Of a DNA stretch of 64,000 nt, positions 1-64,000 are shown in pieces. Positions within the stretch are counted from its first letter, which is position 1. Each line of letters begins with the position of its first letter. The notes beneath the pieces are model-generated. The model was not told the origin of the DNA, did not search any database, and saw nothing but the letters and a program-made list of their open reading frames with translations. The position numbers were made by a program, and so were the translations under genes. The DNA is from Tubulanus polymorphus (lineage: Eukaryota; Nemertea; Palaeonemertea; Tubulaniformes; Tubulanidae): positions 62,001 to 126,000 of the forward strand of contig NC_134028.1 in the NCBI RefSeq assembly GCF_964204645.1, written 5' to 3'.

Positions 1-2
1 AT

Positions 3-2399
3 GCTTCTCTGATTTCTTCCATTTCCAGGTCCGACGAACACGAAGAACCGGCACCAAACCAAGCGCGACGCGATCCGGTCACCGCTCTCGGGAGCCCGGT
101 GGTCAACCTCACACGTTCACTCCGCCTAAGTCCGGCGCAACATCAGCTACTCCGAAAGGGCCTCACTTATTGCCCGACTCCAAAAATCGGTTCTGATGCC
201 GCCGCGACCGAGCGCACCAAGGGAGTGTGCCGATTCAACCGGCTAGTGAAACTCGACCATCACTTCCGAGACAAACCGGACCGCGAGGCTCCGCGTTTCC
301 GTCTGCCCAGCAGTTGGGCTCCGGATGAAATAGAACCAGTAATCGCCGGGTTCTGCAACGACGCGCACGAATTGGCTCAACAAACCAGGGATACGCGTCG
401 CGTAAATGATAACCTCACTAAACAGGAACGCGAAGCCCTCCAGCAGCTGCGTGACAACACTAATATTGTCATCAAAGCCGCCGATAAGGGTTCCGCTACG
501 GTTATCATGGACCGCGACGACTACGTCCTCGAAGCCATGCGCCAACTAGCCGATCTCGAGTATTATCAGCCGCTGCAGCAACCGATCTTCGAACAGACCG
601 GGGAAGAAATTCGCGAAATCATCGAAAATATGGCTCGACGAAAAATCATCCCGCTAAAAACCGCCGAATATCTATTACCGCCCGATAATCCGAAACAGAG
701 GCAGTTCTATCTGCTTCCCAAAATCCATAAAGAACGCGAGAAGTGGACGGTACCCGATCGCGTACCGCCGGGGAGACCGATCGTCTCCGACTGCGGCTCC
801 GAAACCTACGAAATTTCGGAATGGATCGACTACTATTTGCAGCCGATCGCCCGCGGTCACCCGTCGTACGTCAAAGATACCAACCACTTTCTAGATATTT
901 TGGCCGGTAAACAATTTAGCGCCGATGCGTTACTCGTCACCATGGACATCGATTCGCTCTACACCAACATCCCCCACGAAGAGGGTATCGCCAGCATCCG
1001 ACAAGCTCTCCGAGATAACCCGAACCCGGGACGCCCGGATGCCGAGCTGCTGAAACTACTCGAAATCAGCCTGAAGAAAAATGACTTTAACTTTAACGAA
1101 AACACATATTTACAGGTAAAAGGTACCGCAATGGGTAAGCGTTTTGCTCCTTCTTATGCCAATATCTTTGTAGCCGAATGGGAAAAAGAAGGTCTGTCCA
1201 GAAGCGAACTCCAACCATCGCTATACGCTCGGTTCATCGACGACATCTACATAGTTTGGGAACACGGCCGCGAAACGTTGATGCAATTCATCGACGTCCT
1301 ACAAACAGTGAGCCGATCCATCAAACTCAAGTTCGAAATCAGCGACACCAGCGTCAACTTCCTGGACGTAACCACCTTCAAAGGCCCGCGATTCGAGACA
1401 AGTGGCACAGTAGACACCAAAGTCTACTTCAAACCAACCGATTCGCATCAATTACTACATCGATCCTCGTTTCACCCTAAACACACATTTTCCGGTATAG
1501 TTAAAAGTCAAATTCTCCGGTTCCGGCGCATCTGCAATAACGATTCGGACTTACACGCAGCGTCCGGAACCGTCCTTAAAGTACTCAGAGGTCGTGGCTA
1601 CAAAGACCGCGAACTGCGACACATCAAAAGCCAAGCTCTACGGCACCACGCCGAACGAGATCTACGAGAACAACAACGGGCCGACGAACCGCCGAAAAAG
1701 CGTTTACCGCTTATCTTACCTCACTCCGAAGCCAACCGAACCCTAGCCCGTAACATCCGAACCAGATTTACGGAACTGGCTACGGCCACCGGCCGGTCTG
1801 ACGAGGTAACCACGGTCACCGCCTACACCAAGCACAAGAGTCTCAAAGATCTCCTAACTTCGTCGCAGCTCAAACCCACGGAGCCACCCCCTCCCCGAGT
1901 CCCCTCTTCACCGCATCGTAACAGAAATACTTCCGTTGTTTCCAATTCTTCTATTTCCAGGTCTACTCAAAGAACTCCGTCAACCCGACGTCGAGGCACC
2001 GAGAAATGCAGAACACCGAGATGTCGTACGTGTCCACTCGTCCGAGAAACAACCGTTTGCCGCAGCCACAACAAAATGCACGCGATCCGCAGCACAATTA
2101 ATTGCGCGACCCGTGAAATTGTATACTGCATCGAATGCACCAAGTGCAACATGCTGTACGTCGGCCAAACCGGAATGTCTCTACGAGAACGCGTCACTCA
2201 TCACGTCTCACGCATCAGAACGAAGAATTCGACTCCAGTCTCGGACCACTTCAACCAAGTCGACCACACCCGCGAACACTTTCGGGTGTACGGTCTCCAA
2301 CACCTACCAGGCTCCACGAGACCGATCCGCGAAGCAGCCGAACAAGACTGGATACGACGACTCGACACGAACACGCCCCGAGGCATGAACGTCCCGTAG
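3..2399 (+). CDS. PLE reverse transcriptase with C-terminal GIY-YIG endonuclease, copy 1, 5' partial
   Basis: This frame encodes the polymerase/endonuclease that copies element RNA into DNA at a target end or nick. The frame is open to the window edge; the first alternative start is a GTG at 99, used here as residue 1, and it is probably not the true start. PLE signatures seen in order: the ADKGSATVIMDRDDY segment (~128-142), LPKIHK (206-211), motif A DIDSLYTNIP (Asp283), motif B GTAMGKRFAPSYANIF (342-357), motif C FIDD (379-382), and thumb region KPTDSHQLLHRSSFHP (445-460). A Cys cluster CRTPRCRTCP (637-646) follows. The GIY-YIG core is VYCI...LYVG (675-689), with Arg in LRER and Glu in REAAEQDWIRRL. 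No frameshift or internal stop is present, so it looks intact. Copy 2 carries His instead of Leu144 and Ala instead of Ser694. Confidence 0.95.
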   Translation, partial: ASLISSISRSDEHEEPAPNQARRDPVTALGSPVVNLTRSLRLSPAQHQLLRKGLTYCPTPKIGSDAAATERTKGVCRFNRLVKLDHHFRDKPDREAPRFRLPSSWAPDEIEPVIAGFCNDAHELAQQTRDTRRVNDNLTKQEREALQQLRDNTNIVIKAADKGSATVIMDRDDYVLEAMRQLADLEYYQPLQQPIFEQTGEEIREIIENMARRKIIPLKTAEYLLPPDNPKQRQFYLLPKIHKEREKWTVPDRVPPGRPIVSDCGSETYEISEWIDYYLQPIARGHPSYVKDTNHFLDILAGKQFSADALLVTMDIDSLYTNIPHEEGIASIRQALRDNPNPGRPDAELLKLLEISLKKNDFNFNENTYLQVKGTAMGKRFAPSYANIFVAEWEKEGLSRSELQPSLYARFIDDIYIVWEHGRETLMQFIDVLQTVSRSIKLKFEISDTSVNFLDVTTFKGPRFETSGTVDTKVYFKPTDSHQLLHRSSFHPKHTFSGIVKSQILRFRRICNNDSDLHAASGTVLKVLRGRGYKDRELRHIKSQALRHHAERDLREQQRADEPPKKRLPLILPHSEANRTLARNIRTRFTELATATGRSDEVTTVTAYTKHKSLKDLLTSSQLKPTEPPPPRVPSSPHRNRNTSVVSNSSISRSTQRTPSTRRRGTEKCRTPRCRTCPLVRETTVCRSHNKMHAIRSTINCATREIVYCIECTKCNMLYVGQTGMSLRERVTHHVSRIRTKNSTPVSDHFNQVDHTREHFRVYGLQHLPGSTRPIREAAEQDWIRRLDTNTPRGMNVP

Positions 2400-2520
2400 A
2401 CCGCCTCACTACAACAATTAACTCTCACTACTTTTTTACAGGGATAACCCGCTGCCCGTGCACTAGTGGGGTCTCCAAACCTTCGGTTTGGTCCCCTAAC
2501 CTCTATCTCTAAACCTAACC
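2400..2520 (+). other. 3' UTR and 3' terminus of PLE copy 1
   Basis: This is a short non-coding tail after the ORF2 stop. From 2419 it is repeated at 2564-2665 and at 8818-8919, which marks it as the conserved element terminus. It contains an acceptor-like TTTTTTACAG (to 2441), the palindrome CACTAGTG, a strong hairpin (2468-2496) and a gradual drift into telomere-like sequence (CCCCTAACC, then AAACCTAACC). No AATAAA polyadenylation signal is seen. Confidence 0.8.
2468..2496 (+). other. Conserved 3'-end RNA hairpin
   Basis: CCAAACC (2475-2481) pairs with GGTTTGG (2485-2491) around a TTC loop. GGGG (2468-2471) can then pair with CCCC (2493-2496) across a small asymmetric internal loop. The same hairpin occurs at 2613-2641 and 8867-8895. 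Its place just before the terminal C-rich repeats suggests a recognition structure for the element's reverse transcriptase; this is inference. Confidence 0.6.
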
Positions 2521-2567
2521 CTAACCCTAACCCTAACCCTAACCCTAACCCTAACCCTAACCCTAAC
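2514..2567 (+). repeat. Telomere-type (CCTAAC)9 array between PLE ends
   Basis: Nine exact copies of CCTAAC (TTAGGG on the minus strand) directly follow the 3' terminus of copy 1 and run into the next 3'-end copy. The strand places the C-rich sequence at the element's sense 3' end. That is the orientation expected if cDNA synthesis was primed from a TTAGGG overhang. Confidence 0.95.
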
Positions 2568-2665
2568 TCTCACTACTTTTTTACAGGGATAACCCGCTGC
2601 CCGTGCACTAGTGGGGTCTCCAAACCTTCGGTTTGGTCCCCTAACCTCTATCTCTAAACCTAACC
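2564..2665 (+). repeat. Second copy of PLE 3' terminus (possible pseudo-LTR or 5' end of copy 2)
   Basis: It repeats 2419-2520 at offset 145 and 8818-8919 at offset 6254, including the hairpin (2613-2641) and the AAACCTAACC ending. It is followed by TTAGCCCGTGCC, not by more telomere units. It is either a direct terminal repeat opening the full-length element, like the pseudo-LTR arrangement known in PLEs, or a severely 5'-truncated copy placed between two longer ones. Confidence 0.75.
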
Positions 2666-2942
2666 TTAGCCCGTGCCAGGTTTCCCTCGTAAATTATCTT
2701 AACTGATTAATTATTAATCATCAATCTATTTGCAGAATCATCCTCCGTCGCCTGAAGCAGAAACCCGCTCAGAGACAGAGTACAAAACAAACTCCAAGAT
2801 CACAAGCTCCACAGGAATCATCAACCTTTTATCTTTTAATTAGTTCTCTCTGCTTTACTTTGAAAACTCAATCGAAATTCAGTAAGTAAGAAGACAGACC
2901 AAATATCAGAAACAGTTAGAAAAATAAACAAAAGCGCGATAT

Positions 2943-3211
2943 CGGGAACCGAACCCTAACCGCTAGTACAGACTGGTTGCCTGTCCCAGGACGATAGAAA
3001 CCGGTAACCAGTCCACCGCTATTATCTATTTCGAAAATATGCGTCAGCACTGAGATTATATCATAGAAACACCCGAAAAGTATTTATTAATCTATTATAA
3101 ATTTAGAAAGAAAGGGAATCTAGAATAGGTAAGAATATACTCAATTACTAAAACGGCGCGCCTGATCGGGACTCGAACCCGCGGCACCCGAATTAAGCTC
3201 CGGAGAATACT
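2943..3211 (-). repeat. Tandem repeat unit 1 with antisense tRNA-like B box
   Basis: The unit starts at CGGGAACCG and aligns with the next unit over several blocks: ACCGCTAGTA, CCGGTAACC.GTCCACCGCT, GAAAATATGCGTC and AGAATAGGTAA. On the minus strand it carries GGTTCGAGTCC (3179-3169), an exact match to the tRNA B-box consensus, followed by GTTTT, a possible RNA polymerase III stop. No good A box or full cloverleaf can be drawn, so a tRNA-derived SINE-like fragment is likelier than a tRNA gene. Confidence 0.5.
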
Positions 3212-3514
3212 CGGGAACCGTACCCGCCGCTCCGAAATTAACCGCTAGTACTGACGGGTTGCCGGTGCCCCGCGTTAGATACCGGTAACCTGTCCACCGC
3301 TCTTATTTATTTTGAAAATATGCGTCGGCACTAAGATTATATCGTAGAAACATCTGAAAAGTACTATTGTATCCGTCAAAGATTCAGAATTAAAAGGAAT
3401 CCAGAATAGGTAAAAAACATTTAGAATAGAACTATTCAATTACTAAACGGCGCCTGGTCTGGACTCGAACCCGCGGCACCCTAATTAACCTCCGTTTAAT
3501 CTATAACGTTCGGT
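3212..3514 (-). repeat. Tandem repeat unit 2 with antisense tRNA-like B box
   Basis: This is a diverged direct copy of the preceding unit. The B-box match GGTTCGAGTCC lies on the minus strand at 3471-3461, 292 bp from the first one. It is flanked by the same CCGCGG and GGCGCC blocks. A third, degenerate unit appears to begin at 3515 (CGGGGACCTAACCCGCC). Confidence 0.5.
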
Positions 3515-4571
3515 CGGGGACCTAACCCGCCACGTCCTAATTAACTATTATCGTATCTACGCGCCAACTCTTGGAACATACTCTATATAGATCCGGGTGT
3601 CAAGTTTCAAATTTCTCTAAAACAGACAGTTTATTTTCGGATAACAATTCTAATGAGATCGCTCAAAAGTATTAGTAGCTATATTCAAAAACCGCACTAT
3701 AGGTTGTAGAAGTATAAGAAGTTTATAGGATAAATAATAGTCCACGGACATCAATCACTGTTTACGAGTCACTCATAATTAGTGACCGATCGGCCACCTG
3801 CGCCTCTTGACTAATTATCCGACTCAATTCTATACAAAATCGCAGTTACGACGCCTTCAAACTCATCAGTTTTTTTTCAAAGAAAACAGCCCAATATTCC
3901 CGATTCAAAAAGAGTTTTATACCCGCGCTCCGGTCTGAATATATTTGTCACATGTTCAAGTTCACATAGCTTTACTCGATCCTAATAACTCTAAATAAGC
4001 GTAGTTTATCTAATAGAATTATATTTAAGAACGTAGAATTAAAACAGACGTATTAGTAAGACATTTCTATCAAAACTCGTCACCCATAATTAGGGCTAAT
4101 TAACCACCCGCGCTCACTCAGTAATTTAGATCTTACGGGTTATAACTTCCTACTAAATCGCCGACGCCGCGCTGTCTAATTCATCCAATTTTCGGTAGAA
4201 TACCGCGTAGATATTTCAAAATCCGCTCTTAAAAGCTTTAGAATACGGAGAAAACTTGATTAACTAAGAACCGGATTTCACCATTTACGACTATTTAGTA
4301 TACACGCGTATATCGGAATACGCCTCGGCCGCGCACCGCTAATTAACGCATCTAAACTAATTAGGAATTAAGCAATTTTGAAACTGAACTCGGACATATT
4401 TCGAACATTCCGGTTCACGTATATTAATAATACATATTCTAGATTTCTCTTTATAGCAAACACTTTGAGTATTTATCAGGTTATATCGAAATAAACTTTT
4501 CAATTCTATATTAGACACGCCGTTCTTTAGATCTTTAGAACTATACATCAAAGCAAACTATTCAACAGCTA

Positions 4572-4704
4572 GATCAAGGGCCATAATTAGTGCTGTTTTC
4601 TAGTCACTCTGGATCAAAGGCATAATTAGTCAGACCCCTAGTTTGTCTATTAGCTTGATCACAGAAGTACAATTAGTCTAGATCACAAGGTCTCATATGG
4701 TCAC
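4572..4704 (+). repeat. Four imperfect GATCA...AATTAGT boxes upstream of promoter
   Basis: GATCA boxes start at 4572, 4612, 4657 and 4681. The first three are followed within about 20 nt by AATTAGT, and the fourth is degenerate. They lie 45-180 bp upstream of the TATA box, so they may be activator sites; this is inferred from position only. Confidence 0.45.
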
Positions 4705-4748
4705 TTAACTTCTAACTCAAATACTGTTCACTTGTTGCGCGCTGCGTG

Positions 4749-4780
4749 TATAAAAACCCGTGTCTAATCCTAGTTCAGCA
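4749..4780 (+). promoter_or_regulatory. TATA box and initiator-like site for ORF1
   Basis: TATAAAAA lies at 4749-4756 and an initiator-like TTCAGC at 4775-4780, with its A at 4777. The 28 nt spacing is normal for a TATA-directed RNA polymerase II start. Transcription from 4777 would leave only 3 nt before the first ATG (4780), so translation would probably begin at the in-frame ATG at 4831 (residue 18). Confidence 0.5.
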
Positions 4781-6342
4781 TGATTCCTGCACTGACACTG
4801 ACGAAGGCAACCTCGCCGAAATATCTGTCAATGGAGCGATCTACTCGAAAGAAGAAACGACCACCAGCTGAGAAGACCAGCGAGGGCGGAGGACGCCCTG
4901 AGCGACACCAGCAACCCGGGATGTCGCCGAAAACATATTATAGAGCTCTTCAAGTGGCGCACCACCTTGCCCAGTTGAGCTCTGGTCCGAAAGCGATTCG
5001 GAGGAAGAAGGACCATCTGAAGATGTTCCTGCGGCCGGCGGCTTGCACCGAAGCAGTAACGGTGCAGCTGCACGCTGCCGCGGACGTCTGGATGGAGACA
5101 GTTTCGAAAGAGCTGACCATCCATTACGCTGCCACATTTGTTCAGCTAATGGGTGATCCTCTGCCGGACTGTCTATCAGCACAGGATGTCGCCCTGACAT
5201 GGGCCCGGAGGAATTTCGGCTCCCGTCTGAGCCCCGGAACGATCCGGCTTTTCAACATCGCGCTGGATTTGCGGTCGAAATTCCGCGGTCAGGCTCTGTC
5301 TGACAAACTCAGAAATGTCCTATCTAACCCACCTTCTTCCCCTTCTCATTTCAGGTCACACCACCAGGAGGCACCCACGGAGCCGAAGATTCGTCCGCCG
5401 CCGAGACCGAGCCGGAAGATTCGAAAGCCCGCGACGCCGAGGACGCCTGCACCAACCGCAGCCGCGCCCGCCGCGCCCACAGCGCCTCCTTCTTTTTCTG
5501 ATTCCAGGTCACCGAGAAGCTACGCGGATGTCACCAGGACGCCACCAACCAGAATGGCGCCACCACCGAGAAGCCCGATGCCGACGCCGCCGCCGCCGCC
5601 ACCAAGAAGTCCGACGCCACCGAGAAGTCCGACGCCGCCGCCTCGAAACCCGACGCCGCCGCCGCCGCAGAGAACGCCGACCGCACCAACCAGCAGTCCG
5701 ACGCCGTCTCTCTCTTCTTCTCTTTCCAGCTCTCCGTCTCATTACAGGTCACCAGGGCGCCTACTGCCAGCGCGAAGTCCGACGCCAACACCGAGACCGA
5801 TGGCGCCCCAGGAAGTTCGCCGTCATCCGAAAACGGGTCGGAAGAAACAGGATTGGAGTCTGCCACCAACCCGGCGACCCATTCTGGTGATTGGTGACTC
5901 AAATCTGAGTAACATCACATCAAGCCGCCGTCCGGATGACGTCCAGATCGAGAGCTTCCCCGGCTGCAAGATAGCTCATCTCGCCGACCTGATCGATGCT
6001 GTACCGGAGCGCCGAGATCGCCCGGATACGGTGATCATCAGCGTCGGAATCAACAACCGCGACAACAACTTCGAAGCGACCGCCAAGAAGACCACACAGC
6101 GCCTGATCAACGCCGCAGTCAAGAAGTATCAGCACTCGTTCGTCCACTTCGTTCAACTCAACACGACCCGCGAACACCAGCAGTTCGCCCGGAAGTTCAA
6201 CGAATTCCTCGAGAATCACGACGACGTCACCGCGATACCACCCATCGATGATCGACGCTTCAGAGTTGTTGGAGACGGGATCCACTGGAACCGTGGTACA
6301 GCTAACACCCTGCTGGACCACTGGCTCAGTGGTTTAAACTAA
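4780..6342 (+). CDS. PLE ORF1: proline-rich protein with C-terminal SGNH/GDSL hydrolase
   Basis: The 520-residue ORF1 product has an N-terminal basic cluster RKKKRP (23-28, NLS-like) and a predicted helical region (~48-182) that I do not recognise. A Pro/Arg/Ser/Thr linker with repeated RSPTP units (~199-365) joins it to an SGNH hydrolase domain (~367-520). Family blocks seen: GDSN (Ser374), PGCK (Gly395), GINN (423-426) and DGIHW (Asp499, His502), so the catalytic set looks complete. SGNH/GDSL esterases are known in ORF1 of CR1-type LINEs and in rotifer Terminons; their role in retroelements is unclear. The annotated start is the first ATG, but Met18 (4831) is a good alternative given the TATA position. 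The stop directly follows a -1 slippery heptamer, and the ORF2 frame overlaps the end by 37 nt. Confidence 0.9.
   Translation: MIPALTLTKATSPKYLSMERSTRKKKRPPAEKTSEGGGRPERHQQPGMSPKTYYRALQVAHHLAQLSSGPKAIRRKKDHLKMFLRPAACTEAVTVQLHAAADVWMETVSKELTIHYAATFVQLMGDPLPDCLSAQDVALTWARRNFGSRLSPGTIRLFNIALDLRSKFRGQALSDKLRNVLSNPPSSPSHFRSHHQEAPTEPKIRPPPRPSRKIRKPATPRTPAPTAAAPAAPTAPPSFSDSRSPRSYADVTRTPPTRMAPPPRSPMPTPPPPPPRSPTPPRSPTPPPRNPTPPPPQRTPTAPTSSPTPSLSSSLSSSPSHYRSPGRLLPARSPTPTPRPMAPQEVRRHPKTGRKKQDWSLPPTRRPILVIGDSNLSNITSSRRPDDVQIESFPGCKIAHLADLIDAVPERRDRPDTVIISVGINNRDNNFEATAKKTTQRLINAAVKKYQHSFVHFVQLNTTREHQQFARKFNEFLENHDDVTAIPPIDDRRFRVVGDGIHWNRGTANTLLDHWLSGLN
5389..5874 (+). repeat. Proline-rich coding minisatellite in ORF1
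   Basis: GC-rich, low-complexity coding sequence is built of variants of CCGAGAAGTCCGACGCCG, giving RSPTP-like peptides. Three pyrimidine-rich tracts ending in CAG, two of them before GTCACC, interrupt it. It probably forms a disordered linker before the hydrolase domain. The length is likely to vary between element copies. Confidence 0.6.
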
Positions 6343-6369
6343 GTATTAGTGAGACCAACGGGTCCACTA
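6333..6369 (+). promoter_or_regulatory. -1 programmed ribosomal frameshift signal (ORF1 to ORF2)
   Basis: The heptamer T TTA AAC (6333-6339) is in phase with the last ORF1 codons and directly precedes its TAA stop. A 7 nt spacer (6340-6346) is followed by a 9 bp hairpin: 6347-6351 pairs with 6365-6369 and 6353-6356 with 6361-6364, with A6352 bulged and an AACG loop. A -1 slip resumes reading at CTA 6339, exactly in the ORF2 frame and open to 8798. Heptamer class, spacing and frame all match canonical -1 sites. Confidence 0.8.
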
Positions 6370-8798
6370 TTGGTGAGTTAAATCAACCGGAATTAACCAA
6401 TGCTTCTCTGATTTCTTCCATTTCCAGGTCCGACGAACACGAAGAACCGGCACCAAACCAAGCGCGACGCGATCCGGTCACCGCTCTCGGGAGCCCGGTG
6501 GTCAACCTCACACGTTCACTCCGCCTAAGTCCGGCGCAACATCAGCTACTCCGAAAGGGCCTCACTTATTGCCCGACTCCAAAAATCGGTTCTGATGCCG
6601 CCGCGACCGAGCGCACCAAGGGAGTGTGCCGATTCAACCGGCTAGTGAAACTCGACCATCACTTCCGAGACAAACCGGACCGCGAGGCTCCGCGTTTCCG
6701 TCTGCCCAGCAGTTGGGCTCCGGATGAAATAGAACCAGTAATCGCCGGGTTCTGCAACGACGCGCACGAATTGGCTCAACAAACCAGGGATACGCGTCGC
6801 GTAAATGATAACCTCACTAAACAGGAACGCGAAGCCCTCCAGCAGCTGCGTGACAACACTAATATTGTCATCAAAGCCGCCGATAAGGGTTCCGCTACGG
6901 TTATCATGGACCGCGACGACTACGTCCACGAAGCCATGCGCCAACTAGCCGATCTCGAGTATTATCAGCCGCTGCAGCAACCGATCTTCGAACAGACCGG
7001 GGAAGAAATTCGCGAAATCATCGAAAATATGGCTCGACGAAAAATCATCCCGCTAAAAACCGCCGAATATCTATTACCGCCCGATAATCCGAAACAGAGG
7101 CAGTTCTATCTGCTTCCCAAAATCCATAAAGAACGCGAGAAGTGGACGGTACCCGATCGCGTACCGCCGGGGAGACCGATCGTCTCCGACTGCGGCTCCG
7201 AAACCTACGAAATTTCGGAATGGATCGACTACTATTTGCAGCCGATCGCCCGCGGTCACCCGTCGTACGTCAAAGATACCAACCACTTTCTAGATATTTT
7301 GGCCGGTAAACAATTTAGCGCCGATGCGTTACTCGTCACCATGGACATCGATTCGCTCTACACCAACATCCCCCACGAAGAGGGTATCGCCAGCATCCGA
7401 CAAGCTCTCCGAGATAACCCGAACCCGGGACGCCCGGATGCCGAGCTGCTGAAACTACTCGAAATCAGCCTGAAGAAAAATGACTTTAACTTTAACGAAA
7501 ACACATATTTACAGGTAAAAGGTACCGCAATGGGTAAGCGTTTTGCTCCTTCTTATGCCAATATCTTTGTAGCCGAATGGGAAAAAGAAGGTCTGTCCAG
7601 AAGCGAACTCCAACCATCGCTATACGCTCGGTTCATCGACGACATCTACATAGTTTGGGAACACGGCCGCGAAACGTTGATGCAATTCATCGACGTCCTA
7701 CAAACAGTGAGCCGATCCATCAAACTCAAGTTCGAAATCAGCGACACCAGCGTCAACTTCCTGGACGTAACCACTTTCAAAGGCCCGCGATTCGAGACAA
7801 GTGGCACAGTAGACACCAAAGTCTACTTCAAACCAACCGATTCGCATCAATTACTACATCGATCCTCGTTTCACCCTAAACACACATTTTCCGGTATAGT
7901 TAAAAGTCAAATTCTCCGGTTCCGGCGCATCTGCAATAACGATTCGGACTTACACGCAGCGTCCGGAACCGTCCTTAAAGTACTCAGAGGTCGTGGCTAC
8001 AAAGACCGCGAACTGCGACACATCAAAAGCCAAGCTCTACGGCACCACGCCGAACGAGATCTACGAGAACAACAACGGGCCGACGAACCGCCGAAAAAGC
8101 GTTTACCGCTTATCTTACCTCACTCCGAAGCCAACCGAACCCTAGCCCGTAACATCCGAACCAGATTTACGGAACTGGCTACGGCCACCGGCCGGTCTGA
8201 CGAGGTAACCACGGTCACCGCCTACACCAAGCACAAGAGTCTCAAAGATCTCCTAACTTCGTCGCAGCTCAAACCCACGGAGCCACCCCCTCCCCGAGTC
8301 CCCTCTTCACCGCATCGTAACAGAAATACTTCCGTTGTTTCCAATTCTTCTATTTCCAGGTCTACTCAAAGAACTCCGTCAACCCGACGTCGAGGCACCG
8401 AGAAATGCAGAACACCGAGATGTCGTACGTGTCCACTCGTCCGAGAAACAACCGTTTGCCGCAGCCACAACAAAATGCACGCGATCCGCAGCACAATTAA
8501 TTGCGCGACCCGTGAAATTGTATACTGCATCGAATGCACCAAGTGCAACATGCTGTACGTCGGCCAAACCGGAATGGCTCTACGAGAACGCGTCACTCAT
8601 CACGTCTCACGCATCAGAACGAAGAATTCGACTCCAGTCTCGGACCACTTCAACCAAGTCGACCACACCCGCGAACACTTTCGGGTGTACGGTCTCCAAC
8701 ACCTACCAGGCTCCACGAGACCGATCCGCGAAGCAGCCGAACAAGACTGGATACGACGACTCGACACGAACACGCCCCGAGGCATGAACGTCCCGTAG
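6339..8798 (+). CDS. PLE ORF2: reverse transcriptase with GIY-YIG endonuclease, copy 2
   Basis: This is the intact second frame of the full-length element. It is open from 6306, overlaps ORF1 and has no ATG, GTG or TTG before the GTG at 6498. The first ATG falls at residue 137 (counted from that GTG), inside the conserved ADKGSATVIMDR segment. I therefore place the start at the -1 frameshift entry, giving 819 residues fused to the 520 of ORF1 (1339 in total). Domains in order: PLE N-terminal segment, RT with catalytic Asp283 and FIDD (379-382), thumb, basic Ser/Pro linker (~590-632), Cys cluster (637-646) and a GIY-YIG nuclease (~674-766) with its Arg and Glu residues retained. Compared with copy 1 it has His144 and Ala694. 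Alternatives are reinitiation or splicing, but the candidate 55 nt intron at 6373-6427 does not keep the frame. Confidence 0.93.
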   Translation, partial: LSISETNGSTIGELNQPELTNASLISSISRSDEHEEPAPNQARRDPVTALGSPVVNLTRSLRLSPAQHQLLRKGLTYCPTPKIGSDAAATERTKGVCRFNRLVKLDHHFRDKPDREAPRFRLPSSWAPDEIEPVIAGFCNDAHELAQQTRDTRRVNDNLTKQEREALQQLRDNTNIVIKAADKGSATVIMDRDDYVHEAMRQLADLEYYQPLQQPIFEQTGEEIREIIENMARRKIIPLKTAEYLLPPDNPKQRQFYLLPKIHKEREKWTVPDRVPPGRPIVSDCGSETYEISEWIDYYLQPIARGHPSYVKDTNHFLDILAGKQFSADALLVTMDIDSLYTNIPHEEGIASIRQALRDNPNPGRPDAELLKLLEISLKKNDFNFNENTYLQVKGTAMGKRFAPSYANIFVAEWEKEGLSRSELQPSLYARFIDDIYIVWEHGRETLMQFIDVLQTVSRSIKLKFEISDTSVNFLDVTTFKGPRFETSGTVDTKVYFKPTDSHQLLHRSSFHPKHTFSGIVKSQILRFRRICNNDSDLHAASGTVLKVLRGRGYKDRELRHIKSQALRHHAERDLREQQRADEPPKKRLPLILPHSEANRTLARNIRTRFTELATATGRSDEVTTVTAYTKHKSLKDLLTSSQLKPTEPPPPRVPSSPHRNRNTSVVSNSSISRSTQRTPSTRRRGTEKCRTPRCRTCPLVRETTVCRSHNKMHAIRSTINCATREIVYCIECTKCNMLYVGQTGMALRERVTHHVSRIRTKNSTPVSDHFNQVDHTREHFRVYGLQHLPGSTRPIREAAEQDWIRRLDTNTPRGMNVP

Positions 8799-8912
8799 AC
8801 CGCCTCACTACAACAATTAACTCTCACTACTTTTTTACAGGGATAACCCGCTGCCCGTGCACTAGTGGGGTCTCCAAACCTTCGGTTTGGTCCCCTAACC
8901 TCTATCTCTAAA
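8799..8912 (+). other. 3' UTR and 3' terminus of PLE copy 2
   Basis: It matches 2400-2513 without a visible difference, including the TTTTTTACAG tract and the hairpin (8867-8895). The short UTR leads straight into the telomere-type units, as in copy 1. Confidence 0.8.
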
Positions 8913-8934
8913 CCTAACCCTAACCCTAACCCTA
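8913..8934 (+). repeat. Telomere-type CCTAAC repeats at PLE/satellite junction
   Basis: Three full CCTAAC units plus CCTA join the element to satellite DNA. The last CCTA (8931-8934) also belongs to the satellite consensus ACCTATCTATTTG, so the junction has about 4 nt of microhomology. The orientation is the same as the array at 2514-2567. Confidence 0.85.
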
Positions 8935-8935
8935 T

Positions 8936-9037
8936 CTATTTGAAATCAGTTCAGTACACCCTAACCCATCAATTAAGATAGAATTCATCATCTTTAGGAC
9001 CCTATTTTGCAAGAAAAATCTGTATCTTTCAGTCCAT
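8936..9037 (+). repeat. Satellite monomer type A (reference copy)
   Basis: This is the first complete A monomer. Its diagnostic blocks are TACACCCTAACCCATCAATT, AGATAGAATTC (an EcoRI site) and TTTTGCAAGAAAAATCTG. It contains CCCTAACCC (8959-8967), equal to one and a half telomere repeats. A common variant has TAGAACTC instead of the EcoRI site. Another (A*) has CAATTTAG, which puts a stop in the otherwise open frame. Confidence 0.9.
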
Positions 9038-9139
9038 CTACTCGAAATCAGTTCAGTTTACCTTAACCTATCATTTCAGATCGAGTCCATCATCTTCAGG
9101 AGCATAAATAGCCAGAAAATTCTTAATCTTTCCACCTAT
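9038..9139 (+). repeat. Satellite monomer type B (reference copy)
   Basis: The first complete B monomer begins CTACTCGAAATC. Its diagnostic blocks are TTTACCTTAACCTATCATTT, CAGATCGAGTCC and AGGAGCATAAATAGCC. Variants start CTGCTCG or CTATTCG, or carry AATAACC or GCCACG; these mark particular higher-order repeats. Confidence 0.9.
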
Positions 9140-9241
9140 CTATTTGAAATCAGTTCAATACGCCTTAACACATCTTTTCAGATTGAATCCATCATCTTCA
9201 GAACCAAAAGCAGCCAGAAAATTCTTAATCTTTCAACCTAT
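9140..9241 (+). repeat. Satellite monomer type C (reference copy)
   Basis: The first complete C monomer has diagnostic blocks AATACGCCTTAACACATC and AGAACCAAAAGCAGCC. A frequent second form has CGCCTTAGCCCATC with GAGTCC or CAGTCC and AAAGGCAGCC. C is absent from the A-B dimers scattered through the array. Confidence 0.9.
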
Positions 9242-11162
9242 CTATTTGAAATCAGTTCAGTACACCCTAACCCATCAATTAAGATAGAATTCATCATCTT
9301 TAGGACCCTATTTTGCAAGAAAAATCTGTATCTTTCAGTCCATCTACTCGAAATCAGTTCAGTTTACCTTAACCTATCATTTCAGATCGAGTCCATCATC
9401 TTCAGGAGCATAAATAGCCAGAAAATTCTTAATCTTTCCACCTATCTATTTGAAATCAGTTCAATACGCCTTAGCCCATCTTTTCAGATTGAGTCCATCA
9501 TCTTCAGAACCAAAAGCAGCCGGAAAATTCTGATTCTTTCAACCTATCTATTTGAAATCAGTTCAGTACACCCTAACCCATCAATTAAGATAGAATTCAT
9601 CATCTTTAGGACCCTATTTTGCAAGAAAAATCTGTATCTTTCAGTCCATCTACTCGAAATCAGTTCAATTTACCTTAACCTATCATTTCAGATCGAGTCC
9701 ATCATCTTCAGGAGCATAAATAGCCAGATAATTCTTAATCTTTCCACCTATCTATTTGAAATCAGTTCAATACGCCTTAGCCCATCTTTTCAGATTGAGT
9801 CCATCATCTTCAGAACCAAAAGCAGCCAGAAAATTCTGATTCTTTCCACCTATCTATTTGAAATCAGTTCAGTTCACCCTAACTCATCAATTAAGATAGA
9901 ATTCATCATCTTTAGGACCCTATTTTGCAAGAAAAATCTGTATCTTTCAGTCCATCTACTCGAAATCAGTTCAGTTTACCTTAACCTATCATTTCAGATC
10001 GAGTCCATCATCTTCAGGAGCATAAATAGCCAGAAAATTCTTAATCTTTCCACCTATCTATTTGAAATCAGTTCAATACGCCTTAGCCCATCTTTTCAGA
10101 TTGAGTCCATCATCTTCAGAACCAAAGGCAGCCAGAAAATTCTGATTCTTTCCACCTATCTATTTGAAATCAGTTCAGTTTACCCTAACTCATCAATTAA
10201 GATAGAATTCATCATCTTTAGGACCCTATTTTGCAAGAAAAATCTGTATCTTTCAGTCCATCTACTCGAAATCAGTTCAGTTTACCTTAACCTATCATTT
10301 CAGATCGAGTCCATCATCTTCAGGAGCATAAATAACCAGAAAATTCTTAATCTTTCAACCTATCTGTTTGAAATCAGTTCAGTACACCCTAACCCATCAA
10401 TTAAGATAGAATTCATCATCTTTAGGACCCTATTTTGCAAGAAAAATCTGTATCTTTCAGTCCATCTACTCGAAATCAGTTCAGTTTACCTTAACCTATC
10501 ATTTCAGATCGAGTCCATCATCTTCAGGAGCATAAATAACCAGAAAATTCTTAATCTTTCCACCTATCTATTTGAAATCAGTTCAATACGCCTTAGCCCA
10601 TCTTTTCAGATTCAGTCCATCATCTTCAGAACCAAAGGCAGCCAGAAAATTCTTAATCTTTCCACCTATCTGTTTGAAATCAGTTCAGTTCACCCTAACC
10701 CATCAATTTAGATAGAATTCATCATCTTTAGGACCCTATTTTGCAAGAAAAACCTGTATCTTTCAGTCCATCTGCTCGAAATTAGTTCAGTTTACCTTAA
10801 CCTATCATTTCAGATCGAGTCCATCATCTTCAGGAGCATAAATAGCCAGAAAATTCTTAATCTTTCCACCTATCTATTTGAAATCAGTTCAATACGCCTT
10901 AGCCCATCTTTTCAGATTGAGTCCATCATCTTCAGAACCAAAGGCAGCCAGAAAATTCTGATTCTTTCCACCTATCTATTTGAAATCAGTTCAGTTCACC
11001 CTAACTCATCAATTAAGATAGAATTCATCATCTTTAGGACCCTATTTTGCAAGAAAAACCTGTATCTTTCAGTCCATCTGCTCGAAATCAGTTCAGTTTA
11101 CCTTAACCTATCATTTCAGATCGAGTCCATCATCTTCAGGAGCATAAATAGCCAGAAAATTC

Positions 11163-11384
11163 TTAATCTTTCCACCTATCTATTTGAAATCAGTTCAATA
11201 CGCCTTAACACATCTTTTCAGATTGAATCCATCATCTTCAGAACCAAAAGCAGCCAGAAAATTCGTAATCTTTCAACCTATCTATTTGAAATCAGTTCAA
11301 TACGCCTTAACCCATCTTTTCAGATTGAGTCCATCATCTTCAGAACCAAAGGCAGCAAGAAAATTCTGATTCTTTCAACCTATC
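11163..11384 (+). repeat. C-C monomer junction marker of a large higher-order repeat
   Basis: Two C monomers sit side by side, joined by ATTCGTAATC and ending with GGCAGCAAGAAAATTC. The same junction recurs near 43003, 51265, 60343 and 63811. Those spacings are 31,819, 8,262, 9,078 and 3,468 bp; the last three are exact multiples of 102 and the first is 312 x 102 minus 5. It marks the start of one class of higher-order repeat. Confidence 0.75.
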
Positions 11385-14300
11385 TATTTGAAATCAGTTC
11401 AGTACACCCTTACCCATCAATTAAGATAGAATTCATCATCTTTAGGACCCTATTTTGCAAGAAAAATCTGTATCTTCCAGTCCATCTACTCGAAATCAGT
11501 TCAGTTTACCTTAACCTATAATTTCAGATCGAGTCCATCATCTTCAGGAGCATAAATAACCAGAAAATTCTTAATCTTTCCACCTATCTATTTGAAATCA
11601 GTTCAGTAAACCCTAACCCATCAATTAAGATAGAACTCATCATCTTTAGGACCCTATTTTGAAAGAAAAATCTGTATCTTTCAGTCCATCTGCTCGAAAT
11701 CAGTTCAGTTTACCTTAACCTATCATTTCAGATCGAGTCCATCATCTTCAGGAGCATAAATAGCCAGAAAATTCTTAATCTTTCCACCTATCCATTTGAA
11801 ATCAGTTCAATACGCCTTAACCCATCTTTTCAGATTGAATCCATCATCTTCAGAACCAAAAGCAGCCAGAAATTTCTGATTCTTTCAACCTATCTATTTG
11901 AAATCAGTTCAGTACACCCTAACCCATCAATTAAGATAGAACTCATCATCTTTAGGACCCTATTTTGCAAGAAAAATCTGTATCTTTTAGTCCATCAGCT
12001 CGAAATCAGTTCAGTTTACCTTAACCTATCATTTCAGATCGAGTCCATCATCTTCAGGAGCATAAATAGCCAGAAAATTCTTAATCTTTCCACCTATCTA
12101 TTTGAAATCAGTTCAATACGCCTTAGCCCATCTTTTCAGATTGAGTCCATCATCTTCAGAACCAAAGGCAGCCAGAAAATTCTGATTCTTTCCACCCATC
12201 TATTTGAAATCAGTTCAGTTCACCCTAGCCCATCAATTAAGGTAGAATTCATGATCTTTAGGACCCTATTTTGCAAGAAAAATCTGTATCTATCAGTCCA
12301 TCTACTCGAAATCAGTTCAGTCTACCTTAACCTATCATTTCAGATCGAGTCCATCATCTTCAGGAGCATAAATAGCCACGAAATTCTTAATCTTTCAACC
12401 TATCTGTTTGAAATCAGTTCAGTACACCCTAACCCATCAATTAAGATAGAATTCATCATCTTTAGGACCCTATTTTGCAAGAAAAATCTGTATCTTTCAG
12501 TCCATCTACTCGAAATCAGTTCAGTTTACCTTAACCTATCATTTCAGATCGAGTCCATCATCTTCAGGAGCATAAATAACCAGAAAATTCTTAATCTTTC
12601 CACCTATCTATTTGAAATCAGTTCAATACGCCTTAGCCCATCTTTTCAGATTCAGTCCATCATCTTCAGAACCAAAGGCAGCCAGAAAATTCTTAATCTT
12701 TCCACCTATCTGTTTGAAATCAGTTCAGTTCACCCTAACCCATCAATTTAGATAGAATTCATCATCTTTAGGACCCTATTTTGCAAGAAAAACCTGTATC
12801 TTTCAGTCCATCTGCTCGAAATTAGTTCAGTTTACCTTAACCTATCATTTCAGATCGAGTCCATCATCTTCAGGAGCATAAATAGCCAGAAAATTCTTAA
12901 TCTTTCCACCTATCTATTTGAAATCAGTTCAATACGCCTTAGCCCATCTTTTCAGATTGAGTCCATCATCTTCAGAACCAAAGGCAGCCAGAAAATTCTG
13001 ATTCTTTCCACCTATCTATTTGAAATCAGTTCAGTTCACCCTAACTCATCAATTAAGATAGAATTCATCATCTTTAGGACCCTATTTTGCAAGAAAAATC
13101 TGTATCTTTCAGTCCATCTACTCGAAATCAGTTCAGTTTACCTTAACCTATCATTTCAGATCGAGTCCATCATCTTCAGGAGCATAAATAACCGAAGATT
13201 CTTAATCTTTCAACCTATCTGTTTGAAATCAGTTCAGTACACCCTAACCCATCAATTAAGATAGAATTCATCATCTTTAGGACCCTATTTTGCAAGAAAA
13301 ATCTGTATCTTTCAGTCCATCTACTCGAAATCAGTTCAGTTTACCTTAACCTATCATTTCAGATCGAGTCCATCATCTTCAGGAGCATAAATAACCAGAA
13401 AATTCTTAATCTTTCCACCTATCTATTTGAAATCAGTTCAATACGCCTTAGCCCATCTTTTCAGTTTCAGTCCATCATCTTCAGAACCAAAGGCAGCCAG
13501 AAAATTCTTAATCTTTCCACCTATCTGTTTGAAATCAGTTCAGTTCACCCTAACCCATCAATTTAGAAAGAATTCATCATCTTTAGGACCCTATTTTGCA
13601 AGAAAAACCTGTATCTTTCAGTCCATCTGCTCGAAATCAGTTCAGTTTACCTTAACCTATCATTTCAGATCGAGTCCATCATCTTCAGGAGCATAAATAG
13701 CCAGAAAATTCTTAATCTTTCCACCTATCTATTTGAAATCAGTTCAATACGCCTTAACACATCTTTTCAGATTGAATCCATCATCTTCAGAACCAAAAGC
13801 AGCCAGAAAATTCTGATTCTTTCAACCTATCTATTTGAAATCAGTTCAGTACACCCTAACCCATCAATTAAGATAGAACTCATCATCTTTAGGACCCTAT
13901 TTTGCAAGAAAAATCTGTATCTTTCAGTCCATCTACTCGAAATCAGTTCAGTTTACCTTAACCTATCATTTCAGATCGAGTCCATCATCTTCAGGAGCAT
14001 AAATAGCCAGAAAATTCTTAATCTTTCCACCTATCTATTTGAAATCAGTTCAATACGCCTTAACACATCTTTTCAGATTGAATCCATCATCTTCAGAACC
14101 AAAAGCAGCCAGAAAATTCTTAATCTTTCAACCTATCTATTTGAAATCAGTTCAGTACACCCTAACCCATCAATTAAGATAGAATTCATCATCTTTAGGA
14201 CCCTATTTTGCAAGAAAAACCTGTATCTTTCAGTCCATCTACTTGAAATCAGTTCAGTTTACCTTAACCTATCATTTCAGATCGAGTCCATCATCTTCAG

Positions 14301-14641
14301 GAGCATAAATAGCCAGAAAATTCTTAATCTTTCCACCTATCTATTTGAAATCAGTTCAATACGCCTTAGCCCATCTTTTCAGATTGAGTCCATCATCTTC
14401 AGAACCAAAGGCAGCCAGAAAATTCTGATTCTTTCAACCTATCTATTTGAAATCAGTTCAGTTCACCCTAACCCATCAATTAAGATAGAATTCATCATCT
14501 TTAGGACCCTATTTTGCAAGAAAAATCTGTATCTTTCAGTCCATCTACTCGAAATCAGTTCAGTTTACCTTAACCTATCATTTCAGATCGAGTCCATCAT
14601 CTTCAGGAGCATAAATAGCCAGAAAATTCTTAATCTTTCCA

Positions 14642-17600
14642 CCTAACCATTTGAAATCAGTTCAGTACACCCTAACCCATCAATTAAGATAGAATTCATC
14701 ATCTTTAGGACCCTATTTTGCAAGAAAAATCTGTATCTTTCAGTCCATCTACTCGAAATCAGTTCAGTTTACCTTAACCTATCATTTCAGATCGAGTCCA
14801 TCATCTTCAGGAGCATAAATAGCCAGAAAATTCTTAATCTTTCCACCTATCTATTTGAAATCAGTTCAATACGCCTTAGCCCATCTTTTCAGATTCAGTC
14901 CATCATCTTCAGAATCAAAGGCAGCCAGAAAATTCTGATTCTTTCAACCTATCTATTTGAAATCAGTTCATTTCACCCTAACCCATCAATTAAGATAGAA
15001 TTCATCATCTTTAGGACCCTATTTTGCAAGAAAAATCTGTATCTTTCAGTCCATCTACTCGAAATCAGTTCAGTTTACCTTAACCTATCATTTCAGATCG
15101 AGTCCATCATCTTCAGGAGCATAAATAGCCAGAAAATTCTTAATCTTTCCACCTATCCATTTGAAATCAGTTCAGTACACCCTAACCCATCAATTAAGAT
15201 AGAATTCATCATCTTTAGGACCCTATTTTGCAAGAAAATCTGTATCTTTCAGTCCATCTACTCGAAATCAGTTCAGTTTACCTTAACCTATCATTTCAGA
15301 TCGAGTCCATCATCTTCAGGAGCATAAATAGCCAGAAAATTCTTAATCTTTCCACCTATCTATTTGAAATCAGTTCAATACGCCTTAGCCCATCTTTTCA
15401 GATTCAGTCCATCATCTTCAGAACCAAAGGCAGCCAGAAAATTCTGATTCTTTCAACCTATCTATTTGAAATCAGTTCAGTTCACCCTAACCCATCAATT
15501 AAGATAGAATTCATCATCTTTAGGACCCTATTTTGCAAGAAAAATCTGTATCTTTCAGTCCATCTATTCGAAATCAGTTCAGTTTACCTTAACCTATCAT
15601 TTCAGATCGAGTCCATCATCTTCAGGAGCATAAATAGCCAGAAAATTCGTAATCTTTCCACCTATCTATTTGAAATCAGTTCAGTACACCCTAACCCATC
15701 AATTAAGATAGAACTCATCATCTTTAGGACCCTATTTTGCAAGAAAAATCTGTATCTTTCAGTCCATCTACTCGAAATCAGTTCAGTCTACCTTAACCTA
15801 TCATTTCAGATCGAGTCCATCATCTTCAGGAGCATAAATAGCCAGAAAATTCTTAATCTTTCCACCTATCTATTTGAAATCAGTTCAATACGCCTTAACA
15901 CATCTTTTCAGATTGAATCCATCATCTTCAGAACCAAAAGCAGCCAGAAAATTCTGATTCTTTCAACCTATCTATTTGAAATCAGTTCAGTACACCCTAA
16001 CCCATCAATTAAGATAGAATTCATCATCTTTAGGACCCTATTTTGCAAGAAAAATCTGTATCTTTCAGTCCATCTACTCGAAATCAGTTCAGTTTACCTT
16101 AACCTATCATTTCAGATCGAGTCCATCATCTTCAGGAGCATAAATAGCCAGAAAATTCTTAATCTTTCCACCTATCTATTTGAAATCAGTTCAATACGCC
16201 TTAACACATCTTTTCAGATTGAATCCATCATCTTCAGAACCAAAAGCAGCCAGAAAATTCTTAATCTTTCAACCTATCTATTTGAAATCAGTTCAGTACA
16301 CCCTAACCCATCAATTAAGATAGAATTCATCATCTTTAGGACCCTATTTTGCAAGAAAAATCTGTATCTTTCAGTCCATCTACTCGAAATCAGTTCAGTT
16401 TACCTTAACCTATCATTTCAGATCGAGTCCATCATCTTCAGGAGCATAAATAGCCAGAAAATTCTTAATCTTTCCACCTATCTATTTGAAATCAGTTCAA
16501 TACGCCTTAGCCCATCTTTTCAGATTGAGTCCATCATCTTCAGAACCAAAAGCAGCCAGAAAATTCTGATTCTTTCAACCTATCTATTTGAAATCAGTTC
16601 AGTACACCCTAACCCATCAATTAAGATAGAATTCATCATCTTTAGGACCCTATTTTGCAAGAAAAATCTGTATCTTTCAGTCCATCTACTCGAAATCAGT
16701 TCAATTTACCTTAACCTATCATTTCAGATCGAGTCCATCATCTTCAGGAGCATAAATAGCCAGAAAATTCTTAATCTTTCCACCTATCTATTTGAAATCA
16801 GTTCAATACGCCTTAGCCCATCTTTTCAGATTGAGTCCATCATCTTCAGAACGAAAGGCAGCCAGAAAATTCTGATTCTTTCCACCTATCTATTTGAAAT
16901 CAGTTCAGTTCACCCTAACTCATCAATTAAGATAGAATTCATCATCTTTAGGACCCTATTTTGCAAGAAAAATCTGTATCTTTCAGTCCATCTACTCGAA
17001 ATCAGTTCAGTTTACCTTAACCTATCATTTCAGATCGAGTCCATCATCTTCAGGAGCATAAATAGCCAGAAAATTCTTAATCTTTCCACCTATCTATTTG
17101 AAATCAGTTCAATACGCCTTAGCCCATCTTTTCAGATTGAGTCCATCATCTTCAGAACCAAAGGCAGCCAGAAAATTCTGATTCTTTCCACCTATCTATT
17201 TGAAATCAGTTCAGTTTACCCTAACTCATCAATTAAGATAGAATTCATCATCTTTAGGACCCTATTTTGCAAGAAAAATCTGTATCTTTCAGTCCATCTA
17301 CTCGAAATCAGTTCAGTTTACCTTAACCTATCATTTCAGATCGAGTCCATCATCTTCAGGAGCATAAATAACCAGAAAATTCTTAATCTTTCAACCTATC
17401 TGTTTGAAATCAGTTCAGTACACCCTAACCCATCAATTAAGATAGAATTCATCATCTTTAGGACCCTATTTTGCAAGAAAAATCTGTATCTTTCAGTCCA
17501 TCTACTCGAAATCAGTTCAGTTTACCTTAACCTATCATTTCAGATCGAGTCCATCATCTTCAGGAGCATAAATAACCAGAAAATTCTTAATCTTTCCACC

Positions 17601-18210
17601 TATCTATTTGAAATCAGTTCAATACGCCTTAGCCCATCTTTTCAGATTCAGTCCATCATCTTCAGAACCAAAGGCAGCCAGAAAATTCTTAATCTTTCCA
17701 CCTATCTGTTTGAAATCAGTTCAGTTCACCCTAACCCATCAATTTAGATAGAATTCATCATCTTTAGGACCCTATTTTGCAAGAAAAACCTGTATCTTTC
17801 AGTCCATCTGCTCGAAATTAGTTCAGTTTACCTTAACCTATCATTTCAGATCGAGTCCATCATCTTCAGGAGCATAAATAGCCAGAAAATTCTTAATCTT
17901 TCCACCTATCTATTTGAAATCAGTTCAATACGCCTTAGCCCATCTTTTCAGATTGAGTCCATCATCTTCAGAACCAAAGGCAGCCAGAAAATTCTGATTC
18001 TTTCAACCTATCTATTTGAAATCAGTTCAGTTCACCCTAACCCATCAATTAAGATAGAATTCATCATCTTTAGGACCCTATTTTGCAAGAAAAATCTGTA
18101 TCTTTCAGTCCATCTACTCGAAATCAGTTCAGTTTACCTTAACCTATCATTTCAGATCGAGTCCATCATCTTCAGGAGCATAAATAGCCAGAAAATTCTT
18201 AATCTTTCCA
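14642..18210 (+). repeat. ~3.57-kb higher-order repeat, copy 1
   Basis: It is bounded by the rare B-to-A junction CACCTAACCATTTG at 14642 and its next copy at 18211. It contains the one-base deletion in GCAAGAAAATCTG (near 15235). Its length is 35 monomers minus that base. The block following 18211 carries the same deletion near 18804. Confidence 0.6.
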
Positions 18211-21200
18211 CCTAACCATTTGAAATCAGTTCAGTACACCCTAACCCATCAATTAAGATAGAATTCATCATCTTTAGGACCCTATTTTGCAAGAAAAATC
18301 TGTATCTTTCAGTCCATCTACTCGAAATCAGTTCAGTTTACCTTAACCTATCATTTCAGATCGAGTCCATCATCTTCAGGAGCATAAATAGCCAGAAAAT
18401 TCTTAATCTTTCCACCTATCTATTTGAAATCAGTTCAATACGCCTTAGCCCATCTTTTCAGATTCAGTCCATCATCTTCAGAACCAAAGGCAGCCAGAAA
18501 ATTCTGATTCTTTCAACCTATCTATTTGAAATCAGTTCATTTCACCCTAACCCATCAATTAAGATAGAATTCATCATCTTTAGGACCCTATTTTGCAAGA
18601 AAAATCTGTATCTTTCAGTCCATCTACTCGAAATCAGTTCAGTTTACCTTAACCTATCATTTCAGATCGAGTCCATCATCTTCAGGAGCATAAATAGCCA
18701 GAAAATTCTTAATCTTTCCACCTATCCATTTGAAATCAGTTCAGTACACCCTAACCCATCAATTAAGATAGAATTCATCATCTTTAGGACCCTATTTTGC
18801 AAGAAAATCTGTATCTTTCAGTCCATCTACTCGAAATCAGTTCAGTTTACCTTAACCTATCATTTCAGATCGAGTCCATCATCTTCAGGAGCATAAATAG
18901 CCAGAAAATTCTTAATCTTTCCACCTATCTATTTGAAATCAGTTCAATACGCCTTAGCCCATCTTTTCAGATTCAGTCCATCATCTTCAGAACCAAAGGC
19001 AGCCAGAAAATTCTGATTCTTTCAACCTATCTATTTGAAATCAGTTCAGTTCACCCTAACCCATCAATTAAGATAGAATTCATCATCTTTAGGACCCTAT
19101 TTTGCAAGAAAAATCTGTATCTTTCAGTCCATCTATTCGAAATCAGTTCAGTTTACCTTAACCTATCATTTCAGATCGAGTCCATCATCTTCAGGAGCAT
19201 AAATAGCCAGAAAATTCGTAATCTTTCCACCTATCTATTTGAAATCAGTTCAGTACACCCTAACCCATCAATTAAGATAGAACTCATCATCTTTAGCACC
19301 CTATTTTGCAAGAAAAATCTGTATCTTTCAGTCCATCTACTCGAAATCAGTTCAGTCTACCTTAACCTATCATTTCAGATCGAGTCCATCATCTTCAGGA
19401 GCATAAATAGCCAGAAAATTCTTAATCTTTCCACCTATCTATTTGAAATCAGTTCAATACGCCTTAACACATCTTTTCAGATTGAATCCATCATCTTCAG
19501 AACCAAAAGCAGCCAGAAAATTCTGATTCTTTCAACCTATCTATTTGAAATCAGTTCAGTACACCCTAACCCATCAATTAAGATAGAATTCATCATCTTT
19601 AGGACCCTATTTTGCAAGAAAAATCTGTATCTTTCAGTCCATCTACTCGAAATCAGTTCAGTTTACCTTAACCTATCATTTCAGATCGAGTCCATCATCT
19701 TCAGGAGCATAAATAGCCAGAAAATTCTTAATCTTTCCACCTATCTATTTGAAATCAGTTCAATACGCCTTAACACATCTTTTCAGATTGAATCCATCAT
19801 CTTCAGAACCAAAAGCAGCCAGAAAATTCTTAATCTTTCAACCTATCTATTTGAAATCAGTTCAGTACACCCTAACCCATCAATTAAGATAGAATTCATC
19901 ATCTTTAGGACCCTATTTTGCAAGAAAAATCTGTATCTTTCAGTCCATCTACTCGAAATCAGTTCAGTTTACCTTAACCTATCATTTCAGATCGAGTCCA
20001 TCATCTTCAGGAGCATAAATAGCCAGAAAATTCTTAATCTTTCCACCTATCTATTTGAAATCAGTTCAATACGCCTTAGCCCATCTTTTCAGATTGAGTC
20101 CATCATCTTCAGAACCAAAAGCAGCCAGAAAATTCTGATTCTTTCAACCTATCTATTTGAAATCAGTTCAGTACACCCTAACCCATCAATTAAGATAGAA
20201 TTCATCATCTTTAGGACCCTATTTTGCAAGAAAAATCTGTATCTTTCAGTCCATCTACTCGAAATCAGTTCAATTTACCTTAACCTATCATTTCAGATCG
20301 AGTCCATCATCTTCAGGAGCATAAATAGCCAGAAAATTCTTAATCTTTCCACCTATCTATTTGAAATCAGTTCAATACGCCTTAGCCCATCTTTTCAGAT
20401 TGAGTCCATCATCTTCAGAACCAAAGGCAGCCAGAAAATTCTGATTCTTTCCACCTATCTATTTGAAATCAGTTCAGTACACCCTAACCCATCAATTAAG
20501 ATAGAACTCATCATCTTTAGGACCCTATTTTGCAAGAAAAATCTGTATCTTTCAGTCCATCTGCTCGAAATCAGTTCAGTTTACCTTAACCTATCATTTC
20601 AGATCGAGTCCATCATCTTCAGGAGCATAAATAGCCAGAAAATTCTTAATCTTTCCACCTATCTATTTGAAATCAGTTCAATACGCCTTAGCCCATCTTT
20701 TCAGATTCAGTCCATCATCTTCAGAACCAAAGGCAGCCAGAAAATTCTGATTCTTTCCACCTATCTATTTGAAATCAGTTCAGTTCACCCTAACCCATCA
20801 ATTAAGATAGAATTCATCATCTTTAGGACCCTATTTTGCAAGAAAAATCTGTATCTTTCAGTCCATCTATTCGAAATCAGTTCAGTTTACCTTAACCTAT
20901 CATTTCAGATCGAGTCCATCATCTTCAGGAGCATAAATAGCCAGAAAATTCGTAATCTTTCCACCTATCTATTTGAAATCAGTTCAGTACACCCTAACCC
21001 ATCAATTAAGATAGAACTCATCATCTTTAGGACCCTATTTTGCAAGAAAAATCTGTATCTTTCAGTCCATCTACTCGAAATCAGTTCAGTCTACCTTAAC
21101 CTATCATTTCAGATCGAGTCCATCATCTTCAGGAGCATAAATAGCCAGAAAATTCTTAATCTTTCCACCTATCCATTTGAAATCAGTTCAGTACACCCTA

Positions 21201-24200
21201 ACCCATCAATTAAGATAGAACTCATCATCTTTAGGACCCTATTTTGCAAGAAAAATCTGTATCTTTCAGTCCATCTACTCGAAATCAGTTCAGTTTACCT
21301 TAACCTATCATTTCAGATCGAGTCCATCATCTTCAGGAGCATAAATAGCCAGAAAATTCTTAATCTTTCCACCTATCTATTTGAAATCAGTTCAATACGC
21401 CTTAGCCCATCTTTTCAGATTCAGTCCATCATCTTCAGAACCAAAGGCAGCCAGAAAATTCTGATTCTTTCCACCTATCTATTTGAAATCAGTTCAGTTC
21501 ACCCTAACCCATCAATTAAGATAGAATTCATCATCTTTAGGACCCTATTTTGCAAGAAAAATCTGTATCTTTCAGTCCATCTATTCGAAATCAGTTCAGT
21601 TTACCTTAACCTATCATTTCAGATCGAGTCCATCATCTTCAGGAGCATAAATAGCCAGAAAATTCTTAATCTTTCCACCTATCTATTTGAAATCAGTTCA
21701 GTACACCCTAACCCATCAATTAAGATAGAACTCATCATCTTTAGGACCCTATTTTGCAAGAAAAATCTGTATCTTTCAGTCCATCTACTCGAAATCAGTT
21801 CAGTCTACCTTAACCTATCATTTCAGATCGAGTCCATCATCTTCAGGAGCATAAATAGCCAGAAAATTCTTAATCTTTCCACCTATCTATTTGAAATCAG
21901 TTCAATACGCCTTAACACATCTTTTCAGATTGGATCCATCATCTTCAGAACCAAAAGCAGCCAGAAAATTCTGATTCTTTCAACCTATCTATTTGAAATC
22001 AGTTCAGTACACCCTAACCCATCAATTAAGATAGAATTCATCATCTTTAGGACCCTATTTTGCAAGAAAAATCTGTATCTTTCAGTCCATCTACTCGAAT
22101 CAGTTCAGTTTACCTTAACCTATCATTTCAGATCGAGTCCATCATCTTCAGGAGCATAAATAGCCAGAAAATTCTTAATCTTTCCACCTATCTATTTGAA
22201 ATCAGTTCAATACGCCTTAACACATCTTTTCAGATTGAATCCATCATCTTCAGAACCAAAAGCAGCCAGAAAATTCTTAATCTTTCAACCTATCTATTTG
22301 AAATCAGTTCAGTACACCCTAACCCATCAATTAAGATAGAATTCATCATCTTTAGGACCCTATTTTGCAAGAAAAATCTGTATCTTTCAGTCCATCTACT
22401 CGAAATCAGTTCAGTTTACCTTAACCTATCATTTCAGATCGAGTCCATCATCTTCAGGAGCATAAATAACCAGAAAATTCTTAATCTTTCCACCTATCTA
22501 TTTGAAATCAGTTCAATACGCCTTAGCCCATCTTTTCAGATTCAGTCCATCATCTTCAGAACCAAAGGCAGCCAGAAAATTCTTAATCTTTCCACCTATC
22601 TGTTTGAAATCAGTTCAGTTCACCCTAACCCATCAATTTAGATAGAATTCATCATCTTTAGGACCCTATTTTGCAAGAAAAACCTGTATCTTTCAGTCCA
22701 TCTGCTCGAAATCAGTTCAGTTTACCTTAACCTATCATTTCAGATCGAGTCCATCATCTTCAGGAGCATAAATAGCCAGAAAATTCTTAATCTTTCCACC
22801 TATCTATTTGAAATCAGTTCAATACGCCTTAACACATCTTTTCAGATTGAATCCATCATCTTCAGAACCAAAAGCAGCCAGAAAATTCTGATTCTTTCAA
22901 CCTATCTATTTGAAATCAGTTCAGTACACCCTAACCCATCAATTAAGATAGAACTCATCATCTTTAGGACCCTATTTTGCAAGAAAAATCTGTATCTTTC
23001 AGTCCATCTGCTCGAAATCAGTTCAGTTTACCTTAACCTATCATTTCAGATCGAGTCCATCATCTTCAGGAGCATAAATAGCCAGAAAATTCTTAATCTT
23101 TCCACCTATCTATTTGAAATCAGTTCAATACGCCTTAACACATCTTTTCAGATTGAATCCATCATCTTCAGAACCAAAAGCAGCCAGAAAATTCTTAATC
23201 TTTCAACCTATCTATTTGAAATCAGTTCAGTACACCCTAACCCATCAATTAAGATAGAATTCATCATCTTTAGGACCCTATTTTGCAAGAAAAATCTGTA
23301 TCTTTCAGTCCATCTACTCGAAATCAGTTCAGTTTACCTTAACCTATCATTTCAGATCGAGTCCATCATCTTCAGGAGCATAAATAGCCAGAAAATTCTT
23401 AATCTTTCCACCTATCTATTTGAAATCAGTTCAATACGCCTTAGCCCATCTTTTCAGATTGAGTCCATCATCTTCAGAACCAAAGGCAGCCAGAAAATTC
23501 TGATTCTTTCCACCTATCTATTTGAAATCAGTTCAGTACACCCTAACCCATCAATTAAGATAGAATTCATCATCTTTAGGACCCTATTTTGCAAGAAAAA
23601 TCTGTATCTTTCAGTCCATCTACTTGAAATCAGTTCAGTTTACCTTAACCTATCATTTCAGATCGAGTCCATCATCTTCAGGAGCATAAATAGCCAGAAA
23701 ATTCTTAATCTTTCCACCTATCTATTTGAAATCAGTTCAATACGCCTTAGCCCATCTTTTCAGATTGAGTCCATCATCTTCAGAACCAAAGGCAGCCAGA
23801 AAATTCTGATTCTTTCAACCTATCTATTTGAAATCAGTTCAGTTCACCCTAACCCATCAATTAAGATAGAATTCATCATCTTTAGGACCCTATTTTGCAA
23901 GAAAAATCTGTATCTTTCAGTCCATCTACTCGAAATCAGTTCAGTTTACCTTAACCTATCATTTCAGATCGAGTCCATCATCTTCAGGAGCATAAATAGC
24001 CAGAAAATTCTTAATCTTTCCACCTATCTATTTGAAATCAGTTCAATACGCCTTAGCCCATCTTTTCAGATTCAGTCCATCATCTTCAGAACCAAAGGCA
24101 GCCAGAAAATTCTTAATCTTTCCACCTATCTGTTTGAAATCAGTTCAGTTCACCCTAACCCATCAATTTAGATAGAATTCATCATCTTTAGGACCCTATT

Positions 24201-24532
24201 TTGCAAGAAAAATCTGTATCTTTCAGTCCATCTATTCGAAATCAGTTCAGTTTACCTTAACCTATCATTTCAGATCGAGTCCATCATCTTCAGGAGCATA
24301 AATAGCCAGAAAATTCGTAATCTTTCCACCTATCTATTTGAAATCAGTTCAGTACACCCTAACCCATCAATTAAGATAGAACTCATCATCTTTAGGACCC
24401 TATTTTGCAAGAAAAATCTGTATCTTTCAGTCCATCTACTCGAAATCAGTTCAGTCTACCTTAACCTATCATTTCAGATCGAGTCCATCATCTTCAGGAG
24501 CATAAATAGCCAGAAAATTCTTAATCTTTCCA
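18211..24532 (+). repeat. Related higher-order repeat block up to the next CCTAACCATTTG marker
   Basis: It runs from the marker at 18211 to the next one at 24533, spanning 62 monomers minus two bases: the deletion near 18804, and one near 22098 where CTCGAAATC becomes CTCGAATC. Its first part matches the block beginning at 14642. The block after 24533 again repeats that start, with its own copy of the first deletion near 25126. Confidence 0.55.
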
Positions 24533-27500
24533 CCTAACCATTTGAAATCAGTTCAGTACACCCTAACCCATCAATTAAGATAGAATTCATCATCTTTAGG
24601 ACCCTATTTTGCAAGAAAAATCTGTATCTTTCAGTCCATCTACTCGAAATCAGTTCAGTTTACCTTAACCTATCATTTCAGATCGAGTCCATCATCTTCA
24701 GGAGCATGAATAGCCAGAAAATTCTTAATCTTTCCACCTATCTATTTGAAATCAGTTCAATACGCCTTAGCCCATCTTTTCAGATTCAGTCCATCATCTT
24801 CAGAACCAAAGGCAGCCAGAAAATTCTGATTCTTTCAACCTATCTATTTGAAATCAGTTCATTTCACCCTAACCCATCAATTAAGATAGAATTCATCATC
24901 TTTAGGACCCTATTTTGCAAGAAAAATCTGTATCTTTCAGTCCATCTACTCGAAATCAGTTCAGTTTACCTTAACCTATCATTTCAGATCGAGTCCATCA
25001 TCTTCAGGAGCATAAATAGCCAGAAAATTCTTAATCTTTCCACCTATCCATTTGAAATCAGTTCAGTACACCCTAACCCATCAATTAAGATAGAATTCAT
25101 CATCTTTAGGACCCTATTTTGCAAGAAAATCTGTATCTTTCAGTCCATCTACTCGAAATCAGTTCAGTTTACCTTAACCTATCATTTCAGATCGAGTCCA
25201 TCATCTTCAGGAGCATAAATAGCCAGAAAATTCTTAATCTTTCCACCTATCTATTTGAAATCAGTTCAATACGCCTTAGCCCATCTTTTCAGATTCAGTC
25301 CATCATCTTCAGAACCAAAGGCAGCCAGAAAATTCTGATTCTTTCAACCTATCTATTTGAAATCAGTTCAGTTCACCCTAACCCATCAATTAAGATAGAA
25401 TTCATCATCTTTAGGACCCTATTTTGCAAGAAAAATCTGTATCTTTCAGTCCATCTATTCGAAATCAGTTCAGTTTACCTTAACCTATCATTTCAGATCG
25501 AGTCCATCATCTTCAGGAGCATAAATAGCCAGAAAATTCGTAATCTTTCCACCTATCTATTTGAAATCAGTTCAGTACACCCTAACCCATCAATTAAGAT
25601 AGAACTCATCATCTTTAGGACCCTATTTTGCAAGAAAAATCTGTATCTTTCAGTCCATCTACTCGAAATCAGTTCAGTCTACCTTAACCTATCATTTCAG
25701 ATCGAGTCCATCATCTTCAGGAGCATAAATAGCCAGAAAATTCTTAATCTTTCCACCTATCTATTTGAAATCAGTTCAATACGCCTTAACACATCTTATC
25801 AGATTGAATCCATCATCTTCAGAACCAAAAGCAGCCAGAAAATTCTGATTCTTTCAACCTATCTATTTGAAATCAGTTCAGTACACCCTAACCCATCAAT
25901 TAAGATAGAATTCATCATCTTTAGGACCCTATTTTGCAAGAAAAATCTGTATCTTTCAGTCCATCTACTCGAAATCAGTTCAGTTTACCTTAACCTATCA
26001 TTTCAGATCGAGTCCATCATCTTCAGGAGCATAAATAGCCAGAAAATTCTTAATCTTTCCACCTATCTATTTGAAATCAGTTCAATACGCCTTAACACAT
26101 CTTTTCAGATTGAATCCATCATCTTCAGAACCAAAAGCAGCCAGAAAATTCTTAATCTTTCAACCTATCTATTTGAAATCAGTTCAGTACACCCTAACCC
26201 ATCAATTAAGATAGAATTCATCATCTTTAGGACCCTATTTTGCAAGAAAAATCTGTATCTTTCAGTCCATCTACTCGAAATCAGTTCAGTTTACCTTAAC
26301 CTATCATTTCAGATCGAGTCCATCATCTTCAGGAGCAAAAATAGCCAGAAAATTCTTAATCTTTCCACCTATCTATTTGAAATCAGTTCAATACGCCTTA
26401 GCCCATCTTTTCAGATTGAGTCCATCATCTTCAGAACCAAAAGCAGCCAGAAAATTCTGATTCTTTCAACCTATCTATTTGAAATCAGTTCAGTACACCC
26501 TAACCCATCAATTAAGATAGAATTCATCATCTTTAGGACCCTATTTTGCAAGAAAAATCTGTATCTTTCAGTCCATCTACTCGAAATCAGTTCAATTTAC
26601 CTTAACCTATCATTTCAGATCGAGTCCATCATCTTCAGGAGCATAAATAGCCAGAAAATTCTTAATCTTTCCACCTATCTATTTGAAATCAGTTCAATAC
26701 GCCTTAGCCCATCTTTTCAGATTGAGTCCATCATCTTCAGAACCAAAGGCAGCCAGAAAATTCTGATTCTTTCCACCTATCTATTTGAAATCAGTTCAGT
26801 TCACCCTAACTCATCAATTAAGATAGAATTCATCATCTTTAGGACCCTATTTTGCAAGAAAAATCTGTATCTTTCAGTCCATCTACTCGAAATCAGTTCA
26901 GTTTACCTTAACCTATCATTTCAGATCGAGTCCATCATCTTCAGGAGCATAAATAGCCAGAAAATTCTTAATCTTTCCACCTATCTATTTGAAATCAGTT
27001 CAATACGCCTTAGCCCATCTTTTCAGATTGAGTCCATCATCTTCAGAACCAAAGGCAGCCAGAAAATTCTGATTCTTTCCACCTATCTATTTGAAATCAG
27101 TTCAGTTTACCCTAACTCATCAATTAAGATAGAATTCATCATCTTTAGGACCCTATTTTGCAAGAAAAATCTGTATCTTTCAGTCCATCTACTCGAAATC
27201 AGTTCAGTTTACCTTAACCTATCATTTCAGATCGAGTCCATCATCTTCAGGAGCATAAATAACCAGAAAATTCTTAATCTTTCAACCTATCTGTTTGAAA
27301 TCAGTTCAGTACACCCTAACCCATCAATTAAGATAGAATTCATCATCTTTAGGACCCTATTTTGCAAGAAAAATCTGTATCTTTCAGTCCATCTACTCGA
27401 AATCAGTTCAGTTTACCTTAACCTATCATTTCAGATCGAGTCCATCATCTTCAGGAGCATAAATAACCAGAAAATTCTTAATCTTTCCACCTATCTATTT

Positions 27501-30500
27501 GAAATCAGTTCAATACGCCTTAGCCCATCTTTTCAGATTCAGTCCATCATCTTCAGAACCATAGGCAGCCAGAAAATTCTTAATCTTTCCACCTATCTGT
27601 TTGAAATCAGTTCAGTTCACCCTAACCCATCAATTTAGATAGAATTCATCATCTTTAGGACCCTATTTTGCAAGAAAAACCTGTATCTTTCAGTCCATCT
27701 GCTCGAAATTAGTTCAGTTTACCTTAACCTATCATTTCAGATCGAGTCCATCATCTTCAGGAGCATAAATAGCCAGAAAATTCTTAATCTTTCCACCTAT
27801 CTATTTGAAATCAGTTCAATACGCCTTAGCCCATCTTTTCAGATTGAGTCCATCATCTTCAGAACCAAAGGCAGCCAGAAAATTCTGATTCTTTCCACCT
27901 ATCTATTTGAAATCAGTTCAGTTCACCCTAACTCATCAATTAAGATAGAATTCATCATCTTTAGGACCCTATTTTGCAAGAAAAATCTGTATCTTTCAGT
28001 CCATCTACTCGAAATCAGTTCAGTTTACCTTAACCTATCATTTCAGATCGAGTCCATCATCTTCAGGAGCATAAATAACCAGAAAATTCTTAATCTTTCA
28101 ACCTATCTGTTTGAAATCAGTTCAGTACACCCTAACTCATCAATTAAGATAGAATTCATCATCTTTAGGACCCTATTTTGCAAGAAAAATCTGTATCTTT
28201 CAGTCCATCTACTCGAAATCAGTTCAGTTTACCTTAACCTATCATTTCAGATCGAGTCCATCATCTTCAGGAGCATAAATAACCAGAAAATTCTTAATCT
28301 TTCCACCTATCTATTTGAAATCAGTTCAATACGCCTTAACACATCTTTTCAGATTGAATCCATCATCTTCAGAACCAAAAGCAGCCAGAAAATTCTGATT
28401 CTTTCAACCTATCTATTTGAAATCAGTTCAGTACACCCTAACCCATCAATTAAGATAGAACTCATCATCTTTAGGACCCTATTTTGCAAGAAAAATCTGT
28501 ATCTTTCAGTCCATCTGCTCGAAATCAGTTCAGTTTACCTTAACCTATCATTTCAGATCGAGTCCATCATCTTCAGGAGCATAAATAGCCAGAAAATTCT
28601 TAATCTTTCCACCTATCTATTTGAAATCAGTTCAATACGCCTTAGCCCATCTTTTCAGATTGAGTCCATCATCTTCAGAACCAAAGGCAGCCAGAAAATT
28701 CTGATTCTTTCCACCTATCTATTTGAAATCAGTTCAGTTCACCCTAACCCATCAATTAAGATAGAATTCATCATCTTTAGGACCCTATTTTGCAAGAAAA
28801 ATCTGTATCTTTCAGTCCATCTACTCGAAATCAGTTCAGTTTACCTTAACCTATCATTTCAGATCGAGTCCATCATCTTCAGGAGCATAAATAGCCAGAA
28901 AATTCTTAATCTTTCCACCTATCTATTTGAAATCAGTTCAATACGCCTTAGCCCATCTTTTCAGATTCAGTCCATCATCTTCAGAACCAAAGGCAGCCAG
29001 AAAATTCTGATTCTTTCCACCTATCTATTTGAAATCAGTTCAGTTCACCCTAACCCATCAATTAAGATAGAATTCATCATCTTTAGGACCCTATTTTGCA
29101 AGAAAAATCTGTATCTTTCAGTCCATCTATTCGAAATCAGTTCAGTTTACCTTAACCTATCATTTCAGATCGAGTCCATCATCTTCAGGAGCATAAATAG
29201 CCAGAAAATTCGTAATCTTTCCACCTATCTATTTGAAATCAGTTCAATACGCCTTAGCCCATCTTTTCAGATTGAGTCCATCATCTTCAGAACCAAAGGC
29301 AGCCAGAAAATTCTGATTCTTTCAACCTATCTATTTGAAATCAGTTCAGTTCACCCTAACCCATCAATTAAGATAGAATTCATCATCTTTAGGACCCTAT
29401 TTTGCAAGAAAAATCTGTATCTTTCAGTCCATCTACTCGAAATCAGTTTAGTTTACCTTAACCTATCATTTCAGATCGAGTCCATCATCTTCAGGAGCAT
29501 AAATAGCCAGAAAATTCTTAATCTTTCCACCTATCCATTTGAAATCAGTTCAGTACACCCTAACCCATCAATTAAGATAGAATTCATCATCTTTAGGACC
29601 CTATTTTGCAAGAAAAATCTGTATCTTTCAGTCCATCTACTCGAAATCAGTTCAGTTTACCTTAACCTATCATTTCAGATCGAGTCCATCATCTTCAGGA
29701 GCATAAATAGCCAGAAAATTCTTAATCTTCCCACCTATCTATTTGAAATCAGTTCAATACGCCTTAGCCCATCTTTTCAGATTCAGTCCATCATCTTCAG
29801 AACCAAAGGCAGCCAGAAAATTCTGATTCTTTCCACCTATCTATTTGAAATCAGTTCAGTTCACCCTAACCCATCAATTAAGATAGAATTCATCATCTTT
29901 AGGACCCTATTTTGCAAGAAAAATCTGTATCTTTCAGTCCATCTATTCGAAATCAGTTCAGTTTACCTTAACCTATCATTTCAGATCGAGTCCATCATCT
30001 TCAGGAGCATAAATAGCCAGAAAATTCGTAATCTTTCCACCTATCTATTTGAAATCAGTTCAGTACACCCTAACCCATCAATTAAGATAGAACTCATCAT
30101 CTTTAGGACCCTATTTTGCAAGAAAAATCTGTATCTTTCAGTCCATCTACTCGAAATCAGTTCAGTCTACCTTAACCTATCATTTCAGATCGAGTCCATC
30201 ATCTTCAGGAGCATAAATAGCCAGAAAATTCTTAATCTTTCCACCTATCTATTTGAAATCAGTTCAATACGCCTTAACACATCTTTTCAGATTGGATCCA
30301 TCATCTTCAGAACCAAAAGCAGCCAGAAAATTCTGATTCTTTCAACCTATCTATTTGAAATCAGTTCAGTACACCCTAACCCATCAATTAAGATAGAATT
30401 CATCATCTTTAGGACCCTATTTTGCAAGAAAAATCTGTATCTTTCAGTCCATCTACTCGAAATCAGTTCAGTTTACCTTAACCTATCATTTCAGATCGAG

Positions 30501-32600
30501 TCCATCATCTTCAGGAGCATAAATAGCCAGAAAATTCTTAATCTTTCCACCTATCTATTTGAAATCAGTTCAATACGCCTTAACACATCTTTTCAGATTG
30601 AATCCATCATCTTCAGAACCAAAAGCAGCCAGAAAATTCTTAATCTTTCAACCTATCTATTTGAAATCAGTTCAGTACACCCTAACCCATCAATTAAGAT
30701 AGAATTCATCATCTTTAGGACCCTATTTTGCAAGAAAAATCTGTATCTTTCAGTCCATCTACTCGAAATCAGTTCAGTTTACCTTAACCTATCATTTCAG
30801 ATCGAGTCCATCATCTTCAGGAGCATAAATAACCAGAAAATTCTTAATCTTTCCACCTATCTATTTGAAATCAGTTCAATACGCCTTAGCCCATCTTTTC
30901 AGATTCAGTCCATCATCTTCAGAACCAAAGGCAGCCAGAAAATTCTTAATCTTTCCACCTATCTGTTTGAAATCAGTTCAGTTCACCCTAACCCATCAAT
31001 TTAGATAGAATTCATCATCTTTAGGACCCAATTTTGCAAGAAAAACCTGTATCTTTCAGTCCATCTGCTCGAAATCAGTTCAGTTTACCTTAACCTATCA
31101 TTTCAGATCGAGTCCATCATCTTCAGGAGCATAAATAGCCAGAAAATTCTTAATCTTTCCACCTATCTATTTGAAATCAGTTCAATACGCCTTAACACAT
31201 CTTTTCAGATTGAATCCATCATCTTCAGAACCAAAAGCAGCCAGAAAATTCTGATTCTTTCAACCTATCTATTTGAAATCAGTTCAGTACACCCTAACCC
31301 ATCAATTAAGATAGAACTCATCATCTTTAGGACCCTATTTTGCAAGAAAAATCTGTATCTTTCAGTCCATCTGCTCGAAATCAGTTCAGTTTACCTTAAC
31401 CTATCATTTCAGATCGAGTCCATCATCTTCAGGAGCATAAATAGCCAGAAAATTCTTAATCTTTCCACCTATCTATTTGAAATCAGTTCAATACGCCTTA
31501 ACACATCTTTTCAGATTGAATCCATCATCTTCAGAACCAAAAGCAGCCAGAAAATTCTTAATCTTTCAACCTATCTATTTGAAATCAGTTCAGTACACCC
31601 TAACCCATCAATTAAGATAGAATTCATCATCTTTAGGACCCTATTTTGCAAGAAAAATCTGTATCTTTCAGTCCATCTACTCGAAATCAGTTCAGTTTAC
31701 CTTAACCTTTCATTTCAGATCGAGTCCATCATCTTCAGGAGCATAAATAGCCAGAAAATTCTTAATCTTTCCACCTATCTATTTGAAATCAGTTCAATAC
31801 GCCTTAGCCCATCTTTTCAGATTCAGTCCATCATCTTCAGAACCAAAGGCAGCCAGAAAATTCTGATTCTTTCCACCTATCTATTTGAAATCAGTTCAGT
31901 TCACCCTAACCCATCAATTAAGATAGAATTCATCATCTTTAGGACCCTATTTTGCAAGAAAAATCTGTATCTTTCAGTCCATCTATTCGAAATCAGTTCA
32001 GTTTACCTTAACCTATCATTTCAGATCGAGTCCATCATCTTCAGGAGCATAAATAGCCAGAAAATTCGTAATCTTTCCACCTATCTATTTGAAATCAGTT
32101 CAGTACACCCTAACCCATCAATTAAGATAGAACTCATCATCTTTAGGACCCTATTTTGCAAGAAAAATCTGTATCTTTCAGTCCATCTACTCGAAATCAG
32201 TTCAGTCTACCTTAACCTATCATTTCAGATCGAGTCCATCATCTTCAGGAGCATAAATAGCCAGAAAATTCTTAATCTTTCCACCTATCTATTTGAAATC
32301 AGTTCAATACGCCTTAACACATCTTTTCAGATTGAATCCATCATCTTCAGAACCAAAAGCAGCCAGAAAATTCTTAATCTTTCAACCTATCTATTTGAAA
32401 TCAGTTCAGTACACCCTAACCCATCAATTAAGATAGAATTCATCATCTTTAGGACCCTATTTTGCAAGAAAAATCTGTATCTTTCAGTCCATCTACTCGA
32501 AATCAGTTCAGTTTACCTTAACCTATCATTTCAGATCGAGTCCATCATCTTCAGGAGCATAAATAGCCAGAAAATTCTTAATCTTTCCACCTATCTATTT

Positions 32601-35600
32601 GATATCAGTTCAATACGCCTTAGCCCATCTTTTCAGATTGAGTCCATCATCTTCAGAACCAAAGGCAGCCAGAAAATTCTGATTCTTTCCACCTATCTAT
32701 TTGAAATCAGTTCAGTTCACCCTAACCCATCAATTAAGATAGAATTCATCATCTTTAGGACCCTATTTTGCAAGAAAAATCTGTATCTTTCAGTCCATCT
32801 ACTCGAAATCAGTTCAGTTTACCTTAACCTATCATTTCAGATCGAGTCCATCATCTTCAGGAGCATAAATAGCCAGAAAATTCTTAATCTTTCCACCTAT
32901 CCATTTGAAATCAGTTCAGTACACCCTAACCCATCAATTAAGATAGAATTCATCATCTTTAGGACCCTATTTTGCAAGAAAAATCTGTATCTTTCAGTCC
33001 ATCTACTCGAAATCAGTTCAGTTTACCTTAACCTATCATTTCAGATCGAGTCCATCATCTTCAGGAGCATAAATAGCCAGAAAATTCTTAATCTTTCCAC
33101 CTATCTATTTGAAATCAGTTCAATACGCCTTAGCCCATCTTTTCAGATTCAGTCCATCATCTTCAGAACCAAAGGCAGCCAGAAAATTCTGATTCTTTCC
33201 ACCTATCTATTTGAAATCAGTTCAGTTCACCCTAACCCATCAATTAAGATAGAATTCATCATCTTTAGGACCCTATTTTGCAAGAAAAATCTGTATCTTT
33301 CAGTCCATCTATTCGAAATCAGTTCAGTTTACCTTAACCTATCATTTCAGATCGAGTCCATCATCTTCAGGAGCATAAATAGCCAGAAAATTCGTAATCT
33401 TTCCACCTATCTATTTGAAATCAGTTCAGTACACCCTAACCCATCAATTAAGATAGAACTCATCATCTTTAGGACCCTATTTTGCAAGAAAAATCTGTAT
33501 CTTTCAGTCCATCTACTCGAAATCAGTTCAGTCTACCTTAACCTATCATCTCAGATCGAGTCCATCATCTTCAGGAGCATAAATAGCCAGAAAATTCTTA
33601 ATCTTTCCACCTATCTATTTGAAATCAGTTCAATACGCCTTAACACATCTTTTCAGATTGAATCCATCATCTTCAGAACCAAAAGCAGCCAGAAAATTCT
33701 GATTCTTTCAACCTATCTATTTGAAATCAGTTCAGTACACCCTAACCCATCAATTAAGATAGAATTCATCATCTTTAGGACCCTATTTTGCAAGAAAAAT
33801 CTGTATCTTTCAGTCCATCTACTCGAAATCAGTTCAGTTTACCTTAACCTATCATTTCAGATCGAGTCCATCATCTTCAGGAGCATAAATAGCCAGAAAA
33901 TTCTTAATCTTTCCACCTATCTATTTGAAATCAGTTCAATACGCCTTAACACATCTTTTCAGATTGAATCCATCATCTTCAGAACCAAAAGCAGCCAGAA
34001 AATTCTTAATCTTTCAACCTATCTATTTGAAATCAGTTCAGTACACCCTAACCCATCAATTAAGATAGAATTCATCATCTTTAGGACCCTATTTTGCAAG
34101 AAAAATCTGTATCTTACAGTCCATCTACTCGAAATCAGTTCAGTTTACCTTAACCTATCATTTCAGATCGAGTCCATCATCTTCAGGAGCATAAATAGCC
34201 AGAAAATTCTTAATCTTTCCACCTATCTATTTGAAATCAGTTCAATACGCCTTAGCCCATCTTTTCAGATTGAGTCCATCATCTTCAGAACCAAAGGCAG
34301 CCAGAAAATTCTGATTCTTTCCACCTATCTATTTGAAATCAGTTCAGTTCACCCTAACCCATCAATTAAGATAGAATTCATCATCTTTAGGACCCTATTT
34401 TGCAAGAAAAATCTGTATCTTTCAGTCCATCTACTCGAAATCAGTTCAGTTTACCTTAACCTATCATTTCAGATCGAGTCCATCATCTTCAGGAGCATAA
34501 ATAGCCAGAAAATTCTTAATCTTTCCACCTATCTATTTGAAATCAGTTCAATACGCCTTAGCCCATCTTTTCAGATTCAGTCCATCATCTTCAGAACCAA
34601 AGGCAGCCAGAAAATTCTGATTCTTTCCACCTATCTATTTGAAATCAGTTCAGTTCACCCTAACCCATCAATTAAGATAGAATTCATCATCTTTAGGATC
34701 CTATTTTGCAAGAAAAATCTGTATCTTTCAGTCCATCTATTCGAAATCAGTTCAGTTTACCTTAACCTATCATTTCAGATCGAGTCCATCATCTTCAGGA
34801 GCATAAATAGCCAGAAAATTCGTAATCTTTCCACCTATCTATTTGAAATCAGTTCAGTACACCCTAACCCATCAATTAAGATAGAACTCATCATCTTTAG
34901 GACCCTATTTTGCAAGAAAAATCTGTATCTTTCAGTCCATCTACTCGAAATCAGTTCAGTTTACCTTAACCTATCATTTCAGATCGAGTCCATCATCTTC
35001 AGGAGCATAAATAGCCAGAAAATTCTTAATCTTTCCACCTATCTATTTGAAATCAGTTCAATACGCCTTAACACATCTTTTCAGATTGAATCCATCATCT
35101 TCAGAACCAAAAGCAGCCAGAAAATTCTTAATCTTTCAACCTATCTATTTGAAATCAGTTCAGTACACCCTAACCCATCAATTAAGATAGAATTCATCAT
35201 CTTTAGGACCCTATTTTGCAAGAAAAATCTGTATCTTTCAGTCCATCTACTCGAAATCAGTTCAGTTTACCTTAACCTATCATTTCAGATCGAGTCCATC
35301 ATCTTCAGGAGCATAAATAACCAGAAAATTCTTAATCTTTCCACCTATCTATTTGAAATCAGTTCAATACGCCTTAGCCCATCTTTTCAGATTCAGTCCA
35401 TCATCTTCAGAACCAAAGGCAGCCAGAAAATTCTTAATCTTTCCACCTATCTGTTTGAAATCAGTTCAGTTCACCCTAACCCATCAATTTAGATAGAATT
35501 CATCATCTTTAGGACCCTATTTTGCAAGAAAAACCTGTATCTTTCAGTCCATCTGCTCGAAATCAGTTCAGTTTACCTTAACCTATCATTTCAGATCGAG

Positions 35601-36900
35601 TCCATCATCTTCAGGAGCATAAATAGCCAGAAAATTCTTAATCTTTCCACCTATCTATTTGAAATCAGTTCAATACGCCTTAACACATCTTTTCAGATTG
35701 AATCCATCATCTTCAGAACCAAAAGCAGCCAGAAAATTCTGATTCTTTCAACCTATCTATTTGAAATCAGTTCAGTACACCCTAACCCATCAATTAAGAT
35801 AGAACTCATCATCTTTAGGACCCTATTTTGCAAGAAAAATCTGTATCTTTCAGTCCATCTGCTCGAAATCAGTTCAGTTTACCTTAACCTATCATTTCAG
35901 ATCGAGTCCATCATCTTCAGGAGCATAAATAGCCAGAAAATTCTTAATCTTTCCACCTATCTATTTGAAATCAGTTCAATACGCCTTAACACATCTTTTC
36001 AGATTGAATCCATCATCTTCAGAACCAAAAGCAGCCAGAAAATTCTTAATCTTTCAACCTATCTATTTGAAATCAGTTCAGTACACCCTAACCCATCAAT
36101 TAAGATAGAATTCATCATCTTTAGGACCCTATTTGGCAAGAAAAATCTGTATCTTTCAGTCCATCTACTCGAAATCAGTTCAGTTTACCTTAACCTATCA
36201 TTTCAGATCGAGTCCATCATCTTCAGGAGCATAAATAGCCAGAAAATTCTTAATCTTTCCACCTATCTATTTGAAATCAGTTCAATACGCCTTAGCCCAT
36301 CTTTTCAGAGTGAGTCCATCATCTTCAGAACCAAAGGCAGCCAGAAAATTCTGATTCTTTCCACCTATCTATTTGAAATCAGTTCAGTTCACCCTAACCC
36401 ATCAATTAAGATAGAATTCATCATCTTTAGGACCCAATTTTGCAAGAAAAATCTGTATCTTTCAGTCCATCTACTCGAAATCAGTTCAGTTTACCTTAAC
36501 CTTTCATTTCAGATCGAGTCCATCATCTTCAGGAGCATAAATAGCCAGAAAATTCTTAATCTTTCCACCTATCTATTTGAAATCAGTTCAATACGCCTTA
36601 GCCCATCTTTTCAGATTCAGTCCATCGTCTTCAGAACCAAAGGCAGCCAGAAAATTCTGATTCTTTCCACCTATCTATTTGAAATCAGTTCAGTTCACCC
36701 TAACCCATCAATTAAGATAGAATTCATCATCTTTAGGACCCTATTTTGCAAGAAATATCTGTATCTTTCAGTCCATCTATTCGAAATCAGTTCAGTTTAC
36801 CTTAACCTATCATTTCAGATCGAGTCCATCATCTTCAGGAGCATAAATAGCCAGAAAATTCGTAATCTTTCCACCTATCTATTTGAAATCAGTTCAGTAC
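32601..36900 (+). repeat. Segmental duplication pair 1, left copy (offset 4,794/5,100 bp)
   Basis: Private variants recur in the right copy: TTTGATATCAG at 32601 and 37395, CATCTCAG at 33547 and 38341 (both offset 4,794), then ATCTTACAGTCC (34111 and 39211) and AGGATCCTATT (34696 and 39796) at offset 5,100. The 306 bp step is one extra trimer in the right copy. The left and right limits given are approximate. Confidence 0.6.
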
Positions 36901-37394
36901 ACCCTAACCCATCAATTAAGATAGAACTCATCATCTTTAGGACCCTATTTTGCAAGAAAAATCTGTATCTTTCAGTCCATCTACTCGAAATCAGTTCAGT
37001 CTACCTTAACCTATCATTTCAGATCGAGTCCATCATCTTCAGGAGCATAAATAGCCAGAAAATTCTTAATCTTTCCACCTATCTATTTGAAATCAGTTCA
37101 ATACGCCTTAACACATCTTTTCAGATTGAATCCATCATCTTCAGAACCAAAAGCAGCCAGAAAATTCTTAATCTTTCAACCTATCTATTTGAAATCAGTT
37201 CAGTACACCCTAACCCATCAATTAAGATAGAATTCATCATCTTTAGGACCCTATTTTGCAAGAAAAATCTGTATCTTTCAGTCCATCTACTCGAAATCAG
37301 TTCAGTTTACCTTAACCTATCATTTCAGATCGAGTCCATCATCTTCAGGAGCATAAATAGCCAGAAAATTCTTAATCTTTCCACCTATCTATTT

Positions 37395-40300
37395 GATATC
37401 AGTTCAATACGCCTTAGCCCATCTTTTCAGATTGAGTCCATCATCTTCAGAACCAAAGGCAGCCAGAAAATTCTGATTCTTTCCACCTATCTATTTGAAA
37501 TCAGTTCAGTTCACCCTAACCCATCAATTAAGATAGAATTCATCATCTTTAGGACCCTATTTTGCAAGAAAAATCTGTATCTTTCAGTTCATCTACTCGA
37601 AATCAGTTCAGTTTACCTTAACCTATCATTTCAGATCGAGTCCATCATCTTCAGGAGCATAAATAGCCAGAAAATTCTTAATCTTTCCACCTATCCATTT
37701 GAAATCAGTTCAGTACACCCTAACCCATCAATTAAGATAGAATTCATCATCTTTAGGACCCTATTTTGCAAGAAAAATCTGTATCTTTCAGTCCATCTAC
37801 TCGAAATCAGTTCTGTTTACCTTAACCTATCATTTCAGATCGAGTCCATCATCTTCAGGAGCATAAATAGCCAGAAAATTCTTAATCTTTCCACCTATCT
37901 ATTTGAAATCAGTTCAATACGCCTTAGCCCATCTTTTCAGATTCAGTCCATCATCTTCAGAACCAAAGGCAGCCAGAAAATTCTGATTCTTTCCACCTAT
38001 CTATTTGAAATCAGTTCAGTTCACCCTAACCCATCAATTAAGATAGAATTCATCATCTTTAGGACCCTATTTTGCAAGAAAAATCTGTATCTTTCAGTCC
38101 ATCTATTCGAAATCAGTTCAGTTTACCTTAACCTATCATTTCAGATCGAGTCCATCATCTTCAGGAGCATAAATAGCCAGAAAATTCGTAATCTTTCCAC
38201 CTATCTATTTGAAATCAGTTCAGTACACCCTAACCCATCAATTAAGATAGAACTCATCATCTTTAGGACCCTATTTTGCAAGAAAAATCTGTATCTTTCA
38301 GTCCATCTACTCGAAATCAGTTCAGTCTACCTTAACCTATCATCTCAGATCGAGTCCATCATCTTCAGGAGCATAAATAGCCAGAAAATTCTTAATCTTT
38401 CCACCTATCTATTTGAAATCAGTTCAATACGCCTTAACACATCTTTTCAGATTGAATCCATCATCTTCAGAACCAAAAGCAGCCAGAAAATTCTGATTCT
38501 TTCAACCTATCTATTTGAAATCAGTTCAGTACACCCTAACCCATCAATTAAGATAGAATTCATCATCTTTAGGACCCTATTTTGCAAGAAAAATCTGTAT
38601 CTTTCAGTCCATCTACTCGAAATCAGTTCAGTTTACCTTAACCTATCATTTCAGATCGAGTCCATCATCTTCAGGAGCATAAATAGCCAGAAAATTCTTA
38701 ATCTTTCCACCTATCTATTTGAAATCAGTTCAATACGCCTTAACACATCTTTTCAGATTGAATCCATCATCTTCAGAACCAAAAGCAGCCAGAAAATTCT
38801 GATTCTTTCAACCTATCTATTTGAAATCAGTTCAGTACACCCTAACCCATCAATTAAGATAGAATTCATCATCTTTAGGACCCTATTTTGCAAGAAAAAT
38901 CTGTATCTTTCAGTCCATCTACTCGAAATCAGTTCAGTTTACCTTAACCTATCATTTCAGATCGAGTCCATCATCTTCAGGAGCATAAATAGCCAGAAAA
39001 TTCTTAATCTTTCCACCTATCTATTTGAAATCAGTTCAATACGCCTTAACACATCTTTTCAGATTGAATCCATCATCTTCAGAACCAAAAGCAGCCAGAA
39101 AATTCTTAATCTTTCAACCTATCTATTTGAAATCAGTTCAGTACACCCTAACCCATCAATTAAGATAGAATTCATCATCTTTAGGACCCTATTTTGCAAG
39201 AAAAATCTGTATCTTACAGTCCATCTACTCGAAATCAGTTCAGTTTACCTTAACCTATCATTTCAGATCGAGTCCATCATCTTCAGGAGCATAAATAGCC
39301 AGAAAATTCTTAATCTTTCCACCTATCTATTTGAAATCAGTTCAATACGCCTTAGCCCATCTTTTCAGATTGAGTCCATCATCTTCAGAACCAAAGGCAG
39401 CCAGAAAATTCTGATTCTTTCCACCTATCTATTTGAAATCAGTTCAGTTCACCCTAACCCATCAATTAAGATAGAATTCATCATCTTTAGGACCCTATTT
39501 TGCAAGAAAAATCTGTATCTTTCAGTCCATCTACTCGAAATCAGTTCAGTTTACCTTAACCTATCATTTCAGATCGAGTCCATCATCTTCAGGAGCATAA
39601 ATAGCCAGAAAATTCTTAATCTTTCCACCTATCTATTTGAAATCAGTTCAATACGCCTTAGCCCATCTTTTCAGATTCAGTCCATCATCTTCAGAACCAA
39701 AGGCAGCCAGAAAATTCTGATTCTTTCCACCTATCTATTTGAAATCAGTTCAGTTCACCCTAACCCATCAATTAAGATAGAATTCATCATCTTTAGGATC
39801 CTATTTTGCAAGAAAAATCTGTATCTTTCAGTCCATCTATTCGAAATCAGTTCAGTTTACCTTAACCTATTATTTCAGATCGAGTCCATCATCTTCAGGA
39901 GCATAAATAGCCAGAAAATTCGTAATCTTTCCACCTATCTATTTGAAATCAGTTCAGTACACCCTAACCCATCAATTAAGATAGAACTCATCATCTTTAG
40001 GACCCTATTTTGCAAGAAAAATCTGTATCTTTCAGTCCATCTACTCGAAATCAGTTCAGTCTACCTTAACCTATCATTTCAGATCGAGTCCATCATCTTC
40101 AGGAGCATAAATAGCCAGAAAATTCTTAATCTTTCCACCTATCTATTTGAAATCAGTTCAATACGCCTTAACACATCTTTTCAGATTGAATCCATCATCT
40201 TCAGAACCAAAAGCAGCCAGAAAATTCTGATTCTTTCAACCTATCTATTTGAAATCAGTTCAGTACACCCTAACCCATCAATTAAGATAGAATTCATCAT

Positions 40301-42000
40301 CTTTAGGACCCTATTTTGCAAGAAAAATCTGTATCTTTCAGTCCATCTACTCGAAATCAGTTCAGTTTACCTTAACCTATCATTTCAGATCGAGTCCATC
40401 ATCTTCAGGAGCATAAATAGCCAGAAAATTCTTAATCTTTCCACCTATCTATTTGAAATCAGTTCAATACGTCTTAACACATCTTTTCAGATTGAATCCA
40501 TCATCTTCAGAACCAAAAGCAGCCAGAAAATTCTTAATCTTTCAACCTATCTATTTGAAATCAGTTCAGTACACCCTAACCCATCAATTAAGATAGAATT
40601 CATCATCTTTAGGACCCTATTTTGCAAGAAAAATCTGTATCTTTCAGTCCATCTACTCGAAATCAGTTCAGTTTACCTTAACCTATCAATTCAGATCGAG
40701 TCCATCATCTTCAGGAGCATAAATAGCCAGAAAATTCTTAATCTTTCCACCTATCTATTTGAAATCAGTTCAATACGCCTTAGCCCATCTTTTCAGATTG
40801 AGTCCATCATCTTCAGAACCAAAGGCAGCCAGAAAATTCTGATTCTTTCAACCTATCTATTTGAAATCAGTTCAGTTCACCCTAACCCATCAATTAAGAT
40901 AGAATTCATCATCTTTAGGACCCTATTTTGCAAGAAAAATCTGTATCTTTCAGTCCATCTACTCGAAATCAGTTCAGTTTACCTTAACCTATCATTTCAG
41001 ATCGAGTCCATCATCTTCAGGAGCATAAATAGCCAGAAAATTCTTAATCTTTCCACCTAACCATTTGAAATCAGTTCAGTACACCCTAACCCATCAATTA
41101 AGATAGAATTCATCATCTTTAGGACCCTATTTTGCAAGAAAAATCTGTATCTTTCAGTCCATCTACTCGAAATCAGTTCAGTTTACCTTAACCTATCATT
41201 TCAGATCGAGTCCATCATCTTCAGGAGCATAAATAGCCAGAAAATTCTTAATCTTTCCACCTATCTATTTGAAATCAGTTCAATACGCCTTAGCCCATCT
41301 TTTCAGATTCAGTCCATCATCTTCAGAACCAAAGGCAGCCAGAAAATTCTGATTCTTTCAACCTATCTATTTGAAATCAGTTCAGTTCAACCTAACCCAT
41401 CAATTAAGATAGAATTCATCATCTTTAGGACCCTATTTTGCAAGAAAAATCTGTATCTTTCAGTCCATCTACTCGAAATCAGTTCAGTTTACCTTAACCT
41501 ATCATTTCAGATCGAGTCCATCATCTTCAGGAGCATAAATAGCCAGAAAATTCTTAATCTTTCCACCTATCCATTTGAAATCAGTTCAGTACACCCTAAC
41601 CCATCAATTAAGATAGAATTCATCATCTTTAGGACCCTATTTTGCAAGAAAAATCTGTATCTTTCAGTCCATCTACTCGAAATCAGTTCAGTTTACCTTA
41701 ACCTATCATTTCAGATCGAGTCCATCATCTTCAGGAGCATAAATAGCCAGAAAATTCTTAATCTTTCCACCTATCTATTTGAAATCAGTTCAATACGCCT
41801 TAGCCCATCTTTTCAGATTCAGTCCATCATCTTCAGAACCAAAAGCAGCCAGAAAATTCTGATTCTTTCAACCTATCTATTTGAAATCAGTTCAGTTCAC
41901 CCTAACCCATCAATTAAGATAGAACTCATCATCTTTAGGACCCTATTTTGCAAGAAAAATCTGTATCTTTCAGTCCATCTACTCGAAATCAGTTCAGTCT
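37395..42000 (+). repeat. Segmental duplication pair 1, right copy
   Basis: It shares the private variants of the block starting at 32601 but holds an additional C-A-B trimer between about 38.4 and 39.2 kb. The limits are approximate. Confidence 0.55.
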
Positions 42001-42689
42001 ACCTTAACCTATCATTTCAGATCGAGTCCATCATCTTCAGGAGCATAAATAGCCAGAAAATTCTTAATCTTTCCACCTATCTATTTGAAATCAGTTCAAT
42101 ACGCCTTAACACATCTTTTCAGATTGAATCCATCATCTTCAGAACCAAAAGCAGCCAGAAAATTCTGATTCTTTCAACCTATCTATTTGAAATCAGTTCA
42201 GTACACCCTAACCCATCAATTAAGATAGAATTCATCATCTTTAGGACCCTATTTTGCAAGAAAAATCTGTATCTTTCAGTCCATCTACTCGAAATCAGTT
42301 CAGTTTACCTTAACCTATCATTTCAGATCGAGTCCATCATCTTCAGGAGCATAAATAGCCAGAAAATTCTTAATCTTTCCACCTATCTATTTGAAATCAG
42401 TTCAATACGCCTTAACACATCTTTTCAGATTGAATCCATCATCTTCAGAACCAAAAGCAGCCAGAAAATTCTGATTCTTTCAACCTATCTATTTGAAATC
42501 AGTTCAGTACACCCTAACCCATCAATTAAGATAGAATTCATCATCTTTAGGACCCTATTTTGCAAGAAAAATCTGTATCTTTCAGTCCATCTACTCGAAA
42601 TCAGTTCAGTTTACCTTAACCTATCATTTCAGATCGAGTCCATCATCTTCAGGAGCATAAATAGCCAGAAAATTCTTAATCTTTCCACC

Positions 42690-45600
42690 TATCTATTTGA
42701 AATCAGTTCAATACGCCTTAGCCCATCTTTTCAGATTGAATCCATCATCTTCAGAACCAAAAGCAGCCAGAAAATTCTGATTCTTTCAACCTATCTATTT
42801 GAAATCAGTTCAGTACACCCTAACCCATCAATTAAGATAGAATTCATCATCTTTAGGACCCTATTTTGCAAGAAAAATCTGTATCTTTCAGTCCATCTAC
42901 TCGAAATCAGTTCAATTTACCTTAACCTATCATTTCAGATCGAGTCCATCATCTTCAGGAGCATAAATAGCCAGAAAATTCTTAATCTTTCCACCTATCT
43001 ATTTGAAATCAGTTCAATACGCCTTAACACATCTTTTCAGATTGAATCCATCATCTTCAGAACCAAAAGCAGCCAGAAAATTCGTAATCTTTCAACCTAT
43101 CTATTTGAAATCAGTTCAATACGCCTTAACCCATCTTTTCAGATTGAGTCCATCATCTTCAGAACCAAAGGCAGCAAGAAAATTCTGATTCTTTCAACCT
43201 ATCTATTTGAAATCAGTTCAGTACACCCTTACCCATCAATTAAGATAGAATTCATCATCTTTAGGACCCTATTTTGCAAGAAAAATCTGTATCTTTCAGT
43301 CCATCTACTCGAAATCAGTTCAGTTTACCTTAACCTATAATTTCAGAGCGAGTCCATCATCTTCAGGAGCATAAATAACCAGAAAATTCTTAATCTTTCC
43401 ACCTATCTATTTGAAATCAGTTCAGTAAACCCTAACCCATCAATTAAGATAGAACTCATCATCTTTAGGACCCTATTTTGAAAGAAAAATCTGTATCTTT
43501 CAGTCCATCTGCTCGATATCAGTTCAGTTTACCTTAACCTATCATTTCAGATCGAGTCCATCATCTTCAGGAGCATAAATAGCCAGAAAATTCTTAATCT
43601 TTCCACCTATCCATTTGAAATCAGTTCAATACGCCTTAACCCATCTTTTCAGATTGAATCCATCATCTTCAGAACCAAAAGCAGCCAGAAATTTCTGATT
43701 CTTTCAACCTATCTATTTGAAATCAGTTCAGTACACCCTAACCCATCAATTAAGATAGAACTCATCATCTTTAGGACCCTATTTTGCAAGAAAAATCTGT
43801 ATCTTTTAGTCCATCAGCTCGAAATCAGTTCAGTTTACCTTAACCTATCATTTCAGATCGAGTCCATCATCTTCAGGAGCATAAATAGCCAGAAAATTCT
43901 TAATCTTTCCACCTATCTATTTGAAATCAGTTCAATACGCCTTAGCCCATCTTTTCAGATTGAGTCCATCATCTTCAGAACCAAAGGCAGCCAGAAAATT
44001 CTGATTCTTTCCACCCATCTATTTGAAATCAGTTCAGTTCACCCTAACCCATCAATTAAGGTAGAATTCATCATCTTTAGGACCCTATTTTGCAAGAAAA
44101 ATCTGTATCTATCAGTCCATCTACTCGAAATCAGTTCAGTCTACCTTAACCTATCATTTCAGATCGAGTCCATCATCTTCAGGAGCATAAATAGCCACGA
44201 AATTCTTAATCTTTCAACCTATCTGTTTGAAATCAGTTCAGTACACCCTAACCCATCAATTAAGATAGAATTCATCATCTTTAGGACCCTATTTTGCAAG
44301 AAAAATCTGTATCTTTCAGTCCATCTACTCGAAATCAGTTCAGTTTACCTTAACCTATCATTTCAGATCGAGTCCATCATCTTCAGGAGCATAAATAACC
44401 AGAAAATTCTTAATCTTTCCACCTATCTATTTGAAATCAGTTCAATACGCCTTAGCCCATCTTTTCAGATTGAGTCCATCATCTTCAGAACCAAAGGCAG
44501 CCAGAAAATTCTGATTCTTTCCACCTATCTATTTGAAATCAGTTCAGTTCACCCTAACTCATCAATTAAGATAGAATTCATCATCTTTAGGACCCTATTT
44601 TGCAAGAAAAATCTGTATCTTTCAGTCCATCTACTCGAAATCAGTTCAGTTTACCTTAACCTATCATTTCAGATCGAGTCCATCATCTTCAGGAGCATAA
44701 ATAACCAGAAGATTCTTAATCTTTCAACCTATCTGTTTGAAATCAGTTCAGTACACCCTAACCCATCAATTAAGATAGAATTCATCATCTTTAGGACCCT
44801 ATTTTGCAAGAAAAATCTGTATCTTTCAGTCCATCTACTCGAAATCAGTTCAGTTTACCTTAACCTATCATTTCAGATCGAGTCCATCATCTTCAGGAGC
44901 ATAAATAACCAGAAAATTCTTAATCTTTCCACCTATCTATTTGAAATCAGTTCAATACGCCTTAGCCCATCTTTTCAGATTCAGTCCATCATCTTCAGAA
45001 CCAAAGGCAGCCAGAAAATTCTTAATCTTTCCACCTATCTGTTTGAAATCAGTTCAGTTCACCCTAACCCATCAATTTAGATAGAATTCATCATCTTTAG
45101 GACCCTATTTTGCAAGAAAAACCTGTATCTTTCAGTCCATCTGCTCGAAATCAGTTCAGTTTACCTTAACCTATCATTTCAGATCGAGTCCATCATCTTC
45201 AGGAGCATAAATAGCCAGAAAATTCTTAATCTTTCCACCTATCTATTTGAAATCAGTTCAATACGCCTTAACACATCTTTTCAGATTGAATCCATCATCT
45301 TCAGAACCAAAAGCAGCCAGAAAATTCTGATTCTTGCCACCTATCTATTTGAAATCAGTTCAGTACACCCTAACCCATCAATTAAGATAGAACTCATCAA
45401 CTTTAGGACCCTATTTTGCAAGAAAAATCTGTATCTTTCAGTCCATCTGCTCGAAATCAGTTCAGTTTACCTTAACCTATCATTTCAGATCGAGTCCATC
45501 ATCTTCAGGAGCATAAATAGCCAGAAAATTCTTAATCTTTCCACCTATCTATTTGAAATCAGTTCAATACGCCTTAACACATCTTTTCAGATTGAATCCA

Positions 45601-48600
45601 TCATCTTCAGAACCAAAAGCAGCCAGAAAATTCTGATTCTTTCAACCTATCTATTTGAAATCAGTTCAGTACACCCTAACCCATCAATTAAGATAGAACT
45701 CATCATCTTTAGGACCCTATTTTGCAAGAAAAATCTGTATCTTTCAGTCCATCTGCTCGAAATCAGTTCAGTTTACCTTAACCTATCATTTCAGATCGAG
45801 TCCATCATCTTCAGGAGCATAAATAGCCAGAAAATTCTTAATCTTTCCACCTATCTATTTGAAATCAGTTCAATACGTCTTAACACATCTTTTCAGATTG
45901 AATCCATCATCTTCAGAACCAAAAGCAGCCAGAAAATTCTTAATCTTTCAACCTATCTATTTGAAATCAGTTCAGTACACCCTAACCCATCAATTAAGAT
46001 AGAATTCATCATCTTTAGGACCCTATTTTGCAAGAAAAATCTGTATCTTTCAGTCCATCTACTCGAAATCAGTTCAGTTTACCTTAACCTATCATTTCAG
46101 ATCGAGTCCATCATCTTCAGGAGCATAAATAGCCAGAAAATTCTTAATCTTTCCACCTAACCATTTGAAATCAGTTCAGTACACCCTAACCCATCAATTA
46201 AGATAGAATTCATCATCTTTAGGACCCTATTTTGCAAGAAAAATCTGTATCTTTCAGTCCATCTACTCGAAATCAGTTCAGTTTACCTTAACCTATCATT
46301 TCAGATCGAGTCCATCATCTTCAGGAGCATAAATAGCCAGAAAATTCTTAATCTTTCCACCTATCTATTTGAAATCAGTTCAATACGCCTTAGCCCATCT
46401 TTTCAGATTCAGTCCATCATCTTCAGAACCAAAGGCAGCCAGAAAATTCTGATTCTTTCAACCTATCTATTTGAAATCAGTTCAGTTCACCCTAACCCAT
46501 CAATTAAGATAGAATTCATCATCTTTAGGACCCTATTTTGCAAGAAAAATCTGTATCTTTCAGTCCATCTACTCGAAATCAGTTCAGTTTACCTTAACCT
46601 ATCATTTCAGATCGAGTCCATCATCTTCAGGAGCATAAATAGCCAGAAAATTCTTAATCTTTCCACCTATCCATTTGAAATCAGTTCAGTACACCCTAAC
46701 CCATCAATTAAGATAGAATTCATCATCTTTAGGACCCTATTTTGCAAGAAAAATCTGTATCTTTCAGTCCATCTACTCGAAATCAGTTCAGTTTACCTTA
46801 ACCTATCATTTCAGATCGAGTCCATCATCTTCAGGAGCATAAATAGCCAGAAAATTCTTAATCTTTCCACCTATCTATTTGAAATCAGTTCAATACGCCT
46901 TAGCCCATCTTTTCAGATTCAGTCCATCATCTTCAGAACGAAAAGCAGCCAGAAAATTCTGATTCTTTCAACCTATCTATTTGAAATCAGTTCAGTTCAC
47001 CCTAACCCATCAATTAAGATAGAATTCATCATCTTTAGGACCCTATTTTGCAAGAAAAATCTGTATCTTTCAGTCCATCTATTCGAAATCAGTTCAGTTT
47101 ACCTTAACCTATCATTTCAGATCGAGTCCATCATCTTCAGGAGCATAAATAGCCAGAAAATTCGTAATCTTTCCACCTATCTATTTGAAATCAGTTCAGT
47201 ACACCCTAACCCATCAATTAAGATAGAACTCATCATCTTTAGGACCCTATTTTGCAAGAAAAATCTGTATCTTTCAGTCCATCTACTCGAAATCAGTTCA
47301 GTCTACCTTAACCTATCATTTCAGATCGAGTCCATCATCTTCAGGAGCATAAATAGCCAGAAAATTCTTAATCTTTCCACCTATCTATTTGAAATCAGTT
47401 CAATACGCCTTAACACATCTTTTCAGATTGAATCCATCATCTTCAGAACCAAAAGCAGCCAGAAAATTCTGATTCTTTCAACCTATCTATTTGAAATCAG
47501 TTCAGTACACCCTAACCCATCAATTAAGATAGAATTCATCATCTTTAGGACCCTATTTTGCAAGAAAAATCTGTATCTTTCAGTCCATCTACTCGAAATC
47601 AGTTCAGTTTACCTTAACCTATCATTTCAGATCGAGTCCATCATCTTCAGGAGCATAAATAGCCAGAAAATTCTTAATCTTTCCACCTATCTATTTGAAA
47701 TCAGTTCAATACGCCTTAGCCCATCTTTTCAGATTGAGTCCATCATCTTCAGAACCAAAGGCAGCCAGAAAATTCTGATTCTTTCCACCCATCTATTTGA
47801 AATCAGTTCAGTTCACCCTAACCCATCAATTAAGGTAGAATTCATCATCTTTAGGACCCTATTTTGCAAGAAAAATCTGTATCTTTCAGTCCATCTACTC
47901 GAAATCAGTTCAGTCTACCTTAACCTATCATTTCAGATCGAGTCCATCATCTTCAGGAGCATAAATAGCCACGAAATTCTTAATCTTTCAACCTATCTGT
48001 TTGAAATCAGTTCAGTACACCCTAACCCATCAATTAAGATAGAATTCATCATCTTTAGGACCCTATTTTGCAAGAAAAATCTGTATCTTTCAGTCCATCT
48101 ACTCGAAATCAGTTCAGTTTACCTTAACCTATCATTTCAGATCGAGTCCATCATCTTCAGGAGCATAAATAACCAGAAAATTCTTAATCTTTCCACCTAT
48201 CTATTTGAAATCAGTTCAATACGCCTTAGCCCATCTTTTCAGATTCAGTCCATCATCTTCAGAACCAAAGGCAGCCAGAAAATTCTTAATCTTTCCACCT
48301 ATCTGTTTGAAATCAGTTCAGTTCACCCTAACCCATCAATTTAGATAGAATTCATCATCTTTAGGACCCTATTTTGCAAGAAAAACCTGTATCTTTCAGT
48401 CCATCTGCTCGAAATCAGTTCAGTTTACCTTAACCTATCATTTCAGATCGAGTCCATCATCTTCAGGAGCATAAATAGCCAGAAAATTCTTAATCTTTCC
48501 ACCTATCTATTTGAAATCAGTTCAATACGCCTTAACACATCGTTTCAGATTGAATCCATCATCTTCAGAACCAAAAGCAGCCAGAAAATTCTGATTCTTT

Positions 48601-50951
48601 CAACCTATCTATTTGAAATCAGTTCAGTACACCCTAACCCATCAATTAAGATAGAACTCATCATCTTTAGGACCCTATTTTGCAAGAAAAATCTGTATCT
48701 TTCAGTCCATCTACTCGAAATCAGTTCAGTTTACCTTAACCTATCATTTCAGATCGAGTCCATCATCTTCAGGAGCATAAATAGCCATAAAATTCTTAAT
48801 CTTTCCATCTATCTATTTGAAATCAGTTCAATACGCCTTAACACATCTTTTCAGATTGAATCCATCATCTTCAGAACCAAAAGCAGCCAGAAAATTCTTA
48901 ATCTTTCCACCTATCTATTTGAAATCAGTTCAATACGCCTTAGCCCATCTTTTCAGATTGAGTCCATCATCTTCAGAACCAAAGGCAGCCAGAAAATTCT
49001 GATTCTTTCCACCTATCTATTTGAAATCAGTTCAGTTCACCCTAACTCATCAATTAAGATAGAATTCATCATCTTTAGGACCCTATTTTGCAAGAAAAAT
49101 CTGTATCTTTCAGTCCATCTGCTCGAAATCAGTTCAGTTTACCTTAACCTATCATTTCAGATCGAGTTCATCATCTTCAGGAGCATAAATAGCCAGAAAA
49201 TTCTAAATCTTTCCACCTATCTATTTGAAATCAGTTCAATACGCCTTAGCCCATCTTTTCAGATTATGTCCATCATCTTCAGAACCAAAGGCAGCCAGAA
49301 AATTCTGATTCTTTCCACCTATCTATTTGAAATCAGTTCAGTTCACCCTAACTCATCAATTAAGATAGAATTCATCATCTTTAGGACCCTATTTTGCAAG
49401 AAAAATCTGTATCTTTCAGTCCACCTACTCGAAATCAGTTCAGTTTACCTTAACCTATCATTTCAGATCGAGTCCATCATCTTCAGGAGCATAAATAACC
49501 AGAAAATTCTTAATCTTTCAACCTATCTGTTTGAAATCAGTTTAGTACACCCTAACCCATCAATTAAGATAGAATTCATCATCTTTAGGACCCTATTTTG
49601 CAAGAAAAATCTGTATCTCTCAGTCCATCTACTCGAAATCAGTTCAGTTTACCTTAACCTATCATTTCAGATCGAGTCCATCATCTTCAGGAGCATACAT
49701 AACCAGAAAATTCTTAATCTTTCCACCTATCTATTTGAAATCAGTTCAATACGCCTTAGCCCATCTTTTCAGATTCAGTCCATCATCTTCAGAACCAAAG
49801 GCAGCCAGAAAATTCTTAATCTTTCCACCTATCTGTTTGAAATCAGTTCAGTTCACCCTAACCCATCAATTTAGATAGAATTCATCATCTTTAGGACCCT
49901 ATTTTGCAAGAAAAACCTGTATCTTTCAGTCCATCTGCTCGAAATCAGTTCAGTTTACCTTAACCTATCATTTCAGATCGAGTCCATCATCTTCAGGAGC
50001 ATAAATAGCCAGAAAATTCTTAATCTTTCCACCTATCTATTTGAAATCAGTTCAATACGCCTTAACACATCTTTTCAGATTGAATCCATCATCTTCAGAA
50101 CCAAAAGCAGCCAGAAAATTCTGATTCTTTCAACCTATCTATTTGACATCAGTTCAGTACACCCTAACCCATCAATTAAGATAGAACTCATCATCTTTAG
50201 GACCCTATTTTGCAAGAAAAATCTGTATCTTTCAGTCCATCTGCTCGAAATCAGTTCAGTTTACCTTAACCTATCATTTCAGATCGAGTCCATCATCTTC
50301 AGGAGCATAAATAGCCAGAAAATTCTTAATCTTTCCACCTATCTATTTGAAATCAGTTCAATACGCCTTAACACATCTTTTCAGATTGAATCCATCATCT
50401 TCAGAACCAAAAGCAGCCAGAAAATTCTTAATCTTTCAACCTATCTATTTGAAATCAGTTCAGTACACCCTAACCCATCAATTAAGATAGAATTCATCAT
50501 CTTTAGGACCCTATTTTGCAAGAAAAATCTGTATCTTTCAGTCCATCTACTCGAAATCAGTTCAGTTTACCTTAACCTATCATTTCAGATCGAGTCCATC
50601 ATCTTCAGGAGCATAAATAGCCAGAAAATTCTTAATCTTTCCACCTATCTATTTGAAATCAGTTCAATACGCCTTAGCCCATCTTTTCAGATTGAGTCCA
50701 TCATCTTCAGAACCAAAGGCAGCCAGAAAATTCTGATTCTTTCCACCTATCTATTTGCAATCAGTTCAGTTCACCCTAACCCATCAATTAAGATAGAATT
50801 CATCATCTTTAGGACCCTATTTTGCAAGAAAAATCTGTATCTTTCAGTCCATCTACTCGAAATCAGTTCAGTTTACCTTAACCTATCATTTCAGATCGAG
50901 TCCATCATCTTCAGGAGCATAAATAGCCAGAAAATTCTTAATCTTTCCACC
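42690..50951 (+). repeat. 8,262-bp tandem higher-order repeat, left copy
   Basis: It is 81 monomers long. Rare variants recur exactly 8,262 bp later: TTTCAGAGCG (43341), ATAGCCATAAAATTC (48781), GATTATGTCC (around 49266) and TTTGACATCAG (50145). It contains a 306 bp trimer near 45.3-45.6 kb that the right copy lacks. The limits are set by loss of matching and are approximate. Confidence 0.75.
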
Positions 50952-53900
50952 TATCTATTTGAAATCAGTTCAATACGCCTTAGCCCATCTTTTCAGATTG
51001 AATCCATCATCTTCAGAACCAAAAGCAGCCAGAAAATTCTGATTCTTTCAACCTATCTATTTGAAATCAGTTCAGTACACCCTAACCCATCAATTAAGAT
51101 AGAATTCATCATCTTTAGGACCCTATTTTGCAAGAAAAATCTGTATCTTTCAGTCCATCTACTCGAAATCAGTTCAATTTACCTTAACCTATCATTTCAG
51201 ATCGAGTCCATCATCTTCAGGAGCATAAATAGCCAGAAAATTCTTAATCTTTCCACCTATCTATTTGAAATCAGTTCAATACGCCTTAACACATCTTTTC
51301 AGATTGAATCCATCATCTTCAGAACCAAAAGCAGCCAGAAAATTCGTAATCTTTCAACCTATCTATTTGAAATCAGTTCAATACGCCTTAACCCATCTTT
51401 TCAGATTGAGTCCATCATCTTCTGAACCAAAGGCAGCAAGAAAATTCTGATTCTTTCAACCTATCTATTTGAAATCAGTTCAGTACACCCTTACCCATCA
51501 ATTAAGATAGAATTCATCATCTTTAGGACCCTATTTTGCAAGAAAAATCTGTATCTTTCAGTCCATCTACTCGAAATCAGTTCAGTTTACCTTAACCTAT
51601 AATTTCAGAGCGAGTCCATCATCTTCAGGAGCATAAATAACCAGAAAATTCTTAATCTTTCCACCTATCTATTTGAAATCAGTTCAGTAAACCCTAACCC
51701 ATCAATTAAGATAGAACTCATCATCTTTAGGACCCTATTTTGAAAGAAAAATCTGTATCTTTCAGTCCATCTGCTCGAAATCAGTTCAGTTTACCTTAAC
51801 CTATCATTTCAGATCGAGTCCATCATCTTCAGGAGCATAAATAGCCAGAAAATTCTTAATCTTTCCACCTATCCATTTGAAATCAGTTCAATACGCCTTA
51901 ACCCATCTTTTCAGATTGAATCCATCATCTTCAGAACCAAAAGCAGCCAGAAATTTCTGATTCTTTCAACCTATCTATTTGAAATCAGTTCAGTACACCC
52001 TAACCCATCAATTAAGATAGAACTCATCATCTTTAGGACCCTATTTTGCAAGAAAAATCTGTATCTTTTAGTCCATCAGCTCGAAATCAGTTCAGTTTAC
52101 CTTAACCTATCATTTCAGATCGAGTCCATCATCTTCAGGAGCATAAATAGCCAGAAAATTCTTAATCTTTCCACCTATCTATTTGAAATCAGTTCAATAC
52201 GCCTTAGCCCATCTTTTCAGATTGAGTCCATCATCTTCAGAACCAAAGGCAGCCAGAAAATTCTGATTCTTTCCACCCATCTATTTGAAATCAGTTCAGT
52301 TCACCCTAACCCATCAATTAAGGTAGAATTCATCATCTTTAGGACCCTATTTTGCAAGAAAAATCTGTATCTATCAGTCCATCTACTCGAAATCAGTTCA
52401 GTCTACCTTAACCTATCATTTCAGATCGAGTCCATCATCTTCAGGAGCATAAATAGCCACGAAATTCTTAATCTTTCAACCTATCTGTTTGAAATCAGTT
52501 CAGTACACCCTAACCCATCAATTAAGATAGAATTCATCATCTTTAGGACCCTATTTTGCAAGAAAAATCTGTATCTTTCAGTCCATCTACTCGAAATCAG
52601 TTCAGTTTACCTTAACCTATCATTTCAGATCGAGTCCATCATCTTCAGGAGCATAAATAACCAGAAAATTCTTAATCTTTCCACCTATCTATTTGAAATC
52701 AGTTCAATACGCCTTAGCCCATCTTTTCAGATTGAGTCCATCATCTTCAGAACCAAAGGCAGCCAGAAAATTCTGATTCTTTCCACCTATCTATTTGAAA
52801 TCAGTTCAGTTCACCCTAACTCATCAATTAAGATAGAATTCATCATCTTTAGGACCCTATTTTGCAAGAAAAATCTGTATCTTTCAGTCCATCTACTCGA
52901 AATCAGTTCAGTTTACCTTAACCTATCATTTCAGATCGAGTCCATCATCTTCAGGAGCATAAATAACCAGAAGATTCTTAATCTTTCAACCTATCTGTTT
53001 GAAATCAGTTCAGTACACCCTAACCCATCAATTAAGATAGAATTCATCATCTTTAGGACCCTATTTTGCAAGAAAAATCTGTATCTTTCAGTCCATCTAC
53101 TCGAAATCAGTTCAGTTTACCTTAACCTATCATTTCAGATCGAGTCCATCATCTTCAGGAGCATAAATAACCAGAAAATTCTTAATCTTTCCACCTATCT
53201 ATTTGAAATCAGTTCAATACGCCTTAGCCCATCTTTTCAGATTCAGTCCATCATCTTCAGAACCAAAGGCAGCCAGAAAATTCTTAATCTTTCCACCTAT
53301 CTGTTTGAAATCAGTTCAGTTCACCCTAACCCATCAATTTAGATAGAATTCATCATCTTTAGGACCCTATTTTGCAAGAAAAACCTGTATCTTTCAGTCC
53401 ATCTGCTCGAAATCAGTTCAGTTTACCTTAACCTATCATTTCAGATCGAGTCCATCATCTTCAGGAGCATAAATAGCCAGAAAATTCTTAATCTTTCCAC
53501 CTATCTATTTGAAATCAGTTCAATACGCCTTAACACATCTTTTCAGATTGAATCCATCATCTTCAGAACCAAAAGCAGCCAGAAAATTCTGATTCTTTCA
53601 ACCTATCTATTTGAAATCAGTTCAGTACACCCTAACCCATCAATTAAGATAGAACTCATCATCTTTAGGACCCTATTTTGCAAGAAAAATCTGTATCTTT
53701 CAGTCCATCTGCTCGAAATCAGTTCAGTTTACCTTAACCTATCATTTCAGATCGAGTCCATCATCTTCAGGAGCATAAATAGCCAGAAAATTCTTAATCT
53801 TTCCACCTATCTATTTGAAATCAGTTCAATACGTCTTAACACATCTTTTCAGATTGAATCCATCATCTTCAGAACCAAAAGCAGCCAGAAAATTCTTAAT

Positions 53901-56900
53901 CTTTCAACCTATCTATTTGAAATCAGTTCAGTACACCCTAACCCATCAATTAAGATAGAATTCATCATCTTTAGGACCCTATTTTGCAAGAAAAATCTGT
54001 ATCTTTCAGTCCATCTACTCGAAATCAGTTCAGTTTACCTTAACCTATCAATTCAGATCGAGTCCATCATCTTCAGGAGCATAAATAGCCAGAAAATTCT
54101 TAATCTTTCCACCTATCTATTTGAAATCAGTTCAATACGCCTTAGCCCATCTTTTCAGATTGAGTCCATCATCTTCAGAACCAAAGGCAGCCAGAAAATT
54201 CTGATTCTTTCAACCTATCTATTTGAAATCAGTTCAGTTCACCCTAACCCATCAATTAAGATAGAATTCATCATCTTTAGGACCCTATTTTGCAAGAAAA
54301 ATCTGTATCTTTCAGTCCATCTACTCGAAATCAGTTCAGTTTACCTTAACCTATCATTTCAGATCGAGTCCATCATCTTCAGGAGCATAAATAGCCAGAA
54401 AATTCTTAATCTTTCCACCTAACCATTTGAAATCAGTTCAGTACACCCTAACCCATCAATTAAGATAGAATTCATCATCTTTAGGACCCTATTTTGCAAG
54501 AAAAATCTGTATCTTTCAGTCCATCTACTCGAAATCAGTTCAGTTTACCTTAACCTATCATTTCAGATCGAGTCCATCATCTTCAGGAGCATAAATAGCC
54601 AGAAAATTCTTAATCTTTCCACCTATCTATTTGAAATCAGTTCAATACGCCTTAGCCCATCTTTTCAGATTCAGTCCATCATCTTCAGAACCAAAGGCAG
54701 CCAGAAAATTCTGATTCTTTCAACCTATCTATTTGAAATCAGTTCAGTTCACCCTAACCCATCAATTAAGATAGAATTCATCATCTTTAGGACCCTATTT
54801 TGCAAGAAAAATCTGTATCTTTCAGTCCATCTACTCGAAATCAGTTCAGTTTACCTTAACCTATCATTTCAGATCGAGTCCATCATCTTCAGGAGCATAA
54901 ATAGCCAGAAAATTCTTAATCTTTCCACCTATCCATTTGAAATCAGTTCAGTACACCCTAACCCATCAATTAAGATAGAATTCATCATCTTTAGGACCCT
55001 ATTTTGCAAGAAAAATCTGTATCTTTCAGTCCATCTACTCGAAATCAGTTCAGTTTACCTTAACCTATCATTTCAGATCGAGTCCATCATCTTCAGGAGC
55101 ATAAATAGCCAGAAAATTCTTAATCTTTCCACCTATCTATTTGAAATCAGTTCAATACGCCTTAGCCCATCTTTTCAGATTCAGTCCATCATCTTCAGAA
55201 CGAAAAGCAGCCAGAAAATTCTGATTCTTTCAACCTATCTATTTGAAATCAGTTCAGTTCACCCTAACCCATCAATTAAGATAGAATTCATCATCTTTAG
55301 GACCCTATTTTGCAAGAAAAATCTGTATCTTTCAGTCCATCTATTCGAAATCAGTTCAGTTTACCTTAACCTATCATTTCAGATCGAGTCCATCATCTTC
55401 AGGAGCATAAATAGCCAGAAAATTCGTAATCTTTCCACCTATCTATTTGAAATCAGTTCAGTACACCCTAACCCATCAATTAAGATAGAACTCATCATCT
55501 TTAGGACCCTATTTTGCAAGAAAAATCTGTATCTTTCAGTCCATCTACTCGAAATCAGTTCAGTCTACCTTAACCTATCATTTCAGATCGAGTCCATCAT
55601 CTTCAGGAGCATAAATAGCCAGAAAATTCTTAATCTTTCCACCTATCTATTTGAAATCAGTTCAATACGCCTTAACACATCTTTTCAGATTGAATCCATC
55701 ATCTTCAGAACCAAAAGCAGCCAGAAAATTCTGATTCTTTCAACCTATCTATTTGAAATCAGTTCAGTACACCCTAACCCATCAATTAAGATAGAATTCA
55801 TCATCTTTAGGACCCTATTTTGCAAGAAAAATCTGTATCTTTCAGTCCATCTACTCGAAATCAGTTCAGTTTACCTTAACCTATCATTTCAGATCGAGTC
55901 CATCATCTTCAGGAGCATAAATAGCCAGAAAATTCTTAATCTTTCCACCTATCTATTTGAAATCAGTTCAATACGCCTTAGCCCATCTTTTCAGATTGAG
56001 TCCATCATCTTCAGAACCAAAGGCAGCCAGAAAATTCTGATTCTTTCCACCCATCTATTTGAAATCAGTTCAGTTCACCCTAACCCATCAATTAAGGTAG
56101 AATTCATCATCTTTAGGACCCTATTTTGCAAGAAAAATCTGTATCTTTCAGTCCATCTACTCGAAATCAGTTCAGTCTACCTTAACCTATCATTTCAGAT
56201 CGAGTCCATCATCTTCAGGAGCATAAATAGCCACGAAATTCTTAATCTTTCAACCTATCTGTTTGAAATCAGTTCAGTACACCCTAACCCATCAATTAAG
56301 ATAGAATTCATCATCTTTAGGACCCTATTTTGCAAGAAAAATCTGTATCTTTCAGTCCATCTACTCGAAATCAGTTCAGTTTACCTTAACCTATCATTTC
56401 AGATCGAGTCCATCATCTTCAGGAGCATAAATAACCAGAAAATTCTTAATCTTTCCACCTATCTATTTGAAATCAGTTCAATACGCCTTAGCCCATCTTT
56501 TCAGATTCAGTCCATCATCTTCAGAACCAAAGGCAGCCAGAAAATTCTTAATCTTTCCACCTATCTGTTTGAAATCAGTTCAGTTCACCCTAACCCATCA
56601 ATTTAGATAGAATTCATCATCTTTAGGACCCTATTTTGCAAGAAAAACCTGTATCTTTCAGTCCATCTGCTCGAAATCAGTTCAGTTTACCTTAACCTAT
56701 CATTTCAGATCGAGTCCATCATCTTCAGGAGCATAAATAGCCAGAAAATTCTTAATCTTTCCACCTATCTATTTGAAATCAGTTCAATACGCCTTAACAC
56801 ATCGTTTCAGATTGAATCCATCATCTTCAGAACCAAAAGCAGCCAGAAAATTCTGATTCTTTCAACCTATCTATTTGAAATCAGTTCAGTACACCCTAAC

Positions 56901-59213
56901 CCATCAATTAAGATAGAACTCATCATCTTTAGGACCCTATTTTGCAAGAAAAATCTGTATCTTTCAGTCCATCTACTCGAAATCAGTTCAGTTTACCTTA
57001 ACCTATCATTTCAGATCGAGTCCATCATCTTCAGGAGCATAAATAGCCATAAAATTCTTAATCTTTCCATCTATCTATTTGAAATCAGTTCAATACGCCT
57101 TAACACATCTTTTCAGATTGAATCCATCATCTTCAGAACCAAAAGCAGCCAGAAAATTCTTAATCTTTCCACCTATCTATTTGAAATCAGTTCAATACGC
57201 CTTAGCCCATCTTTTCAGATTGAGTCCATCATCTTCAGAACCAAAGGCAGCCAGAAAATTCTGATTCTTTCCACCTATCTATTTGAAATCAGTTCAGTTC
57301 ACCCTAACTCATCAATTAAGATAGAATTCATCATCTTTAGGACCCTATTTTGCAAGAAAAATCTGTATCTTTCAGTCCATCTGCTCGAAATCAGTTCAGT
57401 TTACCTTAACCTATCATTTCAGATCGAGTTCATCATCTTCAGGAGCATAAATAGCCAGAAAATTCTAAATCTTTCCACCTATCTATTTGAAATCAGTTCA
57501 ATACGCCTTAGCCCATCTTTTCAGATTATGTCCATCATCTTCAGAACCAAAGGCAGCCAGAAAATTCTGATTCTTTCCACCTATCTATTTGAAATCAGTT
57601 CAGTTCACCCTAACTCATCAATTAAGATAGAATTCATCATCTTTAGGACCCTATTTTGCAAGAAAAATCTGTATCTTTCAGTCCACCTACTCGAAATCAG
57701 TTCAGTTTACCTTAACCTATCATTTCAGATCGAGTCCATCATCTTCAGGAGCATAAATAACCAGAAAATTCTTAATCTTTCAACCTATCTGTTTGAAATC
57801 AGTTTAGTACACCCTAACCCATCAATTAAGATAGAATTCATCATCTTTAGGACCCTATTTTGCAAGAAAAATCTGTATCTCTCAGTCCATCTACTCGAAA
57901 TCAGTTCAGTTTACCTTAACCTATCATTTCAGATCGAGTCCATCATCTTCAGGAGCATACATAACCAGAAAATTCTTAATCTTTCCACCTATCTATTTGA
58001 AATCAGTTCAATACGCCTTAGCCCATCTTTTCAGATTCAGTCCATCATCTTCAGAACCAAAGGCAGCCAGAAAATTCTTAATCTTTCCACCTATCTGTTT
58101 GAAATCAGTTCAGTTCACCCTAACCCATCAATTTAGATAGAATTCATCATCTTTAGGACCCTATTTTGCAAGAAAAACCTGTATCTTTCAGTCCATCTGC
58201 TCGAAATCAGTTCAGTTTACCTTAACCTATCATTTCAGATCGAGTCCATCATCTTCAGGAGCATAAATAGCCAGAAAATTCTTAATCTTTCCACCTATCT
58301 ATTTGAAATCAGTTCAATACGCCTTAACACATCTTTTCAGATTGAATCCATCATCTTCAGAACCAAAAGCAGCCAGAAAATTCTGATTCTTTCAACCTAT
58401 CTATTTGACATCAGTTCAGTACACCCTAACCCATCAATTAAGATAGAACTCATCATCTTTAGGACCCTATTTTGCAAGAAAAATCTGTATCTTTCAGTCC
58501 ATCTGCTCGAAATCAGTTCAGTTTACCTTAACCTATCATTTCAGATCGAGTCCATCATCTTCAGGAGCATAAATAGCCAGAAAATTCTTAATCTTTCCAC
58601 CTATCTATTTGAAATCAGTTCAATACGCCTTAACACATCTTTTCAGATTGAATCCATCATCTTCAGAACCAAAAGCAGCCAGAAAATTCTTAATCTTTCA
58701 ACCTATCTATTTGAAATCAGTTCAGTACACCCTAACCCATCAATTAAGATAGAATTCATCATCTTTAGGACCCTATTTTGCAAGAAAAATCTGTATCTTT
58801 CAGTCCATCTACTCGAAATCAGTTCAGTTTACCTTAACCTATCATTTCAGATCGAGTCCATCATCTTCAGGAGCATAAATAGCCAGAAAATTCTTAATCT
58901 TTCCACCTATCTATTTGAAATCAGTTCAATACGCCTTAGCCCATCTTTTCAGATTGAGTCCATCATCTTCAGAACCAAAGGCAGCCAGAAAATTCTGATT
59001 CTTTCCACCTATCTATTTGAAATCAGTTCAGTTCACCCTAACCCATCAATTAAGATAGAATTCATCATCTTTAGGACCCTATTTTGCAAGAAAAATCTGT
59101 ATCTTTCAGTCCATCTACTCGAAATCAGTTCAGTTTACCTTAACCTATCATTTCAGATCGAGTCCATCATCTTCAGGAGCATAAATAGCCAGAAAATTCT
59201 TAATCTTTCCACC
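50952..59213 (+). repeat. 8,262-bp tandem higher-order repeat, right copy
   Basis: It directly adjoins the left copy and carries the same rare variants (51603, 57043, around 57528, 58407). It has an extra trimer near 54.0-54.4 kb containing CTATCAATTCAG, a variant also seen near 40,685, which compensates for the trimer it lacks. The total length is therefore unchanged. Confidence 0.75.
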
Positions 59214-60059
59214 TATCCATTTGAAATCAGTTCAGTACACCCTAACCCATCAATTAAGATAGAATTCATCATCTTTAGGACCCTATTTTGCAAGAAAAAT
59301 CTGTATCTTTCAGTCCATCTACTCGAAATCAGTTCAGTTTACCTTAACCTATCATTTCAGATCGAGTCCATCATCTTCAGGAGCATAAATAGCCAGAAAA
59401 TTCTTAATCTTTCCACCTATCTATTTGAAATCAGTTCAATACGCCTTAACACATCTTTTCAGATTGAATCCATCATCTTCAGAACCAAAAGCAGCCAGAA
59501 AATTCTGATTCTTTCAACCTATCTATTTGAAATCAGTTCAGTACACCCTAACCCATCAATTAAGATAGAATTCATCATCTTTAGGACCCTATTTTGCAAG
59601 AAAAATCTGTATCTTTCAGTCCAACTACTCGAAATCAGTTCAGTTTACCTTAACCTATCATTTCAGATCGAGTCCATCATCTTCAGGAGTATAAATAGCC
59701 AGAAAATTCTTAATCTTTCCACCTATCTATTTGAAATCAGTTCAATACGCCTTAACACATCTTTTCAGATTGAATCCATCATCTTCAGAACCAAAAGCAG
59801 CCAGAAAATTCTTAATCTTTCAACCTATCTATTTGAAATCAGTTCAGTACACCCTAACCCATCAATTAAGATAGAATTCATCATCTTTAGGACCCTATTT
59901 TGCAAGAAAAATCTGTATCTTTCAGTCCATCTACTCGAAATCAGTTCAGTTTACCTTAACCTATCATTTCAGATCGAGTCCATCATCTTCAGGAGCATAA
60001 ATAGCCAGAAAATTCTTAATCTTTCCACCTATCTATTTGAAATCAGTTCAATACGCCTT

Positions 60060-63000
60060 AGCCCATCTTTTCAGATTGAATCCATCATCTTCAGAACCAA
60101 AAGCAGCCAGAAAATTCTGATTCTTTCAACCTATCTATTTGAAATCAGTTCAGTACACCCTAACCCATCAATTAAGATAGAATTCATCATCTTTAGGACC
60201 CTATTTTGCAAGAAAAATCTGTATCTTTCAGTCCATCTACTCGAAATCAGTTCAATTTACCTTAACCTATCATTTCAGATCGAGTCCATCATCTTCAGGA
60301 GCATAAATAGCCAGAAAATTCTTAATCTTTCCACCTATCTATTTGAAATCAGTTCAATACGCCTTAACACATCTTTTCAGATTGAATCCATCATCTTCAG
60401 AACCAAAAGCAGCCAGAAAATTCGTAATCTTTCAACCTATCTATTTGAAATCAGTTCAATACGCCTTAACCCATCTTTTCAGATTGAGTCCATCATCTTC
60501 AGAACCAAAGGCAGCAAGAAAATTCTGATTCTTTCAACCTATCTATTTGAAATCAGTTCAGTACACCCTTACCCATCAATTAAGATAGAATTCATCATCT
60601 TTAGGACCCTATTTTGCAAGAAAAATCTGTATCTTTCAGTCCATCTACTCGAAATCAGTTCAGTTTACCTTAACCTATAATTTCAGATCGAGTCCATCAT
60701 CTTCAGGAGCATAAATAACCAGAAAATTCTTAATCTTTCCACCTATCTATTTGAAATCAGTTCAGTAAACCCTAACCCATCAATTAAGATAGAACTCATC
60801 ATCTTTAGGACCCTATTTTGAAAGAAAAATCTGTATCTTTCAGTCCATCTGCTCGAAATCAGTTCAGTTTACCTTAACCTATCATTTCAGATCGAGTCCA
60901 TCATCTTCAGGAGCATGAATAGCCAGAAAATTCTTAATCTTTCCACCTATCCATTTGAAATCAGTTCAATACGCCTTAACCCATCTTTTCAGATTGAATC
61001 CATCATCTTCAGAACCAAAAGCAGCCAGAAATTGCTGATTCTTTCAACCTATCTATTTGAAATCAGTTCAGTACACCCTAACCCATCAATTAAGATAGAA
61101 CTCATCATCTTTAGGACCCTATTTTGCAAGAAAAATCTGTATCTTTTAGTCCATCAGCTCGAAATCAGTTCAGTTTACCTTAACCTATCATTTCAGATCG
61201 AGTCCATCATCTTCAGGAGCATAAATAGCCAGAAAATTCTTAATCTTTCCACCTATCTATTTAAAATCAGTTCAATACGCCTTAGCCCATCTTTTCAGAT
61301 TGAGTCCATCATCTTCAGAACCAAAGGCAGCCAGAAAATTCTGATTCTTTCCACCCATCTATTTGAAATCAGTTCAGTTCACCCTAACCCATCAATTAAG
61401 GTAGAATTCATCATCTTTAGGACCCTATTTTGCAAGAAAAATCTGTATCTATCAGTCCATCTACTCGAAATCAGTTCAGTCTACCTTAACCTATCATTTC
61501 AGATCGAGTCCATCATCTTCAGGAGCATAAATAGCCACGAAATTCTTAATCTTTCAACCTATCTGTTTGAAATTAGTTCAGTACACCCTAACCCATCAAT
61601 TAAGATAGAATTCATCATCTTTAGGACCCTATTTTGCAAGAAAAATCTGTATCTTTCAGTCCATCTACTCGAAATCAGTTCAGTTTACCTTAACCTATCA
61701 TTTCAGATCGAGTCCATCATCTTCAGGAGCATAAATAACCAGAAAATTCTTAATCTTTCCACCTATCTATTTGAAATCAGTTCAATACGCCTTAGCCCAT
61801 CTTTTCAGATTCAGTCCATCATCTTCAGAACCAAAGGCAGCCAGAAAATTCTTAATCTTTCCACCTATCTGTTTGAAATCAGTTCAGTTCACCCTAACCC
61901 ATCAATTTAGATAGAATTCATCATCTTTAGGACCCTATTTTGCAAGAAAAACCTGTATCTTTCAGTCCATCTGCTCGAAATTAGTTCAGTTTACCTTAAC
62001 CTATCATTTCAGATCGAGTCCATCATCTTCAGGAGCATAAATAGCCAGAAAATTCTTAATCTTTCCACCTATCTATTTGAAATCAGTTCAATACGCCTTA
62101 GCCCATCTTTTCAGATTGAGTCCATCATCTTCAGAACCAAAGGCAGCCAGAAAATTCTGATTCTTTCCACCTATCTATTTGAAATCAGTTCAGTTCACCA
62201 TAACTCATCAATTAAGATAGAATTCATCATCTTTAGGACCCTATTTTGCAAGAAAAATCTGTATCTTTCAGTCCATCTACTCGAAATCAGTTCAGTTTAC
62301 CTTAACCTATCATTTCAGATCGAGTCCATCATCTTCAGGAGCATAAATAACCAGAAGATTCTTAATCTTTCAACCTATCTGTTTGAAATCAGTTCAGTAC
62401 ACCCTAACCCATCAATTAAGATAGAATTCATCATCTTTAGGACCCTATTTTGCAAGAAAAATCTGTATCTTTCAGTCCATCTACTCGAAATCAGTTCAGT
62501 TTACCTTAACCTATCATTTCAGATCGAGTCCATCATCTTCAGGAGCATAAATAACCAGAAAATTCTTAATCTTTCCACCTATCTATTTGAAATCAGTTCA
62601 ATACGCCTTAGCCCATCTTTTCAGATTCAGTCCATCATCTTCAGAACCAAAGGCAGCCTGAAAATTCTTAATCTTTCCACCTATCTGATTGAAATCAGTT
62701 CAGTTCACCCTAACCCATCAATTTAGATAGAATTCATCATCTTTAGGACCCTATTTTGCAAGAAAAACCTGTATCTTTCAGTCCATCTGCTCGAAATCAG
62801 TTCAGTTTACCATAACCTATCATTTCAGATCGAGTCCATCATCTTCAGGAGCATAAATAGCCAGAAAATTCTTAATCTTTCCACCTATCTATTTGAAATC
62901 AGTTCAATACGCCTTAACACATCTTTTCAGATTGAATCCATCATCTTCAGAACCAAAAGCAGCCAGAAAATTCTGATTCTTTCAACCTATCTATTTGAAA

Positions 63001-63534
63001 TCAGTTCAGTACACCCTAACCCATCAATTAAGATAGAACTCATCATCTTTAGGACCCTATTTTGCAAGAAAAATCTGTATCTTTCAGTCCATCTGCTCGA
63101 AATCAGTTCAGTTTACCTTAACCTATCATTTCAGATCGAGTCCATCATCTTCAGGAGCATAAATAGCCAGAAAATTCTTAATCTTTCCACCTATCTATTT
63201 GAAATCAGTTCAATACGCCTTAACACATCTTTTCAGATTGAATCCATCATCTTCAGAACCAAAAGCAGCCAGAAAATTCTTAATCTTTCAACCTATCTAT
63301 TTGAAATCAGTTCAGTACACCCTAACCCATCAATTAAGATAGAATTCATCATCTTTAGGACCCTATTTTGCAAGAAAAATCTGTATCTTTCAGTCCATCT
63401 ACTCGAAATCAGTTCAGTTTACCTTAACCTATCATTTCAGATCGAGTCCATCATCTTCAGGAGCATAAATAGCCAGAAAATTCTTAATCTTTCCACCTAT
63501 CTATTTGAAATCAGTTCAATACGCCTTAGCCCAT
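60060..63534 (+). repeat. Third, shorter relative of the 8.26-kb higher-order repeat
   Basis: It starts with the same marker run as the two 8,262 bp units: AGCCCATC with GAATCC, then the C-C junction at 60343, ATCTTTTAGTCCATCAGCTC and TTAAGGTAGAATTC. After 3,468 bp (34 monomers) the marker run begins again near 63535 and is cut by the window end. Confidence 0.6.
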
Positions 63535-64000
63535 CTTTTCAGATTGAATCCATCATCTTCAGAACCAAAAGCAGCCAGAAAATTCTGATTCTTTCAACCT
63601 ATCTATTTGAAATCAGTTCAGTACACCCTAACCCATCAATTAAGATAGAATTCATCATCTTTAGGACCCTATTTTGCAAGAAAAATCTGTATCTTTCAGT
63701 CCATCTACTCGAAATCAGTTCAATTTACCTTAACCTATCATTTCAGATCGAGTCCATCATCTTCAGGAGCATAAATAGCCAGAAAATTCTTAATCTTTCC
63801 ACCTATCTATTTGAAATCAGTTCAATACGCCTTAACACATCTTTTCAGATTGAATCCATCATCTTCAGAACCAAAAGCAGCCAGAAAATTCGTAATCTTT
63901 CAACCTATCTATTTGAAATCAGTTCAATACGCCTTAACCCATCTTTTCAGATTGAGTCCATCATCTTCAGAACCAAAGGCAGCAAGAAAATTCTGATTCT

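Follow-up and report, generated by a model that had tools for sequence, protein, structure and literature searches.

We analysed a stretch of 64,000 nucleotides (hereafter the window) from the genome of the nemertean Tubulanus polymorphus, which hosts a Penelope-like element (PLE) with two open reading frames (Table 1). The SGNH-type residues of ORF1 are kept across its relatives, and the sole match of an ORF1 profile in PDB is 4c1b, itself an ORF1-encoded protein (E 9e-7). ORF2 combines in one ORF a reverse transcriptase (RT; RVT_1, E 1.3e-7) and a C-terminal GIY-YIG endonuclease domain, which spans residues 738-819 with an E of 8e-4, under its gathering score. Among the matches listed, both domains are present in many of the 120 relatives. 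The ORF2 frame begins 9 codons upstream of the slippery heptamer and stays open across the junction. Its first 200 codons contain no Met, and the earliest one lies 191 codons past the first codon of the heptamer.

The initial annotation had described an esterase ORF that is linked to an ORF2 in the -1 frame, open from 6306 through 8798 and with no ATG ahead of its conserved domain. At the junction, it had placed an in-phase T TTA AAC, a spacer of 7 nt and a 9 bp hairpin with one bulged A. All these features could be read directly from the sequence, exact to the base, and the name esterase holds given the conserved residues and the PDB match.

Table 1. Features of the element in the window
Feature	Position	Strand	Remarks
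TATAAAA	4749..4755	+	31 nt upstream of ORF1 ATG
ORF1, 520 aa	4780..6342	+	Pro-rich linkers in N-terminal half; SGNH/GDSL esterase C-terminal
ORF1 esterase motif GDSN	5893..5904	+	
ORF1 esterase motif D-x-x-H	6274..6285	+	
ORF2 frame, 830 codons	6306..8798	+	-1 relative to ORF1; Penelope-like reverse transcriptase and GIY-YIG endonuclease
ORF1/ORF2 frame overlap	6306..6342	+	
Slippery heptamer T TTA AAC	6333..6339	+	in phase: TTA 6334-6336, AAC 6337-6339
Spacer TAAGTAT, 7 nt	6340..6346	+	opens with ORF1 stop TAA
Hairpin, 9 bp	6347..6369	+	bulged A at 6352; candidate stimulatory structure
3' tail	8799..8930	+	UUCG-loop hairpin and telomere-like end CCTAACCCTAA

Ends and arrays of the element

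The element is present in head-to-tail arrays. In the copies that we read, the 3' end is fixed and runs of CCCTAA come after it; some of the copies are truncated. Three 5'-truncated genomic copies start at the ORF1 ATG or 1 nt after it. No Rfam match to a hammerhead ribozyme was found in 1-9300 at E<=1; this ribozyme is not known to be universal in PLEs. The region at 2400-4800 returned no tRNA genes.

The ORF1/ORF2 junction and its genomic copies

We defined a slippery heptamer as an in-phase X XXY YYZ, where Y is A or T and Z is not G. By this definition, TTTAAAC is the only one among the 518 positions of ORF1 and it occupies the last possible place, where the frame reads AGT GGT TTA AAC TAA. 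TTA encodes one of the 37 Leu residues of ORF1, and this codon is found at the heptamer only. When the last 12 codons of ORF1 were shuffled synonymously, such a heptamer appeared in 1.0% of trials. The occurrence of TTTAAAC at the end of ORF1 is more than chance. The hairpin (UAGUG/A-bulge/GACC-AACG-GGUC/CACUA) is less secure than the heptamer: folding of 6340-6390 returns -13.8 kcal/mol, with 7 out of 200 shuffles equally good (z -2.25), and folding of 6340-6420 returns a z of just -1.0, with 32 out of 200 shuffles equally good.

We then considered the other copies in the genome. ORF2 is open and full length in 48 of the 54 matches scored, and all 40 DNA matches to 6200-6560 that were scored, out of 62 candidates, are full length. 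The 31 junctions that were read are all identical across heptamer and hairpin, so that no covariation of the hairpin is readable within the window family. ORF2 variants in 30 copies comprise 26 synonymous and 12 non-synonymous changes (p 7e-9), where the 30 copies are the best protein matches, a choice that favours synonymous changes. In the older copies L036 and L038, the outer U-A pair of the hairpin is replaced by C-A, which we counted against frameshifting.

Heptamers in related elements

Further families in the host genome were sought with P0025, P0082 and P0095; among the best candidates scored, a selection that may miss others, there is one clear second two-ORF family, composed of L035 and its other copy L041 (801 nt identical). 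ORF1 of L035 ends in NHWLETVKNE followed by the stop (GTA AAA AAC GAA TAG in the DNA). The place homologous to the window heptamer is occupied by A AAA AAC, also canonical but different (AAAAAAC, 1761-1767). The ORF2 frame of L035 has 820 codons and is in -1, with the next Met 187 codons past the heptamer. The hairpin of this family is weak (4 bp, 5 nt past the heptamer), and codon choice alone would produce a heptamer within the last 12 codons in 24% of cases with the same amino acids. Because ORF1 is 5'-truncated in L035 and L041, with its N-terminal part in another frame, these two copies are probably not fully active. Another host locus, C62 (L040), has an RT ORF, with no esterase seen.

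A contig scan using the window protein returned no relatives, and one using the alignment returned four (L001-L004). L001, which is 38% identical, again contains T TTA AAC (TTTAAAC at 3119-3125), the sole in-phase heptamer among 614 positions, and its ORF2 is in the -1 frame. Its ORF1 ends in NHWISYLNFKAP followed by the stop, and the next Met of ORF2 is 370 codons past the heptamer. The hairpin of L001 is strong but differs from that of the window family, and with the same amino acids a heptamer would arise from codon choice alone within the final 12 codons in 22% of cases. The junction of L002 contains no heptamer; there, the ORF2 ATG overlaps the ORF1 stop (ATGTTAG). An upstream esterase ORF was not seen in three-frame translations of L003 and L004 inspected by eye.

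At the protein level, the -1 reading of TTTAAAC followed by T is FKL. Of the 45 ORF2 proteins that extend 31 aa or more upstream of the core, 21 carry this motif, compared to FK in 9.8% of background windows, and the carriers fall on either side of the midpoint root (support 0.997). The 24 ORF2 N-termini out of 45 without FK were counted against frameshifting; 7 of these 24 have another XXX-YYY pair, which is not above background (28.9%). On the ORF1 side, 16 out of 22 C-terminal ends are able to encode a slippery heptamer, compared to 21% of background windows, and TTTAAAC/T is encodable at 9 of the 22. In six, including L002, the amino acids close to the end are incompatible with any canonical heptamer. 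In P0095, esterase and RT lie in a single frame. Viral contigs, plasmids and phages returned no relatives.

The initial annotation had suggested checking whether heptamer, spacer and covarying stem pairs are conserved among other copies, and had regarded related elements with intact ORFs but no heptamer or stem as evidence to the contrary. Conservation of the heptamer is supported: an in-phase one is visible at the homologous place in L035 and L001, the two other families with this layout that are readable as DNA, and its -1 reading in the FKL-bearing ORF2 proteins; the exceptions are the six ORF1 ends, L002 among them. Some relatives are indeed devoid of the heptamer and, in L002, the one such relative readable at the DNA level, the stop/start overlap takes its place. 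A conserved or covarying stem is not supported, as the shape differs between the window family, the second family and L001.

Frameshifting and alternative explanations

Retroviruses and LTR retrotransposons undergo -1 gag-pol frameshifting, and coronaviruses use U UUA AAC. As in these systems, the window element has an X XXY YYZ just ahead of the ORF1 stop, a short spacer, a candidate downstream structure and a polymerase that would be made only as a fusion. It differs from them in having an SGNH esterase in place of a capsid protein as ORF1, a PLE RT with GIY-YIG as polymerase, and a hairpin of unconserved shape. An esterase also serves as retrotransposon ORF1 in 4c1b, which we take to be the ORF1 esterase of zebrafish L2, a CR1-clade non-LTR element and hence a different class of retroelement.

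We propose, with a probability of roughly 85%, that this telomere-array PLE makes its RT-endonuclease only as a C-terminal extension of the esterase, via programmed -1 frameshifting. The majority of ribosomes would read GGT TTA AAC and stop at TAA, releasing the 520-aa esterase protein. A minority, putatively stalled by the hairpin that lies 7 nt beyond the heptamer, would slip with some efficiency from UUA-AAC to UUU-AAA and continue translating in the -1 frame, producing a fusion of approximately 1339 aa with the predicted junction ..HWLSGLN-LSISETNG.. The ratio between esterase and fusion would be expected to matter. This proposal builds on the observed cassette, which recurs in other families, on an ORF2 frame with no Met close to the junction, and on the synonymous excess in ORF2. 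Judging from the sequence, a working -1 frameshift is most likely and is probably old in this PLE clade, the apparent conservation of the heptamer at a homologous place, in two forms, being decisive.

PLEs keep introns, and splicing around the junction could also join ORF1 and ORF2. A fair donor (TTG/GTGAGT, 6373) and a strong acceptor (TTTCCAG, 6427) lie just past the hairpin, and the NCBI protein of a related copy (P0001) begins with MAEPAPNQ, pointing to an exon predicted further upstream. However, the resulting intron of 55 nt falls after the ORF1 stop and would not put ORF2 in frame. None of the eight best-scored frame-compatible introns in each of three families leaves the esterase whole, according to donor weights that are not Tubulanus-specific. 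Moreover, the junction region is retained in the 40 genomic matches scored, and the acceptor AG is lost in copy L036. We consider splicing very unlikely. Equally improbable is the separate translation of ORF2, through termination-reinitiation or a non-AUG start near the junction. In its favour, the ATGTTAG of L002 suggests that reinitiation coupled to termination occurs in the wider group, and ORF2 starts of the MD.. type are predicted in several relatives. Against it, the three families with a heptamer have their first ORF2 Met 191, 187 and 370 codons past it, and reinitiation leaves unexplained an XXXYYYZ kept in two forms at a homologous place; a non-AUG start may nevertheless exist. Hardly credible is a heptamer that arose by chance from a conserved Leu-Asn at the ORF1 C-terminus, with ORF2 untranslated here: Leu-Asn is common at this place among ORF1 relatives, and in two families codon choice alone yields a heptamer 22-24% of the time, but the second family has Lys-Asn and yet a perfect heptamer, the only TTA among the Leu codons of window ORF1 is at the heptamer, and synonymous changes are in excess among the ORF2 copies.

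Within the preferred explanation of programmed -1 frameshifting, we somewhat favour a scenario in which frameshifting at interchangeable heptamers (U UUA AAC, A AAA AAC) was ancestral in a large clade of esterase-bearing, EN-positive PLEs, and stop/start overlap and in-frame fusion were later replacements. If the conserved frameshift is true, RT is carried on the esterase as Pol is on Gag, and a small reporter could directly test what the esterase does and how RT is dosed. If it was also ancestral, gag-pol-like dosage control extends beyond LTR elements and viruses.

PLEs are defined as a third class of eukaryotic retroelements and how they move is relatively little known, according to the accessible part of PMC11167929, where frameshifting is not mentioned. 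In the portions available of two other papers, frameshifts concern the gag-pol of LTR elements (PMC5408684) and decayed Burro copies (PMC6431247). Across the literature searched, of partial coverage, frameshifting did not come up as the subject of any paper on Penelope-like elements, and its use here may be new. As far as the accessible text of PMC11167929 describes them, EN-positive PLEs of the Penelope/Poseidon type resemble the window element in having an RT with C-terminal GIY-YIG and tandem copies; they are described as single-ORF, whereas the window element has an upstream esterase ORF linked in -1. Terminon identity was rejected, as the RT of window ORF2 carries a GIY-YIG endonuclease domain. 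In the available parts of PMC6431247 and PMC5408684, Athena/Terminon elements of bdelloid rotifers are EN-deficient and have a hammerhead ribozyme, in contrast to the window element with its GIY-YIG and no Rfam match. They share with it 3' telomeric repeats and 5'-truncated head-to-tail arrays, and some of their families bear GDSL esterase ORFs, comparable to the esterase of window ORF1.

The junction and its copies in the host genome

The initial annotation had placed a slippery heptamer, a spacer and a hairpin at the junction between the esterase frame (ORF1) of the Penelope-like element (PLE) and ORF2, which encodes the reverse transcriptase (RT) and the GIY-YIG endonuclease (EN). On re-reading, its coordinates are correct.

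Features of the ORF1/ORF2 junction in the window
Feature	Position	Strand	Remarks
ORF1	ATG 4780, stop 6340-6342	+	read from sequence
ORF2 frame	open 6306-8798	+, -1 relative to ORF1	read from sequence
Slippery heptamer TTTAAAC	6333-6339	+	in phase as T TTA AAC, ORF1 stop immediately 3'
Hairpin, 9 pairs and one bulged A	begins 7 nt past heptamer	+	

The two frames share 37 nt, and ORF2 is read in -1. Among 518 positions, ORF1 has one in-phase slippery heptamer (X XXY YYZ), and this is the last position; TTA encodes one of its 37 leucines. When synonymous codons were shuffled under the codon usage of ORF1 with the encoded protein unchanged, a heptamer fell within the last 12 codons in 1.0% of trials. 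Judged from sequence, the junction is most likely a working -1 frameshift site, for which the hairpin would be a candidate stimulatory structure.

The protein P0001 (NCBI, Tubulanus polymorphus) shares 97% identity with ORF2 over 71% of the ORF2 length. We scored 54 ORF2 matches in the host genome, 48 of them full length without stops, and 40 matches to DNA 6200-6560 among 62 candidates, all 40 full length and 99-100% identical. The 31 junctions read from 30 loci (L005-L034) all have the same heptamer and hairpin; they differ by three single variants (6395, 6408 and 6416). The ORF2 variants of 30 copies comprise 26 synonymous and 12 non-synonymous changes (24% synonymous expected, P-value 7e-9), in a set of best protein matches that biases the test toward synonymous change. 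Taken at a constant distance from the junction, ORF1 runs uninterrupted to its own stop in 25 of 29 copies and contains stops in four (L025, whose upstream sequence is missing, was left out). Three more diverged copies (L036, L038 and L039) retain the heptamer, two of them (L036 and L038) with T to C at 6347. In L037 the junction is deleted, since the alignment jumps over 6235-6358.

Heptamers and their protein traces in related elements

A second family of the host genome is represented by L035 (C4:47700-52400, same contig end) and by L041, identical to it over 801 nt. In L035 the ORF2 frame spans 820 codons, and the esterase ORF ends in ..TANTLLNHWLETVKNE*. The L035 junction, GTA AAA AAC GAA TAG, contains A AAA AAC (1761-1767) at the place that aligns with the window heptamer. 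Since the residues differ (VKNE in L035, GLN in the window), the slippery pattern was kept and not the peptide. L035 ORF1 has two in-phase heptamers in 512 positions, and the chance of one in the last 12 codons, given the amino acids, is 24%. Second-family copies are probably not fully active, because this ORF1 is 5'-truncated where it adjoins CCCTAA repeats and has its N-terminal part in a different frame.

L001, whose RT is 38% identical to that of the window over the best segment, lies in a contig that was deposited as part of a bacterial assembly but that we infer to be animal DNA. Its ORF1 ends in ..NHWISYLNFKAP*, and ORF2 is again in -1. The heptamer T TTA AAC at 3119-3125 is unique among 614 in-phase positions, at a chance of 22% for these amino acids.

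Among 2,696 ORF2 relatives, we surveyed the 120 listed. Of the 119 apart from P0001, 13 lack a recognised core motif, 45 extend 31 residues or more upstream of this core, and the others are too short. When a T follows TTTAAAC, the -1 frame translates as FKL (TTT AAA CT.). FK occurs 28-46 residues upstream of the core in 21 of the 45 judgeable listed relatives, always as FKL (background windows, 9.8%). The other 24 N-termini have no FK, and other XXX-YYY pairs occur in seven of these 24, not above background (28.9%). The absence of Met between FKL and core in 18 of 21 proteins, versus 14.4 expected, is only a mild signal. FKL is either old or repeatedly gained, since the proteins that carry it fall to either side of the midpoint root (support 0.997).

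On the ORF1 side, 22 C-ends remained from 24 after P0123 and P0137, which miss the anchor Trp, were removed. Sixteen, including the window, L001 and L035, could encode a slippery heptamer at most six positions after this Trp (background windows, 21%), and nine, including the window and L001, could encode TTTAAAC/T. Near the ORF1 end, no canonical heptamer is encodable in six of the 22, among them L002. At the heptamer place, P0127, P0070 and P0120 read QLN, IKL and LKL at the protein level; relaxed heptamers, for example A or C UUAAAC, could underlie these readings. In P0095, esterase and RT are fused in a single frame.

At the DNA level the heptamer is kept in the copies with an intact junction, in L035 (as AAAAAAC) and in L001; its -1 reading recurs in the FKL relatives, and it is absent at the L002 junction. 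The hairpin shape is not conserved. The second family has only a 4-bp hairpin, starting 5 nt after the heptamer; in L001 an unlike hairpin lies 6 nt past it, at -22.4 kcal/mol across 50 nt, a value matched by 15 of 200 shuffled sequences, but with z -0.6 when 75 nt are folded. The heptamer is therefore well supported and the stem weakly. The frameshift site is probably old in this PLE clade.

Other conceivable routes to ORF2 expression

Separate translation of ORF2, by reinitiation or from a non-AUG start, is very unlikely in the window. For reinitiation, no AUG is available at the junction; a non-AUG start has a small probability. In the three families (window, second family and L001), only 9, 20 and 21 codons of the open ORF2 frame precede the heptamer, and the first Met of this frame follows the heptamer by 191 (window), 187 (L035) and 370 (L001) codons. 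A possible reinitiation mode is found in L002, where we detected no heptamer at the junction and the ORF2 ATG overlaps the ORF1 stop (ATGTTAG, position 1090).

We give equally little credence to splicing of an intron that would join ORF1 and ORF2 around the junction. A donor at 6373 and an acceptor at 6427 are present, but this intron is 55 nt long, lies downstream of the ORF1 stop and leaves ORF2 out of frame. For each of three families the eight frame-compatible introns with the best scores were considered, and none of them would leave the esterase intact; the donor weights behind these scores do not derive from Tubulanus polymorphus.

Encoded proteins and telomeric setting

The ORF1 C-terminal domain carries GDSN and D-x-x-H residues conserved across the aligned relatives. 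Its Pfam GDSL score is under the curated cut-off, and GDSL_2 is matched by seven of 21 aligned ORF1 members (E<=0.01). In the PDB, the ORF1 profile matches 4c1b alone ('ORF1-encoded protein'), which we take to be the zebrafish L2 esterase. A NADAR domain precedes the esterase in six of 21 ORF1 members scanned (P0121, P0122, P0125, P0126, P0134 and P0138). ORF2 matches RVT_1, with a GIY-YIG match below cut-off. Polypyrimidine-CAG/GTC stretches resembling 3' splice sites occur at 5354, 5507, 5747, 6427 and ~8362; AGG is an in-frame codon in each of these five stretches of ORF1 and ORF2 (motif RS).

According to a review (PMC6431247, section 8), PLEs were formerly held to follow one of two layouts, a single ORF that includes EN or two ORFs that lack it; the window element differs from both layouts in having two ORFs and EN. 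Its telomeric arrangement is like that of Terminons, which the same review describes as EN-deficient, whereas the window element carries GIY-YIG.

The element 3' end is constant in the copies read; what comes next is CCCTAA repeats, truncated copies, satellite or another full copy. In the window (8871-8930) and in L005-L034, this fixed end carries a UUCG-loop hairpin and CCTAACCCTAA, with runs of CCCTAA and 5'-truncated copies beyond it. TATAAAA lies 31 nt upstream of the ORF1 ATG (4749-4781), and three truncated copies (the units after L007, L034 and L020) start at this ATG or 1 nt later. Because these copies begin there, 31 nt after TATAAAA, they suggest that the transcript begins at the ORF1 start codon.

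The sequence GACTCGAACCCGC, presumably B-box-like on the minus strand, is repeated at 3158-3202 and 3450-3494; a search for a tRNA gene around these repeats found none. A mini copy at 2564-2672, solely the 109-nt element tail, lies between two units. A satellite array with a 102-bp unit occupies 8931-64000, as detected by TRF to 14000 and by self-comparison to the window end.
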